Shown in pieces: positions 1 to 64,000 of a DNA stretch of 64,000 nucleotides; position 1 is the stretch's first letter; each line of letters starts with the position of its first letter. The stretch comes from Actinopolyspora mzabensis (GTDB taxonomy: Bacteria > Actinomycetota > Actinomycetes > Mycobacteriales > Pseudonocardiaceae): assembly GCF_900101095.1 (NCBI RefSeq), contig NZ_FNFM01000011.1, positions 62,001-126,000 on the forward strand, in the 5' to 3' direction. The notes under the pieces are model-generated. The model worked only from the letters and a program-made list of their open reading frames with translations. It was not told the DNA's origin and made no database searches. A program made the position numbers and the translations under genes.

Positions 1-207
1 GTGCGGTGGGACTCCTGCATGGCCACTCTCGGCGAGCTCGGTGTCACCGCCACGATCGAGTTCCCGCCCGCTGGAACCCTCTCGGGCATGATTCGCCGTG
101 ACCTCAAGGGCACCAAGACGGTGTCGCTGAAAACCCCCGCCGACCTGGACAAGGTCGCGGAAGTACTGGCCGAACACGGCCGGGCCGACTCCGGGAGCGA
201 TTCGTGA
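1..207 (+). CDS. fabD: Malonyl-CoA:ACP transacylase, 3' end only
   Basis: The reading frame is open from the first base of the window, so only the last 68 residues of the protein are present. They match the C-terminal end of FabD, which moves the malonyl group from CoA to acyl carrier protein in type II fatty acid synthesis. The stretch ELPPAGTL-like (here EFPPAGTLSGM, residues 20-30) followed by R-R-D-L-K-G-T-K and LKTPADLD is typical of the family end. The catalytic Ser and His lie upstream, outside the window. The stop codon overlaps the GTG start of the next gene (GTGA), which indicates translational coupling. Its place before fabH, acpP and fabF supports the assignment. Confidence 0.85.
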   Translation: MRWDSCMATLGELGVTATIEFPPAGTLSGMIRRDLKGTKTVSLKTPADLDKVAEVLAEHGRADSGSDS

Positions 208-1187
208 GCAAACCTTCGACGTTGCGCCAGACCAGTGGCCCCGCGGCCACCCGGGTCCTCGGCTTCGGCAGCGCGCAGGGCAACCGGGTCGTCACGAACG
301 ACGATCTGACCCAGTACGTGGAGACCAACGACGAGTGGATCCAGCAACGAGTGGGGATCGTCAGTCGTAGGCTCGGCGAGGACGACCAGACGGTCGTGAG
401 CATGGCGGTGGAGGCGGGGTCGAAGGCCGTCGCCGACGCGGGACTCTCCCCCGCCGATGTGGATCAGGTCATCATCGCGACCTGCACCATGCCCGGACCC
501 ATCCCGAACGCCGCGGCCCAAGTGGCCGATCGGATCGGGATAACCACTCCCGGGGCGTTCGATCTCAACGCGGCCTGCGCTGGATTCTGCTACGCCCTCA
601 ACACCGCCTCCGACTTCATTCGTGGCGGTTCGGCGCGCCGCGTACTGGTGATCGGCGCCGAACGGTTCCAGGAGTGGCTGGACTGGGAGGACAGGGCAAA
701 CTGCATCATCTTCGCCGACGGCGCGGGCGCCGCGGTCGTGGGACCGGCCGAGGAACCCGCCATCGGGCCCGCCGCACTGGGCAGTGCCGGTGACATGGTC
801 GACACCATCTACCTGCGGGAGAACCGCTACATCTACCAGGAAGGGCAGACCGTCTTCCGCTGGGCCACCTCGGAGGTGGCGCCGGTTGCCGCGCGAGCGG
901 TGGAGCAGGCGGGACTGCAGCTGTCCGATGTGGATGCCCTGGTGGCGCACCAGGCGAACCTGCGGATCGTCGAGGCCGTGGCGAAGAAACTGCGGCAACA
1001 GGGAGCCCGTGACGATCTCGTCGTGGCTCGTGACATCGTGCATTCCGGCAACACTTCGGCCGCCTCGATCCCGCTGGCGATCGATCACATGCGATCGGCA
1101 GGGGAGATCAACAGTGGTGACGTGCTGCTACTGGTCGGCTTCGGGGCGGGACTGTCCTACGGCGGCCAGGTGATCATTTGTCCGTGA
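204..1187 (+). CDS. fabH: 3-oxoacyl-ACP synthase III (KAS III)
   Basis: This 327-residue condensing enzyme starts fatty acid chains by joining an acyl-CoA primer to malonyl-ACP. The Cys-His-Asn triad is visible: C125 in NAACAGF, H249 in VAHQANLRI and N283 in SGNTSAAS. The C-terminal GFGAGLSYG glycine loop is also typical. The GTG start overlaps the fabD stop, and the length is normal for FabH. A fabH inside the fabD-acpP-fabF operon is the Streptomyces arrangement, whereas mycobacteria keep fabH elsewhere. Actinobacterial FabH enzymes often accept branched primers such as isobutyryl-CoA. That is plausible here but cannot be read from the sequence. Confidence 0.95.
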   Translation: MSKPSTLRQTSGPAATRVLGFGSAQGNRVVTNDDLTQYVETNDEWIQQRVGIVSRRLGEDDQTVVSMAVEAGSKAVADAGLSPADVDQVIIATCTMPGPIPNAAAQVADRIGITTPGAFDLNAACAGFCYALNTASDFIRGGSARRVLVIGAERFQEWLDWEDRANCIIFADGAGAAVVGPAEEPAIGPAALGSAGDMVDTIYLRENRYIYQEGQTVFRWATSEVAPVAARAVEQAGLQLSDVDALVAHQANLRIVEAVAKKLRQQGARDDLVVARDIVHSGNTSAASIPLAIDHMRSAGEINSGDVLLLVGFGAGLSYGGQVIICP

Positions 1188-1257
1188 CCGGACGAAGAAC
1201 CGGTCGGCACCTGCCGACCGACGACGTCGAGCGAATCGAAGCAGGAAGGAAACGAAC

Positions 1258-1497
1258 GTGACGAACGAGGAAATCACTTCGGGCCTGGCGAGCATCGTCG
1301 AAGAGGTCGCAGGGGTCGACGCCGAGGAAGTGTCCGTCGAGAAGTCCTTCGTCGACGACCTGGACATCGACTCGCTGTCCATGGTGGAGATCGCCGTCCA
1401 GGCCGAGGACAAGTTCGGGGTCAAGATCCCCGACGATGAACTGGCCAACCTCAAGACCGTGGGCGATGCGGTTGACTACATCGTCAAGAACGCATGA
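1258..1497 (+). CDS. acpP: Acyl carrier protein
   Basis: This 79-residue acidic protein carries growing acyl chains on a phosphopantetheine arm. The attachment Ser is S39 in the DSL motif (context DLDIDSLSMVE). Helix III residues near KIPDDELANLKTVGD are typical of bacterial ACPs. The start is GTG, preceded by a purine-rich ribosome binding site (AGGAAGGAA) about 6 bases upstream. It is standard length, unlike the longer mycobacterial AcpM, which has a C-terminal extension. Its stop overlaps the ATG of fabF by four bases (ATGA), so the two are coupled. Confidence 0.96.
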   Translation: MTNEEITSGLASIVEEVAGVDAEEVSVEKSFVDDLDIDSLSMVEIAVQAEDKFGVKIPDDELANLKTVGDAVDYIVKNA

Positions 1498-2741
1498 CGA
1501 CCAAGGACGTTGTGATCACCGGGATGGGCGCGACGACCCCGCTGGGCGGGGACGTCGCGTCCACCTGGGACGGTTTGCTGAACGGCGCCAGCGGTACCCG
1601 CACGATCGAAGCCGACTGGGTGGACACCTACGAACTGCCCAGCCGGATCGCCGCTCCGCTGGCGGTGGAGCCCAACGAGGTGCTGCCCCGGGTCCGGCTG
1701 CGGCGCATGGACCGCTGCGAACAGATCGCACTGATCGCGGCACACCAGGCGTGGAGCGACGCGGGCTTCGAGCTGCCCTCCGAGGACGCGGAGCCCGTCG
1801 AGCCCGAGCGGCTCGGCGTCGCCATCGGGACCGGCATCGGCGGCCCCATGACCCTGCTGGATCAGCACGAGACGCTGAAGTCGCAGGGGCTGCGCAAGGT
1901 CTCGCCGCTGACCGTTCCGATGCTCATGCCCAACGGGCCCGCCGCGCACGTGAGCCTGGAGCTCAGGGCACGCGCGGGGGTGCACACCCCGGCCGCGGCG
2001 TGCGCCTCGGGCTCGGAGGGGCTGGCCACCGGGATGGACATGATCCGCTCCGGACGGGCCGACGTGGTCGTCGCCGGTGGTGCGGAGGCGTGCATCCACC
2101 CGATCACGGTGGCGGGTTTCGCGCAGTCGCGCACGCTGAGCACCCGCAACGACGAGCCGGAGCGGGCCTCCCGCCCGTTCGACGTCGACCGGGACGGCTT
2201 CGTCATGGGCGAGGGTGCCGGTGTCGTGGTGCTGGAGAGCGCCGAGCACGCGGCGGCGCGCGGTGCCAGGATCTACGGACGGCTGGCCGGGGCGGGCATC
2301 ACCGCCGACGCCTACCACATCACGGGCAGCCACCCGGACGGTCTGGGGCAGATCAACGCGATCAACACCGCCATCGGAACCGCCGGACTGTCGACCACGG
2401 ACATCGGGCACGTCAACGCGCACGCCACCTCCACGGTGGTGGGCGACGTCGGCGAGGCCGCTGCCGTCCGCAAGGCGTTGGGCGACGACGTGGTGCTGAC
2501 GGCCCCGAAGGGTGCCCTGGGGCATCTCGTCGGCGGAGCGGGCGCGGTGGAGAGCATCGCCACGATCCTGTCGCTGTATCACGGCGTGATACCGGCGACC
2601 CGAAACCTGGATAACCCCGACCCCAAGGTCGAACTCGAGGTGATCGCGGGCGAACCGCGCGAGACGAACGCGACGGCCGCGGTCAACGATTCCTTCGGGT
2701 TCGGTGGCCACAACGTCGCGCTGGCCTTCACCAGGAGTTGA
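1494..2741 (+). CDS. fabF: 3-oxoacyl-ACP synthase II (KAS II)
   Basis: This 415-residue elongating condensing enzyme adds malonyl-ACP to acyl-ACP. It carries the Cys-His-His triad of the KAS I/II family: C170 in AAACASG, H310 in NAHATST and H344 in KGALGHLVGG. The C-terminal NDSFGFGGHN motif is present. The ATG start overlaps the acpP stop. It is the only KAS II in the operon, unlike the kasA-kasB pair of mycobacteria. About 116 bases separate it from the downstream carboxyltransferase gene, and they contain a run of 14 C. Confidence 0.95.
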   Translation: MTTKDVVITGMGATTPLGGDVASTWDGLLNGASGTRTIEADWVDTYELPSRIAAPLAVEPNEVLPRVRLRRMDRCEQIALIAAHQAWSDAGFELPSEDAEPVEPERLGVAIGTGIGGPMTLLDQHETLKSQGLRKVSPLTVPMLMPNGPAAHVSLELRARAGVHTPAAACASGSEGLATGMDMIRSGRADVVVAGGAEACIHPITVAGFAQSRTLSTRNDEPERASRPFDVDRDGFVMGEGAGVVVLESAEHAAARGARIYGRLAGAGITADAYHITGSHPDGLGQINAINTAIGTAGLSTTDIGHVNAHATSTVVGDVGEAAAVRKALGDDVVLTAPKGALGHLVGGAGAVESIATILSLYHGVIPATRNLDNPDPKVELEVIAGEPRETNATAAVNDSFGFGGHNVALAFTRS

Positions 2742-2805
2742 GGGCGCCGCGAGCGCCACGGCCGACAATCCGACGAGGTCGCCTCCCGGAATCCGGGTGG
2801 CGACG

Positions 2806-2819
2806 CCCCCCCCCCCCCC
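2806..2819 (+). repeat. Homopolymeric C14 tract between fabF and accD6-like gene
   Basis: Fourteen consecutive C residues lie about 40 bases before the GTG start of the carboxyltransferase gene, outside any called coding region. Tracts this long are unstable in replication and hard to sequence. If transcribed, it lies in the intercistronic RNA and could affect spacing or structure there. Confidence 0.9.
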
Positions 2820-2857
2820 GACCCTGCACCGCCCCACTTTCGACATCGGAGAATCCC

Positions 2858-4297
2858 GTGACAGCAGTGGCGTCTCATTCCGAAACCTCGGGGACAGACT
2901 GGGATCCCCGCGACCCCGAGCTGCGGTTGTCGCAGTTGCTGGACACCGATTCGATCGTCGCGCTGTACGAGCGGGACGACAGCGGAGTGTTGGCGGTGCG
3001 CGGCCGTATCGGCGGCTCGCCCGTCATCGCCTACTGCACCGACGGAACGGTCAAGGGTGGGGCGATGGGCAGTGCGGGTTGTTCCCGCATCGTCGCCGCG
3101 ATCGACACCGCCGTGGCCGAGGAATGCCCGGTGCTGGGTGTGTGGCACTCCGGTGGCGCGCGCCTGCCCGAGGGCGCCGAGGCGCTGGACGCGGTGGGTC
3201 AGGTGTTCGCGGCGATGATCCGGGCGTCGGGGCGCGTTCCCCAGATCTCGGTGGTGCTGGGGCCCGCCGCCGGTGGCGCGGCCTACGGTCCGGCGCTGAC
3301 GGACGTGGTGATCATGGCGCCGTCGGGACGGGTCTTCGTCACCGGGCCGGACGTGGTGCGCAGCGTGACCGGTGAGCAGATCGACCAGGACGGCCTCGGC
3401 GGTGTGGACGCCCACGGCACCAAGTCGGGCGTGGTGCACGTGGTCGCCTCGGACGAGCCGGACGCTTACGAGCGTGCCCGCCGGGTGACCGGCCTGCTGA
3501 CGGACCAGGGGAGCTTCGATCTCGACACCGTCGAGACCGGCGTTGAGGACCCGGGGGCGCTGCTGCCCGACACGGCGCGGCGGGCCTACGACGTCAAACC
3601 GGTGATCCGGCGAATTCTCGACACCGACGTCTCCGGGGAAACCGTCTTCGAGGAACTGCAGGCCGAGTGGGCACCGAACATGGTCACCGGCCTGGGCAGG
3701 CTCGGTGGACGGGCAGTGGGAGTGTTGGCCAACAACCCGATCCGCAAGGGCGGCTGTCTGGACTCGCTGTCCGCCGAGAAGGCGGCCCGTTTCGTGCGGA
3801 TGTGCGACGCGTTCGGTGTCCCCCTCGTGGTGCTGGTCGATGTTCCCGGCTACCTGCCGGGCGTGGACCAGGAATGGGGCGGGGTGGTACGACGCGGCGC
3901 CAAGCTGCTGCACGCCTTCGGCGAGGCGGTCGTTCCGAGCGTCACCCTGATAATGCGAAAGTCCTACGGCGGTGCCTACATCGCCATGAACGCCCGCTCC
4001 CTCGGTGCGGGCACCGTGCTTGCCTGGCCGCAGGCCGAGATCGCGGTGATGGGAGCTCGCGCCGCCGTGGGGGTGCTGCACCGCAAGGAGATCGCGGCCG
4101 CTCCCGAGGAGGAGCGGGAGGCGCTGCAGGACCGGCTGGCCGAGGAACACCAGCGTACTTCCGGCGGCGTCGATCGAGCCAAGGCCATCGGCGTGGTCGA
4201 CGAAGTGATCGACCCCGGTGACAGCCGCGCGCGGCTGGCCCGGGCGTTGCACGAGGCCGAACCGCGGCGTGGTGCTCACGGCAACATCCCGTTGTGA
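2858..4297 (+). CDS. accD6: Acyl-CoA carboxylase carboxyltransferase subunit, AccD6-like
   Basis: This 479-residue biotin-dependent carboxyltransferase beta subunit would transfer CO2 from carboxybiotin to acetyl-CoA, giving the malonyl-CoA used by the upstream genes. The two glycine-rich oxyanion regions are visible: GPAAGGAAYGP in the N-half and RKSYGGAYIAMN in the C-half. The residue after YGGAY is Ile (I375). Propionyl-CoA-specific PccB enzymes have Asp there, so acetyl-CoA preference is likely. The GTG start at 2858 is chosen because GGAGA lies six bases upstream and the longer in-frame extension is proline-rich noise. Position after fabF matches mycobacterial accD6. The partner biotin-carrying alpha subunit is not in the window. 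Confidence 0.88.
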   Translation: MTAVASHSETSGTDWDPRDPELRLSQLLDTDSIVALYERDDSGVLAVRGRIGGSPVIAYCTDGTVKGGAMGSAGCSRIVAAIDTAVAEECPVLGVWHSGGARLPEGAEALDAVGQVFAAMIRASGRVPQISVVLGPAAGGAAYGPALTDVVIMAPSGRVFVTGPDVVRSVTGEQIDQDGLGGVDAHGTKSGVVHVVASDEPDAYERARRVTGLLTDQGSFDLDTVETGVEDPGALLPDTARRAYDVKPVIRRILDTDVSGETVFEELQAEWAPNMVTGLGRLGGRAVGVLANNPIRKGGCLDSLSAEKAARFVRMCDAFGVPLVVLVDVPGYLPGVDQEWGGVVRRGAKLLHAFGEAVVPSVTLIMRKSYGGAYIAMNARSLGAGTVLAWPQAEIAVMGARAAVGVLHRKEIAAAPEEEREALQDRLAEEHQRTSGGVDRAKAIGVVDEVIDPGDSRARLARALHEAEPRRGAHGNIPL

Positions 4298-4412
4298 GTT
4301 CTCACCGGACTCTTCCGCTCGGGTTGGCGAACCACTCACCCGGCGGAACCTCCCGTCGGCTCTCGCTCCGGATATCCGGCATCGGGTAGCGGCGGGAGGA
4401 AGACGGTGCGGG

Positions 4413-5015
4413 TCAGTTCTCGGCGCAGCGCCGCGGCAACGAACTGTCCGGCAGTCCCTGGCCCAGCCGCAGTCCTTCCGAGGTGGGAACGATCCGGTAG
4501 ACGACCCGCCATCGCAGACACTCCGCGGGCATGGATTTCGGCGCGTCGGCGGGATCCTGCGTACTGACGAAGGTCATGATCACCCGCATCGTCGCCTCGG
4601 GTCCTGGAACGATCCGGTGGATCACGACCGTGCCGTCCTCGGTGGTTCTGTACTCCTGCTGCCACTGCTCGAAGGGCTGGTTGATCCGCTTGGCACGGAC
4701 CACCGTGTTGCGCCACTGGTAGTACTTGTTCTCGTTGATCGCGTCGAAGTGCTCCTGCAGCAGCTGCTGCACGGTCTCGGCGTCCGGATGCCGCCGTGCC
4801 CCCTCGCTCAGGGCGACCCTTCCGGTGCCGGGAGGATCACCCTCCGGGGTGGGTGCCGCGGAGCTCTCGGGAACCGGTTCGGCACGTTGCGCCACATCGC
4901 CGTAGACGTTTCGTGCGAACAGGCCGGCGGCGACCGCGCCGACCAGGGCCACGGCGGTGATCGGGAGAGCCCACAGCAACAGCCCTCGCGCGGAGGGCGC
5001 GGATTTCGACGGCAC
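4413..5015 (-). CDS. Membrane-anchored protein of unknown function
   Basis: I do not recognise this 200-residue protein as a named family. It has a short basic N-terminus, one hydrophobic segment at about residues 11-36 (LLLWALPITAVALVGAVAAGLF), a Pro/Glu-rich linker, and an extracytoplasmic domain from about residue 70. That domain (QQLLQEHFDAINENKYYQWRNTVV) resembles NTF2/SnoaL-like folds or lipoprotein LpqH-type stress proteins. Two Cys residues (in MPAECLRW and PRRCAEN) could form a disulfide outside the membrane. The start is GTG without a clear ribosome binding site. It stands alone, convergent with the fatty acid operon. Confidence 0.7.
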   Translation of the reverse strand: MPSKSAPSARGLLLWALPITAVALVGAVAAGLFARNVYGDVAQRAEPVPESSAAPTPEGDPPGTGRVALSEGARRHPDAETVQQLLQEHFDAINENKYYQWRNTVVRAKRINQPFEQWQQEYRTTEDGTVVIHRIVPGPEATMRVIMTFVSTQDPADAPKSMPAECLRWRVVYRIVPTSEGLRLGQGLPDSSLPRRCAEN

Positions 5016-5336
5016 CCCACGAGCGTGCCATACCGGAAACTCACCGCTCGATCCACACCGAGCACAACGGGAGCCTCCCGTGCGGATACACCCGCTCGCG
5101 AAACGTGGAGCGGATCCGCCGAGCGGCTTCGATTCGACGCGGGCCGAACTCGGACCGCTCCCGCAAGGTGAACTCCCACTACCCCGCAGTGGGCGCCGCC
5201 GCGGGTTCTTCCTGCGGCACTCGCGAGGAAGGCCCGACGTGGTGTAGGCCGCTACCCGATGTCGGCCCTCGCCGCGGCGAGAGCCGTGCCAGAGGTTCCG
5301 CCACCCGCCCCGCCTGGCAGACCATCCCGAAAAGTT
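5016..5336. other. Gene-free stretch
   Basis: This 321-base interval lies between the start of the membrane-anchored protein gene and the end of the response regulator gene. I see no convincing reading frame, RNA gene or clear terminator. It should contain the promoter of the gene ending at 4413. Confidence 0.5.
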
Positions 5337-5987
5337 CTACGGGGTGGGGCGGATGATGCCTCGCTGTATGGCGGTGGTGATCGCCGCGGTGCGGTTGTCC
5401 ACCCCGAGCTTGTCGAAGATGTGCACCAGATGCGTCTTGACCGTGGCCTCGCTGATGAACAGCTCCCGGGAAAGCGCGCGATTGGACAGTCCCTGTCCGA
5501 GCATCCGGAGTATCTCCACCTCGCGCGGGCTCAACGCCTCCTCGGGACCGCGCAGCCTCTCGACCAGCCGAGCGGCGACGTTCGGGCCGAGCGCGGTTTC
5601 GCCCCGCGCCGCCGAACGAACCGCCTGGGCGAGCTGTTCCGGCGGGGAGTCCTTGAGCATGTATCCGGTCGCTCCGGCCTCCACCGCGGCCAGGATGTCG
5701 GCGTCGGTGTCGTAGACGGTCAGTACCAGCACGGCGGGCGGATCCGGCAGGGCCGTTATCCTCCCGGTGGCGGTGACGCCGTCCATGCCGCCTCCCATGC
5801 GCAGGTCCATCAGCACCACCTCCACGCTGGTGCCCGTGAGCACGTCCAAAGCCGCACGACCGTCCTCCGCTTCGGCCACCACCAGCATGTCGGAGCGTTC
5901 GTCGAACATGGCGCGCAGCCCGCGGCGGACGACGGGATGGTCGTCGACCAGCAGCAACCGCAGCGGCTCGTTTCCCGGCTCGTTCAC
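5337..5987 (-). CDS. Two-component response regulator, NarL/LuxR type
   Basis: This 216-residue regulator has a receiver domain (about 8-125) and a LuxR-type helix-turn-helix (about 150-210, ALSPREVEILRMLGQGLSNRALSRELFISEATVKTHLVHIFDKLG). The phospho-acceptor is D61 (VVLMDLRM). The acidic pair D15-D16 and the lysine in GYMLKDS complete the active site. It overlaps the kinase gene by four bases (ATGA), so the two are made together. The divergent ABC transporter operon at 7442 is the likely target, because systems of this pairing usually control an adjacent exporter. That link is inferred from context. Confidence 0.93.
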   Translation of the reverse strand: MNEPGNEPLRLLLVDDHPVVRRGLRAMFDERSDMLVVAEAEDGRAALDVLTGTSVEVVLMDLRMGGGMDGVTATGRITALPDPPAVLVLTVYDTDADILAAVEAGATGYMLKDSPPEQLAQAVRSAARGETALGPNVAARLVERLRGPEEALSPREVEILRMLGQGLSNRALSRELFISEATVKTHLVHIFDKLGVDNRTAAITTAIQRGIIRPTP

Positions 5988-7207
5988 CGGCTCACCTCCT
6001 CGCGCAACGGAAGTCTGATCGCCACCACGGTTCCGCCGCCGGTGCTCTCCAGCTCGAACACACCGCCCAACCGCTCGATTCGCTCACGCAGCGATCGCAG
6101 CCCGAAACCGCTGCCGTCCGGGCGCGGAGCACGCGAGAACACCGGGTCGAAACCGACACCGTCGTCATAGACGTCCAGTGTGACCTCGGTGCGCAGGTAT
6201 CCGAGCGTGACGGTCGCCGAGTCGGCCCCGGCATGCTGCACCACGTTGGCCAGACTGGCCTGAGCGGCACGCAGCAGGGCCACCTCGTAATCGGCGGGCA
6301 GACCGTGAGCGGTTCCGTCGAGCCGCAACCGGCAACGCAGTCCCGACTCACGCTCCACGCGCTCACACAGCCTCCGCAACGCATCGGCGAGCCCGCCCTC
6401 GTTCAGTGCGGGCGGGCCGAGCTCGCTGACCAGTCCGCGCGCCTCGGCGAGGTTCTCGGAGACGGTGTCACGGGCCTCCACGAGATGCCCACGCGCGGTG
6501 GTCGACTCGGCGGGCAGCGCGGCCTCGGCAGCGCGCAGCAGCAGCACCACGCTGGAAAGTCCCTGCGCGATCGTGTCGTGAATCTCGCCCGCGAGACGTT
6601 CCCGCTCGGCTGCGACACCTGCTTCGTGCTGGGAGACGGCCAGTTGGGAGCGTGTCCGGCGCAGGTCCTCGATCAGCAGGCGACGCTGCTGACTCTCACG
6701 GTGGACGGCCGCGTACCCCCACGCCACGAGGACAGCGAATCCGGCCCCCATACTCGGTCCCAGGACCATGGCGACGCTGAACTCCTCGGCGTGTGCCAGC
6801 TGGGTGGCGATCACGAGTGCCGTCACGACGACCACGGCCACGACGGCGTGCGGACCGCGCAGCAGGTGCATGTGCAGGAAGAACAGCGGGAAGGCGATCC
6901 AGGAGAAGTCCGGGCTCACAGCCAGCAGGGCGGCCCACAGCGCCGTCACGCAGGCCAGCCAGAGCAGGGCGGCTCGCCGGTGGTGGGCCACGCGCCGAGG
7001 TAGCGCCCCCACGGCGTAGAGCGCTGCCAGCGCGAGCACCCCGAACAGCGCGAGCATCATGACGCCCCGGGGCCGGTCGGTGGCGAACAACCGGGTGGTG
7101 GCGATCACGAGAAGCAGGTAGAAACCCGTGTGCAGCGCCGCACGCAGCACCCGCAGCACCACGGAGCCACTGGGCTCGTGCCCGGTCAACGACTCGTTCC
7201 CTCCCAC
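5984..7207 (-). CDS. Two-component sensor histidine kinase
   Basis: This 407-residue membrane kinase has five or six hydrophobic segments in residues about 18-165, then a short coiled region and a HisKA_3 dimerisation domain. The phosphorylated His is H210 (LAGEIHDTIAQGLSSVV). The HATPase domain carries the N box (ASLANVVQHAGA), G1 box (DVYDDGVGFDP) and G2 box (GSGFGLRSLRERI). There is almost no extracytoplasmic domain, so it probably senses a signal inside or at the membrane, as LiaS/DesK-type kinases do. It is the first gene of the operon and transcribes the regulator behind it. Confidence 0.93.
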   Translation of the reverse strand: MGGNESLTGHEPSGSVVLRVLRAALHTGFYLLLVIATTRLFATDRPRGVMMLALFGVLALAALYAVGALPRRVAHHRRAALLWLACVTALWAALLAVSPDFSWIAFPLFFLHMHLLRGPHAVVAVVVVTALVIATQLAHAEEFSVAMVLGPSMGAGFAVLVAWGYAAVHRESQQRRLLIEDLRRTRSQLAVSQHEAGVAAERERLAGEIHDTIAQGLSSVVLLLRAAEAALPAESTTARGHLVEARDTVSENLAEARGLVSELGPPALNEGGLADALRRLCERVERESGLRCRLRLDGTAHGLPADYEVALLRAAQASLANVVQHAGADSATVTLGYLRTEVTLDVYDDGVGFDPVFSRAPRPDGSGFGLRSLRERIERLGGVFELESTGGGTVVAIRLPLREEVSR

Positions 7208-7280
7208 TTCGGCAGCTTAGCGGTGCGTGGCACGTCGGTGCTCCCGAAACCAGTCTCCACGCGGCTGCCCGGGGACGGCA

Positions 7281-7296
7281 TCAATCGTTCGATTGA
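7281..7296. promoter_or_regulatory. Inverted repeat in divergent kinase/ABC transporter promoter region
   Basis: Arms TCAATCG and CGATTGA flank a two-base spacer, giving a perfect 7-bp inverted repeat. It lies in the 234-base interval between the histidine kinase and the ABC permease. Such a site suits a dimeric NarL-type regulator. A TTGACT box overlaps its right arm and could be a -35 element for the permease gene. The function is inferred. Confidence 0.45.
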
Positions 7297-7441
7297 CTTT
7301 CGCCTCGATCGGATGACCCCCGGATATCGATCCCGATGTCGATGGCGGCAGGGCGCGGCACGGCGAGAGTGGGTGACGGGCCCCGGCCGCCCGAGCGGCG
7401 CCGCGGGCGGTTCAGGACAACCACCAGGAAAGAAGTGACCC

Positions 7442-8530
7442 GTGTTCGTCGCCATCCGAGACATCCGCTTCGCCAGGGGGCGATTCGCGCTGATGGGTTC
7501 GGTCGTAGTGCTGATCACTCTGCTGATCGTGCTGCTTTCCGGGCTCACCTCGGGGCTGGCCGACCGTTCGGTATCAGCCGTGAGAAACCTTCCCGCCACA
7601 CATCTGGTGTTCGGTGCTGTGGGAAACGAACGACCGGAGAAGTCCTTCGCCGACAGCACGGTGACCGCGCGACAACGCACGGTCTGGGAGAACACGCCGG
7701 GTGTGCGGCGAGTGACTCCGTTGGGAATAACGACCACCCGGGTGGGGACCCCGGCCGAGTCCGAGGCGAGTGCCACCGTGTTCGGTCTGCCACCGGACGC
7801 ACCCGCAGTCCCGGCAGGAACGTCCGACTCGAGCGTGGTGATCAGCCGATCCCTCGCCGAGGACCAACAGCTGGCCACCGGGGACCGGCTGTCCACCGCC
7901 GCGGGTGAGCTGCGGGTGGGGGCGATCACCTCGGACGAGTTCTACAGCCACACCCCGGTAATCTGGACCACACTGGACACTTGGCGGGAGCTGCGTGCCG
8001 CGCGGGGCGCGGGAGCGGAAACGCCACTCGCCACGGTGCTGACCGTCGATGCGGCACCGGAAGCACGGCTGTCCGAGGCCGATTCGGCCGCGAACACGCT
8101 CTCGGCAACCCGCGGGGGGAGCCTGGAAGCGGTCGGCTCGTTCTCCTCCGAGAACGGTTCGCTGCTGATGATGCAGCTGCTGCTGTACGCCATCTCGGCA
8201 CTGGTGATCGGCGCTTTCCTGACCGTGTGGACGATCCAACGCAGTGGTGATGTCGCGGTGCTCAAGGCACTCGGCGGATCCACCGGGTACCTGCTGCGCG
8301 ACGCGCTCACCCAGTCGCTGATCGTGCTGCTCGCCGGGGCGGGGCTCGGCGGAGCGGCGGGCGTCGCGGTGGGCAGTGCTGCGGGGGAAGTGGTGCCGTT
8401 CGAGCTGACCGTGCGCACGACGCTGATGCCGGTGCTGGTGATGATCGCGCTCGGCATGGTCGGAGCGGCGCTGGCCGTACGCCGCATAACTTCCGTGGAA
8501 CCGCTGACGGCGTTGGGGGCCGGACGATGA
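7442..8530 (+). CDS. ABC transporter permease, FtsX/MacB type
   Basis: This 362-residue permease has a first membrane helix at about residues 20-42, a large extracytoplasmic domain (about 43-245), and three further helices near the C-terminus (about 245-355). That is the four-helix FtsX/MacB/DevC layout. Such permeases usually work as mechanotransmitters or exporters of peptides and lipids, not as importers. The GTG start follows an AGGAAAG ribosome binding site. It overlaps the ATPase gene by four bases (ATGA). Likely controlled by the divergent two-component system. Confidence 0.9.
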   Translation: MFVAIRDIRFARGRFALMGSVVVLITLLIVLLSGLTSGLADRSVSAVRNLPATHLVFGAVGNERPEKSFADSTVTARQRTVWENTPGVRRVTPLGITTTRVGTPAESEASATVFGLPPDAPAVPAGTSDSSVVISRSLAEDQQLATGDRLSTAAGELRVGAITSDEFYSHTPVIWTTLDTWRELRAARGAGAETPLATVLTVDAAPEARLSEADSAANTLSATRGGSLEAVGSFSSENGSLLMMQLLLYAISALVIGAFLTVWTIQRSGDVAVLKALGGSTGYLLRDALTQSLIVLLAGAGLGGAAGVAVGSAAGEVVPFELTVRTTLMPVLVMIALGMVGAALAVRRITSVEPLTALGAGR

Positions 8531-9195
8531 CTCTGAGACTGCACGGGATCGGGCTGACCTATCCCGACGGGGAACGAACGGTGCACGCGCTGCACGAGGT
8601 CTCGTTGCGGGTCGAACCCGGCGAACTGCTGGCGGTGACCGGGCCTTCGGGCTCGGGCAAGTCGAGTCTGCTCGCCGTTGCGGCGGGTCTCCTCCGCCCC
8701 ACGGCGGGTTCGGTCCGCGTGGGCGAAACGGATCTCACCGGATTGCGCGGTGCGGCGTTGAGCAGGTTGCGGTTGAACCGGATCGGGATCGTGTTCCAAC
8801 AGCACAACCTCGTGGCATCGCTGACAGCGGCCGAACAGTTGCAGGTCACCGAGCACATGCGGGGACGTTCCGCCCGGCAGGCACGGGACAGGGCGGTCCA
8901 GCTGCTGGCCACGGTGGGGCTGTCGGGGAAACAGCACCGCAGGCCGAACAGGCTCTCCGGCGGGGAGCGACAGCGGGTCAACATCGCACGGGCGTTGACG
9001 GCCCGTCCCGAGGTGCTGCTGGTGGACGAGCCGACCGCGGCCCTGGACCAGGAACGCGGCGCACGAATCGTGGAGCTGCTCCGGGACGTGACCGGGCAGT
9101 ACGGTATCGCCACCGTGCTGGTCACGCACGACACCCAGCACCTGACGCATGCGGACCGGACCGTTGCGATACGCGACGGAAAACTCTCGGAATAA
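8527..9195 (+). CDS. ABC transporter ATP-binding protein
   Basis: This 222-residue ATPase is the partner of the preceding permease. Walker A is GPSGSGKSS (about residues 38-46), the signature is LSGGERQR (about 139-146), Walker B is VLLVDEPTAALD and the H-loop is VTHDTQ. It belongs to the LolD/MacB-type subfamily that pairs with FtsX-like permeases. It overlaps the permease stop, so the two subunits are produced in fixed ratio. No third gene (for example a MacA-like periplasmic adaptor) follows. Confidence 0.94.
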   Translation: MTLRLHGIGLTYPDGERTVHALHEVSLRVEPGELLAVTGPSGSGKSSLLAVAAGLLRPTAGSVRVGETDLTGLRGAALSRLRLNRIGIVFQQHNLVASLTAAEQLQVTEHMRGRSARQARDRAVQLLATVGLSGKQHRRPNRLSGGERQRVNIARALTARPEVLLVDEPTAALDQERGARIVELLRDVTGQYGIATVLVTHDTQHLTHADRTVAIRDGKLSE

Positions 9196-9236
9196 GGAAC
9201 TCACCCCGGACGTGGGCTCGGGGCGAGGCGGTGGTG

Positions 9237-9740
9237 TCAGCCGACACTGTGCAACCACTCGACGGGCGGCCCCTCCCCTGCCCCCCGGTACGGCTCCAGC
9301 GCCTCGTCCCAGTTGGACCCCAACAGTTCGGTCACCCGGTGTCGCATGCTGTCCGCGTCCTGACAGTCGGCGACCAGGGCGCGCAGTTGGTCCTCGGCGA
9401 CCACGATGTCGCCGTTCGCACCGGTTCGGGCACGCCACAGCCCCAGTTCCGGGACGTGGCAGAACCGTTCGCCGTCCGCTCCGGGGCTGGGATCCTCGGT
9501 GATTTCGAAACGCAGTATCGGCCAGGTGCACAACACCCCGGCCAACCGTGCGGCGGTTCCGGGCTCGGCGTACCAGATGTGCTCGGCGCGAAGCTGTCCG
9601 GGAGCGGCGGGCTGTGCGGTCCAGCGGAACCCGCAATGGGTATCGAGCACGCTCGCGATCGCCCACTCGACGTGCGGGCAGACCGCACCGGGTGACGAGT
9701 GGATGTAGACAACACCGCTGGTATGGTCACACGTGCTCAC
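9237..9740 (-). CDS. DUF3145 family protein
   Basis: This 167-residue cytoplasmic protein matches the actinobacteria-specific DUF3145 family. The hallmark phrases are GVVYIHSSPGAVCPHVEWA near the N-terminus, RWTAQPAAPGQLRAE, FEITEDPSPGADGERF and the C-terminal PVEWLHSVG. The function of the family is not known. I chose the GTG at 9740 because GGAGG lies six bases upstream and the family begins just before GVVYIH. A longer in-frame extension to 9782 has no support. It lies convergent with the ABC transporter operon. Confidence 0.9.
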   Translation of the reverse strand: MSTCDHTSGVVYIHSSPGAVCPHVEWAIASVLDTHCGFRWTAQPAAPGQLRAEHIWYAEPGTAARLAGVLCTWPILRFEITEDPSPGADGERFCHVPELGLWRARTGANGDIVVAEDQLRALVADCQDADSMRHRVTELLGSNWDEALEPYRGAGEGPPVEWLHSVG

Positions 9741-10086
9741 TGCTGCCCTCCGCTTGTGCCACGAGGGACGTTCTTCCGCCACGACCTCGGAGCGAAGTAC
9801 GACTCCGTCAGTCGATCACAAGCGGCGGGCTTACGCACGCTCCTCCGAGAGGGGCCTTCCGCCGAAGAGCTCAGTCCGCAGTGGACCTCCCGGGGTGTTC
9901 CGCTCCACCCGACGAAACCGAAATCGCAGTTCGGAGGGCATCGTGGCGGTCCGGGCCCAACGTCCCGGAACCCACGTGGCCGGGGATGTCCCGGCCTGCC
10001 CAGGAGGGCTGATACCACTCGAAAGGGGACACTCGTGGTAAATGTCGCTGCCCTGGCGGAATCCCGTGAACCGGCTCGGACGCGGT
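9741..10086. other. Gene-free stretch
   Basis: These 346 bases lie between the start of the DUF3145 gene and the end of the disulfide reductase gene. No reading frame looks like a protein. It should contain the DUF3145 promoter. Confidence 0.5.
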
Positions 10087-11549
10087 TCAGAGCCCGTATC
10101 TCTCCAGCAGTCGCAGCCAGATCTCGCTGAGGGTGGGAAACGCCGGTACCGCGTGCCGAAGGCGTGGCAGCGGAACCTCGCCGACGATCGCGATCGTCGC
10201 CGCGTGCAGCAGCTCGGCGACGTCCTGGCCGACGAACACGGCCCCCAACAGCACCTGGTGTCGTTCGTCGATCACGAATCGGGCCCGGCCCTGATAGCCG
10301 TCGGCCCGGAGTTCCGCACCGGCAGAGGCCATGTCCAGTTCGACGGTGCGCACCCGGTGACCGTCCTGTTCCGCCCGCTCCGGGCTGTAGCCGATCTGGG
10401 CCACTTCGGGATCTGTGAAGATCACCGTGGGGACGGCGTGCCTGTTGGCCGAGGTCATGTACCGGCCGAACGCCTCGGTGGTGACGTGGCTACCCTTGGC
10501 TCTGGCGACGACCACGTCCGCGACCACCCGTGCCGCGTACTTGGCCTGATGGGTGAGCTGGGCCTGCCCGGTGACGTCCCCCGCGGCGTAGAGCCAACCA
10601 CCGGGAACCCCCTGACCTCGCCGTGTTCGTTTACGTCCACGGCGCCGTCCTCGTGGATCCCCACGGACTCCAGCCCGAGATGCCCGGTGGCGGGACGGCG
10701 ACCGGTGGCGAGCAACAAACGCTCGGCCGAGACCTCGGTACCGTCGCCCAGTTCCAGCTTCACCATCCCCTCGGTACTCGACACCCCACGGACCACGGCA
10801 TCGGAGTACAGGCGAATCCCGTCGGCACGCAGAGCCGCCTCCACCAGGTTCCCCGCGAAGTCCGAGGCCGAAGGCAGCGGACGGGGACCGCTCTCGACCA
10901 TCCGCACGTGCGTTCCCAACCTGGCCCAGGCCTGCGCGAGCTCCACTCCCACCACCCCGGCCCCCAGCACGGCCAGGCTCTCCGGGGCTCGTTCGGCGGA
11001 GGTGGCAGCACGCGAATCCCAGTAGTCGACCCGGTCGAGACCGGGAATCGGCGGACGGACGGGCACACTGCCGCTGGCGAGCACGACCGCGCGCCCCGCG
11101 TAGAGCGAACAGGTCGTGCCCTCCGGATCACGCACCATGACCTCCCTGCTGCCCGCGAGCCACCCCGAACCGCGGAACAGCACCACCCCGGACTCGTGCA
11201 CCCAGTCGACCTGCCTCCGATCGTCCCAATAATCGACGAACGAATCGCGCCTGCGCAGGGTGCCGGAAACATCGGTATCACCCGTGACGGCCTGCCGGGC
11301 CCCGTCCACCCGGCGAGCGGCGGTAACGGAGTGACCGGAGCGCAGCAGTGCCTTGCTGGGCATGCAGGCCCAGAAGGAGCACTCCCCACCGACCCGTTCA
11401 CGCTCCACGAGAGCCACCGAGAGCCCACCGGCCGCGGCCCGGCTCGCCACGTTCTCCCCGGCGGGCCCACCTCCCACGACCACGACGTCGTACTCGTATC
11501 CGCCGGACTCGGGAACGGCCTCACCGGACTCGGCACCTGTAGCAGCCAT
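10087..11549 (-). pseudogene. Flavoprotein disulfide reductase (dihydrolipoamide dehydrogenase-like), frameshifted
   Basis: The product would be an FAD/NAD(P)-dependent class I disulfide reductase of about 487 residues. The FAD fold VVVVGGGPAGENVASRAA and the redox Cys pair GGECSFWACMPSKAL are intact. So are the NAD fold VLGAGVVGVELAQAWARLG and, in the other frame, WLYAAGDVTGQAQL and the dimerisation domain ending in ERYGL. The reading frame breaks at a run of five C (five G in the gene sense) at 10608-10612, where one base seems to be missing. Upstream of it the protein reads ...NEHGEVRG, and downstream the correct phrase VPGGWLYAAGDV continues in the next frame. Both halves are well conserved, so sequencing error or a very recent mutation is likely. 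Start taken at ATG 11549; TTG 11585 is also open. Confidence 0.8.
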
Positions 11550-11748
11550 ACCGGTCAGGGCAATACATCCCGGAGACGACGGCAACCGGAAAGCCGCCCG
11601 AACGGACCGGCCCAGCCTCCTTCCGACACTTCCGAATCGGCTCCCGGTGCTTCTGGTGCGACTCCCGGAGCGAAACCGCGGAGCAGGTTCGCGGAGCGAA
11701 AACCGGAGCTCATACCACCATGAACCGACCGCTTCCGCCCGTCGGCTC

Positions 11749-12399
11749 TCAACGGCTCACCCTGCTCCACCCGCCGACACCAGGAGTGTGGCCGCCGTCG
11801 TACTCGGTGCTCAGTATCCGAGGGGTGCGGGTCAGATAGGGGTGAAACAATCGGAAAACCAGCACAGCGGGCGCGTAGAGCGGCACGACCGCGGACAACG
11901 TGGCCGCCGTGACTCCGGCGCGGAACACGTCGGCGGGCAGCAACCGAGGATAGCGGTCCACGAACCGACCGTTGGCGAGCGAGATCGTCCACAGCACGAG
12001 CACGAAGCCGGCCATGGCCCCCACCGCGATGATCACGGCGGGCTGGTACCCCAGCCGCTGCGATCCCAGCATGACCGCGATCCACCCCACCAACGCGGGC
12101 ATCTGGCCACGCTCGGTGGTGGCCGCCCACAGCAGGCCACCGAAGACCGCGAGTGCCACCCCGGCACTCTCCCAGGCCCGTACCACCCGGTCACCCCAGG
12201 CGATATCGGGAACACCGATCCGCTCCAGCAGGCCACGCCCCACTTCCACGGCCGAAGGAGCGGTCTCCGGCGCCAGGAACTGCCCGACGATCCAACACAA
12301 CGTCCACGTCGAAATTACGAACGCGGCCAGCCGCTGCCAGTACGGTCTGCTGCCCACGACACTGCACAACCTGATTACTTCCCACCAGTGCGCCCGCAC
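11749..12399 (-). CDS. Integral membrane protein of unknown function
   Basis: I do not recognise a named family. The 216-residue protein has about five hydrophobic segments, for example AAFVISTWTLCWIVGQFL, AGVALAVFGGLLWAAT, ALVGWIAVMLG, AVIIAVGAMAGFVLVLWTI and AATLSAVVPLYAPAVLVF. This layout is reminiscent of Yip1-type membrane proteins, but the match is weak. I chose GTG at 12399 because a strong GGAGGT site lies nine bases upstream. The open frame continues further up, but that extension is Arg/Pro-rich noise. It follows the sigma factor/propeller pair on the same strand, with a gap of about 225 bases. Confidence 0.65.
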   Translation of the reverse strand: MRAHWWEVIRLCSVVGSRPYWQRLAAFVISTWTLCWIVGQFLAPETAPSAVEVGRGLLERIGVPDIAWGDRVVRAWESAGVALAVFGGLLWAATTERGQMPALVGWIAVMLGSQRLGYQPAVIIAVGAMAGFVLVLWTISLANGRFVDRYPRLLPADVFRAGVTAATLSAVVPLYAPAVLVFRLFHPYLTRTPRILSTEYDGGHTPGVGGWSRVSR

Positions 12400-12624
12400 G
12401 AGGGTGACACCTCCGCCGATCGAATTCGCTGCACCCCGCTGATCTTCACCGGCCGCGGGGTCTCGGGTCCATTGCCCGATCGGCGGCGTGTCCCGAACGC
12501 GTTGGGTAATCGGAGCGGTCCGGTCCTCGTCCGGCCGGTCATGCCGGTGCGGCCCGGCACGACCGGCCGCGTGCACCGTGCCCGCCGATTCGCGTTTCGC
12601 CCGGTCACATCCCTGGCGAACTCG

Positions 12625-13668
12625 TCACATGACCGGGGGGACCGAGGTGCAGTCCCGGCGCGAGGCACACTGTCCGGTCGCGGGGTCGACCCCCGCGCCG
12701 TCGACCAACCACATTCTCCCGCTCGTGGTCGCCACCAGTATCCGGTCCGTGGCGTCCGTGGACACGCGTATGTCCCCGATGGCACCGAGCGGGCGATCGA
12801 GTCCGAAGTGGACTCCACCACCGATCCGACTGCCCGTAGCCGGGTCGATCGTGGTGATGCGGACGGCATCGGTCACGGCACATTCGATGGGCCGGAGCAC
12901 GGCGAGTCCGGTCGACGTCCACGCCGTACGGAGCGGTCCGCACCCGACCTCGAAGGTGTCGAGCCGAACGGCGCTGTCACCACCCGCGGGAACCACCCGC
13001 AGCGTCGGCGGCCCACTGATCGTTCGGTCGCCCACGACGAGCGCCAAGCGTCCCGACCGGTCGAGTGCCAGATCCCGCACCACCAGCTCGGCGGACAGCG
13101 TGATCCGGCGGGTGGTGTTCCGCGAAACCAACGCGACCCGATTTCCGCTCGCCACGGCGAGCCTGCCCTCGGAGGTGTCGATGGCGGTCACCTCGTCACC
13201 CGGAACCACTCCCCGCATCCGCCGGAACGAGCCGGCCGCGCCCATCCGCAGCACCCCGCCGTCGGCCGTGGCCGCGTAAACGTGCTTCTCGCCCCGCGCA
13301 AGCGCCGTGATCTCGGCACCGGGCCTGCCGAACTCCTGGCGCACCTCACCGGTTTCCAACATCACGGAGACGAGTGTTCCGTCGGCGAGCTGAGCGACGT
13401 AGCTGTCCGGGGCCGTTCCGGCCGGTACCGTTGGGGGAGTCCGGTCGACGAGGAACACGAGTGTCAGCAACAACGCGGCGGTGGTGGCGGCAACGGCCCC
13501 GGTCACCCCGAGGAGCGTCCGCACGCCGGTACGCCTGCGACGTCCGGCGAGCACCCGCGGCAGAGCCGTGGCGGACGGTTCCACATCGGCGACGAGCGCG
13601 TGCAGTCCATTCCGCACCAGCTGCTCGTCGGAACTCCCGTCGGGGGGTGCGGTGTCCGACTCCGTCAC
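12625..13668 (-). CDS. Membrane-anchored beta-propeller-like protein, probable partner of the upstream ECF sigma factor
   Basis: This 347-residue protein has a cytoplasmic N-terminus of about 48 residues (SSDEQLVRNGLHALVADVEPS), one membrane helix (about 49-72) and a long extracytoplasmic domain. That domain has repeating blade-like strands (DGTLVSVMLETGEV, KHVYAATADGGVLRM, GRLAVASGNRVALVS) and Cys residues that may form disulfides. It is coupled to the sigma factor by a GTGA overlap. Position and topology suggest a sigma-regulating membrane sensor. It lacks the HxxxCxxC zinc anti-sigma motif, so any anti-sigma role is inference. Confidence 0.75.
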   Translation of the reverse strand: MTESDTAPPDGSSDEQLVRNGLHALVADVEPSATALPRVLAGRRRRTGVRTLLGVTGAVAATTAALLLTLVFLVDRTPPTVPAGTAPDSYVAQLADGTLVSVMLETGEVRQEFGRPGAEITALARGEKHVYAATADGGVLRMGAAGSFRRMRGVVPGDEVTAIDTSEGRLAVASGNRVALVSRNTTRRITLSAELVVRDLALDRSGRLALVVGDRTISGPPTLRVVPAGGDSAVRLDTFEVGCGPLRTAWTSTGLAVLRPIECAVTDAVRITTIDPATGSRIGGGVHFGLDRPLGAIGDIRVSTDATDRILVATTSGRMWLVDGAGVDPATGQCASRRDCTSVPPVM

Positions 13669-14156
13669 ACGCGCTCCCTCAGCAAACTCGACAATCGCGA
13701 GACCCCTCGGGAGCAGTAGGCCTTGACCGCGCCCGGGGTCACTTTCATTATCTTCGCGGTGTAGGCCTCACTGAAGTCGGCGTAGTAACGCAGCACGACG
13801 GCTTCCCGCTGTCTGGGAGGCAGTCGGGCGATCGCGTCGGCCAGCACCGTGCGGTCCACACCGTGCACGCTCTCGTCCGGGCCGGACTCACGTTGTACCA
13901 GCCGGTGCTGGTACTTGCGCGACACCTGCCGCCTGCGCAGCAGCGAACGGGACTTGTTGAGCACCGTCCGACGCAGGAAGGCCAACGCCTTGTCCCGGTC
14001 GCGCAGCCGAGCGCGGGAATCGAACACCCGCATGAACGCGTCCTGCACCACGTCCTCCGCGGCCGCTCCGTCATCGACGAGCAGCACGGCCATACGCAGC
14101 AGTCGGGAATAGTGCTCATGGTAGAGATCGGTCAGTTCGGCGCTCGACTCATCCAT
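13665..14156 (-). CDS. RNA polymerase ECF sigma factor, SigE-family style
   Basis: This 163-residue protein contains sigma region 2 (about residues 10-75, with AAAEDVVQDAFMRVF and the following FLRRTVLNKSRSLLRRR) and region 4 (about 105-155, LPPRQREAVVLRYYADFSEAYTAKIMKVTPGAVKAYCSRGVSRL). It would direct RNA polymerase to a small stress regulon. The ATG at 14156 (MDESSAEL) fits the family start; an upstream extension is not convincing. It overlaps the membrane protein gene downstream by four bases, the usual sigma/regulator arrangement. No matching autoregulatory promoter was recognised upstream. Confidence 0.9.
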   Translation of the reverse strand: MDESSAELTDLYHEHYSRLLRMAVLLVDDGAAAEDVVQDAFMRVFDSRARLRDRDKALAFLRRTVLNKSRSLLRRRQVSRKYQHRLVQRESGPDESVHGVDRTVLADAIARLPPRQREAVVLRYYADFSEAYTAKIMKVTPGAVKAYCSRGVSRLSSLLRERV

Positions 14157-14486
14157 TTGGAGCAACCCGTCCGACCGTGCGGCGGGTGTGAAGGTGATCG
14201 AAGGGGCGCGAAAGACACGACACGCGGGCCCGGCGTGCGGGTCCAAACGCGCGTAAATCCTTCCGACCGATCACCACGACGCCCTCTACCACACTCGAAA
14301 AACGGCGAACCCGACACCACGTCGGAGTGACACTTTGATCTTACCCGTTCGGGGAATACTGTCCGACAGTTGTCAGCGTTTCCACGCGAGGAAGGCTGAT
14401 GTGAGGTATATCCACGGATACCCATCGTCACTCTGCACGACCTCTGGTTGGGAGGAAGGCGCAGTCACGAGCGCCCGGTGAATCTT
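14157..14486. other. Divergent intergenic region
   Basis: These 330 bases separate the ECF sigma gene (leftward) from the F420-dependent oxidoreductase (rightward). They must hold both promoters. I see no small gene or RNA and no clear -35/-10 pair that I would defend. Confidence 0.45.
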
Positions 14487-15314
14487 ATGAAGTTCGGTAT
14501 CTCTACATTCGTCACCGACGAAGGAATAGACCCGGCGGAGCTCGGCGAGGCCGCCGAACTGCGTGGTTTCGACGCGCTGTTCCTCGCCGAGCACAGCCAC
14601 ATCCCCACGAGCAGGAAAACACCCTATCCCGGCGGTGGTGACCTGCCGAGGCACTACTACCGGACCCTGGACCCGTTCGTCTGCCTCACCGCCGCCGCGG
14701 TGAGCACCAGACATCTGCTGTTGGGAACGGGCATCGCGCTGATGATCCAACGGGACCCCATCCACACCGCCAAGGAGACGGCCAGTCTGGACCGCGTCTC
14801 GGGCGGCAGGGCGATCCTTGGCGTGGGAGCCGGCTGGAACCGCGAGGAGATGCGCAATCACGGCACCGATCCGGGTAACCGTGGTGCGTTGATGGACGAA
14901 CGCATCCGCGCCATCAGGGCGCTGTGGACCCAGGAGGAGGCGGAGTTCCACGGCGATCACGTGGACATCGACTCCTCGTACTGCTGGCCGAAACCGGTGC
15001 AGTCACCGCATCCGCCCATCTACGTGGGCGGGGAGAGCGAACGCTCGGTCGAACGCGTCGCCGAGTACGGGGGCGGTTGGCTTCCCAGGTCGGGAGCCGA
15101 GAACCTGGCGGAACAGATCGAGCACGTCCGCGAACGCGCGGGCTGGCGGGTTCCGGTAACACTGTACGCGGCTGCCGACGATCCGGCGGCGGTCGAACAA
15201 CACGCCCACGCGGGCGTGGACCGGATCCTGTTCTACCTCCCCACCGAGCCTCGCGACACCACGTTGCGTTACCTGGACCAGTTCGCCGAGTCGGCCAGGA
15301 AATCACAACGTTAG
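14487..15314 (+). CDS. LLM-class F420-dependent oxidoreductase
   Basis: This 275-residue protein belongs to the luciferase-like (TIM barrel) flavin/deazaflavin oxidoreductases. It begins MKFGISTFVTDEGIDPAELG. It carries LFLAEHSHIP, LLLGTGIALMIQRDP, TAKETASLDRVSGGRAILGVGAGWNREEM and PIYVGGESERSVERVAEYGGGW, all typical of the actinobacterial F420-dependent branch. The substrate cannot be told from sequence. Start at ATG 14487 matches the family; a longer frame from 14448 lacks support. It seems to be transcribed alone, 445 bases before pobA. Confidence 0.9.
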   Translation: MKFGISTFVTDEGIDPAELGEAAELRGFDALFLAEHSHIPTSRKTPYPGGGDLPRHYYRTLDPFVCLTAAAVSTRHLLLGTGIALMIQRDPIHTAKETASLDRVSGGRAILGVGAGWNREEMRNHGTDPGNRGALMDERIRAIRALWTQEEAEFHGDHVDIDSSYCWPKPVQSPHPPIYVGGESERSVERVAEYGGGWLPRSGAENLAEQIEHVRERAGWRVPVTLYAAADDPAAVEQHAHAGVDRILFYLPTEPRDTTLRYLDQFAESARKSQR

Positions 15315-15759
15315 AGGCGTCCGGGCACGCCGAACCGACGGCGCCGTGCCGTGTCACCGGACTCGGCGTGGAGCGCGGTTCGGCGTGCTACAACCCTCCG
15401 AGGAATTCCGAACAAAAGCCACAACGAGACTAAACCTCGTTTACCGAACGCCCATACCCGTCGCACCGCCGACACGAACCGGCACTCTCCGCAGGCCGCA
15501 CAATTCTCGACTCCGTCGCGCGAGAACATACTCGCAGCACAGCGGGAACGAATCACCTCGTTGAGCTCGGAGCGCGATCACCGGCGAGCTCCGACGAATT
15601 GAGCGGTGACAGCCGGGACGACGAAAAGCCACCGATCGAACACGTTATGACGTAACGCGCCCGAACCACTGCTGCTTCCACTGAACGGAAGCCCGCTGCC
15701 TCAATTCACGAACGGGACTGAGAGGCTGAATCGAACGCAGCCTAGAAGGGGAGGTTGGA
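15315..15759. other. Gene-free stretch upstream of pobA
   Basis: These 445 bases are noticeably richer in A and T than the surroundings, notably around 15400-15660. They carry no convincing reading frame. The pobA promoter and any operator for its regulator should be here. A good ribosome binding site (GGGGAGG) lies just before 15760. I could not recognise a specific operator. Confidence 0.5.
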
Positions 15760-16938
15760 ATGCGTACCCAGGTCGCGATCGTGGGAGCAGGTCCAGCGGG
15801 CATGCTGCTGTCTCATCTGTTGCACCTACAGGGGATCGAATCGATCGTGTTAGAGCGGCGCAGCCGCGAATACGTACAGCAACGGGTTCGGGCGGGAGTG
15901 CTGGAACAGGGCACTGTCGACGTACTGCGGGAGGCGGGTGTCTCCGAACGGCTGGACCGACAGGGCCACCCGCACCACGGAGTGAATGTGCAGTTCGACG
16001 GGGAACGGTTGCGTATTCCGCTGTCCGAACTCACCGAGGGGCGGAGCATCACCGTCTACGGCCAGCAGGAGGTCGTCAAGGATCTCGCTGACCGGCGTGA
16101 GCGCGACGGGGGCCGGGTCCACTACGAGGCCTCGGACGTCTCGATCGAGGGTCCCGACACCGAGCAACCGCTCGTACGGTTCACGGCGAACGACGGGACG
16201 AACCACGAGATCCGGTGTGACTTCGTGGTCGGCTGCGACGGTTTCCACGGTGTCTCCAGGAAGACGATTCCGGAAACGGTCCGCACCGACTACGAGCGTG
16301 TCTACCCGTTCGGGTGGCTCGGGATCCTCGCGGAAGTCCCGCCCTCCAGTGAGGAACTGATCTACTCCAACCACGTCAACGGATTCGCTCTGCAGAGCCT
16401 GCGTTCCCAGGAGCTGAGCAGGATGTACCTGCAGTGCGATCCCGACGACTCGATCGAGAACTGGTCCGACGAGCGGATCTGGGCCGAACTGCAGACCAGG
16501 TTGGGAACTCCCGGGTGGGAGCTGCGGGAAGGTCCCATCATCGACAAGAGCATCAGCGCGTTGCGCAGTTTCGTCACCGAGCCGATGAGCTACGGCAGGT
16601 TGTTCCTGGCGGGCGACTCGGCACACATCGTGCCACCGACCGGCGCGAAGGGACTGAACCTCGCCGTGGCCGACGTGGCACGGCTGGCGCAGGCGATGAC
16701 CGACTTCTACAGCGGCAACGGCACCACCGGGCTCGACACCTACTCCGAGGACTGCCTGCGGCGCGTGTGGCGCGTGCAGCACTTCTCCTGGTGGATGACC
16801 TCGATGACCCATCGGTTCGACGGGCCGGACGCGGCCTTCGACCGGCGGCTGCAACGCTCGCAGTTCGACTACCTGCGGACCTCGAAGGCGGCGGCCACCA
16901 CACTGGCGGAGAACTACGTGGGGCTCGCCTCGGTCTGA
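15760..16938 (+). CDS. pobA: 4-hydroxybenzoate 3-monooxygenase
   Basis: This 392-residue FAD hydroxylase converts 4-hydroxybenzoate to protocatechuate, using NAD(P)H and O2. It feeds the beta-ketoadipate pathway. The FAD fold GAGPAGMLLSHLL is at the N-terminus. The class A hydroxylase fingerprint DGFHGVSR and the second FAD motif GDSAHIVPPTGAKGLNLA are in place. RVRAGVLEQGTVD and the C-terminal LAENYVGL are signatures of PobA itself. Length equals that of characterised PobA. The start is supported by GGAGG six bases upstream. The ring-cleavage genes (pcaGH) and a pobR-type regulator are not in the window. Confidence 0.95.
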   Translation: MRTQVAIVGAGPAGMLLSHLLHLQGIESIVLERRSREYVQQRVRAGVLEQGTVDVLREAGVSERLDRQGHPHHGVNVQFDGERLRIPLSELTEGRSITVYGQQEVVKDLADRRERDGGRVHYEASDVSIEGPDTEQPLVRFTANDGTNHEIRCDFVVGCDGFHGVSRKTIPETVRTDYERVYPFGWLGILAEVPPSSEELIYSNHVNGFALQSLRSQELSRMYLQCDPDDSIENWSDERIWAELQTRLGTPGWELREGPIIDKSISALRSFVTEPMSYGRLFLAGDSAHIVPPTGAKGLNLAVADVARLAQAMTDFYSGNGTTGLDTYSEDCLRRVWRVQHFSWWMTSMTHRFDGPDAAFDRRLQRSQFDYLRTSKAAATTLAENYVGLASV

Positions 16939-17891
16939 CGGCCACGGCGGCGACCGCGGCCACCCGAGATCGGGCCGCGGTCCCCGCTCTGCGGAAACGC
17001 CCCGACCGGACGGCTCCGTCGCTCCCACGATCACGCACCACTACCCGCACTTCGGGCATTCGGGTGGTCCGCCCCCTTGCGGCGGGATGGTGGGACCACC
17101 GCACGTCGGACACATCGGTGACATAGCTCCTGCTTCCGACACACCTCCACACGGTTCACGGCCGCGAAACTCCCGCTGCGGAACTCGAGCTCGTGCCACC
17201 CGCTCCCCGGCGGGCGAGCACCGCCTCGCTCCGTGAAGCCGCGTGCCCGACGACATCCCCACCCGCGGCCGGAGCCGGATGTGCCGCCTGTGGGCGCCCC
17301 CTCGGGCCACTCCGCTCGACACACCACGCCGCGCACGGGCTTTCCTCCGCACCGATTCCTGCCGCAGCCGGACCAGCGCTGTCGAGTTACCCGTCCGCGT
17401 GACAGCAGCGGTATCGGTCGCCAGGACGGACACCGTTCTCCGTTGAATCGGTACAGCATCCCGAAACGACGCCCGTCACCGGGTGTGTCACGCACAACAG
17501 TCGCGGCGTTTCCTCCCGCTCCTCCGTATCCCCGCCGCAACCTTCTACCAGACGCGTACTCCGCCTATCAGTCCTTTCCCGCACCTGGCGGAAAGTTCCC
17601 GACGTCGAGGCCGTACGAAACGAAGTCGGGGAGCGGAAGCAGTGGGAACGAACCGAGACCGGCCGAACCTTCGATCGGAGTCCCGGGGACTCGGCTCCGA
17701 ACCCGCGGAGATCGAGCGGATGCCGCGCAGAGGCGATTGAGCTGATTTCGGCCGGGCGCTCCGAAATCCGTCACGTCGAACCGCGAGACCGCCGAGACAC
17801 CGGAGGCGGTTCGGCTCGCGGAGCGAGGTGCGGCAAAGACGCGGGGACGATCTCGGGCGGATCTCCCCACGTGCCAGTTGCGCTGGGATGT
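16939..17891. other. Long gene-poor stretch
   Basis: This 953-base interval lies between pobA and tRNA-Met. Apart from a possible 27-codon zinc-ribbon peptide at 17041-17124 on the minus strand, none of its reading frames looks like a protein. The base composition is uneven, with Cys/Arg/Pro-rich frames on both strands that are typical of non-coding high-GC DNA. Confidence 0.5.
17041..17124 (-). CDS. Possible 27-residue zinc-ribbon peptide
   Basis: The short frame starts at ATG 17124 and ends at a TAG. It holds two Cys pairs, CPTCG near the N-terminus and CPKCG at the very end, separated by a Pro/Gly-rich loop (PTIPPQGGGPPE). Four Cys in CxxC-x15-CxxC spacing could bind one zinc. An AGGAG site precedes the ATG; it is only two bases away from the first ATG but well spaced (11 bases) for a second ATG at codon 4. 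It is too short for normal gene callers. It could be chance, but the zinc-ribbon ending is striking. Confidence 0.4.
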   Translation of the reverse strand: MSPMCPTCGGPTIPPQGGGPPECPKCG

Positions 17892-17969
17892 TGGTGGGAC
17901 GGGTGGGACTTGAACCCACGACAAGACGAATTATGAGTTCGCTGCTCTGACCTGCTGAGCTACCGCCCC
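17892..17969 (-). tRNA. tRNA-Met (anticodon CAT)
   Basis: The minus strand gives a full cloverleaf. The acceptor stem GGGGCGG pairs with CCGTCCC (one G-U), the D arm is AGCTCAGCAGGTCAGAGC, and the anticodon loop CTCATAA puts CAT at 17933-17935. The T arm is GTGGGTTCAAGTCCCAC. A CCA end is encoded. The initiator tRNA features (C1 mismatch, three G-C pairs in the anticodon stem) are absent, so this is the elongator type. A CAT-bearing tRNA-Ile2 cannot be fully excluded. Confidence 0.93.
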
Positions 17970-18045
17970 GCTACAGACGCCGCCGATCATACCGGCCACG
18001 TCCCCCAGTATGACCGCCGGGTCGACCGGACGGTACCACCGGACG

Positions 18046-18080
18046 AAAAGGGTCGGCGCACCACGGTGGTGCGCCGACCC
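18046..18080 (-). terminator. Rho-independent terminator
   Basis: A perfect 14-bp stem (18050-18063 with 18067-18080) has a three-base loop and, read on the minus strand, is followed by TTTT. It lies about 55 bases past the stop of the 70-residue membrane protein gene, which it probably terminates. Confidence 0.85.
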
Positions 18081-18135
18081 GGCATTGTCGAACACTGGTC
18101 CGTTCTCGGCGAGCCCGTTGTCAACGAGCCCGCTC

Positions 18136-18348
18136 TCAGCGAGCGATGAAGGTCGCGATGTCGAAGGATCCGGTCAGCTGGCCGACGATGACGATGCTGG
18201 CCAGCAGCGCCCCGACTCCAGCGACGGTCAGCACCGCGAGCATGACCAGGTAAACCATTGCCTTCAATGGTTTGGGCAACCGAGTCACAGCCGAAAGATC
18301 CGGCATGGACAGCTGCCTAGGGTTCTTACCGATACCAGGTGCGGACAT
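18136..18348 (-). CDS. Small single-pass membrane protein
   Basis: This 70-residue protein has a polar N-terminus (MSAPGIGKNPRQLSMPDLSAVTRLPKPLK) and a single strong membrane helix at about residues 31-57 (MVYLVMLAVLTVAGVGALLASIVIVG). A GGGGGAGA ribosome binding site lies six bases before the ATG, and a terminator follows the stop. These signals make it a real, independently transcribed gene. Small proteins of this kind next to tRNA genes occur in related actinobacteria, but I know of no function. Confidence 0.75.
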   Translation of the reverse strand: MSAPGIGKNPRQLSMPDLSAVTRLPKPLKAMVYLVMLAVLTVAGVGALLASIVIVGQLTGSFDIATFIAR

Positions 18349-19068
18349 GATATCTCCCCCGTCCTCTGCGATCCCCTGTCATATTCCGCCGTCCCGGGGA
18401 CGAAGAGCGGCGGAACCGCGTTGTGTATCAGCGGCAACGAATTCGATCGCATCTTTCAGCCTACCGAGGGCCGAAAATCGACCATGATCGCACGATAAAG
18501 CCCTGAGCTGCACAGACATCGAGCGCGGCGTTTTTCGTACACCCGGATGATCGCCAACGGAACATGGATCGTTACCGGAGCCTGACCTCGCCGACACCAA
18601 ACCACACCTTCAGGTGAAAATGTCGACCTTGGCCGCGCAGGAAGCCACTCGTCAGGACGCACCACGGCGCCACCGGACACAGCGAGGAGTTCGATGACGT
18701 ACTCACCGAACGTCGGACTTCGACCGCCGGTATCCGCTGTCATCGTACCGGGAATGATCGGAACTATCGAGAAGATCGAACGGGTGATTCGCGTTTTCCG
18801 GGAGCCACGGCGGCCCTCCCCGTCCGGGGGTCCCATTCCGGCTCCCCGGACTCGGGACGCAGGGAGCCGGTAACTCGCGTACCCACTCCCCCTCCCCCGA
18901 GGAGCGCTCGGGGCGTTTCGGACAGCGGGTACGGTATTCCCGCGTAACGTGCCCCGCCGACTCGCGCGGCATTCGGATCGCGAAAGCATCCCGAAAGCCC
19001 CACCCCAGCCATAATGTGTCGTGGAACATAATCGGCAAGATGCGCGGCCACGCCCGGACCAACCTACG
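18349..19068. other. Gene-free stretch
   Basis: About 720 bases lie between the small membrane protein gene and the tRNA-Asn terminator. One minus-strand frame (about 18456-18740, up to 95 codons from an internal ATG) is open, but its third-position GC is low and I recognise nothing in it. The promoter of the 70-residue protein should be at its left edge. Confidence 0.5.
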
Positions 19069-19103
19069 AAAAAAGCCCGAATCCGGAAACGGATCGGGCT
19101 TTG
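19069..19103 (-). terminator. Rho-independent terminator of tRNA-Asn
   Basis: The stem GCCCGA(A)TCCG / CGGATCGGGC has one bulged base and a short A-rich loop. Read on the minus strand it is followed by six T. It lies just downstream of tRNA-Asn, which it must end. Confidence 0.88.
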
Positions 19104-19107
19104 TCTG

Positions 19108-19179
<72 letters not shown>

Positions 19180-19615
19180 ATGTTTTGTTTTCCGCAGCGC
19201 CGTTGCGCTGACAACGACAACTCTAGCGCATGCCGCGAGACCTCCGAACACCCCCTCCCCCTTGCGGGGAAACTCCTGGCCAGAAGCTCATTTTCGGTAA
19301 GCGGCCGGGAGGCTCCGCCGATAGGCCAACCAGGCCGACCAGTCGGCACGGCACGGGGGCTCTCACGGTCGCAGCGCGTTTTCCACGTCGAGCTCGGGCC
19401 GTAACAGCGTGCGGGTTTCCGTGCGGACCACTGATCGACCACTCGCCCCACCGAAGGACGCGCATGCCGACGAGCAGCGCCTACCTCGGGCGCTCGCGCT
19501 GCGCCACGAAGGGCCGGACACGGTCCGGGACCCGCATCCGCGCCCGACCGAAAAACCAACAGTACGGACGTACTGTATTCACTCACGCCGGGCCGCGAAA
19601 CGGCTAACCGCGGGC
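19180..19615. other. Gene-free stretch
   Basis: These 436 bases lie between tRNA-Asn and the gene downstream of dnaG. I see no convincing reading frame or RNA. The tRNA promoter should be at its left edge. Confidence 0.5.
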
Positions 19616-20164
19616 TCACTCGCCGCTTTCGGCCACGTTCTCCAGCCGGCGGGCCACTTCTCGCGTGTAGTCGACCAGGGCAGCCTCGTCCGTCCCCGAA
19701 TCGGCCCTGACCTGCAGTACCGTGCCGTCCCGCCCGGGCACACCGCGACGCACGAACCGTGCTCCGCCCACGCCTGGCAGTTCACGGTACTGGGTGGACC
19801 GGATGGAGCGGGTTACCCTGCTGTGCACCACGTCCGGCAGCTTGCCCGCGGCGTTCAGTCGGAAATCACGCCGGGGGCGGTCCCGGAGGAGCACCGCGCC
19901 GTCGATCCACTGCCATTCCTCGGCCTCGACGATCCCGATCACCCCGTCCTGCCAGCGCACCTTGCTCAGCAGATGCCAGCCGACCCGACGCGCACCGGAG
20001 TCCTCCGGCAACCACAACCCGTGGTTGGTGGCCACCAACGGCCCGTGCGTGCCCGTAGCGGTGGCCAGCACACGCTCCTCGCCCTCCAGTTCACCGTCGA
20101 ACCCCGTGGGCAACTCGTGCGCTCCGGTAAACAGCGCACGCACACGCCCGAGCAACGAAGTCAT
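19616..20164 (-). CDS. Conserved hypothetical protein downstream of dnaG
   Basis: This 182-residue soluble protein belongs to a group often found behind dnaG in actinobacteria. It resembles a PH-like beta-rich fold. Examples are EGEERVLATATGTHGPLVATNHGLWLP, then RRVGWHLLSKVRWQDGVIGIVEAEEWQW, then FRLNAAGKLPDVVHSRVTRSI. No catalytic motif is visible. The start overlaps the dnaG stop by four bases (ATGA), so it is co-translated with primase. The function is unknown. Confidence 0.8.
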   Translation of the reverse strand: MTSLLGRVRALFTGAHELPTGFDGELEGEERVLATATGTHGPLVATNHGLWLPEDSGARRVGWHLLSKVRWQDGVIGIVEAEEWQWIDGAVLLRDRPRRDFRLNAAGKLPDVVHSRVTRSIRSTQYRELPGVGGARFVRRGVPGRDGTVLQVRADSGTDEAALVDYTREVARRLENVAESGE

Positions 20165-22062
20165 ACGACACCGTCCGCGGCCTGTTGCTGCAACGATCTG
20201 TGATACTGCTCCAACGCCACCAGATCACCGAACAGCGCATGGTACTCCTCGGCGTTCTCCAGCGGGGACAACCGCTGGACCCGCGACTTGATCTCGTCGA
20301 TCTGGCGAGCCACCATCCGCTCGCGGAGTCTGGCGAGCACCCCACCGACGTAGCGGTGGTCCTGCTCGGACTTGGTGTCCGGCGTCTCCACCGCGAGTTG
20401 GGAGAGCAGCCTGGTGGACCCCTCGTCGGGACACTGCGCCCGCACCGCCTCCACCAGGGTCGAACCGGACAACCCCGACTGGGTGCCGCCCGCCTTGAGC
20501 AGCGCGGTGTGCAGCTTCGCATAACCGGACTCGGTGAATGCCTCTTCCGGCAGCGAGTCGTACACCGGCCCCGCGAGCGCGGGCATCTGCAGCGCGGCCT
20601 TCAGCGCCTCCCGCTGCGACCAGCGCAGCTGATCGTGCCGCGGGGGACGTTCCGGCAACCGTTCCCCGACCGGTTCCGACTCGGGTTCGGCACGGCGCTG
20701 CTTCTTCCCCCGACGGTTCCCGTTCCCGGTCTCACCCGAGGACTCCCGCACCCGGCGGACCACCTGGTTCTCGTCGTTCCAACCGGTCCAGCCGGAGAGC
20801 TGCACGGCGTAGCCGTCCCTGCTCGCGGGATCCTTGATACGCGCCACCAGCGGTACGGTGCGCCGAAGCGCGGCCACCCTGCCGTCCACCGAGTCGAGGT
20901 CGTAGCCGTCGAGCAGGCTGCGGATGGCGAACTCGAAGAGCGGACGTCGCCGCGCGACCAGATCACGGACCGCGGCGTCCCCGCTGCGCTGTCGCAACTC
21001 GCAGGGATCGTCCCCTCCCGGGGTGATGGCGACGTAGGTCTGCGCGGCGAACCGCTGCTCGCCGTCGAAGGCCTTCAGCGCAGCGTTCTGCCCCGCCTCG
21101 TCACCGTCGAAGGTGTAGATGACCTCCCCGCGAAAGGTGTCGTCATCCATCATCAGCCGACGCAGCACGGAGATGTGCTCGTCACCGAAGGCGGTGCCGC
21201 AGGATGCGACCGCCGTGGGGACGCCGGCGAGGTGCATCGCCATCACGTCCGTGTAGCCCTCCACCACCACGGTCTGGTGGCGCTTGGCTATCTCGCGTTT
21301 CGCGAGGTCGATGCCGAACAGCACCTGTGACTTGTTGAAGATCGGGGTGGCCGGGGTGTTGATGTACTTGGCCTCGATCGGATCGTCGTCGAAGATCCGC
21401 CGTGCCCCGAAACCGACCACATCGCCACCGAGATCCTTCAACGGCCAGAGCAACCGGCGATGAAACCGGTCCATTGGGCCGTGCCGACCTTCCCTGGACA
21501 GGCCCGCCTTGTAGAGCTCCTCTGGCTCGAACCCCTGGTTGAGCAGGTACTTGGTCAGCCGGTCCCAGCCGCTCGGGGCGAACCCGCAGCCGAATCTGGT
21601 GGCCGCTTCCTCCCCGAATCCCCGTTCGGCGAGGAACTCGCGGGCCTGGTGTGCCTCCTCAGAGCGCAGCCGCTCGGCGTAGAACGCGGCGGCGAGCCGA
21701 TTGGCCTCCACGAGCCGGGCTCTGGTGCCGGGTTCGCGACGACTCGTCGGGTTTCCGTCCTCATAGCGCAGTCTTACGCCGGAACGGTCCGCGAGCCGCT
21801 CCACCGCCTCGACGAAACCGAGGTGCTCGGTCTTCATCAGGAAGGCGATGACGTCACCGCCCTCACCGCATCCGAAGCAGTGAAAGGTCCCGTGATTGGC
21901 GCGCACGTTGAAGGAGGGGGTTTTCTCGTCGTGGAAAGGGCACAGCCCCTTGAACGCGTCCCCACCGGAACGGCGCAATGCGACGTACTCACCGACGACA
22001 TCGTCGATCCGGTTGCCCTCGCGTACTTCGGCGATGTCGCTTTCCCGGATTCGTCCCGCCAC
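20161..22062 (-). CDS. dnaG: DNA primase
   Basis: This 633-residue enzyme makes RNA primers for DNA replication. The CHC2 zinc site is complete (C41, H44, C62, C65; context GLCPFHDEKTPSF and FHCFGCGEGGDVI). The TOPRIM domain has VVVEGYTDVMAMH and TFDGDEAGQNAA. The C-terminal region beyond about residue 450 would bind the DnaB helicase. The length is normal for actinobacteria. In mycobacteria dnaG follows dgt. Here dgt lies about 2.8 kb away, separated by the sigma factor and serpin genes, so material may have been inserted between the two. Confidence 0.97.
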   Translation of the reverse strand: MAGRIRESDIAEVREGNRIDDVVGEYVALRRSGGDAFKGLCPFHDEKTPSFNVRANHGTFHCFGCGEGGDVIAFLMKTEHLGFVEAVERLADRSGVRLRYEDGNPTSRREPGTRARLVEANRLAAAFYAERLRSEEAHQAREFLAERGFGEEAATRFGCGFAPSGWDRLTKYLLNQGFEPEELYKAGLSREGRHGPMDRFHRRLLWPLKDLGGDVVGFGARRIFDDDPIEAKYINTPATPIFNKSQVLFGIDLAKREIAKRHQTVVVEGYTDVMAMHLAGVPTAVASCGTAFGDEHISVLRRLMMDDDTFRGEVIYTFDGDEAGQNAALKAFDGEQRFAAQTYVAITPGGDDPCELRQRSGDAAVRDLVARRRPLFEFAIRSLLDGYDLDSVDGRVAALRRTVPLVARIKDPASRDGYAVQLSGWTGWNDENQVVRRVRESSGETGNGNRRGKKQRRAEPESEPVGERLPERPPRHDQLRWSQREALKAALQMPALAGPVYDSLPEEAFTESGYAKLHTALLKAGGTQSGLSGSTLVEAVRAQCPDEGSTRLLSQLAVETPDTKSEQDHRYVGGVLARLRERMVARQIDEIKSRVQRLSPLENAEEYHALFGDLVALEQYHRSLQQQAADGVV

Positions 22063-22248
22063 GGGCCCAGTCTAGATGCACGCGCTCACGGCAGCGGTGA
22101 CGGTCGCGTCGCGGCGGGGCGACGCGATGTTCGACGGCGCTCGAACCGTCGAGTACCGAACGTGCCCCGCTCGGCCTCGGGGGCACGGGGCACGGCCGAA
22201 AAGGTTTCTCAGCAGGGCAACAGCGGATTGTTCGGGCACAATCGCGGT

Positions 22249-23193
22249 GTGCGATCGGTGGAGGAAGCTTTCACGGCGGAGTCGGACAGCCGGCACGCAC
22301 GGCTGCTCGGTCTCGCCTATCGACTCACCGGCAGCATCGCCGACGCGGAGGCGGTGCTGCGGCAGGCACGAGCGCGGTTCGCCGAAACCGGAAACGTGGT
22401 GGATTCGCCCGGTCACGACCCGAGCGACGGGCTGAGCGGCGCGGTGGGGCGACTCTCGGTGGATCGTGCGCTCTCGGGTGCTGCGCGCCGGGAGCACTAC
22501 GTCGGTCCGTGGCTACCCGAACCGATAGTCACGCTGGAAGTGCCGGCACGAACCGTGGACCCGCTGGAGCGGATCACCCGTGCCGAGGACGTGCGCATGG
22601 CGGCGTTGCGGGTACTGCAGCAACTCACTCCGGAGCAACGGATCGCGTTGGTGCTGCACGAGAACTTCGGGGTTCCGTTCGAGGGGATAGCCGGGATGCT
22701 CGGTTGCACGGGGCCGATCGCCGGGCAGTACGCCTCCCGCGCACGGCGGATCATGAGCGAGGCGCGCCCGCCCCGTCGCGTGCCCGCCACCGAGCAGCAC
22801 GAGCTCGTCGATGCGATGCTCGCCGCGCTGGTGGCGGGGGACCAGTGGCGGCTGGCCCGCTTGCTTCACCCGCACGTGAGCGTGCACGGCGACAGCGACG
22901 GCAAGGCCCGTACGGCGCTGCGACCGGTCCACGGGCGGGACAAGGTGACTCGTTTCCTGTTCAGCCTGATGCGCAAGTACCCTTCCCCCACTCCGTCGAA
23001 CGTTCGTTCGGTGCTGGTCAATGGGGACCCGGGGTTGCTGCTTACCGGAACCTCGGACGGAAACGTCTCCCGTGATCCGGCGGCGGTGCGCGTGGTGGGG
23101 TTCGCGGTACGCGACGGGTGTGTCGCGGAGATCCACGACATCGTCAACCCGGACAAACTGAGCAGGATCTCGCACTCGACCACTCGAGGCTGA
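22249..23193 (+). CDS. ECF41-like RNA polymerase sigma factor with SnoaL-like C-terminal domain
   Basis: This protein of about 314 residues joins sigma regions 2 and 4 to an NTF2/SnoaL-like C-terminal domain, the layout of the ECF41/SigJ group. Typical phrases are ARLLGLAYRLTGS, HYVGPWLPEPIVT, LTPEQRIALVLHENFGVPFEGIAGMLG, the SDGKA loop and the C-terminal NPDKLSRI. The C-terminal domain acts in cis in place of an anti-sigma factor. Region 2 is divergent: the usual DAEDVVQEAW helix reads DAEAVLRQARARF. The oxidoreductase/epimerase gene that normally neighbours ECF41 is absent. Start taken at GTG 22249; the open frame upstream overlaps dnaG and is not real. Confidence 0.85.
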   Translation: MRSVEEAFTAESDSRHARLLGLAYRLTGSIADAEAVLRQARARFAETGNVVDSPGHDPSDGLSGAVGRLSVDRALSGAARREHYVGPWLPEPIVTLEVPARTVDPLERITRAEDVRMAALRVLQQLTPEQRIALVLHENFGVPFEGIAGMLGCTGPIAGQYASRARRIMSEARPPRRVPATEQHELVDAMLAALVAGDQWRLARLLHPHVSVHGDSDGKARTALRPVHGRDKVTRFLFSLMRKYPSPTPSNVRSVLVNGDPGLLLTGTSDGNVSRDPAAVRVVGFAVRDGCVAEIHDIVNPDKLSRISHSTTRG

Positions 23194-23260
23194 GCCGCTG
23201 GCGGCGACCGAAAACTCGCCGGGTGGGTGAGGTCCGCCGGAATGGTGGGACCCGCCGGGC

Positions 23261-24460
23261 TCAGGCAGGCCTGCCGGGATCGGTGATTCTCGCCAGGAAG
23301 TGAACGAACCCGCTCTGCCGGTGGCGAAGCAGGAACAGGAACGGCCGATCCACCCGTATTCGAACGGGATCGTCGAACAACGAGGTCAACCGCATCATCA
23401 CCGCGGTGGCGGCCGCCCCCTCCACACCGTGCTCGTCGACCCGCAGCACGGCCTCGTGCAAGGCGGTGGATATCCGCAGCGGGCGCGGGGTCAGTGGGGC
23501 GAAGTCCGCGGCGGGTGTGAACGCCCGGCGCACTCCCAGCGCCGCCAACGGCTCGTCCAGCTCGCCGGAACCGGCCACGGCGAAGCGCGGCAACCGGAGT
23601 TCGACCGGGCACTGTTCGACCGCCTCCAGCAGCCGGAGCAGCGTGGCGTGGTCGAGCGCCGGTTCCGCGGTGGCCAGCTCCGCGTCGGGCAACAGTACGA
23701 ACGCGTCGAAGCCCCCGGCCACTCCCGCCCGAACGACCTGCCAACCGTGGTGATGAGCGTAGCCGAGCCGAGCGCTCACCCGCATGAGGGAGACCGGGAG
23801 TTCCCCGTCCGGAGTACGGAACGAACCGGTTCTCGTCTCGTTCGGATCGAAGACCTCCTGCCACGGTGCCTTCAGGTACAGCGCGTTGACCAGCGCAGCT
23901 ACCGTTTCCGAGTTCACCGCTCCCGGTTTGACCAGCTCGGGAATCAACTGCCGGGTCACGTCGGCGACGTCCTGGTTGATCCGCTCCCGTGCTCGCTCCG
24001 GGGCGTCCCGGAACGGGGCGGTGTGAATCCCCGCGCCGAACCGCTGTTCGAGCGCTGCCGGGGAATCCGTTTCGAGCGGTAGTCGCTCGTCGGTCCACAG
24101 CCGGTTGGCGATCGCGAGGGCGACGCTGTCCGGGGATTCGGCCTCGGGGGACGCGGCCGCGTTCAGCGATTCGACGAACTCCGGGTCGGCGGGATCCATC
24201 CCCAGGGCCTCGACCACCTCGGCGCGGGTCCGTCCCCGCGTGGTCTCCGCGAGCAGCCCAAGGGTCGCCGTCACCGAGTACGGGGACCAGCAGTGGTTCT
24301 CACGGGGGTCGGGGGCGAGCCGCCGGTGCAGCCACCACAGGAATCGCAGCTCGGTGTTCACCACGACGCGGTACTCCGATCGATCTCGCGGGGTGCTTAC
24401 CGGAGGCGAGTCTGCCAGTGCGGGACCGCGCCGGGCGAGCTTTCGGAGAGATTCCGCCAA
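23261..24460 (-). CDS. Serpin-family protease inhibitor
   Basis: This 399-residue protein is a bacterial serpin. Family features run along its length: NALYLKAPWQEVFDPNETRTGSF (breach region), the reactive centre hinge starting at about E343 (EHGVEGAAATAVMM) and the C-terminal strand PFLFLLRHRQSGFVHFLARITDP. By alignment to alpha-1-antitrypsin the scissile bond falls within RLTSLF, with P1 perhaps Thr at about residue 359; the loop is about three residues longer than usual. Hinge position P14 is Val where Thr is common. There is no signal peptide, so it is likely cytoplasmic. The target protease cannot be predicted. Confidence 0.92.
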   Translation of the reverse strand: MAESLRKLARRGPALADSPPVSTPRDRSEYRVVVNTELRFLWWLHRRLAPDPRENHCWSPYSVTATLGLLAETTRGRTRAEVVEALGMDPADPEFVESLNAAASPEAESPDSVALAIANRLWTDERLPLETDSPAALEQRFGAGIHTAPFRDAPERARERINQDVADVTRQLIPELVKPGAVNSETVAALVNALYLKAPWQEVFDPNETRTGSFRTPDGELPVSLMRVSARLGYAHHHGWQVVRAGVAGGFDAFVLLPDAELATAEPALDHATLLRLLEAVEQCPVELRLPRFAVAGSGELDEPLAALGVRRAFTPAADFAPLTPRPLRISTALHEAVLRVDEHGVEGAAATAVMMRLTSLFDDPVRIRVDRPFLFLLRHRQSGFVHFLARITDPGRPA

Positions 24461-24493
24461 GTCGGCCCGTCGGGCAGCCGAGGCGGGAGGAAG

Positions 24494-24691
24494 TTACTGA
24501 CCGAGTGTCTCCTCGATGTCGGCCAGCCCCATCAGGCGGAGCTCCTGGGCGATGTAGCCGGCCGCGCGCTCGGCGGCGGGATCCTGCCAGCGCAGATCCG
24601 TCACCCAGTCGGCGACATTGTCCGAGTTGATGTAGGGCTCGCCGTCGACGACGACCTTCTGGATGTGATGCCGGTTCACGTCGTTGGACAT
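24494..24691 (-). CDS. Small hypothetical protein
   Basis: This 65-residue acidic protein has no recognised family (MSNDVNRHHIQKVVVDGEPY at the start). It contains no membrane helix or Cys. A clear AGGAG ribosome binding site lies before the ATG and an AT-rich promoter-like region lies upstream (24720-24790), so it is likely expressed. It ends 33 bases before the serpin start and may be co-transcribed with it. Confidence 0.7.
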   Translation of the reverse strand: MSNDVNRHHIQKVVVDGEPYINSDNVADWVTDLRWQDPAAERAAGYIAQELRLMGLADIEETLGQ

Positions 24692-24725
24692 CGGGGCTCC
24701 TGGCGGCTTATCGGGGACTGCCGCA

Positions 24726-24765
24726 GATTTTCACACGAAAGTTGTAATCATGACCAGTGAAAATC
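24726..24765. promoter_or_regulatory. Inverted repeat in AT-rich region upstream of the small gene
   Basis: Nine-base arms GATTTTCAC (24726-24734) and GTGAAAATC (24757-24765) flank a 22-base spacer. The tract is much richer in A and T than its surroundings. It lies about 35-75 bases upstream of the 65-residue gene on the minus strand. It could be a regulator binding site and promoter for that gene and the serpin. Confidence 0.5.
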
Positions 24766-24823
24766 ACGCTGCGTATTAGCGTGCACCAACAGATGCGTTC
24801 TACGCTGCCTTGTCTGGCGTAAG

Positions 24824-26116
24824 TCACACCGAATAACCGGTTCCAGTAACCCAACGTGCATGCCAGGACACCGCCTGGGCGTCGGTGAACGAGGCCACCT
24901 GATCGAGCACGGCACGCAGTCGGCCGCAGTCGTCGGCAGCGTCCTGCCAGGCGACCCGCGCCGCCGGCGTCAACGAGGCGGGCGCGGCCCGCACCAGCAC
25001 GGTCACCAGCTCGGTGAGGATCCGGCGCTGGGACTCCTGCAACCGCAACCGCTCCGGATCGCTCATGACGTAGCGCAACGCCATGGCCTTGAGCACCGCG
25101 ACCTCGGCTGCCACCTCTTCCGGCACCACCAGATCGGCCGCGTAGCGCGTCAGCTGGCCGTCCCCGAACTCCGACCTGGTGGCTCGCACCGCCGCGGCGA
25201 CGAACCGTCCCACGAGCTCACTGGTCAGCCGCTTGAGCGCCACCTGCGCGGTGACCGAACCGTCGTAGTCGATCACGGCCGCGAGCGCGGGGTTCGCCAT
25301 CAGTTCGAAGGCCGCCGTCTCCAACGCCCCGGTCTCCGGCGATCGTGGCTGACGGAAGTACTTGCCCGCGATACGCAGAATCTCGCCACGCTCCTCGGTA
25401 TCCAGCAGGGCACGCGGCGCGATCCGACCGGTGTGCACCCCGTCCTCCAAGTCGTGCACCGAGTAGGCGACGTCGTCGGCCCAGTCCATGATCTGGGCCT
25501 CCAGGCAACGCGTCCGGGACGGCGCTCCCCGGCGCAGCCACCGGAACACGGTAGAGTCCGACTCGTAGACCCCGAACTTGCCGTACCCGTCGTGCGGCAG
25601 CGGCCAAGGGTACTTCGTGGTGGCGTCCAGGCAGGCACGAGTGAGGTTGAGACCGCACTCGGTGCCGTCCGGAGCCACCAGTTTGGGTTCGAGTCTGGTC
25701 AGGATCCGCAACGTCTGCGCGTTGCCCTCGAAGCCCCCGCAGTCCGCGGCCAGCTCCGCGAGCGCGTGTTCCCCGTTGTGGCCGAACGGCGGATGACCGA
25801 TGTCGTGGGCCAGCCCGGCGGTGTCCACCACGTCGGGATCGGTTCCCAGCTCCACCGCGATGGCGCGACCGATCTGTGCGACCTCCAGGGAGTGGGTGAG
25901 TCTCGTCCTGGGGACATCACCCTCACCGGGACCCATCACCTGGGTCTTGCCCGCGAGCCGCCGCAACGCGGCGGAGTGCAGCACGCGCGCGCGATCGCGC
26001 GCGAAGGGCGCACGCGGCAGCGGTTCCCCACCGGCCGACTCGGAGACCTTGGGAAACTCCTCGACCAACCGCTGCAGATCGTGCTCGGTGTAACCCGGCG
26101 GACGGAGCGCGGACAT
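24824..26116 (-). CDS. dgt: Deoxyguanosinetriphosphate triphosphohydrolase-like protein
   Basis: This 430-residue HD-domain enzyme would hydrolyse dNTPs to deoxynucleosides and triphosphate. The metal ligands of the HD fold are visible in TRLTHSLEVAQIGRAIA (H), GLAHDIGHPPFGHNGEHAL (HD) and the later MDWADDVAYSVHDLEDG (D). These match the actinobacterial type-2 dGTPase-like family. Start at ATG 26116 (MSALRPPGYTEHDL) fits the family; an upstream extension is unsupported. In related genomes dgt sits directly before dnaG. Confidence 0.94.
   Translation of the reverse strand: MSALRPPGYTEHDLQRLVEEFPKVSESAGGEPLPRAPFARDRARVLHSAALRRLAGKTQVMGPGEGDVPRTRLTHSLEVAQIGRAIAVELGTDPDVVDTAGLAHDIGHPPFGHNGEHALAELAADCGGFEGNAQTLRILTRLEPKLVAPDGTECGLNLTRACLDATTKYPWPLPHDGYGKFGVYESDSTVFRWLRRGAPSRTRCLEAQIMDWADDVAYSVHDLEDGVHTGRIAPRALLDTEERGEILRIAGKYFRQPRSPETGALETAAFELMANPALAAVIDYDGSVTAQVALKRLTSELVGRFVAAAVRATRSEFGDGQLTRYAADLVVPEEVAAEVAVLKAMALRYVMSDPERLRLQESQRRILTELVTVLVRAAPASLTPAARVAWQDAADDCGRLRAVLDQVASFTDAQAVSWHARWVTGTGYSV
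25986..26003. repeat. Alternating CG palindrome inside dgt
   Basis: An 18-base perfect palindrome of eight CG-alternating bases either side of a central AT lies in the 5' part of the dgt coding region. Alternating CG can adopt Z-DNA. It may simply reflect Arg/Ala codons. Confidence 0.6.
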
Positions 26117-26221
26117 CGACCACAGCGTACGGAACGGGCCCGACAACGCGCCGCGAACGAGCCGGCGGGAGGTTCCGCGGGGCGGGACCCGCCGCGAGAA
26201 CGGGTCGACGAACTCCTGCCG

Positions 26222-26887
26222 CTAGCCGAGTCCGTAGCCGGTGACATCCGCCGAGGCGTGCATGACGCGGTAGAACAGCATCGCGGCCGCCTCGCGCAGG
26301 ATGTAGGCGGTCCGTACGTCCTCGGTCGGCCCGCTCCTGGTCGGCGAGACCATGGCCCGCAACCCCTGGTCCTCGGCCATGGTCCGGCACCGCCAGGAGT
26401 GCCAGGGATCACTGACGATCAGTGCCGAGTCCCAGTCGCGGCGCTCGGCGATCTCGGAGACGGCACGGATGCTGCGCAGCGTGTCACTACCGACCTCGGC
26501 CTCCACCACGTCGCTCGGCGGCACCCCCTGCTCGATCAACCACATGCTGCTCGCCTGGGCCTCCGTGTAGTTGTCACCGGCCTGGTTCCCGCCGACAGTG
26601 ACGATGTGCTCGGAGAGCCCACCCCGGTAGAGCTCCAGCGCGTGCTCCAGCCTGCTGCGCAACACCGGGGAGGGATCACCGTTGTACTGCGCGGCCCCGA
26701 GAACCACGATCATGTCGGCGCTGTGCCGCTGGTCGACGAGCGCGACCTGCCAGACCCGGAAGGCGGTACCACCGAGCACCAGCGAGGCGACCAGCAGCGC
26801 GCCGAGGACTACTCTGCTGATCCAGACGGTCATGCGTCCACGGCGCCTTGCCTGTCCGGTCTCGAGGTGATGGGTCACGTCACGCAT
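26222..26887 (-). CDS. YdcF/DUF218 family membrane protein
   Basis: This 221-residue protein has an N-terminal membrane anchor at about residues 20-42 (ISRVVLGALLVASLVLGGTAF). A DUF218 domain follows, with IVVLGAAQYNG, VTVGGNQAGDNYTEAQA and SALIVSDPWHSWRC. DUF218 members such as ElyC and SanA affect cell envelope metabolism, although their reaction is unclear. The start is taken at ATG 26887 (MRDVTHHLE); a longer start at 26911 is possible. It lies between dgt and glyS on the same strand. Confidence 0.85.
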   Translation of the reverse strand: MRDVTHHLETGQARRRGRMTVWISRVVLGALLVASLVLGGTAFRVWQVALVDQRHSADMIVVLGAAQYNGDPSPVLRSRLEHALELYRGGLSEHIVTVGGNQAGDNYTEAQASSMWLIEQGVPPSDVVEAEVGSDTLRSIRAVSEIAERRDWDSALIVSDPWHSWRCRTMAEDQGLRAMVSPTRSGPTEDVRTAYILREAAAMLFYRVMHASADVTGYGLG

Positions 26888-26926
26888 CGTTGCAGATCCG
26901 CGACCGACCACGCGTGAGCCCCGGGA

Positions 26927-28318
26927 TCAGCAGCCGACCAGGCGGGCCGCCAGATACGCCTCCAGCTTGTCGATGGCCACCCGTTCCTGCTCCATCGTGT
27001 CGCGTTCGCGCACCGTCACCGCGTGGTCGGACAACGAGTCGAAGTCGACCGTGACGCAGAACGGAGTACCGATCTCGTCGTGCCTGCGATAGCGCCTCCC
27101 GATGGCACCCGCGTCATCGAAGTCGATGTTCCAGTTGCGGCGCAGCGTGGTCGCGACGTCCCTCGCCTTGGGGGAGAGATCGGCGTTCCGCGACAGCGGC
27201 AGCACCGCCACCTTGATCGGCGCCAGCCTGCGGTCGAGTTTGAGCACGACGCGCTTGTCCACCCCGCCCTTGGCGTTGGGGGCCTCGTCCTCGCGGTAGG
27301 CGTCGACCAGGAAGGCCATCATCGGCCGGCCTAGCCCGGCCGCGGGTTCGATCACGTAGGGACGGTAACGGGAGTTGCTGGTCTGGTCGAAGTACGACAG
27401 GTCCACGCCGGAATGGTTGGAGTGGGTGGTCAGGTCGAAGTCCGTCCGGTTCGCGACGCCCTCCAGCTCACCCCACTCGCTGCCGCTGAAGCCGAAGCGG
27501 TACTCGATGTCGACGGTCCGCTTGGAGTAGTGCGAGAGCTTTTCCTTGGGGTGCTCGTAATGCCGGATGTTGTTCGGATCGATACCGAGGTCAGTGTACC
27601 ACTCGGTGCGGTTGGAGATCCAGTACTCGTGCCAGGACTCGTCCTCACCCGGCTCGACGAAGAACTCCATCTCCATCTGCTCGAACTCGCGGGTGCGGAA
27701 GATGAAGTTGCCGGGGGTCACCTCGTTGCGGAACGACTTGCCGACCTGGCCGATCCCGAACGGCGGTTTCTTGCGCGCCGTGGTCATCACGTTCAAGAAG
27801 TTGACAAAGATGCCCTGAGCCGTCTCCGGACGCAGGTAGTGCAGCCCCTCCTCCGAGTCGACCGGCCCCAGGAAGGTCTTGAGCAGCCCGTTGAACATCT
27901 TCGGCTCGGTGAACTGGCCGCGGTTCCCGCAGTTCGGGCAGGGAACCTCGGAGAGGTCGCTGTCGTCGACGTCCTTGCCGGTGCGCTCGGCGTACTCCTC
28001 GGCGAGCTGGTCCGAGCGGTGCCGGTGGTGGCAAGCGGTGCACTCGACCAACGGATCCACGAACTCCTGCACGTGTCCGGACGCTTCCCAGACCTCACGC
28101 GGCAGGATGACCGACGAGTCCAGGCCGACGACGTCGTCCCGCCCCTGCACCATGCTGCGCCACCACTGGCGCTTGATGTTGTCCTTGAGCTCCACCCCGA
28201 GCGGCCCGTAATCCCATGCCGACCGGGTACCGCCGTAAATTTCGCCGCTCGGGTAGACGAAGCCACGACGCTTGCACAGATTCACGATCGTTTCGATCTG
28301 GTCGGTGGGCACGCTCAC
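26927..28318 (-). CDS. glyS: Glycyl-tRNA synthetase, single-chain dimeric type
   Basis: This 463-residue class II synthetase charges tRNA-Gly. Typical features are the N-terminal [33 protein letters not shown], the zinc-binding pairs [12 protein letters not shown] and [10 protein letters not shown], class II motif 2 ([25 protein letters not shown]), and the anticodon-binding domain. The start is GTG at 28318; a second GTG at 28312 (after GGAGTGA) is equally possible. The open frame further upstream is not protein-like. Gene order glyS next to divergent smtB-zur is conserved with mycobacteria. Confidence 0.96.
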
Positions 28319-28666
28319 TCCACGCTTGTCGCTGGTTGCTCGGGCTCCGGCCGAGGAAGTCGGTTCGGTACTCGACGAATCGGCCGGGCTGGTCCGCGGA
28401 TTCCCGACGGTGAGTTTCCCAGCGTACCGAGGCAGCATCGAGGGCGGCGCGGCCCCACCCCGCAGTACCGACACCCGCGAGCTCGGCTGCGCCCGCCGAA
28501 GTGGACGACGCCCGTAGGATGGACGGTGTTCCACGACCAACTCGCGACGAGGCGATGAAAGGATCCCTTCGGCCACGACACTGCGCCGCGTGTGCCTCGG
28601 AGGACTCGTACCGCCGTGACCGGCGGACGGTCGATCATCACGTGGTAGTGCCGCTGATCACCTCTC
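28319..28666. other. Divergent intergenic region between glyS and smtB-like gene
   Basis: These 348 bases hold the leftward glyS promoter and the rightward promoter of the ArsR/Zur pair. I could not recognise an SmtB-type 12-2-12 operator by eye. A T-box leader for glyS was looked for and not found. Confidence 0.45.
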
Positions 28667-29044
28667 ATGAGCAACGACGAAGAGCACTCCGGCGAACGAG
28701 CCGAGCCGGCCACGGTACCCACCGGTGATCCGGAAACCCTTGCCGAGGCGGGTGAGTTGCTGCGGGCGTTGGCCGCCCCGGTGCGGATCGCCATCGTGCT
28801 GCAACTGCGCGCGGGAGAACGCTGTGTGCACGAACTCGTCGACGCGCTCGGCGTGGCCCAGCCGCTCATCAGCCAACATCTTCGGGTGCTGAAAACGGCT
28901 GGTGTGGTGCGCGGCCGCCGCAACGGGCGCGAAGTGGTCTACCGGTTGGTCGACGAGCATCTGGCACACATAGTCGTGGACGCCGTAGCCCACGCGGAAG
29001 AGGACTCGGAGGACGAGAACGCCTCCACGGTGAACGCGCCTTAA
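28667..29044 (+). CDS. smtB: SmtB/ArsR-family zinc-responsive repressor
   Basis: This 125-residue winged-helix repressor likely controls zinc export or its own operon. The recognition helix is in CVHELVDALGVAQPLISQHLRVLKTAGVV. The C-terminal helix carries the alpha5 zinc site of SmtB/CzrA in exact spacing: D96 and H98, then H109 and E112 from the partner subunit. That suggests zinc sensing, not arsenic sensing. It lies 122 bases before zur on the same strand, as in mycobacteria, where the pair forms a zinc-response operon. The N-terminal 20 residues are acidic and probably disordered. Confidence 0.93.
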   Translation: MSNDEEHSGERAEPATVPTGDPETLAEAGELLRALAAPVRIAIVLQLRAGERCVHELVDALGVAQPLISQHLRVLKTAGVVRGRRNGREVVYRLVDEHLAHIVVDAVAHAEEDSEDENASTVNAP

Positions 29045-29166
29045 TCGGTGACACGATCCGCCCGAGGGCTCGCCGACCGCTCCGGTGCGGACCGACGGGC
29101 CGGACACGCGAGTCGCGAGAACTTAGTTACAGTCCCGTACACATCCGAGCAGAAGACGGAGAAAGC

Positions 29167-29583
29167 GTGACCCCCAGCGAGCGTCCCTCGGCCGCGATCC
29201 CGGGTCTGCGGTCCACCAAGCAACGGGCCGCGGTGTCGCGTCTGCTCAGCGAGATCGACGATTTCCGCTCCGCGCAGGAACTGCACGAACAGTTGCGAAA
29301 CCGTGGTGAGGGAATCGGGCTGACAACCGTCTACCGCACACTGCAGTCGCTGGCCGACGCGGGTGAGATCGACGTGCTTCGCAGTGACTCCGGGGAGGCC
29401 GTCTACCGGAAGTGCTCCGCCGACCACCACCATCATCTGGTCTGCCGGTACTGCGGCAGAACCGTCGAGGTGGCGGATCCCCCGGTGGAGGACTGGGCGG
29501 AACGGATCGCCACCGAACACGGCTTCTCCGAGGTGGACCACACCGTCGAGATAATCGGCACTTGCTCCGAGTGCGGACTCTGA
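29167..29583 (+). CDS. zur: Zinc uptake regulator, Fur family
   Basis: This 138-residue Fur-family repressor shuts down zinc uptake genes when zinc is high. The winged helix is at about residues 14-82 (GLTTVYRTLQSLADAGEID). The structural zinc site is C93/C96 and C133/C136. The regulatory site uses the His cluster H87-H90 with nearby acidic residues and C83. The CxxC-x36-CxxC pattern and the partner smtB make Zur the best assignment over Fur or PerR. The start is GTG. Confidence 0.94.
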   Translation: MTPSERPSAAIPGLRSTKQRAAVSRLLSEIDDFRSAQELHEQLRNRGEGIGLTTVYRTLQSLADAGEIDVLRSDSGEAVYRKCSADHHHHLVCRYCGRTVEVADPPVEDWAERIATEHGFSEVDHTVEIIGTCSECGL

Positions 29584-29728
29584 CCTCCACCGAGTCGAGC
29601 CCCCGCGGCGGGAGCACCCGGGGACCGAAATCGCGAGCGAACCCTCTCGGCCCCGGGGAACGCACCGACCGGGAACTCGTGCTGCCGCGGCACCGGCACG
29701 AGACCCGGCCAGCGGCACGAGGATCCGA

Positions 29729-30178
29729 TCAGCCGGGATCGCCGAACCCGGTCACCGCCTCGGAGCCGAACGTCTCGGCCAGTTCCCCCCGCAGCTGCGA
29801 CCCACCGGAAACCACGAGCATCAGCAACGTGGCCAGCGGCTCCTCGGTCATCCCGTCGGCGGGGAACGCGTAGCGCAGCGTGAGATCCATTCCCCCCTCG
29901 TTGCGCACCACACCGAGCGTGCCGAACATGCCCTGACCGGCACGTTCGGCCACCCATCGGGCTATCGCGTCATCCCGGGGCAGGTCCCAGGCGACCACGC
30001 AGGTCAGGCTCAGCACGGTCAGTCCCTCGGCGAGGCGCATCGCCTGCAACGCGCACGGCGTACCGGAGTGCAGGAAGGTCAGCGCCCCGTCGTCGTCGAC
30101 CCGTACCTCGTAGTAGTTCTCCAGCGCACGTTTGGCCACGGTCAGCAGATCGGCCGTCCCGGCGGCTTCACTCGACAT
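29729..30178 (-). CDS. YbjN-domain-like protein
   Basis: This 149-residue cytoplasmic protein resembles the YbjN/SRPBCC-like sensory fold seen in actinobacteria (RALENYYEVRVDDDGALTFLHSGTPCAL, then LRYAFPADGMTEEPLATLLMLVVSGG). It has no catalytic motif. Its ATG overlaps the uppS stop (TGATG), so it is co-translated with uppS. Mycobacteria carry a similar small gene at the corresponding place. The role is unknown. Confidence 0.75.
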   Translation of the reverse strand: MSSEAAGTADLLTVAKRALENYYEVRVDDDGALTFLHSGTPCALQAMRLAEGLTVLSLTCVVAWDLPRDDAIARWVAERAGQGMFGTLGVVRNEGGMDLTLRYAFPADGMTEEPLATLLMLVVSGGSQLRGELAETFGSEAVTGFGDPG

Positions 30179-31023
30179 CAATGCTGCTCCCCATCGTGCT
30201 CGGCCGGGCTCGAGTCCTGCTCGGTTCGGTCCACCGCACCCCCGAATCGACGATCACGGCGCGCGTAGGCGGCGCAGGCGTCCCAGAAGTGCGTGCGGTC
30301 CACGTCCGGGAACAGCGTGTCCTGAAAGACCATCTCGGCGTAGGCGGACTGCCAGAGCATGAAGTTGGAGGTACGGCGTTCCCCGGAGGGACGGATGAAC
30401 AGATCCACGTCCGGCATCTGGGGTTGGTACAGGTGGCGTGCCACCGTACGCTGGTCCACCTTGTCCGGATTGATCTTGCCCGCCGCGGCGAGTCGGGCGA
30501 TCTCCCGCGCCGAGTCGCCGATCTCCGCGCGACCGCCGTAGTTGACGCACATCGTCAGGTTCATGACCTGGTTCTCGGCGGTACGCCGCTCCGCGGCCCG
30601 CAGCTCGTCGACCACACTGCGCCACAGCTTGGGCCGCCGGCCCGCCCAACGCACCCGCACACCGAGTTCGTCCAGCTCGTCCACCCTGCGGTGGATCACG
30701 TCCCGGTTGAAGCCCATCAGGAACTTGACCTCGTCGGGACTGCGTTTCCAGTTCTCGGTGGAGAAGGCGTACAGCGACAGCCACTGCACCCCCAGCTGGA
30801 TCGCCCCGCGCGTCAGCTCCAGGACCACAGCCTCACCGCGTTTGTGCCCCTCGATGCGCGGCAGACCGCGCTCGTTCGCCCACCTGCCGTTGCCGTCCAT
30901 GACCACGGCCACGTGGTTGGGCACCAGCTCGGGGGGAAGAGAGGGGGGTTGTGCTCCGGAGGGATGCGGGTCGGGCGCCCGTACGTTCGGCGCTTCCCTG
31001 TCCCGCCCGCGGCGTCGCAGCAT
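30178..31023 (-). CDS. uppS: Isoprenyl transferase (cis-polyprenyl diphosphate synthase)
   Basis: This 281-residue enzyme makes the long-chain polyprenyl diphosphate used as lipid carrier for cell wall synthesis. The catalytic Asp is D43 in [24 protein letters not shown] and the C-terminal [24 protein letters not shown] are signatures of the family. The C-terminal tail after about residue 260 is acidic and variable. In mycobacteria the same locus encodes decaprenyl diphosphate synthase; the chain length here cannot be read from sequence. Confidence 0.95.
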
Positions 31024-31096
31024 CGGTGGGTCCCCTTCGTGGTCGCTGGGCCGAGTCCTTCCCGAACCGTCGCCTATTCTCGCGAACGCGACTGCG

Positions 31097-31705
31097 CTAC
31101 CCGCCCAGTGGTCGGCCGAACCGGATGGCGGGCCCGTCGTCCAACGGCAGGCGTGTCATCCCCATCGCACGGTAGAACGCGTGAGCGGCGGCGTTGGTGG
31201 CCCGCACACCGAGCTGCACCCCCGGGGAACCGGCCTGTTCCAGCGCGGTGAACAGTGTACGCAGCAACGCCGCGCCCAGTCCGTTACGACGGGCTCCGGA
31301 AAGCACGTTGATGTGCAGATGCGAAGGATAGTTCCCGGAATCCGGCAGCAACATCCGCAGCGGCCGGTGCAGCAGCAGCCGCAAGTGCTCGTCGGCGTCG
31401 TCGGAGCGTTCCTCGGTGCCGGTGAGCGGATGACTGGCCGTGAACGCCGGGGTCCACTCCCGCTGCCAACGGTGGTAGAACTCGGTCGAGTCCAACGCCG
31501 CGACCACGTAACCGAGCGGTTGTCCCGAGATCTCGGCCAGAAAGCACAGTCGTGGTTGCAGGGCGAGGTAGGGCCCCGCGAAAACGTGGGCCATCAGCTC
31601 CGGATCCCGCAGGATGTGACGCGAGTGCTCCCCCGCGTCCCCCGTGGCCACACAGATCCGACGTACCGCCACGGCGTCCTCGGGCCGGCAGGGGCGGATT
31701 ATCAC
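31097..31705 (-). CDS. GNAT-family N-acetyltransferase
   Basis: This 202-residue acetyltransferase has the acetyl-CoA binding motif [17 protein letters not shown] and the C-terminal [13 protein letters not shown]. The N-terminus starts with [15 protein letters not shown], usual for GNATs. The substrate is not predictable. It starts with GTG and overlaps the recO stop by four bases, so it is translated with recO. Confidence 0.9.
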
Positions 31706-32601
31706 GAGTTCCCCGACGCATTGGCGGAATCGGGTTGGGCCGCGCCGGACCGGTCCGCGCCGGACGGGGTGGCGTGCTCGACCGGCTCCTCGACACCGCT
31801 CGCGCGTTGCCGGATGAGCTCCGGCACGGGGTTCGACGACTCGTACTCGCGCCCCTCGGGCTCAGCCGCGGCGTGCCGCTCGACCAGGGGCAACGAGCGC
31901 AGCCGGTGCTCCAGGTGCCACTGCAGGTGCGCGGCTACCAACCCGCTGGCCTCGCCGCGTACGGCCTCACCGGAGTCCTCCGCCACTGCCCATTCGCCGT
32001 TGAGCAGTGCATTCAGCAGTCGGATCGTCGTGGCCGCCGGGCGCACCGTGCCCGTGGGCCTGCACTCGGCGCAGATCGTGCCTCCCGCGGCCACGCTGAA
32101 AGCCGGGTGTGGCCCGGCCAGACCGCAACGGGCGCATTCGTCCAGCGCCGGGGCCCACCCCGCGAACGCCATGGCCCGCAGCACGAAGGAGTCCAACACC
32201 AGGGAGGGATCCCGGTCTCTGCCGCTGAAGGCACGCAACGCCCCGACGGTGAGCAGGTACACGCGCAACACCGGTTCGCGTTCCTCCGCGACGATGCGGT
32301 CGACGGTCTCCAACGCGGCGCAGGCCGTGGTGTAGCGGCGGTAGTCGCCGACTATTCCCATCCCGAAAGCGTCCAGGGTCTGAACCTGGGTGATCACGTC
32401 GAGCGTTCTTCCGGTGTGCAGCTGGACATCAACGTGCGCGAACGGTTCCAACCTGGCGCCGAACCGGGAACCGGTGCGACGCACTCCTTTGGCCACGGCG
32501 CGCACCTTGCCGTACCGCCGGGTCAGCAGTGTGACGATCCGGTCGGCCTCGCCGAGCTTGCCCACACGCAGCACGACACCGACATCCCGATACAGGCTCA
32601 C
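31702..32601 (-). CDS. recO: DNA repair protein RecO
   Basis: This 299-residue recombination mediator helps load RecA on gapped DNA through RecF-type repair. The N-terminal OB fold (SLYRDVGVVLRVGKLGEADRIVTLLTRRYG) and a four-Cys zinc finger (CARCG, then TICAECR) are visible. GTG 32601 is preferred because family members begin at SLYRD; GTG 32628 would add nine residues. It lies between the DUF2752 gene and the acetyltransferase gene. Confidence 0.93.
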   Translation of the reverse strand: MSLYRDVGVVLRVGKLGEADRIVTLLTRRYGKVRAVAKGVRRTGSRFGARLEPFAHVDVQLHTGRTLDVITQVQTLDAFGMGIVGDYRRYTTACAALETVDRIVAEEREPVLRVYLLTVGALRAFSGRDRDPSLVLDSFVLRAMAFAGWAPALDECARCGLAGPHPAFSVAAGGTICAECRPTGTVRPAATTIRLLNALLNGEWAVAEDSGEAVRGEASGLVAAHLQWHLEHRLRSLPLVERHAAAEPEGREYESSNPVPELIRQRASGVEEPVEHATPSGADRSGAAQPDSANASGNS

Positions 32602-32628
32602 GTTCGCAGTATCCCATCGCGGGGGCAC

Positions 32629-33042
32629 TCAGGTGGACAGCGTCGTCAGGGGCGGAACGGGAATGTTTCGGAGGATCGTCCACAGCAGCAGCCCCACCCC
32701 CAGCAGGTAGGCGCACGCCACCCCGCCGCGGCCGGCGGGCCAGATCCGCCGTGTGCTGCCCAGCTCGAAACGTACCCCCGCCACGAACAGGGACAGCGCC
32801 ACCGGGGACAACACCAGCAGCGCGAAAGCGTTGAAATCCAGGGCAAGCAACGGATCACCCGCCAGCAACGCCCGGAGCATACGAGTACCCCCGCACATGG
32901 GGCCGTCCAGTCCCAACGTCTTGAACGGGCACGGCGGCCCGACGGGTGAGATCAGCAACACCGCGGCGACGACGCCGAGACCGAGGACCACCGAAAGCGT
33001 GCGGAACGGCCCGAACCGACGGGACGCGAATCGTGTCCCCAA
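32629..33042 (-). CDS. DUF2752 family membrane protein
   Basis: This 137-residue protein has about three membrane helices and the DUF2752 core CPFKTLGLDGPMCGGTRM, with paired Cys in a re-entrant-like loop. The function of the family is unknown. The start is TTG at 33042. It is supported by an unusually complete ribosome binding site (GGAGGTGA) with the right spacing. It precedes recO and is likely in the same transcript. Confidence 0.85.
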   Translation of the reverse strand: MGTRFASRRFGPFRTLSVVLGLGVVAAVLLISPVGPPCPFKTLGLDGPMCGGTRMLRALLAGDPLLALDFNAFALLVLSPVALSLFVAGVRFELGSTRRIWPAGRGGVACAYLLGVGLLLWTILRNIPVPPLTTLST

Positions 33043-33207
33043 GAATCACCTCCGGGGAGCCCCTGGCCGGGCATGCTTGTCCGACGTCGATGTCCACCGC
33101 GGGCACCGACCGGGACGATCGTACCCACGGTCCGGACGGTTCGGGACGGCGCGCCACTTTGGTCATCCGGCGTGGTTGGATCTGGACAACGACATCGAAG
33201 GAGCAGC

Positions 33208-33675
33208 ATGAGCAATCCGTACGATCCGAATCCGCACAATCCGCCCTCCGACAGCGGGGGCTTTCCCCAGCCCTACCAGGGCTCGTACGGCGGGAGCGGT
33301 TATCCCGGTTACCAACCGGGCCAACAGTACCCCCAGTACCAGCAATATCCGCAGTACCAGCAGTACCCGCCCGGCGCACCGGGCTATCCCGGAGCACGGC
33401 CGGGCACCAACGGCATGGCGATCGCCTCGATGGTGCTCTCCCTCGCCGCCATCCCGCTCGGCTGCGCATGGGGCTTCGGGATCATACCTGCGATCCTGGG
33501 TGTGGTGTTCGGTCACCTGGCCAAGCGGCAGCTCCGGAGCCACGGAGGCGAGGGTGACGGTATGGCCACGGCCGGCCTGGTGGTCGGCTACTGCCTCATC
33601 GGGCTGATTCTCGTGCTGATCGTGCTGCTGATCGCGGTCGGCCTCAGCATGCCGATGATGACGACCAATGCGTAA
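33208..33675 (+). CDS. DUF4190 domain membrane protein
   Basis: This 155-residue protein has a Pro/Tyr/Gln-rich N-terminus with repeated QYPQYQ units (about residues 25-60). Two membrane helices follow in the DUF4190 pattern (GMAIASMVLSLAAIPLGC, then GMATAGLVVGYCLIGLILVLIVLLIAV). Such proteins are common in actinobacteria and their function is unknown. The ATG start has GAAGGAG upstream. It stands alone, divergent from the recO operon. Confidence 0.85.
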   Translation: MSNPYDPNPHNPPSDSGGFPQPYQGSYGGSGYPGYQPGQQYPQYQQYPQYQQYPPGAPGYPGARPGTNGMAIASMVLSLAAIPLGCAWGFGIIPAILGVVFGHLAKRQLRSHGGEGDGMATAGLVVGYCLIGLILVLIVLLIAVGLSMPMMTTNA

Positions 33676-34001
33676 GGCGGAGCCACCCACCCTTGTGAGA
33701 GGCCTCGCCAACAGCTCGAGGCGACGGGCGCGGGACCGCTACTCGGCTGGATCATCACGGCCCGCTCGCGCTACCCGGTGGTAACGACGATCACGAACCG
33801 GCCGCCGCGACGGTTCCGGACCTCGGCCCCGAAGGGCGAGGGGCTCCGGTACACGAACCGGACACACCGCGAGGTCGCGGGCACGCGGCGGCCGTTGCTG
33901 GAGTGCCCCGCTGCTCTGCCGGGCATCGGACTCGCACACCGTAACGTCCCGGAACGTCCGAAGGCGCGCTCGCGCGAGCCGAGCGAACTCTCCCCTCGGC
34001 T
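33676..34001. other. Gene-free stretch
   Basis: These 326 bases lie between two convergent genes, the DUF4190 gene and era. I found no coding frame and no strong terminator hairpin. Confidence 0.5.
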
Positions 34002-34910
34002 CTAGAATCCCAGCTTGCGAAGTTGCTTGGGATCACGTTGCCATTCCTTGGCGACCTTCACCTGCAGATCCAGGAAAATCTTGCTGCCCAACAACGCCTG
34101 GATGTGCCGCCTGGCGGTCTCGCCGACCTCCTTGAGACGTTCCCCGCTCCTACCGATCACGATGGCCTTCTGGCTGGAACGCTCCACATACAGCGAGGCG
34201 TAGATGTCCACCAGGTTGTCGTAGTTCTCCCTGGGCGCCATCTCGTCGATGGCCACCGCCAGGGAGTGCGGCAGTTCGTCACGCACCCCTTCCAGAGCCG
34301 ACTCGCGGATGAGTTCGGAGATCAGCGATTCCTCGGGCTCGTCGGTGATCTCGCCGTCCGGATACAGCTGCGGCCCCTCCGGAACCTGCTGAACCAGCAG
34401 ATCGGAGAGCACGTCCATCTGGAACCGGTCCACCGCCGAGACCGGAACGATCTCGGCGAAGTCCATGAGTTCCTGCATGGCGACCAGTTGTTGGGCCACG
34501 CGTGCTCTGTTCACCACATCGGTCTTGGTGACGATACCGATCACCGGGGTACGTCGCGCGACCTTGGCGAGCTCCGCCGCGATGTGGCGATCGCCGGGCC
34601 CGATCTTCTGGTCGGCGGGCACGCAGAAGCCGATGACGTCGACCTCGGACCACGTTTCGTGCACCAGGTCGTTGAGCCGCTCGCCCAGCAGGGTGCGGGG
34701 ACGGTGCAGTCCCGGCGTGTCCACGATGACCAACTGCGCGTCGGGCCGGTGCACGATCCCTCGAATCGCGTGCCGCGTGGTCTGCGGCTTGCTGGAGGTG
34801 ATGGCCACCTTCGTGCCGACGAGTGCGTTGGTCAACGTCGACTTGCCGGCGTTGGGGCGGCCCACGAAGCAGGCGAATCCGGATCGATGTGTTTCGCTTG
34901 AGCTGGTCAC
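34002..34910 (-). CDS. era: GTPase Era
   Basis: This 302-residue GTPase helps 30S ribosome assembly by binding the 3' end of 16S rRNA. The G1 loop GRPNAGKST, G3 DTPGLHRP and G4 TKTD are present. The C-terminal KH domain (AIVIGRSGERLKEVGETARRHIQALLG) is complete. GTG 34910 fits the family start; the upstream open frame overlaps the clc gene. In relatives era follows directly after the cytidine-deaminase-like gene. Here the clc and marR genes lie between them. Confidence 0.95.
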   Translation of the reverse strand: MTSSSETHRSGFACFVGRPNAGKSTLTNALVGTKVAITSSKPQTTRHAIRGIVHRPDAQLVIVDTPGLHRPRTLLGERLNDLVHETWSEVDVIGFCVPADQKIGPGDRHIAAELAKVARRTPVIGIVTKTDVVNRARVAQQLVAMQELMDFAEIVPVSAVDRFQMDVLSDLLVQQVPEGPQLYPDGEITDEPEESLISELIRESALEGVRDELPHSLAVAIDEMAPRENYDNLVDIYASLYVERSSQKAIVIGRSGERLKEVGETARRHIQALLGSKIFLDLQVKVAKEWQRDPKQLRKLGF

Positions 34911-35026
34911 GGCTCTATTCTGACGTGCCTGCCATCCCAGCGACGTGCGGGGAGCCCGGTCCACGCACCGCTGCCCGCGGCGCGACGGGACGAGGGCCCC
35001 CGGCCACACCTTCGTGCAAACCGTTC

Positions 35027-36808
35027 TCAACCGCTGTTGGCGGTGGTGCCCATGCAGCTCAACAGCGTTCGGTGACTGATCCAGCCGACCGGTTGGGTGC
35101 CCTGCTCCTCCAGCACGGGGGCTGCGGTCACCTCGACGGACACCAGCGAGTCGAGTGCGTCGACGAGTTTGGTGCCGGAGGCGATCGCCGGGGGTATCTC
35201 CAACAGGTCACCGACCTCACCGTTGTCCACGGTGCCGTCCCCGAGCACTTCGGCCACCGCCCCAGCCGTGACGCACCCCCGGTAGCACCCTTCGTCGTCC
35301 AGCACGGGCAGCACGGAGTCGGTGCTCTGGGCCAGCCGTTGCGCGGCTTCGGAGAGCTTCGTGCGCGTGGTCAACGTTTCCGGCAACGGATCCATCACGT
35401 CGGCGACCGTACGGTCCGGCAACCGACCACGCCGTTGCCTGGCGTCGAGGTCGATGCCGCGTCTGCTCAGCTTGGTGGTGTAGATCGTGTCCCGACTGAG
35501 TGTCCTGCTGATCAACGTCGCGACCACGACGGCGAGCATCAGCGGCAGGATGATCGAGTACTGCCCGGTCAGCTCGAACAGGATGATCACAGCCGTCATG
35601 GGTGCCCGTGCCGAACCGGCGAAGGCCGCCCCCATGCCGATGAGCCCGTAGGCTCCCGGCGATCCGGCGATCTCCGGAACCAACCCGTGAGCGAGGAGAC
35701 CGAACGCGGTGCCCCCCATGCCGCCGATGAACAGGGCGGGGGCGAACACACCCCCGGATCCGCCGATGCCGATGGTGAGGCTGGTGGCGACCATCTTGCC
35801 CAACAGCAGCACCACCAGGAACCAGATGGCGTAGTTGCCGTTGATGGCGTTGCCCAGCACCGGATAGCCGACGCCGTACATCTGCGGCAGCACCAGCAAC
35901 AGCAGGCCGAGGAACAACCCGCCGACGCCGGGACGCAGCCACTCCGGGCCGCGCCATATTCGGTCGCAGAAGTCCTCCACGCGGTAGAGCACCTTGGAGA
36001 ACAGCACGCCGGAGGCACCGACCAGCACGCCGAGCAGCGCGAACAGCAGGAACTCGGTCGGGTTCTGCAGGTGGAAGGCGGGCAGCGAGAGGAACGCCTC
36101 GTTGCCCATCACGGCACGCCCGATCACGCTGGCGGTGACGCTGGACAGCACCACGGCGCCGAAGGACTCCACCGTGAAGTCGCGGAGGATGAGTTCCATC
36201 GCGAAGAACGGTCCCGCCATGGGAGCGTTGAACGTGGCGGCGATGCCGCCGGCCGCGCCGCAGGCGACCAGCACTCGCATTCTCCGCTCGGTGAGCCGCA
36301 TGCCGCGTCCCATGGTGGAGCCGAGGGCGGAGCCGATCTGCACGATCGGACCTTCCCTGCCGACGGACCCGCCACCGCCGATGCACAGCGCCGAGGCCAG
36401 AGCCTTGACCAGGCTGACCTGGGGTTTTATCCGGCCACCGCGTTCCGATACGGCGTACATGACCTCGGGGACACCGTGCCCCTTGGCCTCGGGAGCGAAC
36501 CAGTAGACCAGTGGGCCGTAGATGAGTCCCGCGACGGCGGGGACCAGCACCAGAAACCAGATTCCGAGTCCGGGCAGCCAGGGATGTGGCGCACCGGGCA
36601 CGGCGGTGTATTCGGGACGTCCGGAGAACAGCTCGGTCGCGGACGTGATCAGCCACCGAAAGGCTATGGCGCCGAGCCCCGAACCGAGGCCGACCAGCAG
36701 TGCGAGGGCCATCAGGCCGCTGCCACGTTCGCGGAGCCAGATTCCGATCCGCCCACGTACCGCTACGGGCAGGGCTATCGATCGTTTTGCGGCTTCCGCC
36801 ATCATCAT
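35027..36808 (-). CDS. ClC-family chloride channel/antiporter with CBS domain
   Basis: This 593-residue membrane protein has the ClC fold: the selectivity motif GSGLG early, GREGPIVQIGSALGS (with the gating glutamate of the GxEGP motif, typical of Cl-/H+ exchangers) and GIGGSGGVFAPALFIGG. A C-terminal CBS pair begins after about residue 460 (VADVMDPLPETL). It may respond to acid or osmotic stress. Start codons ATG at 36808, 36805 and 36802 are all possible. The 13-base palindrome at 36808-36820 overlaps them. It is divergent from a marR gene, which probably regulates it. Confidence 0.93.
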   Translation of the reverse strand: MMMAEAAKRSIALPVAVRGRIGIWLRERGSGLMALALLVGLGSGLGAIAFRWLITSATELFSGRPEYTAVPGAPHPWLPGLGIWFLVLVPAVAGLIYGPLVYWFAPEAKGHGVPEVMYAVSERGGRIKPQVSLVKALASALCIGGGGSVGREGPIVQIGSALGSTMGRGMRLTERRMRVLVACGAAGGIAATFNAPMAGPFFAMELILRDFTVESFGAVVLSSVTASVIGRAVMGNEAFLSLPAFHLQNPTEFLLFALLGVLVGASGVLFSKVLYRVEDFCDRIWRGPEWLRPGVGGLFLGLLLLVLPQMYGVGYPVLGNAINGNYAIWFLVVLLLGKMVATSLTIGIGGSGGVFAPALFIGGMGGTAFGLLAHGLVPEIAGSPGAYGLIGMGAAFAGSARAPMTAVIILFELTGQYSIILPLMLAVVVATLISRTLSRDTIYTTKLSRRGIDLDARQRRGRLPDRTVADVMDPLPETLTTRTKLSEAAQRLAQSTDSVLPVLDDEGCYRGCVTAGAVAEVLGDGTVDNGEVGDLLEIPPAIASGTKLVDALDSLVSVEVTAAPVLEEQGTQPVGWISHRTLLSCMGTTANSG

Positions 36809-36820
36809 TGCATAATGCAA
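36808..36820. promoter_or_regulatory. MarR-type operator palindrome between clc and marR
   Basis: The 13-base sequence TTGCATAATGCAA is a perfect palindrome around a central A. It lies in the 48-base gap between the divergent clc and marR starts and overlaps the first possible clc start codon. Length and symmetry suit a MarR dimer. Binding would block both promoters. The function is inferred from position. Confidence 0.65.
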
Positions 36821-36856
36821 CTCTTGCCCTGTGCACGTCAATGTGAAAATAGCGAC

Positions 36857-37357
36857 ATGAGTAACGAAATGCCGCCGCACGGTGACGAGGTGGACGCGAT
36901 CACCGAGGCGGTACTGACCGCGTCCCGGTTACTGGTGGGAGTCTCGGCGAAATCGGTCGCCGCGGTTGCCGGACCGATCACGCTGCCGCAGTTCCGACTG
37001 CTGGTGGCTCTCGGCTCGCGGGGCCCGCTGAAGCTGGTCTCGCTCGCGGAGATGCTGGGAGTGAATCCGTCCACGGCGACCAGAACGGTGGACAGGCTGG
37101 TCACAGCGGGATGGGCGCAGCGCAACAGCAACCCCGCCTCCCGGCGAGAGATCACGGTCAGCCTCACCGAAGCGGGCCGCGGCCTGGTGGATCGGGTCAC
37201 CGAGTACCGCCGGAGCGAGATCTCGGCCATCGTCGAACGCATCCCGCACGAGGATCGCGCGGGGTTGGTACGGGCGTTGCAGGCCTTCACCGAAGCGGGG
37301 GAGGAACCACCAGCCCGTGCCTCGCCCTACGACGCGGGACTGACCGAGTGGCAGTGA
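36857..37357 (+). CDS. MarR-family transcriptional regulator
   Basis: This 166-residue winged-helix regulator has VSLAEMLGVNPSTATRTVDRLVTAGWAQRN and the wing SRREITVSLTEAGRGL, typical of MarR. It starts 48 bases from the divergent clc gene and probably represses it and itself through the shared palindrome. A likely terminator hairpin lies just after the stop. The inducing ligand is unknown. Confidence 0.92.
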   Translation: MSNEMPPHGDEVDAITEAVLTASRLLVGVSAKSVAAVAGPITLPQFRLLVALGSRGPLKLVSLAEMLGVNPSTATRTVDRLVTAGWAQRNSNPASRREITVSLTEAGRGLVDRVTEYRRSEISAIVERIPHEDRAGLVRALQAFTEAGEEPPARASPYDAGLTEWQ

Positions 37358-37360
37358 GCC

Positions 37361-37383
37361 ACCCGGCCGGCCCGGTCGGGTTT
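37361..37383 (+). terminator. Terminator hairpin after marR
   Basis: An eight-base stem ACCCGGCC / GGTCGGGT with a five-base loop is followed by TT. It lies between the convergent ends of marR and the cytidine-deaminase-like gene. The T tail is short, as is common in actinobacteria. Confidence 0.6.
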
Positions 37384-37385
37384 CG

Positions 37386-37751
37386 TCAGACCTCTCGTGA
37401 GAGCTCGACGACCTCGCCGTCGCCGTTCGCTCGGAGCACCGGTGCCGTACTCGCCAGCTCCCGAACCGCAGCCATCGAGTCGGCGTCCACTTCACCCGCC
37501 GCAGTGACGACAGCCGCCGCTTCCAGCCCCTCGGCCCCGCTGGAGACGGCGGTGGCCACCGCCACCTGCAACGCCGTCAGCCGCAGCGCGGTCAATCCCA
37601 CGGTGCAGCCGGTGTAGGTTCTGCCGTCGGTGTCGCGCACGGCAGCCCCCTCCGCCGCGCCGATTCGCGCCCGTGCCGACCGCGCCAGCGTCACGATCTT
37701 GCTGTCCTCGGGATCGAGCTGCTCGGTCACGCTCTCGGTGCGTTCAGCCAT
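37386..37751 (-). CDS. Cytidine-deaminase-fold protein without zinc site
   Basis: This 121-residue protein matches the small cytidine-deaminase-like proteins encoded next to era in actinobacteria (for example [46 protein letters not shown]). The catalytic H/C-A-E and PCxxC zinc motifs of true cytidine deaminases are missing; the first is replaced by LTALQVA. It is therefore probably not an active deaminase. It starts inside the end of the CorC/HlyC gene (8-base overlap) and is co-translated with it. Confidence 0.8.
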
Positions 37752-39075
37752 GCTGCGAATTCCTTTCGTCATCGGCGGCGTTGTGCCCGTTGGACTCGCT
37801 CGCCCTGCGAACCAGCAACGCGTTGATCCGGATACGACCGCGATGGTCCTTACCCCCCTCGGCACGCAACCGGAGTCCGGATATCTCGGCCTCGGCGCCG
37901 GGGAGGGGCACACGGCCGAGGCGCTGCGCGAGCAACCCGCCCACGGTCTCGACCTCGGAATCGTCGAGCTCCACCTCGAACAGGCTTCCGAGATCGGCCA
38001 CCGGCAACCGTGAACTGACCCGAACCAGTTCCTCGTCGAGCCACTCGACCGGACGGTGTTCCTCCCGATCGGACTCGTCGGTGATCTCACCGACGATCTC
38101 CTCGATGATGTCCTCGATGGTCAGCAGTCCAGCCGTGCCGCCGTACTCGTCCACCGCTATCGCCATGTGACTGCGCGAGAGCTGCATCTCCTTGAGCAAC
38201 TCGTCCAGTCGCTTGGAGTCCGGCACGAAACTGGCCTCCCGCATCAGATCGGAGACCCGGCCGCTCTCGGACTCGGTGGACTCGCCGCGCTCGCTGGTCA
38301 TCCTGGCCAGTTCCTTGAGCGTGACGATCCCGACGATGTCGTCGACGCTGTCACCGATCACGGGAATACGGGAGAACCCGGACCGCAGGGCGAGTGCCAG
38401 TGCCTGCCGGGGAGCCTTGACGTGCTCGATCCAGATCATCTCGGTTCGCGGCACCATCACCTCGCGTGCCGTGGTGTCACCGAGCTCGAAGACCGAGTGG
38501 ATCATCTCGCGCTCACCGGCGGCGACCACGCCACGCTCCCCCGCCAGATCGACGAGTTCCCGCAGTTCCACTTCCGAGGAGAACGGCCCCTCACGGAAAC
38601 CGCGGCCGGGAGTGATGGCGTTCCCGACGAAAATCAGCAACCGCGTGAGCGGGTTGAGCAGTCGGGCCAGCACGGCTACCGGCCCCGCCACCACGAGTCC
38701 CACCCCGTAGGGATGCTGGCGTCCTATGGTTCGCGGCCCCACACCGACGAGCACGTAGGAAACCACCAGCATGATCAGCACGGCGAACAGCACCGACCAA
38801 CCGGGCGCGGCACTCACCTCGAGCACCATCACGGTTACCAGCACCGTCGCGGTGAGCTCGCAGGTCAACCGCAACAGCAGCAACAGGTTGACGTGTCTGG
38901 GGCGGTCGGCCAGCACCCTGGCGAACTGTGCCGCTCCTGCCCTTCCCTGACGCAGCAGCTCCTCGACTCTGGCGTGCGAGGCCGTTCCGATGGCCGCGTC
39001 GGCGGCCGCGAACACGCCGGCCGCCAACACCAACGACACGGCCCACACCAACAGCGCCATGATCCCGGTGAACAC
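37744..39075 (-). CDS. CNNM/CorC-HlyC family membrane protein with CBS domains
   Basis: This 443-residue protein has a DUF21 membrane domain (about residues 1-190). Paired CBS domains follow (about 205-330, with [15 protein letters not shown] and [24 protein letters not shown]), then a C-terminal CorC_HlyC domain ([26 protein letters not shown]). Relatives move or regulate magnesium or cobalt. It follows ybeY by 14 bases in the same operon, the order seen in mycobacteria. Confidence 0.92.
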
Positions 39076-39089
39076 GATGGGAAAGTCCG

Positions 39090-39656
39090 TTACCGCTCGG
39101 AATCGCCGTCGGCCGTGGCCTCCTGGGACTCGTCGAGCCCCACCACACCCAGCACCCGTGAGTCGGCATCGCGCTGCTGCGCGGCGCGCTCGGCCTCCGT
39201 CTTGGCCTCCCGGAACTCGGCGAGCAACCGGTTCTGCAACGCGAACATCTCGCGTTCCTCCTCCGGCTCGGCGTGATCATAGCCGAGCAGATGCAGCACC
39301 CCGTGCACCGTGAGCAGGTAGAGCTCGTCCTCCATCCCGTGACCGGCCTTGCGTGCCTGGTCCCTGGCGAACTCGGGGCACAGCACGAGGTCACCGAGCA
39401 GTCCCGGGCTGGTCTCGGTGGAGTCCTGCCCGCGTGGCGCCTCGTACTCCTCCATGGGGAAGGCCATCACGTCGGTGGGGCCGGACAGGTCCATCCAGCG
39501 TTCGTGCAGGTCGGCCATCACGTCGAGCTCGACCAGCACGATGGACAGCTCGGCCAACCTGCTCACGCCCATGCGGTCCAGCACGAAGCGGGCGACGGAG
39601 ACGATGGTGGTCTCGGGCACCCGTACGACGGACTCGTTGGCTATCTCGATACTCAT
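39090..39656 (-). CDS. ybeY: Endoribonuclease YbeY
   Basis: This 188-residue metal-dependent RNase matures the 3' end of 16S rRNA and takes part in ribosome quality control. The zinc site is visible as [11 protein letters not shown] (three His, HxxxHxxxxxH). MAFPMEE upstream is also conserved. It overlaps phoH by four bases (ATGA). The tail of about 40 residues after EEEREMF is polar and variable. Confidence 0.95.
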
Positions 39657-40789
39657 GCCTGCTCGTGCGCCCGTCCCTCGGAAACTCGTGTCCTTCGGGC
39701 GGGCTCGCCGCCCTCACCGTCCTGGCGTTCCTGCCAACGGTCGTACGCGTTGACGATCTCACCCACCAGGCGATGCCGCACCACGTCCTGGCTGTCCAGG
39801 GTCGAGAACAGGACGTCGTCGATCCCCTCCAGGATCTCGCGGACGACCTTGAGACCGCTGCGCTGCCCGCCGGGCAGGTCGATCTGCGTCACGTCGCCGG
39901 TAACCACGATCTTGGAACCGAAACCCAGCCTGGTCAGAAACATCTTCATCTGTTCCGGCGTGGTGTTCTGCGCCTCGTCGAGGATGATGAAGGCATCGTT
40001 GAGGGTACGTCCGCGCATGTAGGCCAACGGAGCGACCTCGATGGTTCCGGCCTGGGTCAGCCGGGGGACCGATTCGGGGTCGATCATGTCGTACAACGCG
40101 TCGTAGAGCGGCCGCAGATAGGGGTCGATCTTCTCGTAGAGACTTCCCGGCAGGTAACCCAACCGTTCCCCCGCCTCCACCGCGGGTCGGATGAGGATGA
40201 TCCGGTTGACCTCCTTGGCCTGCAGGGCCTGCACGGCCTTGGCCATCGCCAGATAGGTCTTGCCGGTGCCGGCCGGTCCGATGCCGAAGACGACCGTGTT
40301 CTCGTCGATGGCGTCGACGTAGCGCTTCTGGTTGGCGGTCTTCGGACGGATACTGCGTCCGCGTCGGGACAGCACGTCCATGGTCAGCACGTCACTGGGC
40401 GAGTCCCCGTTACTGGCGGAAAGCATCGTCACGCTGCGACGCACGATATCGGGTGTGAGCTGGTTGCCCTTGGAAACGAGCTCGATGAGTTCGTCGAACA
40501 CCCGTTCGGCGAACGCGACCTCGGTGGGTTCCCCGGAGATGCTCACCTCGTTGCCCCGTACGTGAACATCGGCGTCGAGTACGTCCTCCGCGGTCCGAAG
40601 GTTCTCGTCCTTCGAACCGAGCAGGGCGAGCACCGCCGTGTCGGGCACTGTTCGGGTGGACTGTGCCTGCTGAGGCTGGGACGACTCGTTTCCCGAACGA
40701 GCCGCCGCCCCGTCCGCTGCGGTTCCGGCCACGCTGCTACCGGCCTGCTTCCTGCGCTGAAGCGCGATTTCGGTACTGGATCCTGTCAC
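39653..40789 (-). CDS. phoH: PhoH-like ATPase
   Basis: This 378-residue P-loop ATPase has Walker [17 protein letters not shown] and Walker [14 protein letters not shown]. An N-terminal KH-like region ([25 protein letters not shown]) suggests RNA binding. PhoH proteins usually sit before ybeY and may work with it in RNA processing. GTG 40789 ([13 protein letters not shown]) is the likely start; the first 60 residues are polar and variable. Confidence 0.94.
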
Positions 40790-40891
40790 TGTCAATGGTA
40801 GAGCAACGGACAACTGGATTACCGCCGATGCTCGCCCCTGGACGCGTGGAGTACGCACCCGTGCCCGCCGCGGGGCGCGGCCAGGGGCAGG

Positions 40892-41242
40892 TCAGGCCAA
40901 CGGCCCCAACTGGCGCCCCCCGAGCAGGTGCAGATGCACGTGGAAGATGGTCTGCCCGGCATCGGAGTTGGTGTTGAACAGCAGCCGGTACCCCGCTTCC
41001 GCGATTCCTTCGTTCTCGGCGATCCGCCCCGCGACCCGGACGAGTTCGGCCAACAACTCCGGATCCGCCGCGGCCAGCTCGGCCGCGTTACGGTACCGCT
41101 CGCGTGGGACCACCAGCACGTGGACCGGTGCCTGCGGACTGATGTCGCGGATCGCGATCGTGCGCTCGTCGGTGTGCACGAAATCGGCGGGAATCTCACC
41201 CGCGATCATCCGTTCGAACAGGGAGGGCTCGGTGTCGGTCAT
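40892..41242 (-). CDS. Histidine-triad (HIT) nucleotide-binding protein
   Basis: This 116-residue protein is an HINT-type phosphoramidate hydrolase. The active-site triad HVHLHLLGG is present, and the N-terminal SLFERMIAGEIPADFV is typical. HINT proteins hydrolyse AMP-lysine or AMP-NH2 bonds, and their cell role is unclear. Start at ATG 41242 (MTDTEPSLFE) fits the family. It lies between rsmE and phoH, as in other actinobacteria. Confidence 0.94.
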   Translation of the reverse strand: MTDTEPSLFERMIAGEIPADFVHTDERTIAIRDISPQAPVHVLVVPRERYRNAAELAAADPELLAELVRVAGRIAENEGIAEAGYRLLFNTNSDAGQTIFHVHLHLLGGRQLGPLA

Positions 41243-41301
41243 ACCCGCGAGACTATCCACCGCCGATCACACCGTGTCCGGGTGCTCCGCCCGCTTCCCG
41301 A

Positions 41302-42042
41302 TCACCGCCAGCGGGAGGTGAGCGCGCCCAGCGCTCCGAGTGCCACCGCTCCCGCGGTAGAGGCACGCAGCACCTCGTGCCCCAGCCGGACCGGCCGGAC
41401 ACCCGCCGCACGCAGCGTCGACAGCTCCTGCTCGGTGATGCCGCCCTCCGGGCCGACGATCACGGCGATCTCACCGGCGGTGGGCAGCTCGGCCTCGGCC
41501 AGCCCGAGCTCGGCGGACTCGTGCAGCACGAAAGCCGCCTCACAGCCACGCAGCGCCGCCACGATCTCCGAAGTGGAGCAGGGCTCGGTCACCGTGGGAG
41601 TCCAAGCCCTGCGTGCCTGCTTGGCGGCCTGCAACGCGGAATTGCGCCATCGCGCCAGTGCCTTGGCACCCCGAGGTCCGTCCTCCCAGCGCGCCACGCA
41701 GCGTTCGGCCCGCCACGGCGTGACGACATCGACCCCCGCTTCAGTGGCCAGCTCGACGGCGAGTTCACCGCGGTCACCCTTGACCAGCGCCTGGACCAGC
41801 CGGACCCGGGGCTCGGCGGCGGGAACCGTGTCCCGCCGCACCACCTCCAGGTCCAGGGCGTCCCTGCCGACGTCCGTCACCAGGCACTCGGCCATCCCGC
41901 CGCGCCCGTCCGAGAGCAGCAGCCGGGCGCCGGAACGCATCCGGCGCACCGTGGCGGCGTGTTTGCCCTCGGGGCCGTCCAGCCGGGCGAGCTCGCCCGT
42001 GGGCAGCTCCTCGACCGAGAAGACCGGGAGGGTGGATGACAT
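41302..42042 (-). CDS. rsmE: 16S rRNA (uracil1498-N3)-methyltransferase
   Basis: This 246-residue SPOUT methyltransferase modifies U1498 of 16S rRNA. The knot motif IAVIVGPEGGITEQEL, followed later by LGHEVLRASTAGAVALGAL, is diagnostic. The start at ATG 42042 has GGAAAGGG upstream. It is in the dnaJ-rsmE-HIT order conserved in actinobacteria. Confidence 0.95.
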   Translation of the reverse strand: MSSTLPVFSVEELPTGELARLDGPEGKHAATVRRMRSGARLLLSDGRGGMAECLVTDVGRDALDLEVVRRDTVPAAEPRVRLVQALVKGDRGELAVELATEAGVDVVTPWRAERCVARWEDGPRGAKALARWRNSALQAAKQARRAWTPTVTEPCSTSEIVAALRGCEAAFVLHESAELGLAEAELPTAGEIAVIVGPEGGITEQELSTLRAAGVRPVRLGHEVLRASTAGAVALGALGALTSRWR

Positions 42043-42163
42043 CGCGCTGACCCTTTCCGGGAGACGAGCGGGAACACGACGGACGGCTGCGCCGCGCCGG
42101 GAACCGTGTCCCGTTACGGCCCCGCGAGAACGGGGCCGGGCGGAATCGGCGGTGCGGGCGGAA

Positions 42164-43342
42164 TCAGCGGTGACCGAAGCCGCGGAAGCGGGAGAAGATG
42201 CCGTTGCGGTGCCCGTTGCCACCGGCGCTGACGGTGGGTTCGGGCTGCTCCTCCTCACGCGCGGTGGCCAACTGGCGCAGCAGGTCGGCCTGGTCCTCGT
42301 CCAGCTTCGTCGGCACCCGCACATCCAGGTGAACATGCAGGTCGCCGTGACCGCTCACCCGTCCGTTGGAACGCAGCTTGGGCAATCCACGCCCGTCGAG
42401 CACGTACTCGGTTCCCGGCTGCGTGCCGGGCTCCACCGTCAGCTCCTCCTCGTCCTCGAGGGTTCGGATGTTGACCACGGTGCCCAGCGCGGCCGCGGTC
42501 ATGGGCACCTGCACGTGGCAGTGCAGATCGGCACCGTCCCGGACGAACCGCTCGTGTTGCAGTTCCTCCACCTCGACGAACAGGTCACCGGCGGGACCAC
42601 CGCCGGGGCCGACCTCACCCTCACCGGCGAGTCGGACCCGCATCCCGTCACCGACGCCGGCGGGAATCTTCACCGTGATGGTGCGCCGGGAACGCACCCG
42701 CCCGTCACCACCACACTGCTGGCAGGGATCCGTGATCACCTCACCGAAGCCGCGGCAGACGGGGCAGGGACGCGAGGTCATGACCTGCCCGAGGAAGGAG
42801 CGCTGCACCGATTGGATCTCGCCGCGGCCTTCACAGGTGTCACAGGTGGAGGGGGCACTGCCCGCGCTGGAGCCGCCACCCTCACAGGTGTCACAGACGA
42901 CAGCCGTGTCGACGGTGACATCGCGGTTGACTCCCTGGGCGCACTCCTCCAGCGTCAGCTCCAGCCGCAGCAGGGCGTCGGAACCCTGCTGCACCCGGCT
43001 GCGCGGTCCACGTCCGGCGGAACCGCCGGACCCGCCACCGAAGAACGCGTCCATGATGTCGCCGAGGCCGCCGAACCCGGCGAAGGGATCGCCACCGGCG
43101 CGACCACCCGCGGCACCTCCCCCGCTGTCCATCGGGTCCCCGCCCAGGTCGACCATCTGGCGCTTCTGGGGATCCGAAAGAACTTCGTAAGCAGTGCTTA
43201 CCTCTCGGAAGCGCTCCTGCGCGCCGTCCTCCTGGTTCACGTCGGGATGGAGTTCCCGCGCAAGCTTGCGGTAAGCCCGCTTGATCTGATCCTGGGTCGC
43301 GTCCTTCGATACCCCGAGGATCCCGTAGTAGTCCTTGGCCAC
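42164..43342 (-). CDS. dnaJ: Molecular chaperone DnaJ
   Basis: This 392-residue co-chaperone stimulates DnaK. It has the J domain with HPD (LHPDVNQ) and a Gly-rich region (about 70-110, [19 protein letters not shown]). The central zinc domain has four CxxCxGxG-type repeats ([38 protein letters not shown]). It lies directly after hrcA, as the second actinobacterial dnaJ (dnaJ2) does. A separate dnaJ1 with dnaK-grpE would be elsewhere. Confidence 0.96.
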
Positions 43343-43433
43343 CTTGTGCGCTCTTCCTCTGCTCGTCTAGCGGGTACATGCCGAAGAGTTCCGAAGGGCC
43401 GGTCGTGGCGCGCCACACGTGCCGACGCGGACG

Positions 43434-44456
43434 TCACCGCCCCGCCAGGATCTCTCCCACGTAGGACGCAACGGCACGAACCGCTGCCATCGTTCCCGGA
43501 TAATCCATCCGAGTGGGGCCGACCACGCCCATACCCCCAAGTACCGTCCCATGCGAACCGTAACCGGTGGAAACGACCGAGGTCGTCTGCATCTCCTCGG
43601 CCTCGTTCTCCATCCCGATACGAACCGTAACGCCATCCGAGTCCCGTGCCGCCGCCAGTAGCCGCAGTACGACCACCTGCTCCTCGAGCGCCTCGAGCAC
43701 CTGACGCAACGAACCGGGGAAATCGGCGACGTTGCGGGTGAGATTGGGGGTTCCCCCGAGCACCATGCGCTCGTCGGGGTGTTCCACCAACGTCTCGATG
43801 AGCACCCCGCACACCCTGGACATGGTCTCCCGCAGCTCCGGGGGAGACTGCTCGGGGAGTTCGGCCACCGAAGCGGAGGCCTCGGCGAGCCGTTTGCCCG
43901 CCATCGCCGAGTTGAGCACGGTGCGCAACCGCGAGACATCCTCCTCGCCGATGACGTCACCCAGGTCGACCATACGCTGATCGACTCGCCCGGTGTCGGT
44001 GATCAGCACCAGCATGAGCCGCGCCGAAGTGATGGTCACCACCTCGACGTGCCGCACGGTGGACTGAGTCAGCGTGGGGTACTGCACCACGGCCACCTGC
44101 TGCGTGAGCTGGGCCAGCAGCCGGACGCTCCGCCGCATCACGTCGTCGAGATCCAGCGCGCCCTCCAGGAAGGCGTGGATGGCACGGCGTTCCGGCGAGG
44201 TGAGCGGCTTGATCTCGTGCAGCCGGTCGACGAAGGTCCGGTACCCGTGGTCGGTGGGGATCCGTCCCGCGCTGGTGTGCGGCTGCGCGATGAGTCCTTC
44301 CTCCTCGAGCACGGCCATGTCGTTGCGTACCGTGGCACTGGACACACCCAGATTGTGCTGCTCGACGAGCGTCTTGGAACCGACCGGCTCGTTGGTGGAC
44401 ACGTAGTCGGCAACGATCGCGCGCAGTACCTCGAACCGGCGCTCGTCCGCATTCAC
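43434..44456 (-). CDS. hrcA: Heat-inducible transcription repressor HrcA
   Basis: This 340-residue repressor binds CIRCE elements and controls groE-type chaperone genes. The N-terminal winged helix ([29 protein letters not shown], then [18 protein letters not shown]) and the GAF-like core ([18 protein letters not shown]) are typical. The start is GTG 44456; the frame open upstream is not protein-like. I found no CIRCE repeat upstream, so the gene itself may not be autoregulated. It is followed by dnaJ. Confidence 0.95.
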
Positions 44457-44790
44457 CAGCGTCACCTCCTCGTTCGGCGCGCCCCGCGATGGACACGTCC
44501 GACTCGGCAGACACGCGTTCCGTGCCTGCGGTCCACCGTCCGAGTTTACGGTGTTCCGACCGCTGAGCCGAGGGCCACGAGGATGGTCGCGGGCAGGCGG
44601 GACTCGTGGGTGTCGCGGAAACCGCTCGCACCGGTGTGCGGGGGACGGGCGAGCACCGGCGCACCCGATGTGGCTCGCCCGGTGGCCGCTCCTCGCGGGG
44701 AGACTCGCGAGGCGACATCCCGCCGGACATCGGAACCGGCGAATCACCGGCCCCCGCGCCTTCCGAAACGTGGGAGGACGGGTGTGGCAG
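44457..44790. other. Gene-free stretch between hemW and hrcA
   Basis: These 334 bases lie upstream of hrcA and downstream of hemW, both on the minus strand. The hrcA promoter should lie here. I searched by eye for a CIRCE inverted repeat (TTAGCACTC with GAGTGCTAA) and saw none. Confidence 0.5.
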
Positions 44791-46020
44791 TCACCCGAGG
44801 AGTCGACGGACCACCCCGTCCGCCAGCAGTCTGCCGCGATCGGTGAGCACGCACCGTCCCGCACGCAACTCGTCGTCCCGCAACAAGCCGTCGGTCACGG
44901 CGCGCCGGGCCTCGGCGAGCCCGGCGTCGTCGAGCACCTCCGTGGTGAGTCCCTCCCGGAGCCGCAGTTCCAGCATGACTCGTTCGACGCGGCGGTCCTC
45001 CACGTCGAGCACCTCGCGCCCCGCGGCGGGTGAGATCCCGTCCCCCAGGGCGGCCGCGTAACGGGCCGGGTACTTGAGGTTCCACCACCGCACGCCACCG
45101 ACGTGACTGTGCGCACCGGGGCCCGCACCCCACCAGTCACCGCCCCGCCAGTAACCGATGTTGTGCGCGCAGCGGGCCGCTTCGTCGGTGGCCCAGTTGG
45201 AGACCTCGTACCAGTGGAATCCGGCCTTGGAGAGCACTCCGTCGACGAGCTCGTAGTCGGCGGCCAGCACGTCCTCGTCCGGCATCGGCAGCTCACCGCG
45301 GCGAACCCGCCGAGCCATGGCGGTCCCGTCCTCGACGATCAGGGAGTAGGCCGAGACGTGGTCCACGCCGGCCTCCAGCACCGCTTCCAGCGACCCCCGC
45401 AGGTCGTCGCTGCTCTCGCCCGGAGTGCCGTAGATGAGGTCGAGACTGACGTGCTCGAACCCCGCCGCCATCGCCTCCCTCGCGGCGGCGACGGCGCGCC
45501 CCGGAGTGTGGTTTCGGTCCAGCACGCGCAGTACGTGTTCGGCCGCGGACTGCATCCCCAGCGAAACCCTGGTGTAGCCCGCCTCGAGCAGGGCGGTGAA
45601 CAACGCCGGGGAGGTGGACTCGGGGTTGGCCTCGGTGGTGACCTCGGCCTCCGGAGCGAGCCTGAAGGAGGCGCGCACCGCGTCGAGCACCTCGCCCAGG
45701 CCGTCACCCCCCAGCAGTGAGGGGGTTCCGCCGCCGACGAAGACGGTCCCGGCGCGGGGAACCGCACGGTTGCCCTCCCCCAGCACCCTGGCCCCGAGCT
45801 CCAGTTCGGCCTTGAGCGCGTCGAGCCAGCCGCGGAAACTGCCGCCGCCCGAGAGCTCGTCGGCGGTGTAGGTGTTGAAGTCGCAGTAACCGCACCTGGT
45901 GGCGCAGAACGGCACGTGCACGTATATCCCGAACGGCCGCTGTCCCACGCCATGCAGCGCGGTGGCGGGCAGCGTGCCCTGTTGCGGTGGTTGTTCGCCG
46001 GTCGGTGGATGCGTGCTCAC
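44791..46020 (-). CDS. hemW: Radical SAM heme chaperone HemW
   Basis: This 409-residue radical SAM protein (formerly annotated HemN-like) delivers heme to target proteins. The cluster-binding motif [10 protein letters not shown] is at about residues 38-47. The family phrases [17 protein letters not shown] and DLIYGTPGE follow. The CxxxCxxC plus following C of true HemN is modified as usual in HemW. Start GTG 46020 is chosen because family members begin with about 30 variable residues before [10 protein letters not shown]. It is the last gene of the conserved block. Confidence 0.93.
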
Positions 46021-46375
46021 GGCACAAATTCTCCCAGCAGGCATTCGACTTCCCACAGGAGCGCGGAGCATCCCTACCTCGGGCCTACCTCGGGGCGGAG
46101 GACCCCTGCCTCCGGACGGAGCGGGTGGATCCCCGATCATCGGTTCCGCCGTCCCCAGGTCCCCACGCGACGGCGATCGACTAAGGTGCTCCGGGAGTGT
46201 GAGGTTACTCCCACCTGGAGGGGTCGGATCTCGCGGCGCGCGCCTGCCCTCACGCCGGGCGCTCCGGGTGCGCGGATGTGTTCGCACCCGGGACCGGTCA
46301 ACGTACGGGTGACGTGCTGTCCCAGCATGCGGATGAGCCTGGACCGCCCGATGCGTGCGTGGCACGCTGACGACC
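46021..46375. other. Divergent intergenic region between hemW and the sulfur operon
   Basis: Together with 46472-46705 this forms a 685-base non-coding stretch, interrupted by the leader peptide at 46376-46471. The hemW promoter and the promoter of the sulfite reductase transcript should lie here. No other structure was recognised. Confidence 0.5.
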
Positions 46376-46471
46376 ATGGACGCGACCCCCACCGAGCTGC
46401 TGCTGGTCGCCCGGCGTTACCTGGATCTACGACGGGTCTCCAGCGCGCTGTGCCGGAGCACGAGCTGTTGA
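46376..46471 (+). CDS. Cysteine-containing leader peptide upstream of sulfite reductase
   Basis: A 31-codon frame (MDATPTELLLVARR, then YLDLRRVSSALC, RSTSC and stop) lies 234 bases before the sulfite reductase gene. It has the shape of the small leader peptides found before sulfur assimilation operons in actinobacteria: an Arg-rich RRxxDLxRVxSAxC core with Cys codons at the end (codons 26 and 31). When charged tRNA-Cys is scarce, a ribosome stalled there could change the fold of the RNA ahead and permit expression of the cys genes. No good ribosome binding site precedes the ATG, so it may be leaderless. I could not fold the RNA to prove attenuation. Confidence 0.75.
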   Translation: MDATPTELLLVARRYLDLRRVSSALCRSTSC

Positions 46472-46705
46472 AGTTTCCCGTCCGTACCTGACGGGGTGCT
46501 CGCCCGGCGAATCCGCCGCGGGTGACACCTCCGGGGGCCGCGCCGAGTTGGTCGCCCGCGTCGGTCCGATCGGAAACTCACGGTATTTCCTGTCGCGTTT
46601 CGTGTCCGCATCCGATCCGGTGTGTCGGTAACCGGGTCGTGAGCACTCTTTTCCCGTAAAACTGTCGCGGCGTAGTCACGCCATGTCATCGCGGAGGTCG
46701 GACGA

Positions 46706-48418
46706 ATGGTCCCCCCGACGGAAGCACCGAGCCCCACACAACGCCGCGCACCCGCACGCAAGGGCAAGGGCCGCGCGGAGGGCCAGTGGGCGCTCGGTTA
46801 CCGCGAACCGCTGAACGGCAACGAGCAGTCCAAGAAGGACGACAATCCACTCAACGTCCGTGGTCGTATCGAGAACATCTACGCGCAGCGTGGCTTCGAC
46901 TCCATCGACCCCTCCGACCTGCGCGGTCGATTCCGCTGGTGGGGGCTCTACACGCAACGAGCTCCCGGCATTCCGGGCGCGCGGACCGGAACCATCGAAC
47001 CGGAGCAGCTGGACGACTCGTACTTCATGCTGCGCATCAGGGTCGACGGCGGCGCGCTGACCACCGAGCAGCTACGGGTGATCGGTGAGATCTCGCAGAC
47101 CTACGCCCGCGACACCGCCGACATCACCGACCGGCAGAACGTCCAGCTGCACTGGATCCGGGTGGAGGACATGCCCGCCATCTGGCAAAAGCTGGAGTCC
47201 GTAGGGCTGTACACCACCGAGGCGTGCGGTGACTGCCCCCGCGTCGTGCTCGGCTCCCCGGTGGCGGGCATCGCCGCCGACGAGATCGTCGACGCCACCC
47301 CGGCGATCAGGGAGATCACCGAACGCTACATCGGTGACGAATCACTTTCGAACCTGCCGCGCAAGTTCAAGACCGCCATCTCGGGTTCCCCGCGCCAGGA
47401 CGTGGTTCACGAGACGAACGACATCTCGCTCATCGGGGTGGAGCACCCCGAGCACGGTCCCGGCTTCGACTTGTGGGTGGGCGGTGGCCTGTCCACCAAC
47501 CCCAAGCTCGCGGTGCGCCTGGGCGCCTGGGTTCCGGTGGAGGAGGCCGCCGAGGTCTGGAACGCCGTGGTGCAGATCTTCCGGGACTACGGTTACCGCA
47601 GGCTGCGTAACCGGGCGAGGATGAAGTTCCTGGTATCGGACTGGGGGGCCGAGAAGTTCCGTGAGGTGTTGGAGAACGAGTACCTCGGCCGCGCGCTCAC
47701 CGACGGTCCGGCACCGCCGCTTCCGGACGGACCCCGTGACCACGTGGGGGTGCACGAGCAGGTCGACGGCAACTACTACGTCGGCGTGACCTCCGTGGCC
47801 GGCAGGGTCGACGGTTCCAAGCTGATCGAGGTCGCCAAGGCCGCCGAACGCGCGGGCTCGCGCCGGGTCCGCACCACCGTGGAACAGAACCTGCTGGTGC
47901 TCGACGTGCCCGGCTCCGAGGTGGAAAGCCTCGTCGCCGACTTGGACCGGCTCGACCTGCGGGCACGCCCCTCGTCCTGGCGACGCAGCGTCATGGCGTG
48001 CACGGGAATCGAGTTCTGTAAGCTGGCGATCGTCGAGACCAAGAACCGTGCCATGGAACTGGTCGAGGATCTGGAGCGCAGGCTCGACGACGTGCAGGGC
48101 GACATCGACAAACCCGTCACGGTCAACCTGAACGGCTGCCCGAACGCCTGCGCCCGCACCCAGGTCGCCGACATCGGCCTCAAGGGTCAGCTGGTGCAGG
48201 ACGAGGAGGGCAACCAGGTCGAGGGCTTCCAGGTACACCTTGGGGGCGGTCTCGGCAGGGACGCGGGTTTCGGACGCAAGATCCGGGGGCACAAGGTGAC
48301 TTCCGCCGAGGTGGGGGACTACGTGGAACGCCTGGTTCGTCGTTACGTGGAGCAGCGCGGCGAGGACGAGACCTTCGCCCAGTGGACGAAACGCGTCGGT
48401 GACGAGGCGCTAACGTGA
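46706..48418 (+). CDS. sir: Ferredoxin-dependent sulfite reductase
   Basis: This 570-residue siroheme/4Fe-4S reductase makes sulfide from sulfite. The cluster ligands are visible in the C-terminal half: ACTGIEFCKLA (two Cys) and NLNGCPNACARTQVAD (two Cys). NNPLNVRGRIENIYAQRGF and TDRQNVQLHWI are typical of the actinobacterial SirA/NirA group. Position ahead of cysH makes sulfite, not nitrite, the substrate. The start has GGAGG nine bases upstream. It overlaps the zinc-ribbon gene by four bases. Confidence 0.94.
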   Translation: MVPPTEAPSPTQRRAPARKGKGRAEGQWALGYREPLNGNEQSKKDDNPLNVRGRIENIYAQRGFDSIDPSDLRGRFRWWGLYTQRAPGIPGARTGTIEPEQLDDSYFMLRIRVDGGALTTEQLRVIGEISQTYARDTADITDRQNVQLHWIRVEDMPAIWQKLESVGLYTTEACGDCPRVVLGSPVAGIAADEIVDATPAIREITERYIGDESLSNLPRKFKTAISGSPRQDVVHETNDISLIGVEHPEHGPGFDLWVGGGLSTNPKLAVRLGAWVPVEEAAEVWNAVVQIFRDYGYRRLRNRARMKFLVSDWGAEKFREVLENEYLGRALTDGPAPPLPDGPRDHVGVHEQVDGNYYVGVTSVAGRVDGSKLIEVAKAAERAGSRRVRTTVEQNLLVLDVPGSEVESLVADLDRLDLRARPSSWRRSVMACTGIEFCKLAIVETKNRAMELVEDLERRLDDVQGDIDKPVTVNLNGCPNACARTQVADIGLKGQLVQDEEGNQVEGFQVHLGGGLGRDAGFGRKIRGHKVTSAEVGDYVERLVRRYVEQRGEDETFAQWTKRVGDEALT

Positions 48419-48606
48419 GCGGGGGGCGTTCGGCAGAACCGGGTCCCGAGGGCAGGGCCGTTCCGTTCTACTGCCCGTACTGCGGTGACGAGGAACTCAC
48501 ACCGGAGGCTGAACCCGTGGGCGCGTGGAAATGTCAGGCGTGCCGTCGCGTGTTCACGGTACGACTGGCCGGGTTGGCGTTGACCGAGGAGGACGAAGAA
48601 CCATGA
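48415..48606 (+). CDS. Small zinc-ribbon protein of the sulfate assimilation operon
   Basis: This 63-residue protein holds two Cys pairs (FYCPYCGDEEL and WKCQACRRVF) that form a zinc ribbon. It is overlapped at both ends, by four bases with sir and four bases with cysH. In many actinobacteria a small protein of this kind sits at this place. It may help cluster or electron transfer to APS reductase, but its job has not been read from sequence. The start is GTG. Confidence 0.85.
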   Translation: MSGGRSAEPGPEGRAVPFYCPYCGDEELTPEAEPVGAWKCQACRRVFTVRLAGLALTEEDEEP

Positions 48607-49328
48607 CCACCGACAGCACTTCCCGAATCGGCTTTCGACGTGGTGACGACGAACTCCGCGCTCTGGCGGAGGAGGCCTCCGAGCAACTCGCCGAGTCGAG
48701 CACATCGGAGGTACTCGACTGGGCGGCCCGCACGTTCGGCGACAATCTGATCATGGCCTCCAATATGGAGGACGCCTCGTTGATAGACCTGGTCTCCAAG
48801 GTCCAGCCGGGCGTGGACGTGTTGTTCCTGGAGACCGGTTACCACTTCGCCGAGACGCTCGGCACCCGCGACGCGGTCGCGCAGACCTACGACGTCAACA
48901 TCATCGACGCGATGCCCGAACAGACGGTCGAACAGCAGGACGCCACCGAGGGGGCGAGGCTCTACGAACGGGACCCCGGTCGGTGCTGCCACCTGCGCAA
49001 GGTTCTTCCGCTACGCAACACGCTGGCCCGCTACGAGGCCTGGATCACCGGACTGCGACGCGTGGATTCGCCGAGCAGGGCCGACACTCCCCTCGTGACC
49101 TGGGACGAACGCAACAACCTCGTGAAGGTGAATCCGCTCGCGGCGTGGACCGACGAGGACATGGACAATTACATCGCCGAGCACGATGTGCTGGTGAATC
49201 CCCTGGTCCCCGCCGGCTTTCCCTCGATCGGGTGTCAGCCGTGCACCGCCAAGCCCGCACCAGGCGCGGATCGGCGCAGTGGCCGCTGGGCCGGTAGCAC
49301 GAAGACGGAGTGCGGGTTGCACGCCTAA
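48603..49328 (+). CDS. cysH: Adenylylsulfate (APS) reductase
   Basis: This 241-residue enzyme reduces APS to sulfite with thioredoxin-like donors. The 4Fe-4S ligands C128-C129 (GRCCHLRK) and C211/C214 (GCQPCTAK) mark it as an APS reductase, not a PAPS reductase. C237 in ECGLH is the catalytic Cys at the C-terminus. It agrees with the absence of cysC in this cluster. It follows the zinc-ribbon gene with overlap. Confidence 0.95.
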   Translation: MTTDSTSRIGFRRGDDELRALAEEASEQLAESSTSEVLDWAARTFGDNLIMASNMEDASLIDLVSKVQPGVDVLFLETGYHFAETLGTRDAVAQTYDVNIIDAMPEQTVEQQDATEGARLYERDPGRCCHLRKVLPLRNTLARYEAWITGLRRVDSPSRADTPLVTWDERNNLVKVNPLAAWTDEDMDNYIAEHDVLVNPLVPAGFPSIGCQPCTAKPAPGADRRSGRWAGSTKTECGLHA

Positions 49329-49425
49329 GCCCGCGAACTCGGGAGCTCCGGGGGAGAATGCCGGTACGACCGGCACCAGAACATCACCCGATGGGATGAA
49401 CTGGTAACTGTGTAAGGGCACGCTG

Positions 49426-50388
49426 ATGACGACGGAAGCGATCATGGATCAAAATCTCGACCTACCGGAAGATCCGGCGACATCCGAGGCACCACCACAA
49501 GTGGACAACCTCGATGCGCTGGAGTCCGAGGCGATCCACATCTTCCGGGAGGTCGCTGGGGAGTTCGATCGCCCGGTGATCCTGTTCTCCGGAGGCAAGG
49601 ATTCCACGGTGCTGCTGCACCTGGCACTGAAGGCGTTCCGGCCCGCACCCGTACCGTTCCCGCTGCTGCACGTGGACACCGGACACAACTTCGAGGAAGT
49701 GCTGCGGTTCCGCGACGAGCTGGTCAGTCGCCACGAGCTGCGTCTGGTCGTGGCCAGGGTCCAGGACTGGATCGACGACGGCAGGCTCAGCGAACGGCCG
49801 GACGGTACCCGCAATCCGCTGCAGACGCAGCCGCTGCTGGAGGCGATCGAGCAGAACCGCTTCGACGCCGTGTTCGGCGGCGGCAGGCGTGACGAGGAGC
49901 GTGCCCGCGCCAAGGAGCGCGTCTTCAGCCTGCGCGACGCCTTCGGCCAGTGGGATCCGCGCAGGCAGCGCCCCGAGTTGTGGAACCTCTACAACGGCAA
50001 GCACCGGGCGGGCGAGCACATGCGGGTCTTCCCGCTGTCCAACTGGACCGAGCTGGACGTGTGGCGCTACATCCAGCGCGAGAAGATCGAGCTCTCCAAC
50101 CTCTACTACGCCCACCGCAGGGAAGTCTTCCATCGGGACGGCATGTGGCTGACCTCCGGCCCGTGGGGCGGGCCACGCGAGGGCGAGGAGGTTCACGAGA
50201 AGACGGTTCGCTACCGCACCATCGGGGACGGGTCGTGCACCGGCGCGGTTGAGTCCGAGGCGTACACGGTGGACGACGTGATCGCCGAGGTCGCCGCCAG
50301 CCACCTCACGGAGCGAGGGGCGACCCGAGCCGACGACAGGATGTCCGAGGCAGCCATGGAGGACCGTAAGCGGGAGGGCTACTTCTGA
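49426..50388 (+). CDS. cysD: Sulfate adenylyltransferase, small subunit
   Basis: This 320-residue PP-loop ATPase activates sulfate to APS with CysN. The PP-loop ILFSGGKDSTVLLHLA is clear, and FPLLHVDTGHNF, LYNGKHRAGEHMRVFPLSNWTELDVW are typical. Start is ATG 49426; ATG 49444 is also possible. The stop overlaps the cysN start (TGATG). It lies 97 bases after cysH, within one probable transcript. Confidence 0.95.
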   Translation: MTTEAIMDQNLDLPEDPATSEAPPQVDNLDALESEAIHIFREVAGEFDRPVILFSGGKDSTVLLHLALKAFRPAPVPFPLLHVDTGHNFEEVLRFRDELVSRHELRLVVARVQDWIDDGRLSERPDGTRNPLQTQPLLEAIEQNRFDAVFGGGRRDEERARAKERVFSLRDAFGQWDPRRQRPELWNLYNGKHRAGEHMRVFPLSNWTELDVWRYIQREKIELSNLYYAHRREVFHRDGMWLTSGPWGGPREGEEVHEKTVRYRTIGDGSCTGAVESEAYTVDDVIAEVAASHLTERGATRADDRMSEAAMEDRKREGYF

Positions 50389-51743
50389 TGAGCAACGACA
50401 CCGAAACCCTCACCCGGTTCGCCCCCGACAGCGGGACCGAAGTGGCGCTTCCGGTGCACACCGACCTGTTGCGGCTGGCCACAGCGGGGTCGGTGGACGA
50501 CGGCAAGAGCACACTGGTGGGACGACTGCTGCACGACACCAAGTCGGTGCTGGCCGACCAGCTCGACGCGGTACACCGTGCCAGCGCCGACCGCGGGCTG
50601 AGCACCCCGGACCTGTCGTTACTGGTCGACGGGCTGCGCGCGGAGCGCGAGCAGGGCATCACCATCGATGTCGCCTACCGCTACTTCGCGACCGGCAGGC
50701 GCACTTTCGTGCTGGCCGACACCCCCGGGCACGTGCAGTACACCAGGAACACCGTCACCGGTGCCTCCACGGCGCAGCTCGCGGTGCTGCTGGTCGACGC
50801 CCGCAAGGGCGTGGTGGAACAGACCAGGAGGCACGCCGCGGTACTGGCGCTGCTCGGCGTACCGCGACTGGTGCTGGCGGTCAACAAGATCGACATGGTC
50901 GACTTCGACGAGTCGGTGCACACCGCCATCGCCCAGGACTTCGCGCAGCACGCCAGGGCCCTGGGTTACTCCGACGAGGACGTTGTCACGATCCCGGTTT
51001 CGGCACTGCACGGCGACAACGTCGTGGAGCGTTCCGAGCGCACGCCCTGGTACGAGGGCCCCGCCCTGCTGGAGCACCTGGAGACCGTTCCGGTCGCTCC
51101 GGACCCGCACGACGTTCCGTTCCGATTGCCGGTGCAGTACGTGATCCGGCCGCGCACCGCCGACCACCCGGACTACCGCGGTTACGCGGGTCAGGTCGCC
51201 GCGGGAGTGGTCAACGAGGGCGACGAGGTGGTGGTGCTCCCGAGCGGGGCACGCAGCAGGGTCTCCATGGTGGACACCCCGGACGGCCGGGCGCAGAGCG
51301 CGGCGGCCGGACGTTCGATCACCGTGCTGCTGGAGGACGACCTGGACATCGCACGCGGCGACGTCCTCGTCTCGGCGGAGGAACAACCCCGGGTGACCGA
51401 CGAGTTCGACGCCACGGTCTGCTGGCTCGCGGAGAAGCCCCTCGCGCCGAACACGAAGGTTCAGATCAAGCACGGTGCCCGGACCGTGCAGGCCATGGCC
51501 ACCGAACTGGCCACCCGCTTCGACGAGCAGGAACTGTCGAGCGTGGACGCCCCGGAAAAGCTGGAGCTCAACGAGATCGGCAAGATCCGGTTCCGCACCT
51601 CGGAGTCGTTGCCGATCGACGACTACGCGGACAGCAGGCGCACCGGTTCGTTCATCGTGCTCGACCCCTCCGACGGTTCCACGCTCGCGGCGGGCCTGAT
51701 CGGTGTTCCGCTGGCCCCGCTGGCCTCGGCAGTGACTCGATGA
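50388..51743 (+). CDS. cysN: Sulfate adenylyltransferase, large GTPase subunit
   Basis: This 451-residue GTPase couples GTP hydrolysis to APS formation by CysD. G1 is SVDDGKSTLVGRL, G3 DTPGHVQYTRNTVTGAS and G4 NKIDMV, with EF-Tu-like beta-barrels after about residue 220. It stops before any APS kinase (CysC) domain. APS therefore passes directly to CysH, in agreement with its APS-type active site. Confidence 0.95.
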   Translation: MSNDTETLTRFAPDSGTEVALPVHTDLLRLATAGSVDDGKSTLVGRLLHDTKSVLADQLDAVHRASADRGLSTPDLSLLVDGLRAEREQGITIDVAYRYFATGRRTFVLADTPGHVQYTRNTVTGASTAQLAVLLVDARKGVVEQTRRHAAVLALLGVPRLVLAVNKIDMVDFDESVHTAIAQDFAQHARALGYSDEDVVTIPVSALHGDNVVERSERTPWYEGPALLEHLETVPVAPDPHDVPFRLPVQYVIRPRTADHPDYRGYAGQVAAGVVNEGDEVVVLPSGARSRVSMVDTPDGRAQSAAAGRSITVLLEDDLDIARGDVLVSAEEQPRVTDEFDATVCWLAEKPLAPNTKVQIKHGARTVQAMATELATRFDEQELSSVDAPEKLELNEIGKIRFRTSESLPIDDYADSRRTGSFIVLDPSDGSTLAAGLIGVPLAPLASAVTR

Positions 51744-51779
51744 CGATCCCAGCGACTCGATGACGACCGGAGTTCCCGG

Positions 51780-52538
51780 ATGAGCGCACCGCTGGTCGCG
51801 GTGGCGCACGGCAGTCGGGATCCACGTTCGGCAGCCACGATTCAGGGGCTGCTGGACGTGGTCCGCTCCGTCCGCCCCGAACTGGACGTACGAACCGCGT
51901 TCCTGGAGCTGTCAGCGCCACGGCTCGGTGACGTGCTCGACGCCGTGCACGCCGACGGCAACAGGCGGGCCGTGATCGTTCCGCTGTTGCTCGGCCACGC
52001 CTACCACGCGAGTGTGGACATCCCGAACGCGGCTCGGGAGGCCGAACGCCGCAATCCGCTGCTGCGGCTGGGTACCGCCGAGGTGCTCGGACCGGACCCC
52101 AGGCTGCGGCAGGCGGCGTGGCGACGGCTGACCGAGAGCGGTGCCGATCCGGCCGATCCGGAACTCGGTGTAGTGCTGGCCGGTGCGGGCTCGGCGCACG
52201 AGTCCGCCAACCGGCTGGTCTCCGACGTGGCCGGGGTCTGGCAGCGGCACAGCCGTTGGGCCGGTACCGTGGCGGCCTTCGCCGCCGCTGCCGAACCCGA
52301 CGTGCCCGCCGCGCTGGAGCTGCTGCGCGCCCGGGGAGCCCGGCGGTTCGCCGTCGGCTCGTGGTTCCTGGCTCCCGGCAGACTGCCCGACCGGGTGCTC
52401 GAACGGGCCACCGAACACGCCGAGCGCCCCCTGCTGGCTAACACGATGGGAGCGGCACCGGAACTGGCCGAGCTGGTGATCGAGCGGTACGAAGCGGCGC
52501 TGGCCGCCAGGCCCGGACTGCTGGCACACGCCACCTGA
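51780..52538 (+). CDS. cbiX: Sirohydrochlorin chelatase, CbiX/SirB type
   Basis: This 252-residue protein inserts iron or cobalt into sirohydrochlorin. The metal-binding His residues lie in AVAHGSRDPR and VPLLLGHAYH. Two CbiX repeats can be followed (about 1-120 and 125-250). The context at the end of the sulfite reductase operon suggests siroheme synthesis for that enzyme. It starts 36 bases after cysN. Confidence 0.88.
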   Translation: MSAPLVAVAHGSRDPRSAATIQGLLDVVRSVRPELDVRTAFLELSAPRLGDVLDAVHADGNRRAVIVPLLLGHAYHASVDIPNAAREAERRNPLLRLGTAEVLGPDPRLRQAAWRRLTESGADPADPELGVVLAGAGSAHESANRLVSDVAGVWQRHSRWAGTVAAFAAAAEPDVPAALELLRARGARRFAVGSWFLAPGRLPDRVLERATEHAERPLLANTMGAAPELAELVIERYEAALAARPGLLAHAT

Positions 52539-52677
52539 GAGCGCACGGCAGTACTCGCCCAATGGCCCGGCGATTTCGCGGGAAATCGACGCCCAGCGCC
52601 ACACCGCGCGCACCGGGGCGACGATTTCCCGAGAAACTGACGGCGGTGCGAGAAACTGACGGCGGTGTCGCGGGTGG

Positions 52678-53520
52678 TCAGACTCCCCGTCTCGTGGTGA
52701 ACAGGTAGTTCCGCTTACGAGTGGTCACCCTCTCGACGGGCATCCACCGTTCGGCGTGCCAGACGTACATGCCGTACCCCATCTCGCGGAGCCAACGGGT
52801 GAGTTCGTCCGCTTCGCACCCGTATCTGGTGAGGTGACGTTGTTCGATTTCCAGCAGCAGAGTCGGTTCGCAGTCCGCGAGCGTCCGTTCGGCGCCTTCC
52901 AGCACGAACGGCTCGTATCCCTCCACGTCGATCTTGAGGAAGTCCACGCGGTCGAGGCCGCGTGAGCGGCGCACCTGATCCACCGAGAGCACCTCGACGG
53001 GGTGGGTTCGCACCTGCCGCACCTCATCGTGCTCCGCGGGGGTGAGTCCTCGCTCGTCGATATGGGCGTGGCCGTGCACCGGGAAACCGAAACGGCGGGG
53101 GACCACGAGTCCGCGGGGCTCCGAGCGACTCCCGAGCGCGGCACGGGTGGTCCGCAGCTGGGGCAGGTGGACGAGCCACTGCAGACCCGTGAGTATCCGA
53201 TGTGGCTTACGCTGCGGTTCGAAGGAGTGCACCGCTCCCTGCTCGCCCACCAGCGCTGCCAGCGAGAAGCTGTACATGCCGTAGGCCGCACCGATGTCGA
53301 AGCACACGTCACCGGTACCGACCACGCTCGGCAGACCTCTCGTCTCGGGCTCGAACAACGAACCGGCCGAAGCCGTCCGCAGCAGACCGGCCAGCCGCGA
53401 TCGAGGTCGGGCCGAAGCCGCGCCTCCCTCGCCGACACGTTTCCCCTCGGCTCGTTCGGACTGCCCCGACACGGAAACTCGCTTTCGGTAGGTATTCGGT
53501 CGCTGGCGCCAACCCGGCAC
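52678..53520 (-). CDS. FkbM-family methyltransferase
   Basis: This 280-residue protein has a class I SAM-dependent methyltransferase domain of FkbM type: GDVCFDIGAAYGMYSFSLAALVG, AVHSFEPQRKPHRIL, then DRVDFLKIDVEGYEPFVLEGAER and LLLEIEQRHL. FkbM enzymes methylate sugar or other secondary-metabolite hydroxyls. No biosynthetic cluster is nearby, so the substrate is open. Start GTG 53520 has weak support; GTG 53472 is an alternative. Confidence 0.85.
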   Translation of the reverse strand: MPGWRQRPNTYRKRVSVSGQSERAEGKRVGEGGAASARPRSRLAGLLRTASAGSLFEPETRGLPSVVGTGDVCFDIGAAYGMYSFSLAALVGEQGAVHSFEPQRKPHRILTGLQWLVHLPQLRTTRAALGSRSEPRGLVVPRRFGFPVHGHAHIDERGLTPAEHDEVRQVRTHPVEVLSVDQVRRSRGLDRVDFLKIDVEGYEPFVLEGAERTLADCEPTLLLEIEQRHLTRYGCEADELTRWLREMGYGMYVWHAERWMPVERVTTRKRNYLFTTRRGV

Positions 53521-53610
53521 GTCACGTTTTCACGTAAAGCACCCGATCAATCACGCAGCGTATGATAATCGATACGCCGAATCGCACCGCCAGGCGCGTG
53601 GAGCAGCAAC

Positions 53611-53645
53611 AGGGCCGATACGGACAGGCGGTCCGTATCGGCCCT
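53611..53645 (-). terminator. Strong hairpin, probable terminator
   Basis: A perfect 15-bp stem AGGGCCGATACGGAC / GTCCGTATCGGCCCT has a five-base loop. No T run follows on either strand. It lies about 100 bases past the stop of the secreted protein gene, so it likely ends that transcript. Confidence 0.6.
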
Positions 53646-53746
53646 CGGATCCGTCACAGCGGTGTCGATCGTCTCTCCGGAGCGTGCGAACCGACGGGCC
53701 GTCCCGTCTCGTCCGCCCTTGCGGAGTGGGTGTGGAAAGACCTCGG

Positions 53747-54673
53747 TCAGGAGGCCGCGAAAGTCACCTCGCGTCCGGCGTCACGGCAGGTGTAGTCGTA
53801 GCCACCCAGCTCGCTGTCCGCCTCGGTCGCGGAGCACTCGAAACCGTTGCTGCGGTAGTCCTGCCCGATCCGCCCCTCGGCGTCCGCCGCCACGTCACGG
53901 GCGGTGTCGCAGTCGACCCCGCTCGCCTCGACGCCGAAGGCACCGTTGTCCGAGTTGGGGGTGAACGGCACGTCACCGCAGGAACGCGTGGCCGCGTACT
54001 CGGTGGAAACGGTGGTATCACCGTTGAGCACGACGGTGTTGTCCCGCTGGACGACGCTTTGCGGGTGGATCACCTCTCGCGGCCCCACCACACTGTTGCC
54101 GACGGCGATACGCGCGACGACGCGCTGGCCGGTTCGCAGCCCCACCGGGGCGGAGTACACCCCGTCCCCGTCGTTGTCGCGCAGCGCGACCGCACCCAGC
54201 TCGTCGATGTCGGCCACCTCGCCACGCGGGTTCGCACCGGGGGTGCCGAACAGACCGTAGAACGTCGTGCTGCCGCTCACGGAACCGTCGGTACGCACCC
54301 GGAAGTTCAGGTTCGTGGTGCCGCGCTCGGGCAGCGACCCGCCACGCGTGACCGGCTCCACCGTTCTGACCGCGAGCCGGTCGGTTTCCGGATCCTTCCC
54401 GGAGTCGCTCCCGGTCACCTTGACCCGTTCACCCGCGTAGGGCAGCAGCATCCCCGGCGCTCCGGTGAGGCGGTAACGCGTGCCGTCGCTCTCCGCCGTG
54501 AGGGCGTATCCCTGGCCGCCGCGTACGAGCGTTCCGGTGGCACTGGTGAACAGACCTGCCCCGCTCTGACCGTTCCGAGCCGACTGCGCGTCGGATTTCT
54601 CCGCAGCGGCAGCGGTTCCCGCACCACCCAGTACCGTCAACACCGCGGCGGCGATCGCGAAAGTCTTACGCAT
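53747..54673 (-). CDS. Secreted protein of unknown function
   Basis: This 308-residue protein begins with a Sec signal peptide (MRKTFAIAAAVLTVLGGAGTAAAA, cleavage likely after residue 24). The middle part is beta-rich. The C-terminal region (about 235-305) holds four Cys (SCGDVPF, VDCDTAR, FECSATE, YTCRDAG) spaced like a small actinobacterial secreted domain built on two disulfides. No enzyme motif is visible. Its promoter should lie in the 698-base region shared with the large ADP-ribosylglycohydrolase gene. Confidence 0.8.
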   Translation of the reverse strand: MRKTFAIAAAVLTVLGGAGTAAAAEKSDAQSARNGQSGAGLFTSATGTLVRGGQGYALTAESDGTRYRLTGAPGMLLPYAGERVKVTGSDSGKDPETDRLAVRTVEPVTRGGSLPERGTTNLNFRVRTDGSVSGSTTFYGLFGTPGANPRGEVADIDELGAVALRDNDGDGVYSAPVGLRTGQRVVARIAVGNSVVGPREVIHPQSVVQRDNTVVLNGDTTVSTEYAATRSCGDVPFTPNSDNGAFGVEASGVDCDTARDVAADAEGRIGQDYRSNGFECSATEADSELGGYDYTCRDAGREVTFAAS

Positions 54674-55371
54674 CCTTGTCGAGCCACCTTTCGTTCGGGA
54701 TCGCTTCGATGACCTTTTCGTCCCGAGAGACGTCGCGGTGGACTTCGGGTTGCCCAGAAACGGTCATCGATTCGTATCGAGTTGTGTGCACCCCGCGTAC
54801 AGCGCTGACACCTCGGAGCCGGGGAAGAACGACCGAAGGCCACCCCGACCCGGAGTCGAGGGGTGCGGTGACCCGTCCGGCGCCCCGTGGTTCCCACCAC
54901 GTTGCGAGACCGTCCAGACTGCCACTCCCAACGTGGTTTCGCACCCGATCGGAGCAACAAAAATGGGTCCCACTGCGCCTTTCGGAGCAATTCGGGCCCA
55001 CCCACCCCACCGGCCGCGGCACCAGGAGCATGATTTCGGGGACGGGAGTAGCAAGTGGCACCCGGCGAGCGGGAAACGACAACCCCACGAACGGCCCGGT
55101 CCCGTGTACCGGCAGCTGCCTACCACGAAAGCGGTTGACCACGTTGCGAACCGCAACGATCACTCCTGGTAAACAGGAGATACCGAAATTCACTCCGCGA
55201 GGTCATGAGACAGTAACGATTGTGCGGGCACACACCGGAACCGATCGCTCAACGCGTCGCGTCGGATCTTCGTAACCAGCCGAGTACGCGTTCCGCCAGG
55301 TGGTCGCCAACCGGAAAAGCGCAGGTCGAACCCTGCGCATCGCCGAACCGGAAATGGGAAGCAGCGGGGAG
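54674..55371. other. Long divergent intergenic region
   Basis: This is the longest clean promoter region of the window (698 bases). It separates the secreted protein gene from the large multi-domain gene. Two inverted repeats lie at 55142-55179. I saw no small gene. Confidence 0.5.
55142..55179. promoter_or_regulatory. Two adjacent inverted repeats upstream of the multi-ARH gene
   Basis: The first repeat has arms CGTTGCG and CGCAACG with a three-base spacer (55142-55158). The second has arms CTCCTG and CAGGAG with a five-base spacer (55163-55179). They lie about 195-230 bases before the start of the large gene. The pair may be a binding site for a regulator, or two small hairpins in the leader RNA. 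Neither has been matched to a known motif. Confidence 0.5.
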
Positions 55372-58300
55372 ATGAACAGTCAGCAACCGAGCCGACCGGT
55401 GATTACGCCCGCGATGCGGGAGCAGGCCGCGCAACAGCCGAACAGCTGGCTCTACGTGGTGGATCCGATCTTCACCGACCCCAACGCGGAAGTCCCGCCC
55501 TGGGGGTTCATCGGCGGATTCCGAGTCGACGAGCACGGGGAGATCACCGCGGACTTCTCCCCGAACCCGAACTACCGCCCCTCTCCCGTGGCGCTGCGCC
55601 TTCCCGCCCCCACCAACGACGTGGAGCGGGCGCTGCAGCTGACCACCACCGGCTACGCCCCCTCCCAGACGCTGCTCGGCTCCCTGCTGGAAGCCGAACT
55701 CATCCTGTTCGCCCAGCCGCAGGGTGAAGGACTGTTCACCTTCGAACACCCCTCGGGACGCAATCAGCTGCAGGTTTTCACCTCGGAAGGTCATCTGCCG
55801 CAGAACTGGACCAGCTGGCAGCGCATGACCGGCAGATCACTCGCGGAGCTGCGTCCGCTCGGCACCGATATGCAGGTGAACCCCGCCAGCCCGAGCAAGG
55901 TGCGTGTTCCCTGTGAGGATCTGATCCAGGCCGCGGGCATCCCGCTGCGGACCAACGATGCGGTATCGCGCAACGGTGCTGAGGCGACCACGGTGGTCAC
56001 GGGACTCGGCACCCGCCATCGACCGGATCGATCCGGGAACACGACACAGTCGGTGCCGGTACAACCGCGGACGCCACAGCCACCCCTCGCGGGGGCGACG
56101 GCTCCCACGGCACGATCGACCGGCGCACCGAACGTCGCAGCGGGTAGCGCCGCGCCACCCGGAACCACACCCGCACCTGCCGATACGCGGAACGACGAAA
56201 CCGGAAACGACGAAACCGGCCAGCGCCTGCTCGGCAGCCTGCTCGCCGCCGCTGCCGGTGACGCACTCGGCGCACCGGTGGAGTTCTACCCGCTGGAGCA
56301 GATCCGCAACAGGTACGGCAGCGCGGGAGTGACCGACTACGACCGCGACAACCAGCAGGGCGGCTCGTTCACCGACGACGGCCAGTTGATGCTGTTCGCG
56401 CTCGAGGGATTCGTGCGCGGTCACATCGCGGTACGCCTGCGGGTCGCTGAGACACCACTCCCCGCCGTGCAGCTGGCGTTGCAGCGTTGGCTGCACAGCC
56501 AGGGATACTCCTGGTCACGTGTGGCCGGGCCGTTCTCGGCGACTCACCCGGAACCCGACGGCTGGCTCGTGGAGCGGCCGGAGCTGTTCGTGGTGCGCTC
56601 GCCCGCCAGCAGCTCGATCAGCGCGCTGCGCGAGTTCGCGGCCTCGGGCAGGGCGGGCACGGTCGAGGAACCACTGTACTATTCGGACACTCATGGCGCG
56701 GTACTTCGCGGAGTCGGTGCCGCGCTCTGGTCGGACGACCCCGCTGAGGTCTTCCGAATGGCCGCCTGCGCCGCCGCGCTGACCCACGGCGAGCCGGACG
56801 GTTACCTGCCCGCGGGCACGTTCGCGGTTTTGCTCCGGGAGCTGTTGTGGGAAACCCCGGTTCCGGAGGCACTCGCGCGGGCACGGTGCGTACTCGGCGA
56901 GCACGCCGCCGGGTCGGCCACGGAGCGGGCGCTGGCCGCGGCGGTGGGGCTGGCCGAACACGGGCGTCCCACCCCGGAGCGGCTCAAGGACGTACTCGGC
57001 GGCGGGTGGACCGGCCCCGAGGCCCTGTCGATCGCCGTCTGTGCCCTGCTGAGCACCGAAAGTCTCGCCGAGGCAGTGCTGCTGGCGGTCAACCACTCCG
57101 GCGACAGCGACTCCACCGGAGCGATCTGCGGCGCCCTGGCGGGCGCCCGGTACGGCAAGGAGGCCCTGCCGGGAACCTGGCTGCGCGACCTGCGGGGTCG
57201 AGAGACGATCGAAGCCCTGGGACGGGACGCGCTGCTGGAGTTCGGCGCGGAGCCGCCGGAGGACCCGAACTGGCGGCACCGTTATCCGGGCGGGTCGGAC
57301 GCTTCCGAACTCGGATTCAGCACCGACTTTCCCGTGGCGGTTTCCGAGTCCTCCGCCCAGGCCCCGGAGGAACGGCCGAGCGCCGACGAGCCCCCTACCG
57401 ACGAACCCCCTGCCGAGGATCCCGCCGTCGAGTCGTCCGAGAGCGACGACGAAAACACGGGCGCCCCGGCGACGGAGGCAGGCGACGTCGAAGGGCGTCC
57501 CGACACGGCGGACACTTCCCGTAAACCGGTGCTCGGCTGTCTGCTGGGTGGAGCGGTCGGTGACGCGCTGGGGTACCCGGTGGAGTTCGACTCGCTGCGC
57601 GCGATCCGTGACCGGTTCGGCTCCGAGGGGATCACCGACCTCGCCCCCGACGATGCGGGCTCCGCCCTGATAAGTGACGACACCCAGCTGACGCTGTTCA
57701 CGCTGGACGGACTCATCCGCGCCGGTCACAGCATGCGCCGTGGGTTGGCGACCGACCCGGTCGAGCTGGTGCAGCACGCCTACCAACGCTGGCTGCACAC
57801 CCAGGGTTTCGAGAGCGAGGAGGTCACCGGTCCCGGCTGCACCGAACCGGACGGCTGGCTGCTCTCCCGTTCCGAGCTGTTCGACCGGCGAGCGCCGGGA
57901 ACGACCTGCCTCGAGGCGCTGCGGGGATTCGCCGCGGGCGACACTCCTGGTTCCCCCGACAACCCGCTGAACGACTCCAAGGGATGCGGCGCGGTCATGC
58001 GTGCCGCGCCCCTGGCGCTGTGGTCGCCCGATGTCGGCGAGGTGTTCCGGCTGGGGGCCGAGACCGGGATGCTCACCCACGGCCATCCCAGCGGGTATCT
58101 GCCCGCCGGGACCCTGGCCGTGCTGGTGCGGCGACTGTTGGAGGGGGACACGCTGCGGCGGGCCCTCGACACCGCGTTGGCGCAACTGGCCGGCTGGGAG
58201 GGGCACGAGGAGACGACCGAGTGCCTGCTGCGGGCGGATGAACTGGTCTCGCTGGGCGAACCGGGTCCCGAGGTGATCGAACAGCAGCTCGGCGGTGGCT

Positions 58301-60561
58301 GGGTGGGTGAAGAGGCACTCGCCATAGCGGTCTACGCCGCGCTGAGCCACCCCGACTCGTTCACCGACGCGGTACTGTTGGCGGTCAACCACTCCGGCGA
58401 CAGCGACTCCACCGGAGCGATCTGCGGCAACATAATGGGCAGTGCGTTGCAGCCCGAGCGGATTCCTACGGAATGGCTGGAATCGCTGGAACCGCGCGAG
58501 TCGATCGAGCGGCTCGCGCGGGACGCGGAGCTCGAGTTCGGCACGGGGACGCCGCCCCAACAGGACTGGGCGGAACGGTACCCGGTTCCCGACGGCGGAA
58601 CACCCGGTACGGCCGAGCCGAAGTGGCCGCTGCGGGAACGGGCGCTGGCCGCGGAACCGGGAACGGCCGCGGCGGGCGAACCGTCCGAAGAGGTGGCAGG
58701 CACGGCGGTACCGAACGGGGACGGGACCGAACGGGCCGGCGGGAAACCGGACGACGAGGAATCGCACAGCGGGGAATCGCACAGCGGGGAACCGTACGGC
58801 GGGACCGCACAGTCCACTGCGGACGAGGAAAGCACGTACCGGCAGCGGGACGAGGTCGACTCCGAGAACGAGCCGGTGGAGACGGCGGCCGTGACGGACA
58901 CGGCCGAGGAAGAAACGGACGGGGTGGCCACCGCGGCGGATTTCGCCGGGAGCGACATCCCGGCCACGGATTCCGTCCCCGAGCCGGAGCAGGACGCCAC
59001 ACTGGAGGCGGACGCCGCCTCGACGAGCGCACGAACGGCGGAGTACCTGAACGCGGCGGAGTACGCCACGGTGGACGGTGAATTCCCCGACGACGAAGAA
59101 AACCGCGCGGGGGAGGGCGCGGAAGGTGGGGACGAACGCGGTCGCCTGCCGTCGGAGCAGACCAACTCCGAGGGAACGTACGCCCCCTCCCCCGGAACCC
59201 CGGAGCCGACGGGAGCCGCACCCGCACCGGAATCCGACGGTGCCGAGGGCACGAGCTCACCGGGGGAATCGCCGGAAACGGAACTTTCCGCGGAAGAAAC
59301 GCGACTGCTGGCCGCCTGGCGCAAGCTCAGGGAGAGCCCCGAGGAGGTTCCCAGCGAGCTCGCCGGGGAACTCCGCGAGCTCACCGCGCGGGCCTTCGGC
59401 GACGAACGGGCCGCGCTGCTCTTCGGTGAGCAGCCCGATGAATCCGCCGACACCGGGGTGCTGGTGCGGGAAACCCCGCTGAGCCTGGACTTCGACGAGC
59501 GGCTGGCGGGGTGCGTGCTGGGAGCGGCCTGCGGTGACGCGTTCGGAGCGCCGTGGATGCTCGGCCGGGCGGACCGGCTGCGCCGTCCGGAGTCGATCGG
59601 GTTGGCCGAGGCGTTCGGTGGCAGCGGGCGTGTCACGGCGGCGAGCCAGCAACTCGCCTTCGTGCTGGCGGGGACGATCCGCGCCGACCTGCTCGGACGC
59701 GGGAGCGGAACCGACTACGTGACCGACGTGCGGGAGGCGCTGCGGCACTGGGTCCGTACGCAGGGCGTGGCCATCGATCCGCCCGTCACGACAGACTGGC
59801 TCTCGCACTGTTCCGAGCTCAACGCCCAGCGTTTTCCCGATCACGCCGGCACGGCCGCGTTGGTCGAACCGCGTGACGAGGACGAACTTCCCCGCCCGAC
59901 GGACCCGCCCAACGACTCTGCCGGATACCTGGCCACTGTGCGCGCGGCACCGCTGGGTCTGCTGGCCCACGACACCGGCGCGGCCTTCGCGCTCGGCGCG
60001 CGAACGGCCGTGCTCACCCACGGCGCCCCGGACGGCTATCTCCCCGCGGGTGCGCTGGCCGCGCTGAACCAAGAGCTGCTGCGGGGGACGACGCTGGCCG
60101 AGGCAGTGGCCGCCGTGCTGACCGAACTGGACAAGTACGACGGCTGCGAGAACACGGCGGACGCGCTTCGCTCGGCCGTTCGGTTGGCGCGGCGGGGAAC
60201 CCCGAGCGCCTCGGCGCTGCGTTCGCTGGGAACGGGATGGCAGGGTCCAAGTGCGCTGGGGATCGGTGTGCTGGCGGCACTGTCGTACCCGGACTCCTGG
60301 CGCCGGGCCGTCGTGCTCGCGGCGAGTCACGCGGGCAACAGCGCCGCCACGGCGGCGATCTGCGGTGCCGTGCTCGGGGCCTCCCGCGGCAGCAGCGCGC
60401 TGCCCGCGAAGTGGCTGGACCGGCTGGAGGTGCGCGAGATCGCGGACCGGCTGCTCGCCGACCGTCGAGGTGTCGCTGACATCGCACCGGACGGAAAACT
60501 TCCGGCCTGGGCACGCGCCTACGTCACCGAAACCGAACGGTCATCACACCGTCAGCGGTAA
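55372..60561 (+). CDS. Three-ARH-domain protein: T7SS-associated-like N-terminus plus two intact and one degenerate ADP-ribosylglycohydrolase domains
   Basis: This very large protein (about 1,729 residues) starts with a domain (about 1-180) resembling type VII secretion-associated proteins of actinobacteria (MREQAAQQPNSWLYVVDP, EVPPWGFIGGF). Three ADP-ribosylglycohydrolase domains follow. Domain 1 (about 284-625) has GDALGAPVE (296-304), TDDG (334-337) and NHSGDSDST (574-582). Domain 2 (about 718-1057) has GDALGYPVE (730-738), SDDT (768-771) and NHSGDSDST (1006-1014). These are the metal-binding motifs of ARH/DraG enzymes, so both may be active. Domain 3 (about 1375-1715) is degenerate: GDAFGAPWM, TAAS (1422-1425) and SHAGNSAAT (1652-1660) lack the acidic ligands. 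The linkers, above all about 1060-1370, are acidic and disordered. The start could also be ATG 55354 or GTG 55300. The next gene begins 24 bases on. Confidence 0.88.
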   Translation: MNSQQPSRPVITPAMREQAAQQPNSWLYVVDPIFTDPNAEVPPWGFIGGFRVDEHGEITADFSPNPNYRPSPVALRLPAPTNDVERALQLTTTGYAPSQTLLGSLLEAELILFAQPQGEGLFTFEHPSGRNQLQVFTSEGHLPQNWTSWQRMTGRSLAELRPLGTDMQVNPASPSKVRVPCEDLIQAAGIPLRTNDAVSRNGAEATTVVTGLGTRHRPDRSGNTTQSVPVQPRTPQPPLAGATAPTARSTGAPNVAAGSAAPPGTTPAPADTRNDETGNDETGQRLLGSLLAAAAGDALGAPVEFYPLEQIRNRYGSAGVTDYDRDNQQGGSFTDDGQLMLFALEGFVRGHIAVRLRVAETPLPAVQLALQRWLHSQGYSWSRVAGPFSATHPEPDGWLVERPELFVVRSPASSSISALREFAASGRAGTVEEPLYYSDTHGAVLRGVGAALWSDDPAEVFRMAACAAALTHGEPDGYLPAGTFAVLLRELLWETPVPEALARARCVLGEHAAGSATERALAAAVGLAEHGRPTPERLKDVLGGGWTGPEALSIAVCALLSTESLAEAVLLAVNHSGDSDSTGAICGALAGARYGKEALPGTWLRDLRGRETIEALGRDALLEFGAEPPEDPNWRHRYPGGSDASELGFSTDFPVAVSESSAQAPEERPSADEPPTDEPPAEDPAVESSESDDENTGAPATEAGDVEGRPDTADTSRKPVLGCLLGGAVGDALGYPVEFDSLRAIRDRFGSEGITDLAPDDAGSALISDDTQLTLFTLDGLIRAGHSMRRGLATDPVELVQHAYQRWLHTQGFESEEVTGPGCTEPDGWLLSRSELFDRRAPGTTCLEALRGFAAGDTPGSPDNPLNDSKGCGAVMRAAPLALWSPDVGEVFRLGAETGMLTHGHPSGYLPAGTLAVLVRRLLEGDTLRRALDTALAQLAGWEGHEETTECLLRADELVSLGEPGPEVIEQQLGGGWVGEEALAIAVYAALSHPDSFTDAVLLAVNHSGDSDSTGAICGNIMGSALQPERIPTEWLESLEPRESIERLARDAELEFGTGTPPQQDWAERYPVPDGGTPGTAEPKWPLRERALAAEPGTAAAGEPSEEVAGTAVPNGDGTERAGGKPDDEESHSGESHSGEPYGGTAQSTADEESTYRQRDEVDSENEPVETAAVTDTAEEETDGVATAADFAGSDIPATDSVPEPEQDATLEADAASTSARTAEYLNAAEYATVDGEFPDDEENRAGEGAEGGDERGRLPSEQTNSEGTYAPSPGTPEPTGAAPAPESDGAEGTSSPGESPETELSAEETRLLAAWRKLRESPEEVPSELAGELRELTARAFGDERAALLFGEQPDESADTGVLVRETPLSLDFDERLAGCVLGAACGDAFGAPWMLGRADRLRRPESIGLAEAFGGSGRVTAASQQLAFVLAGTIRADLLGRGSGTDYVTDVREALRHWVRTQGVAIDPPVTTDWLSHCSELNAQRFPDHAGTAALVEPRDEDELPRPTDPPNDSAGYLATVRAAPLGLLAHDTGAAFALGARTAVLTHGAPDGYLPAGALAALNQELLRGTTLAEAVAAVLTELDKYDGCENTADALRSAVRLARRGTPSASALRSLGTGWQGPSALGIGVLAALSYPDSWRRAVVLAASHAGNSAATAAICGAVLGASRGSSALPAKWLDRLEVREIADRLLADRRGVADIAPDGKLPAWARAYVTETERSSHRQR
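57083..57132 (+). repeat. 50-bp direct repeat, copy 1 (domain 1 active site)
   Basis: These 50 bases are identical to 58379-58428. They encode the third metal-binding motif (VNHSGDSDSTGAICG) of the first ARH domain. Flanking bases differ at synonymous and other positions. Confidence 0.9.
58379..58428 (+). repeat. 50-bp direct repeat, copy 2 (domain 2 active site)
   Basis: This is an identical copy of 57083-57132, 1,296 bases away (432 codons, in frame). Recombination between the copies would remove one ARH unit without shifting the frame. Confidence 0.9.
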
Positions 60562-60585
60562 CGGTCCGCGACGGGTCCCAATAGG

Positions 60586-63030
60586 ATGACGAGTGCTTTG
60601 GACGAGAACACCCTGGAAGACGACGAGAAGCGATTACTGACCGCTCTTCGTGCCCGCGAGAACTCGCGCCGGAAACGGGCGGAATCGGACGCGGCGGCCG
60701 ATCCGGCCACGTGGCTGGTGCGAAGCTGGCGGGAACTCGTGGCCGACCCGGCGGCAACGCCGCTCTGGGCCACCGGCCTGCGTTACCGGCTCGCCGAGGT
60801 GACCACATCGAGCGGGGAAACGGCCTCCGGCGGCGCCGGCGGACTGTTCGATTCGGACGGTTTCGTGGCGCGTTCGCCCGGTCGGCTGCTGGGAACGCTC
60901 TACGGCGGCGCGCTCGGTGAGAGCGTCGCGCGACACGACAGCCGGGGCACGGAGCGCACCGCCGCCCTGCTGTGCGCGCTGGACGAGTTGATCCACGCCC
61001 ACGCCGAGCTGCGGGAACTCGGGCGGGCCGAGCCGCTGCGAGCGGTACTCACGGGGCAACAGCGCTGGCTGCGCAGCCGGGGTGTCCCCGTGGATCCTGC
61101 CGTGGAGCGCCACGGAAGCGCGACGCTCGTGGGAACCACCCTGGACGATCCGAGGCTGGTGGGCTCCGGTGGTGGCGACCCGGTGATGCTGACGGTGCTG
61201 GCTCGGCTCGCATCGGACGGCGCACCGGCGAGCCCGGAACACCCGGGCAACGACGTCGAGTCGGCGGGAGCCGTGCCGCTCGGCGCACTCGCCGCACTGT
61301 GGGCCGAGGACGACCGGAGCGCCTTCCGGTTGGGAAGCGAGATCGCCGCGATCACGCACGGCGGGGCGCGGGGTCATCTGCCCGCCGGGGTGCTCGCCGT
61401 CCTGGTGTCCCGGCTGTTGCGCGGCCACGGGCTCGCGGCGGCGGCGGAGCTCGCGATCGGGTCGTGCCCGCACCCGGACATCGCGGCGGAGCTGTCCGAA
61501 GCGGTGCGGCTGGCCGGTTTCCGACCGGCGGGCAGCCTGCCCAGTGCGGGGAACCTGGCGGCCACGGCCGATGGCGGCACCGGCAGCGGGGCGCTCGCGA
61601 TCGCGCTGCGGGTGGCGTTGTCGGCCTCCGAGGACTGCATCGCGGCGATCGACGTCGCCGCTGGCCACGAGGGGGACACCGCGACCTCGGCGATGCTGTG
61701 CGGGCAGCTGCTCGGCGCCCTGCACGGGCCGGAGCGGGTGAACCGCACCGGGGAGACCTCGCCGTGGATCGCCCCGCTGCTGGAGCGGGTGACCGCCGCT
61801 GCCGTCGCCGAGTTCGGGCCTGCCCCGACCGACACCGCGCCACGCGGGGAAAGCCTTCCGGCGAGGTCATCCCGGCGGCCGGAGCTCACCGAGCACGTAA
61901 GCACCGACGAGACCATCGACGAGAGCTCCGCCGAAGCGGCGTGGCGACCGCGTTTCGTGCGGGCCGTGCTGGGATGCGCCGTCGGGGAAGCACTCGGCGG
62001 GGCCGTCACGTCCGACAGCTGGCGCGAGATCAGGGACCGCTACGGCGAGGAGGGACTGCGGGAGTACGTACCGGCCGGGCATCCCTCGGGGCGGATCGGC
62101 AGTGACACCCAGCTGCTGCTGTTCACCCTGGAGGGCACGATCCGGGCCGGAGTTTCCCGGCGCACGCTCGGCGGGGTGGGGCGCCCCACACGGCACGTGC
62201 AGCACGCCTACCAGCGGTGGCTGCACACCCAGCACCTGAGCTGGCCCCGCGCGGCGGGCGAGTTCCGGTCCACCGCGGCCGAACCCGACGGCTGGCTGGT
62301 GGAACTGCGCGGGCTGTTCCAGACCCGCAGTCCCGGCAGGACCATGATGCGCACGCTGATCGCCTTCGCGAAGGGGCAGCAAACCATGGGCTCGCCGGAG
62401 GAGCCGGTCAGCGACTCGGATGGCAGCAGCGCGCTGCTCCGGGCGATCCCGGCGATGCTGTGGACGCCCCGCGCGGACGAGACCTTCCGGGTGGCCACCG
62501 AGACGGCGGCACTCACCCACGGTCACCCCACCGCCTGGCTGAGCGCGGGCACGCTGGGGGTGGTCGTCTCGCGGCTGTCCCGGGACGAGGGGCTCTCGGA
62601 AGCCGTCGACGCGGCCGTGACCGAGTTGGGACGGCATCCGGAGCACGAGGCCGTGACGCGCAGGATCGATGCGGCACGCAAGCTCGCCGAGTCGGGCGTG
62701 GTCGAGCCGGAGCGGCTGGAACGCACCCTCGGCACGGGGTTCAACGCCGCCGAGGCGCTGGCGATCGGGCTGTACGCGGCACTGGTGGCCGAGGGGGACT
62801 TCGCGGCCGGGCTGCGCACCGCCGTGAACCACTCCGGCAACAGCGGGGTTTGCGGCGCGGTGACGGGCACGCTGCTGGCGATGTCGGCGGACGAGGAGAT
62901 CCCCGAGCACTGGACGCAGCAGCTCGAACTGGGCGAAACCGTCCGAGCGCTCGCCGCTGACGGCTGCCTGGAGTTCGGACCGAACCCGCCGGAGACCCCG
63001 GAGTGGTTCGAGCGTTACCCGGGATCCTGA
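60586..63030 (+). CDS. Two degenerate ADP-ribosylglycohydrolase-like domains
   Basis: This 814-residue protein contains two ARH-fold domains, both with damaged catalytic motifs. Domain 4 (about 98-425) has GGALGESVA (107-115) for GDALGxxVE, T-E-R (122-124) for T-D-D, and GHEGDTATS (360-368) keeping only the first Asp. Domain 5 (about 458-805) has GEALGGAVT (467-475), GSDT (505-508) and NHSGNSGVC (748-756), again without the second metal-binding acids. The structural phrases ITHG, LPAGVLAVLVSRLL and WLHTQ-type helices are kept, so the fold should remain. It starts 24 bases after the large gene with a weak AGG site and is likely co-expressed. Binding without hydrolysis is the most likely activity. 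Confidence 0.85.
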   Translation: MTSALDENTLEDDEKRLLTALRARENSRRKRAESDAAADPATWLVRSWRELVADPAATPLWATGLRYRLAEVTTSSGETASGGAGGLFDSDGFVARSPGRLLGTLYGGALGESVARHDSRGTERTAALLCALDELIHAHAELRELGRAEPLRAVLTGQQRWLRSRGVPVDPAVERHGSATLVGTTLDDPRLVGSGGGDPVMLTVLARLASDGAPASPEHPGNDVESAGAVPLGALAALWAEDDRSAFRLGSEIAAITHGGARGHLPAGVLAVLVSRLLRGHGLAAAAELAIGSCPHPDIAAELSEAVRLAGFRPAGSLPSAGNLAATADGGTGSGALAIALRVALSASEDCIAAIDVAAGHEGDTATSAMLCGQLLGALHGPERVNRTGETSPWIAPLLERVTAAAVAEFGPAPTDTAPRGESLPARSSRRPELTEHVSTDETIDESSAEAAWRPRFVRAVLGCAVGEALGGAVTSDSWREIRDRYGEEGLREYVPAGHPSGRIGSDTQLLLFTLEGTIRAGVSRRTLGGVGRPTRHVQHAYQRWLHTQHLSWPRAAGEFRSTAAEPDGWLVELRGLFQTRSPGRTMMRTLIAFAKGQQTMGSPEEPVSDSDGSSALLRAIPAMLWTPRADETFRVATETAALTHGHPTAWLSAGTLGVVVSRLSRDEGLSEAVDAAVTELGRHPEHEAVTRRIDAARKLAESGVVEPERLERTLGTGFNAAEALAIGLYAALVAEGDFAAGLRTAVNHSGNSGVCGAVTGTLLAMSADEEIPEHWTQQLELGETVRALAADGCLEFGPNPPETPEWFERYPGS

Positions 63031-63159
63031 ACGGCGGAACTTTCGGATACGCACGTGGTCACGGCCGTGCCGCGGTGATCGTCCCGCGGTTCACGGGAAT
63101 CGGACCGCCGTCCGCGGGCGGATCAGTGGGAGAGCGAGACGACAGGAGCGTTTTCAGCG

Positions 63160-63402
63160 ATGCGGCGAACGAACCGCGGAACGAACCAGATCCACCTCTT
63201 CCTGTTGATCGCCGTAGGAGCGCTTTTCCCGCTGCTGGCGGAGTGGACGCTCGGTCCCGTGGAAAAGGCGCCCTGGTGGTCGCTCATCGCGCTGGCGACG
63301 CCGCTGTTCGGATGCTTCTCCCTGATTTTCCTGGGCACCACCAAAGCGATCCGACGCAAAAACGGAAAAGCGTCACGAGCACCGACTATGAGCCACCAAT
63401 GA
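63160..63402 (+). CDS. Small two-helix membrane protein
   Basis: This 80-residue basic protein has two membrane helices (IHLFLLIAVGALFPLLAEW and WWSLIALATPLFGCFSLIFLG) and a Lys/Arg-rich tail. The ATG has an AGGAG site about 11 bases upstream. It follows the second ARH gene by 129 bases on the same strand and might belong to the same transcript. I do not recognise a family. Confidence 0.6.
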   Translation: MRRTNRGTNQIHLFLLIAVGALFPLLAEWTLGPVEKAPWWSLIALATPLFGCFSLIFLGTTKAIRRKNGKASRAPTMSHQ

Positions 63403-63817
63403 GGTTGCTCGAACCCGCCCTGGTCGAGACGAGGCAGGAGTGAGCTCTGACTACCGCGGAGTTCCGTAGGCCCTTTACCTGATCGACGCCTTGACCGCGC
63501 GAAAGGTCAGCGTGGCGCGCAAGCGAACGCACCGGATAAGTATCGGTCTCCCGGATCACGATTCGCCGGCACCACTGAGGCACGAGAAACCTTCCCACCC
63601 TGCGACAAGACCGGGCACAAGGAGTTTACCGGGCTGTTACGGCCAATACGGGCCTCACGAATGGCCGATCGGCTCGCCGACGAGAGACAAGCCGCCCGGA
63701 GAACGGACTCCCGAACGTCACACCTCGAAAAATTTGTCCCCGACAGGCTGTCGGAGAGACGAGCTGCGTACTGTCGCCCCGGTGCGGCTGGGTGGGTGAC
63801 GCGTTGTCCGCGAGTGG
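63403..63817. other. Gene-free stretch
   Basis: These 415 bases hold no convincing gene. Frames open on the minus strand here (63507-63941) are Arg/Pro-rich and out of frame with the partial gene at the window end, so I discount them. Confidence 0.45.
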
Positions 63818-64000
63818 TCACCGAGCATTTCCGTCGTGGTTCTCCTGTGATGAGGCGTCGAGCCAGGTGTCGCGGACGTGGGCGAGGGCGGCGTGCGCGG
63901 TGATGTCGAGGTGGGTTTGCCCCGCGAGTTCTCGCTGCCACGTTTCCTCGTCGGGGGCGTGGGTGAAGAGTGCGTTCGACGGAGGCCTGTTGGTGGGGCC
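63818..64000 (-). CDS. 3' end of an unknown gene, cut by the window
   Basis: A minus-strand frame enters from the right edge and ends at a TGA at 63818-63820, giving the last 60 residues of a protein (ending WLDASSQENHDGNAR). Codon use in this frame (mostly G or C at position three) looks coding, and the phrase HLDITAHAALAHVRDTWLD reads as a helix. I cannot assign a family from this fragment. Confidence 0.45.
   Translation of the reverse strand, partial: GPTNRPPSNALFTHAPDEETWQRELAGQTHLDITAHAALAHVRDTWLDASSQENHDGNAR

Follow-up and report, generated by a model that had tools for sequence, protein, structure and literature searches.

A conserved leader peptide of a known actinobacterial family precedes the reductase-cysHDN operon of Actinopolyspora mzabensis and is probably a cysteine-responsive attenuator

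Results

The operon and its leader frame

The stretch of DNA analyzed here (the window) comprises 64,000 nucleotides of Actinopolyspora mzabensis (NCBI RefSeq assembly GCF_900101095.1, contig NZ_FNFM01000011.1, positions 62,001 to 126,000), on the forward strand of which a short leader frame, a 234-nt spacer, a reductase gene with its ATG at 46706, cysH, cysD and cysN follow one another in this order. The reductase gene (46706..48418), with its Shine-Dalgarno (SD) sequence GGAGG at 46693..46697 (GGAGG is found in 67 of 75 orthologues), encodes a nitrite/sulfite reductase family protein, probably an assimilatory sulfite reductase, which is 98% identical to its A. alba counterpart. It is followed by cysH (phosphoadenylyl-sulfate reductase, 48525..49328, start codon uncertain; PRK02090, 260.3 bits at a cut-off of 154), cysD (sulfate adenylyltransferase small subunit, 49426..50388; TIGR02039, 467.6 bits at a cut-off of 396.6) and cysN (sulfate adenylyltransferase large subunit, 50388..51743; TIGR02034, 550.5 bits at a cut-off of 336.1), after which comes a gene with a weak, below-cut-off resemblance to sirohydrochlorin chelatases. 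Since none of the NCBIfam equivalogs reaches its cut-off with the reductase (the best, PRK09566, scores 384 of the 594 bits), the name "sulfite reductase", as used in a preliminary description of this locus, derives from protein-family membership and from the downstream cysH-cysD-cysN genes, and has to be taken with that qualification.

The leader frame (46376..46471, 31 codons and a stop) translates as MDATPTELLLVARRYLDLRRVSSALCRSTSC, and the features for which it was initially singled out, namely, its length, the DLRRVSSALC core, a Cys as the last codon and the 234 nt separating it from the reductase ATG, could all be confirmed from the sequence. The peptide matches the NCBIfam model NF042934 (cis_reg_atten, "putative leader peptide") with 28.2 bits at a cut-off of 27, the alignment spanning all 19 model positions, and its score in a whole-genome search (27.3 bits) is still above that cut-off. 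Residues 10-27 also resemble NF042936 (Ms4527A family Cys-rich leader peptide; 23.9 bits, below the cut-off of 45), the Ms5788A model gives 14 bits (cut-off likewise 45), and neither a Pfam search with the peptide nor an Rfam search of the leader region returned a match. The earlier remark that common gene callers would miss so short a frame is only partly apt, as the NCBI protein-family models do cover this leader family. Judging by these comparisons, the frame is a further member of a known actinobacterial leader-peptide family and not a chance frame; it is real and conserved, and very probably translated.

Conservation of the leader and its linkage to the reductase

Of 150 genomes from the window's taxonomic family (its own genome included), 125 contain a match to the leader peptide at E<=0.01, while NF042934 is matched over its cut-off in 54 of 60 genomes of that family, in at least 33 of 298 genomes drawn across the phylum (with no more than 29 candidates scored in each), and in none of 14 control genomes. 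Ninety leader loci were examined, one per genome and the window among them (an initial 30 plus 60 added in score order, second copies and weaker matches being left out of this set), and the reductase was found downstream of the leader in 89 of these, locus L118 being the exception.

The linkage also holds when approached from the reductase: a pattern describing the leader core matches within the upstream 450 nt in 68 of the best 80 named reductase loci, whereas it matches none of 79 reverse complements and none of 800 mononucleotide shuffles. The 12 loci lacking it belong to Kribbella (six), Aeromicrobium (three), Actinomycetospora (one) and Streptomyces (one), and the twelfth is L171, where the upstream DNA is too short for this test. 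The Kribbella (L150, L173, L175, L176, L177, L186) and Aeromicrobium (L148, L182, L205) reductases have no leader of the pattern type upstream, and may use a different kind of leader or of control. Twenty of the 25 family genomes without an E<=0.01 peptide match were re-examined from the reductase side, and 13 of the 19 testable loci turned out to have a leader by the core pattern. As two of the six that did not (G006 and G034) carry NF042934 matches over the cut-off at about 150 nt or less from the reductase start, the core pattern undercounts leaders. The proposal that the frame is of the actinobacterial sulfur-operon leader type is, hence, strongly supported by the above-cut-off NF042934 match, by the wide occurrence of matches in the family and by the recovery of leaders from the reductase side; had the frame or its Cys codons not been conserved in relatives, the proposal would have been in trouble, and both the frame and its internal Cys codon are conserved.

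The leader start and upstream elements

Upstream of the frame, a -35-like hexamer TGGACC (46340..46345) and a -10-like hexamer CACGCT (46363..46368) are arranged as TGGACC-N17-CACGCT-N7-ATG. Among 86 distinct upstreams, for which leader starts were picked by a rule preferring ATG, the corresponding places hold T[GA]GACC in 66 (0.6 in shuffles) and [CT]ANNCT in 82 (1.8 in shuffles), the -10-like motif in those 82 lying 6-7 nt before the start. An SD-like motif before the leader start is found in none of the 86, compared with 8.35 in shuffles. Both hexamers are to be regarded as sub-consensus, because a strict sigma-70 scan at the leader reports no promoter. Such a layout looks leaderless: the transcript would begin at the ATG itself and not downstream of 46471, where a start would have told against the leader reading. 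Further upstream, the conserved element TCCCAGCATGCGGATG (46320..46335), a putative regulator site, contains T[CT][CT]CA, which recurs in 84 of the 86 upstreams (2.9 in shuffles).

The conserved cysteine and the lineage-specific one

The leader has two separate Cys codons, and the preliminary description laid its emphasis on the terminal one. The comparison of Cys codon placement in relatives, which it had itself put forward as a check, finds a conserved Cys codon, though at the internal position: all 89 reductase-linked loci have the Cys within the SA[LMI]C core, whereas a terminal Cys is a minority trait, seen in 5 of them (L001, L010, L011, L036 and L076). Cys26 of SSALC (codon TGC, 46451..46453) is Cys in 76 of 76 and TGC in 69 of 76 distinct leaders, and is the conserved putative sensor. 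Cys31 (codon TGT, 46466..46468) is shared with two of five congeners, and in the alignment of six Actinopolyspora the three species having it are those sharing an insertion of about 120 nt (46467..46586 in the window), which creates the Cys31-stop end. The frame accordingly ends GAC-TAG in L012, GAC-TGT-TGA in the two sister species and AGC-TGT-TGA in the window, and the spacer measures 234-235 nt with the insertion as opposed to 113-121 nt in the other congeners. The insertion was considered as a possible repeat and rejected as such, its segment 46472-46590 being present as a single copy in the genome and its fold not being unusual (z -0.76). From the conservation of the internal Cys, together with the confinement of Cys31 to three insertion-bearing species, Cys26 emerges as the candidate sensor, and Cys31, as far as the alignments tell, is a lineage accident or a late addition.

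Selection on the peptide core

All 89 loci had the anchoring core pattern, and pN/pS was estimated on 76 distinct leaders aligned at the internal Cys (position 0), the counts being pairwise sums over sequences that are not independent. The ratio is 0.24 over the core LVARRYLDLRRVSSALC (codons -16 to 0), falling to 0.14 in RRHVD and 0.17 in RVSSALC, while the N-terminal part has 0.76 and the tail 0.87. L-16, R-13, R-12, D-9, R-6, S-3, A-2 and C0 are invariant in this set, synonymous codons vary at most of the conserved core positions, and variation at -2 (SSSLC, NSDLC) is seen in the leaders that the reductase-side search added. Selection, by these estimates, is acting on the peptide and stops at the Cys. 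RRxVDLxR persists in relatives in which a poly-Cys run has taken the place of SSALC, and the leaders of some others terminate right at the Cys (SAIC-stop). Among side cases, the leader of L233 ends RVCSAI-stop, its core Cys lying four residues closer to the N terminus, and that of L252 ends RVSSAISLV-stop, with a core lacking Cys.

Some codons in and next to the core are biased, namely, TCC at -4 (48/54, p=5e-11) and CGT at +1 (25/63, p=8e-16), both p-values being too small as the sequences are not independent, as well as GCG at -2 (53/76), CGC at -12 (62/74) and GAT at -9 (22/76). AGC at -3 (75/76) was also entertained as an RNA constraint and set aside: compared with AGY usage, the signal is weak (background 0.93, p=0.04), because a fixed Ser hardly switches between TCN and AGY. 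In the literature searched, to which most subscription papers do not belong, no description of the conserved core as functional was recognized, which is a weak negative.

Codon usage at the sensor position

A sensor that measures Cys decoding might be expected to prefer a rare codon. Outside the reductase leaders of the window's family, this is what is seen: the other-operon leaders of the family have TGT in 25 of 37 cases, whereas T ends 27 of the 113 remaining codons with a final pyrimidine (Fisher p=2.7e-6). In leaders from beyond the family, a set that counts reductase leaders but omits nine poly-Cys loci, the figures are 38 of 50 and 28 of 151 (p=2.8e-13). The distinct Streptomyces reductase leaders have TGT at the sensor in 22 of 22 sequences (38 loci, among L143-L204), while the reductase genes of the same loci use TGT for 1 of their 119 Cys codons. 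The rare codons TTG at -16 and AGT at -14 are nearly fixed in the Streptomyces leaders too, and since several other codons are also fixed, the constraint there extends beyond the Cys codon. In the reductase leaders of the window's own family no TGT enrichment is found (7/76 against a background of 22/296); in the long open reading frames of the window, TGT accounts for 2 of 36 Cys codons. The TGT bias would fit sensing by Cys decoding, and its absence from the reductase leaders of the window's family counts against a simple general rule.

Other leader copies

Three places in the window's genome pass the NF042934 cut-off in a whole-genome search. Apart from the leader described here, one precedes a DUF4395 gene together with a sulfurtransferase-like gene (which scores 108.9 bits with NCBIfam at a cut-off of 250), and the other a sodium:dicarboxylate symporter gene. 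Many genomes likewise have several leader copies each, before different sulfur genes, and related leaders precede ThiS/CysO-type, PALP, cysteine dioxygenase, TauE, rhodanese and Cys/Met PLP-enzyme genes (one example each). The leaders before TauE/SafE-like genes (L279, L289, L293, L294, L300, L306, L307 and L311, assigned by Pfam for L311 and by resemblance of the protein start for the remainder) all have TGC as the sensor codon, whereas TGT prevails in the leaders of symporter and sulfurtransferase genes.

The spacer and the reductase ribosome-binding site

The preliminary description proposed looking for alternative hairpins between the leader and the reductase, an idea that is not supported by any of three lines of evidence. 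Firstly, a simple consensus scan found no terminator-like site in 46100-46900. Secondly, the reductase SD is mostly paired in the thermodynamic model (mean access 0.215 over 75 orthologues), and a ribosome stalled at Cys26 in this model fails to free the reductase ribosome-binding site, the mean SD access being 0.221 with a ribosome at the Cys, 0.228 with one at the stop codon and 0.206 with one at a control position; gains above 0.1 were seen in 6, 10 and 4 of the 75 orthologues, respectively. Thirdly, synonymous codon choice carries no pairing signal. RNAalifold on 64 sequences had proposed a UCUCC:GGAGG pairing of the leader core with the reductase SD, which was rejected upon finding a mean rank of 0.47 (p=0.4, 71 orthologues); GTC at -5 not being preferred (41/74, background 0.49) also speaks against this pairing. 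Pairing between the leader core and the spacer was rejected as well, the mean rank of 0.60 being weaker than random (p=0.009, 71 orthologues).

The spacer itself contains a hairpin, CGATCCGGT/ACCGGGTCG (46613..46639; z -2.85 for 46605-46645, with 3 of 200 shuffles as good), in which paired changes can be read by eye among the congeners L012-L014. It differs from the GC-rich hairpin that occupies the first part of the spacer in other genera. For the latter, 56 sequences with 95-130-nt spacers, the congeners L012-L014 being left out, have 80.4% of cells paired as opposed to 75.6% in shuffles, a covariation score of 0.196 as opposed to 0.139, and 34 cells changed on both sides as opposed to 17.6 (none of 500 shuffles reaching any of these values, a control that is inflated by related sequences), whereas the number of pairs changed on both sides (4 vs. 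3.2; 180/500 shuffles) and of further pair types (12 vs. 11.8; 291/500) are not outstanding. The covariation support for the hairpin of other genera is, on these alignments, moderate.

Discussion

A cysteine-responsive, ribosome-mediated attenuator seems to be the best explanation for this leader, and one that we hold with considerable, though not complete, confidence. It is favored by the NF042934 match, the linkage to the reductase, the selection on the core, the leaderless-type upstream and the sulfur-gene neighbors of the other copies, and the TGT enrichment at the sensor of other leaders may be counted for it, too, as this is expected if Cys decoding is what is measured. Leaders of this actinobacterial family presumably raise the expression of sulfur genes under cysteine shortage. 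In A. mzabensis, transcription would start at or beside the AUG, and a ribosome would begin on the leaderless end and translate up to Cys26, where it would stall whenever charged Cys-tRNA is scarce; the stall would then change events in the spacer and thereby raise the expression of reductase-cysHDN. The sensor half of this scheme is supported by the comparisons above, and the response to cysteine is presumed by analogy with mycobacterial work.

As for the output step, that it consists in reductase translation, regulated via RNA structure around the ribosome-binding site as reported for mycobacteria, comes near to an even bet; Rho-type premature termination is a serious candidate that we would, nevertheless, hesitate to back; and something else, e.g., RNA stability, appears rather improbable. 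Several observations weigh against the attenuator as a whole: the reductase leaders of the window's family show no rare-codon signature, for they mostly have the common TGC at Cys26; there is a single conserved Cys; the modelled access to the ribosome-binding site hardly changes and a terminator was not found in the scanned region; and plain codon sensing does not need such strong conservation of the residues other than Cys.

That last point leads to a special form of the attenuator explanation, the odds of which overlap with those given above: a nascent-chain-assisted sensor, in which the core LVxRRxVDxxRVxSAxC would act from the exit tunnel and prime or hold the stall at the Cys codon, with Cys-tRNA or a cysteine-related small molecule being read by the peptide-slowed ribosome. 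Purifying selection on a 17-residue stretch ending at the Cys and much weaker on either side, the eight invariant residues in 76 distinct sequences, the retention of RRxVDLxR where SSALC has become a poly-Cys run and the leaders ending right at the Cys all speak for such a sensor. The same selection signal would, however, come from a peptide that has a separate function, the later-found leaders do vary at -2, and the TGT bias of other lineages, while compatible with both, favors codon sensing; all in all, this form is put forward tentatively, as a credible idea on which we would not stake much. A still bolder version, which we regard as somewhat doubtful, would have the whole DLRRVSSALC family be nascent-chain-assisted cysteine sensors, in which the 17-residue peptide and a single Cys codon together confer hypersensitivity to Cys-tRNA and UGU tunes many operons. 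If true, the poly-Cys mycobacterial leaders would be just one form within a wider actinobacterial family of arrest peptides, and this family would tie many sulfur operons to one signal.

Outside the attenuator explanations, a transcription factor might act at the conserved TCCCA...CGG element, the leader merely marking the 5' end of the transcript. The occurrence of TCCCA/TCTCA in nearly all distinct upstreams speaks for a regulator, yet this leaves the selection on the leader peptide unexplained, and we deem it quite unlikely as an account of the leader; both layers, the upstream regulator and the leader, may exist. Very unlikely is a functional microprotein acting in trans, for which the position before sulfur genes would reflect co-expression only: it would account for peptide-level selection, but selection on the core reaches no further than the Cys, the tail varies freely, in some members the stop codon directly follows the Cys, and many genomes have several copies before different sulfur genes. 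A chance frame or RNA-only element, which could draw on the third-position biases (TCC at -4, GCG at -2, CGC at -12, GAT at -9 and CGT at +1) and on some covariation in the spacer hairpin, can practically be discounted given the core pN/pS, the varied synonymous codons at most conserved positions, the absence of the core pattern from all of the shuffles and a synonymous choice that does not favor pairing.

With the attenuator as the preferred reading, the Actinopolyspora reductase-cysHDN operon joins the actinobacterial set of cysteine-leader operons, with the relevant cysteine corrected. Selection on a 17-residue peptide up to a single Cys, combined with rare TGT codons at the sensor of Streptomyces reductase leaders and of many other leaders but not of this family's reductase leaders, also makes it possible to test whether codon supply suffices for reading cysteine or whether the nascent peptide takes part as well.

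Comparison with known systems

Leaders of this general kind have been reported before. An earlier proposal came from ribosome profiling (PMC4633059), and the polycysteine leaderless short ORFs of mycobacteria were described by Canestrari et al. 2020 (as cited in PMC13236596, PMC9094748 and PMC9031893); in PMC13236596, PMC9031893 and PMC9094748, the M. smegmatis poly-Cys leaders are presented as cysteine-responsive and as acting by translation attenuation. The window leader is like these in its first position before sulfur genes and, judging by its upstream motifs, may be so in a leaderless start, and the poly-Cys relatives found in this analysis share its RRxVDLxR core. It differs in that the mycobacterial ORFs have a Cys run, whereas it has two Cys codons set apart, of which only Cys26 is conserved. 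The release of the ribosome-binding site by a stall, as reported for mycobacteria, is not reproduced for window-type leaders in the thermodynamic model. The spacers of window-type leaders measure 36-183 nt under the start-picking rule, while those of the window and its two sister species reach 234-235 nt.

The trp-type transcription attenuator has an intrinsic terminator between the leader and the first gene, and the scan of 46100-46900 found none in the window. Closer in this respect are the candidate leader peptides of cys operons put forward by Seliverstov et al. 2005 (PMC1262725) from Mycobacterium, Propionibacterium acnes and Bifidobacterium longum, for which, in the text available, a terminator was likewise not found and Rho is one suggested possibility; these, too, are short frames before cys genes, with runs of Cys codons near the stop, unlike the window leader. 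The attenuator table for S. lividans TK24 in the available part of PMC8079986 contains eight leaders, in none of which was the window-leader core spotted by eye.

Among the leaders covered by protein-family models, those of the Ms4527A family (NF042936) are alike over residues 10-27, the window leader scoring below their cut-off and having one conserved Cys. The closest relatives are those of NF042934, a family named from annotation and with a putative function: the window leader scores above its curated cut-off, no difference in kind between the two was found, and the relatives likewise stand before sulfur genes in actinobacteria.
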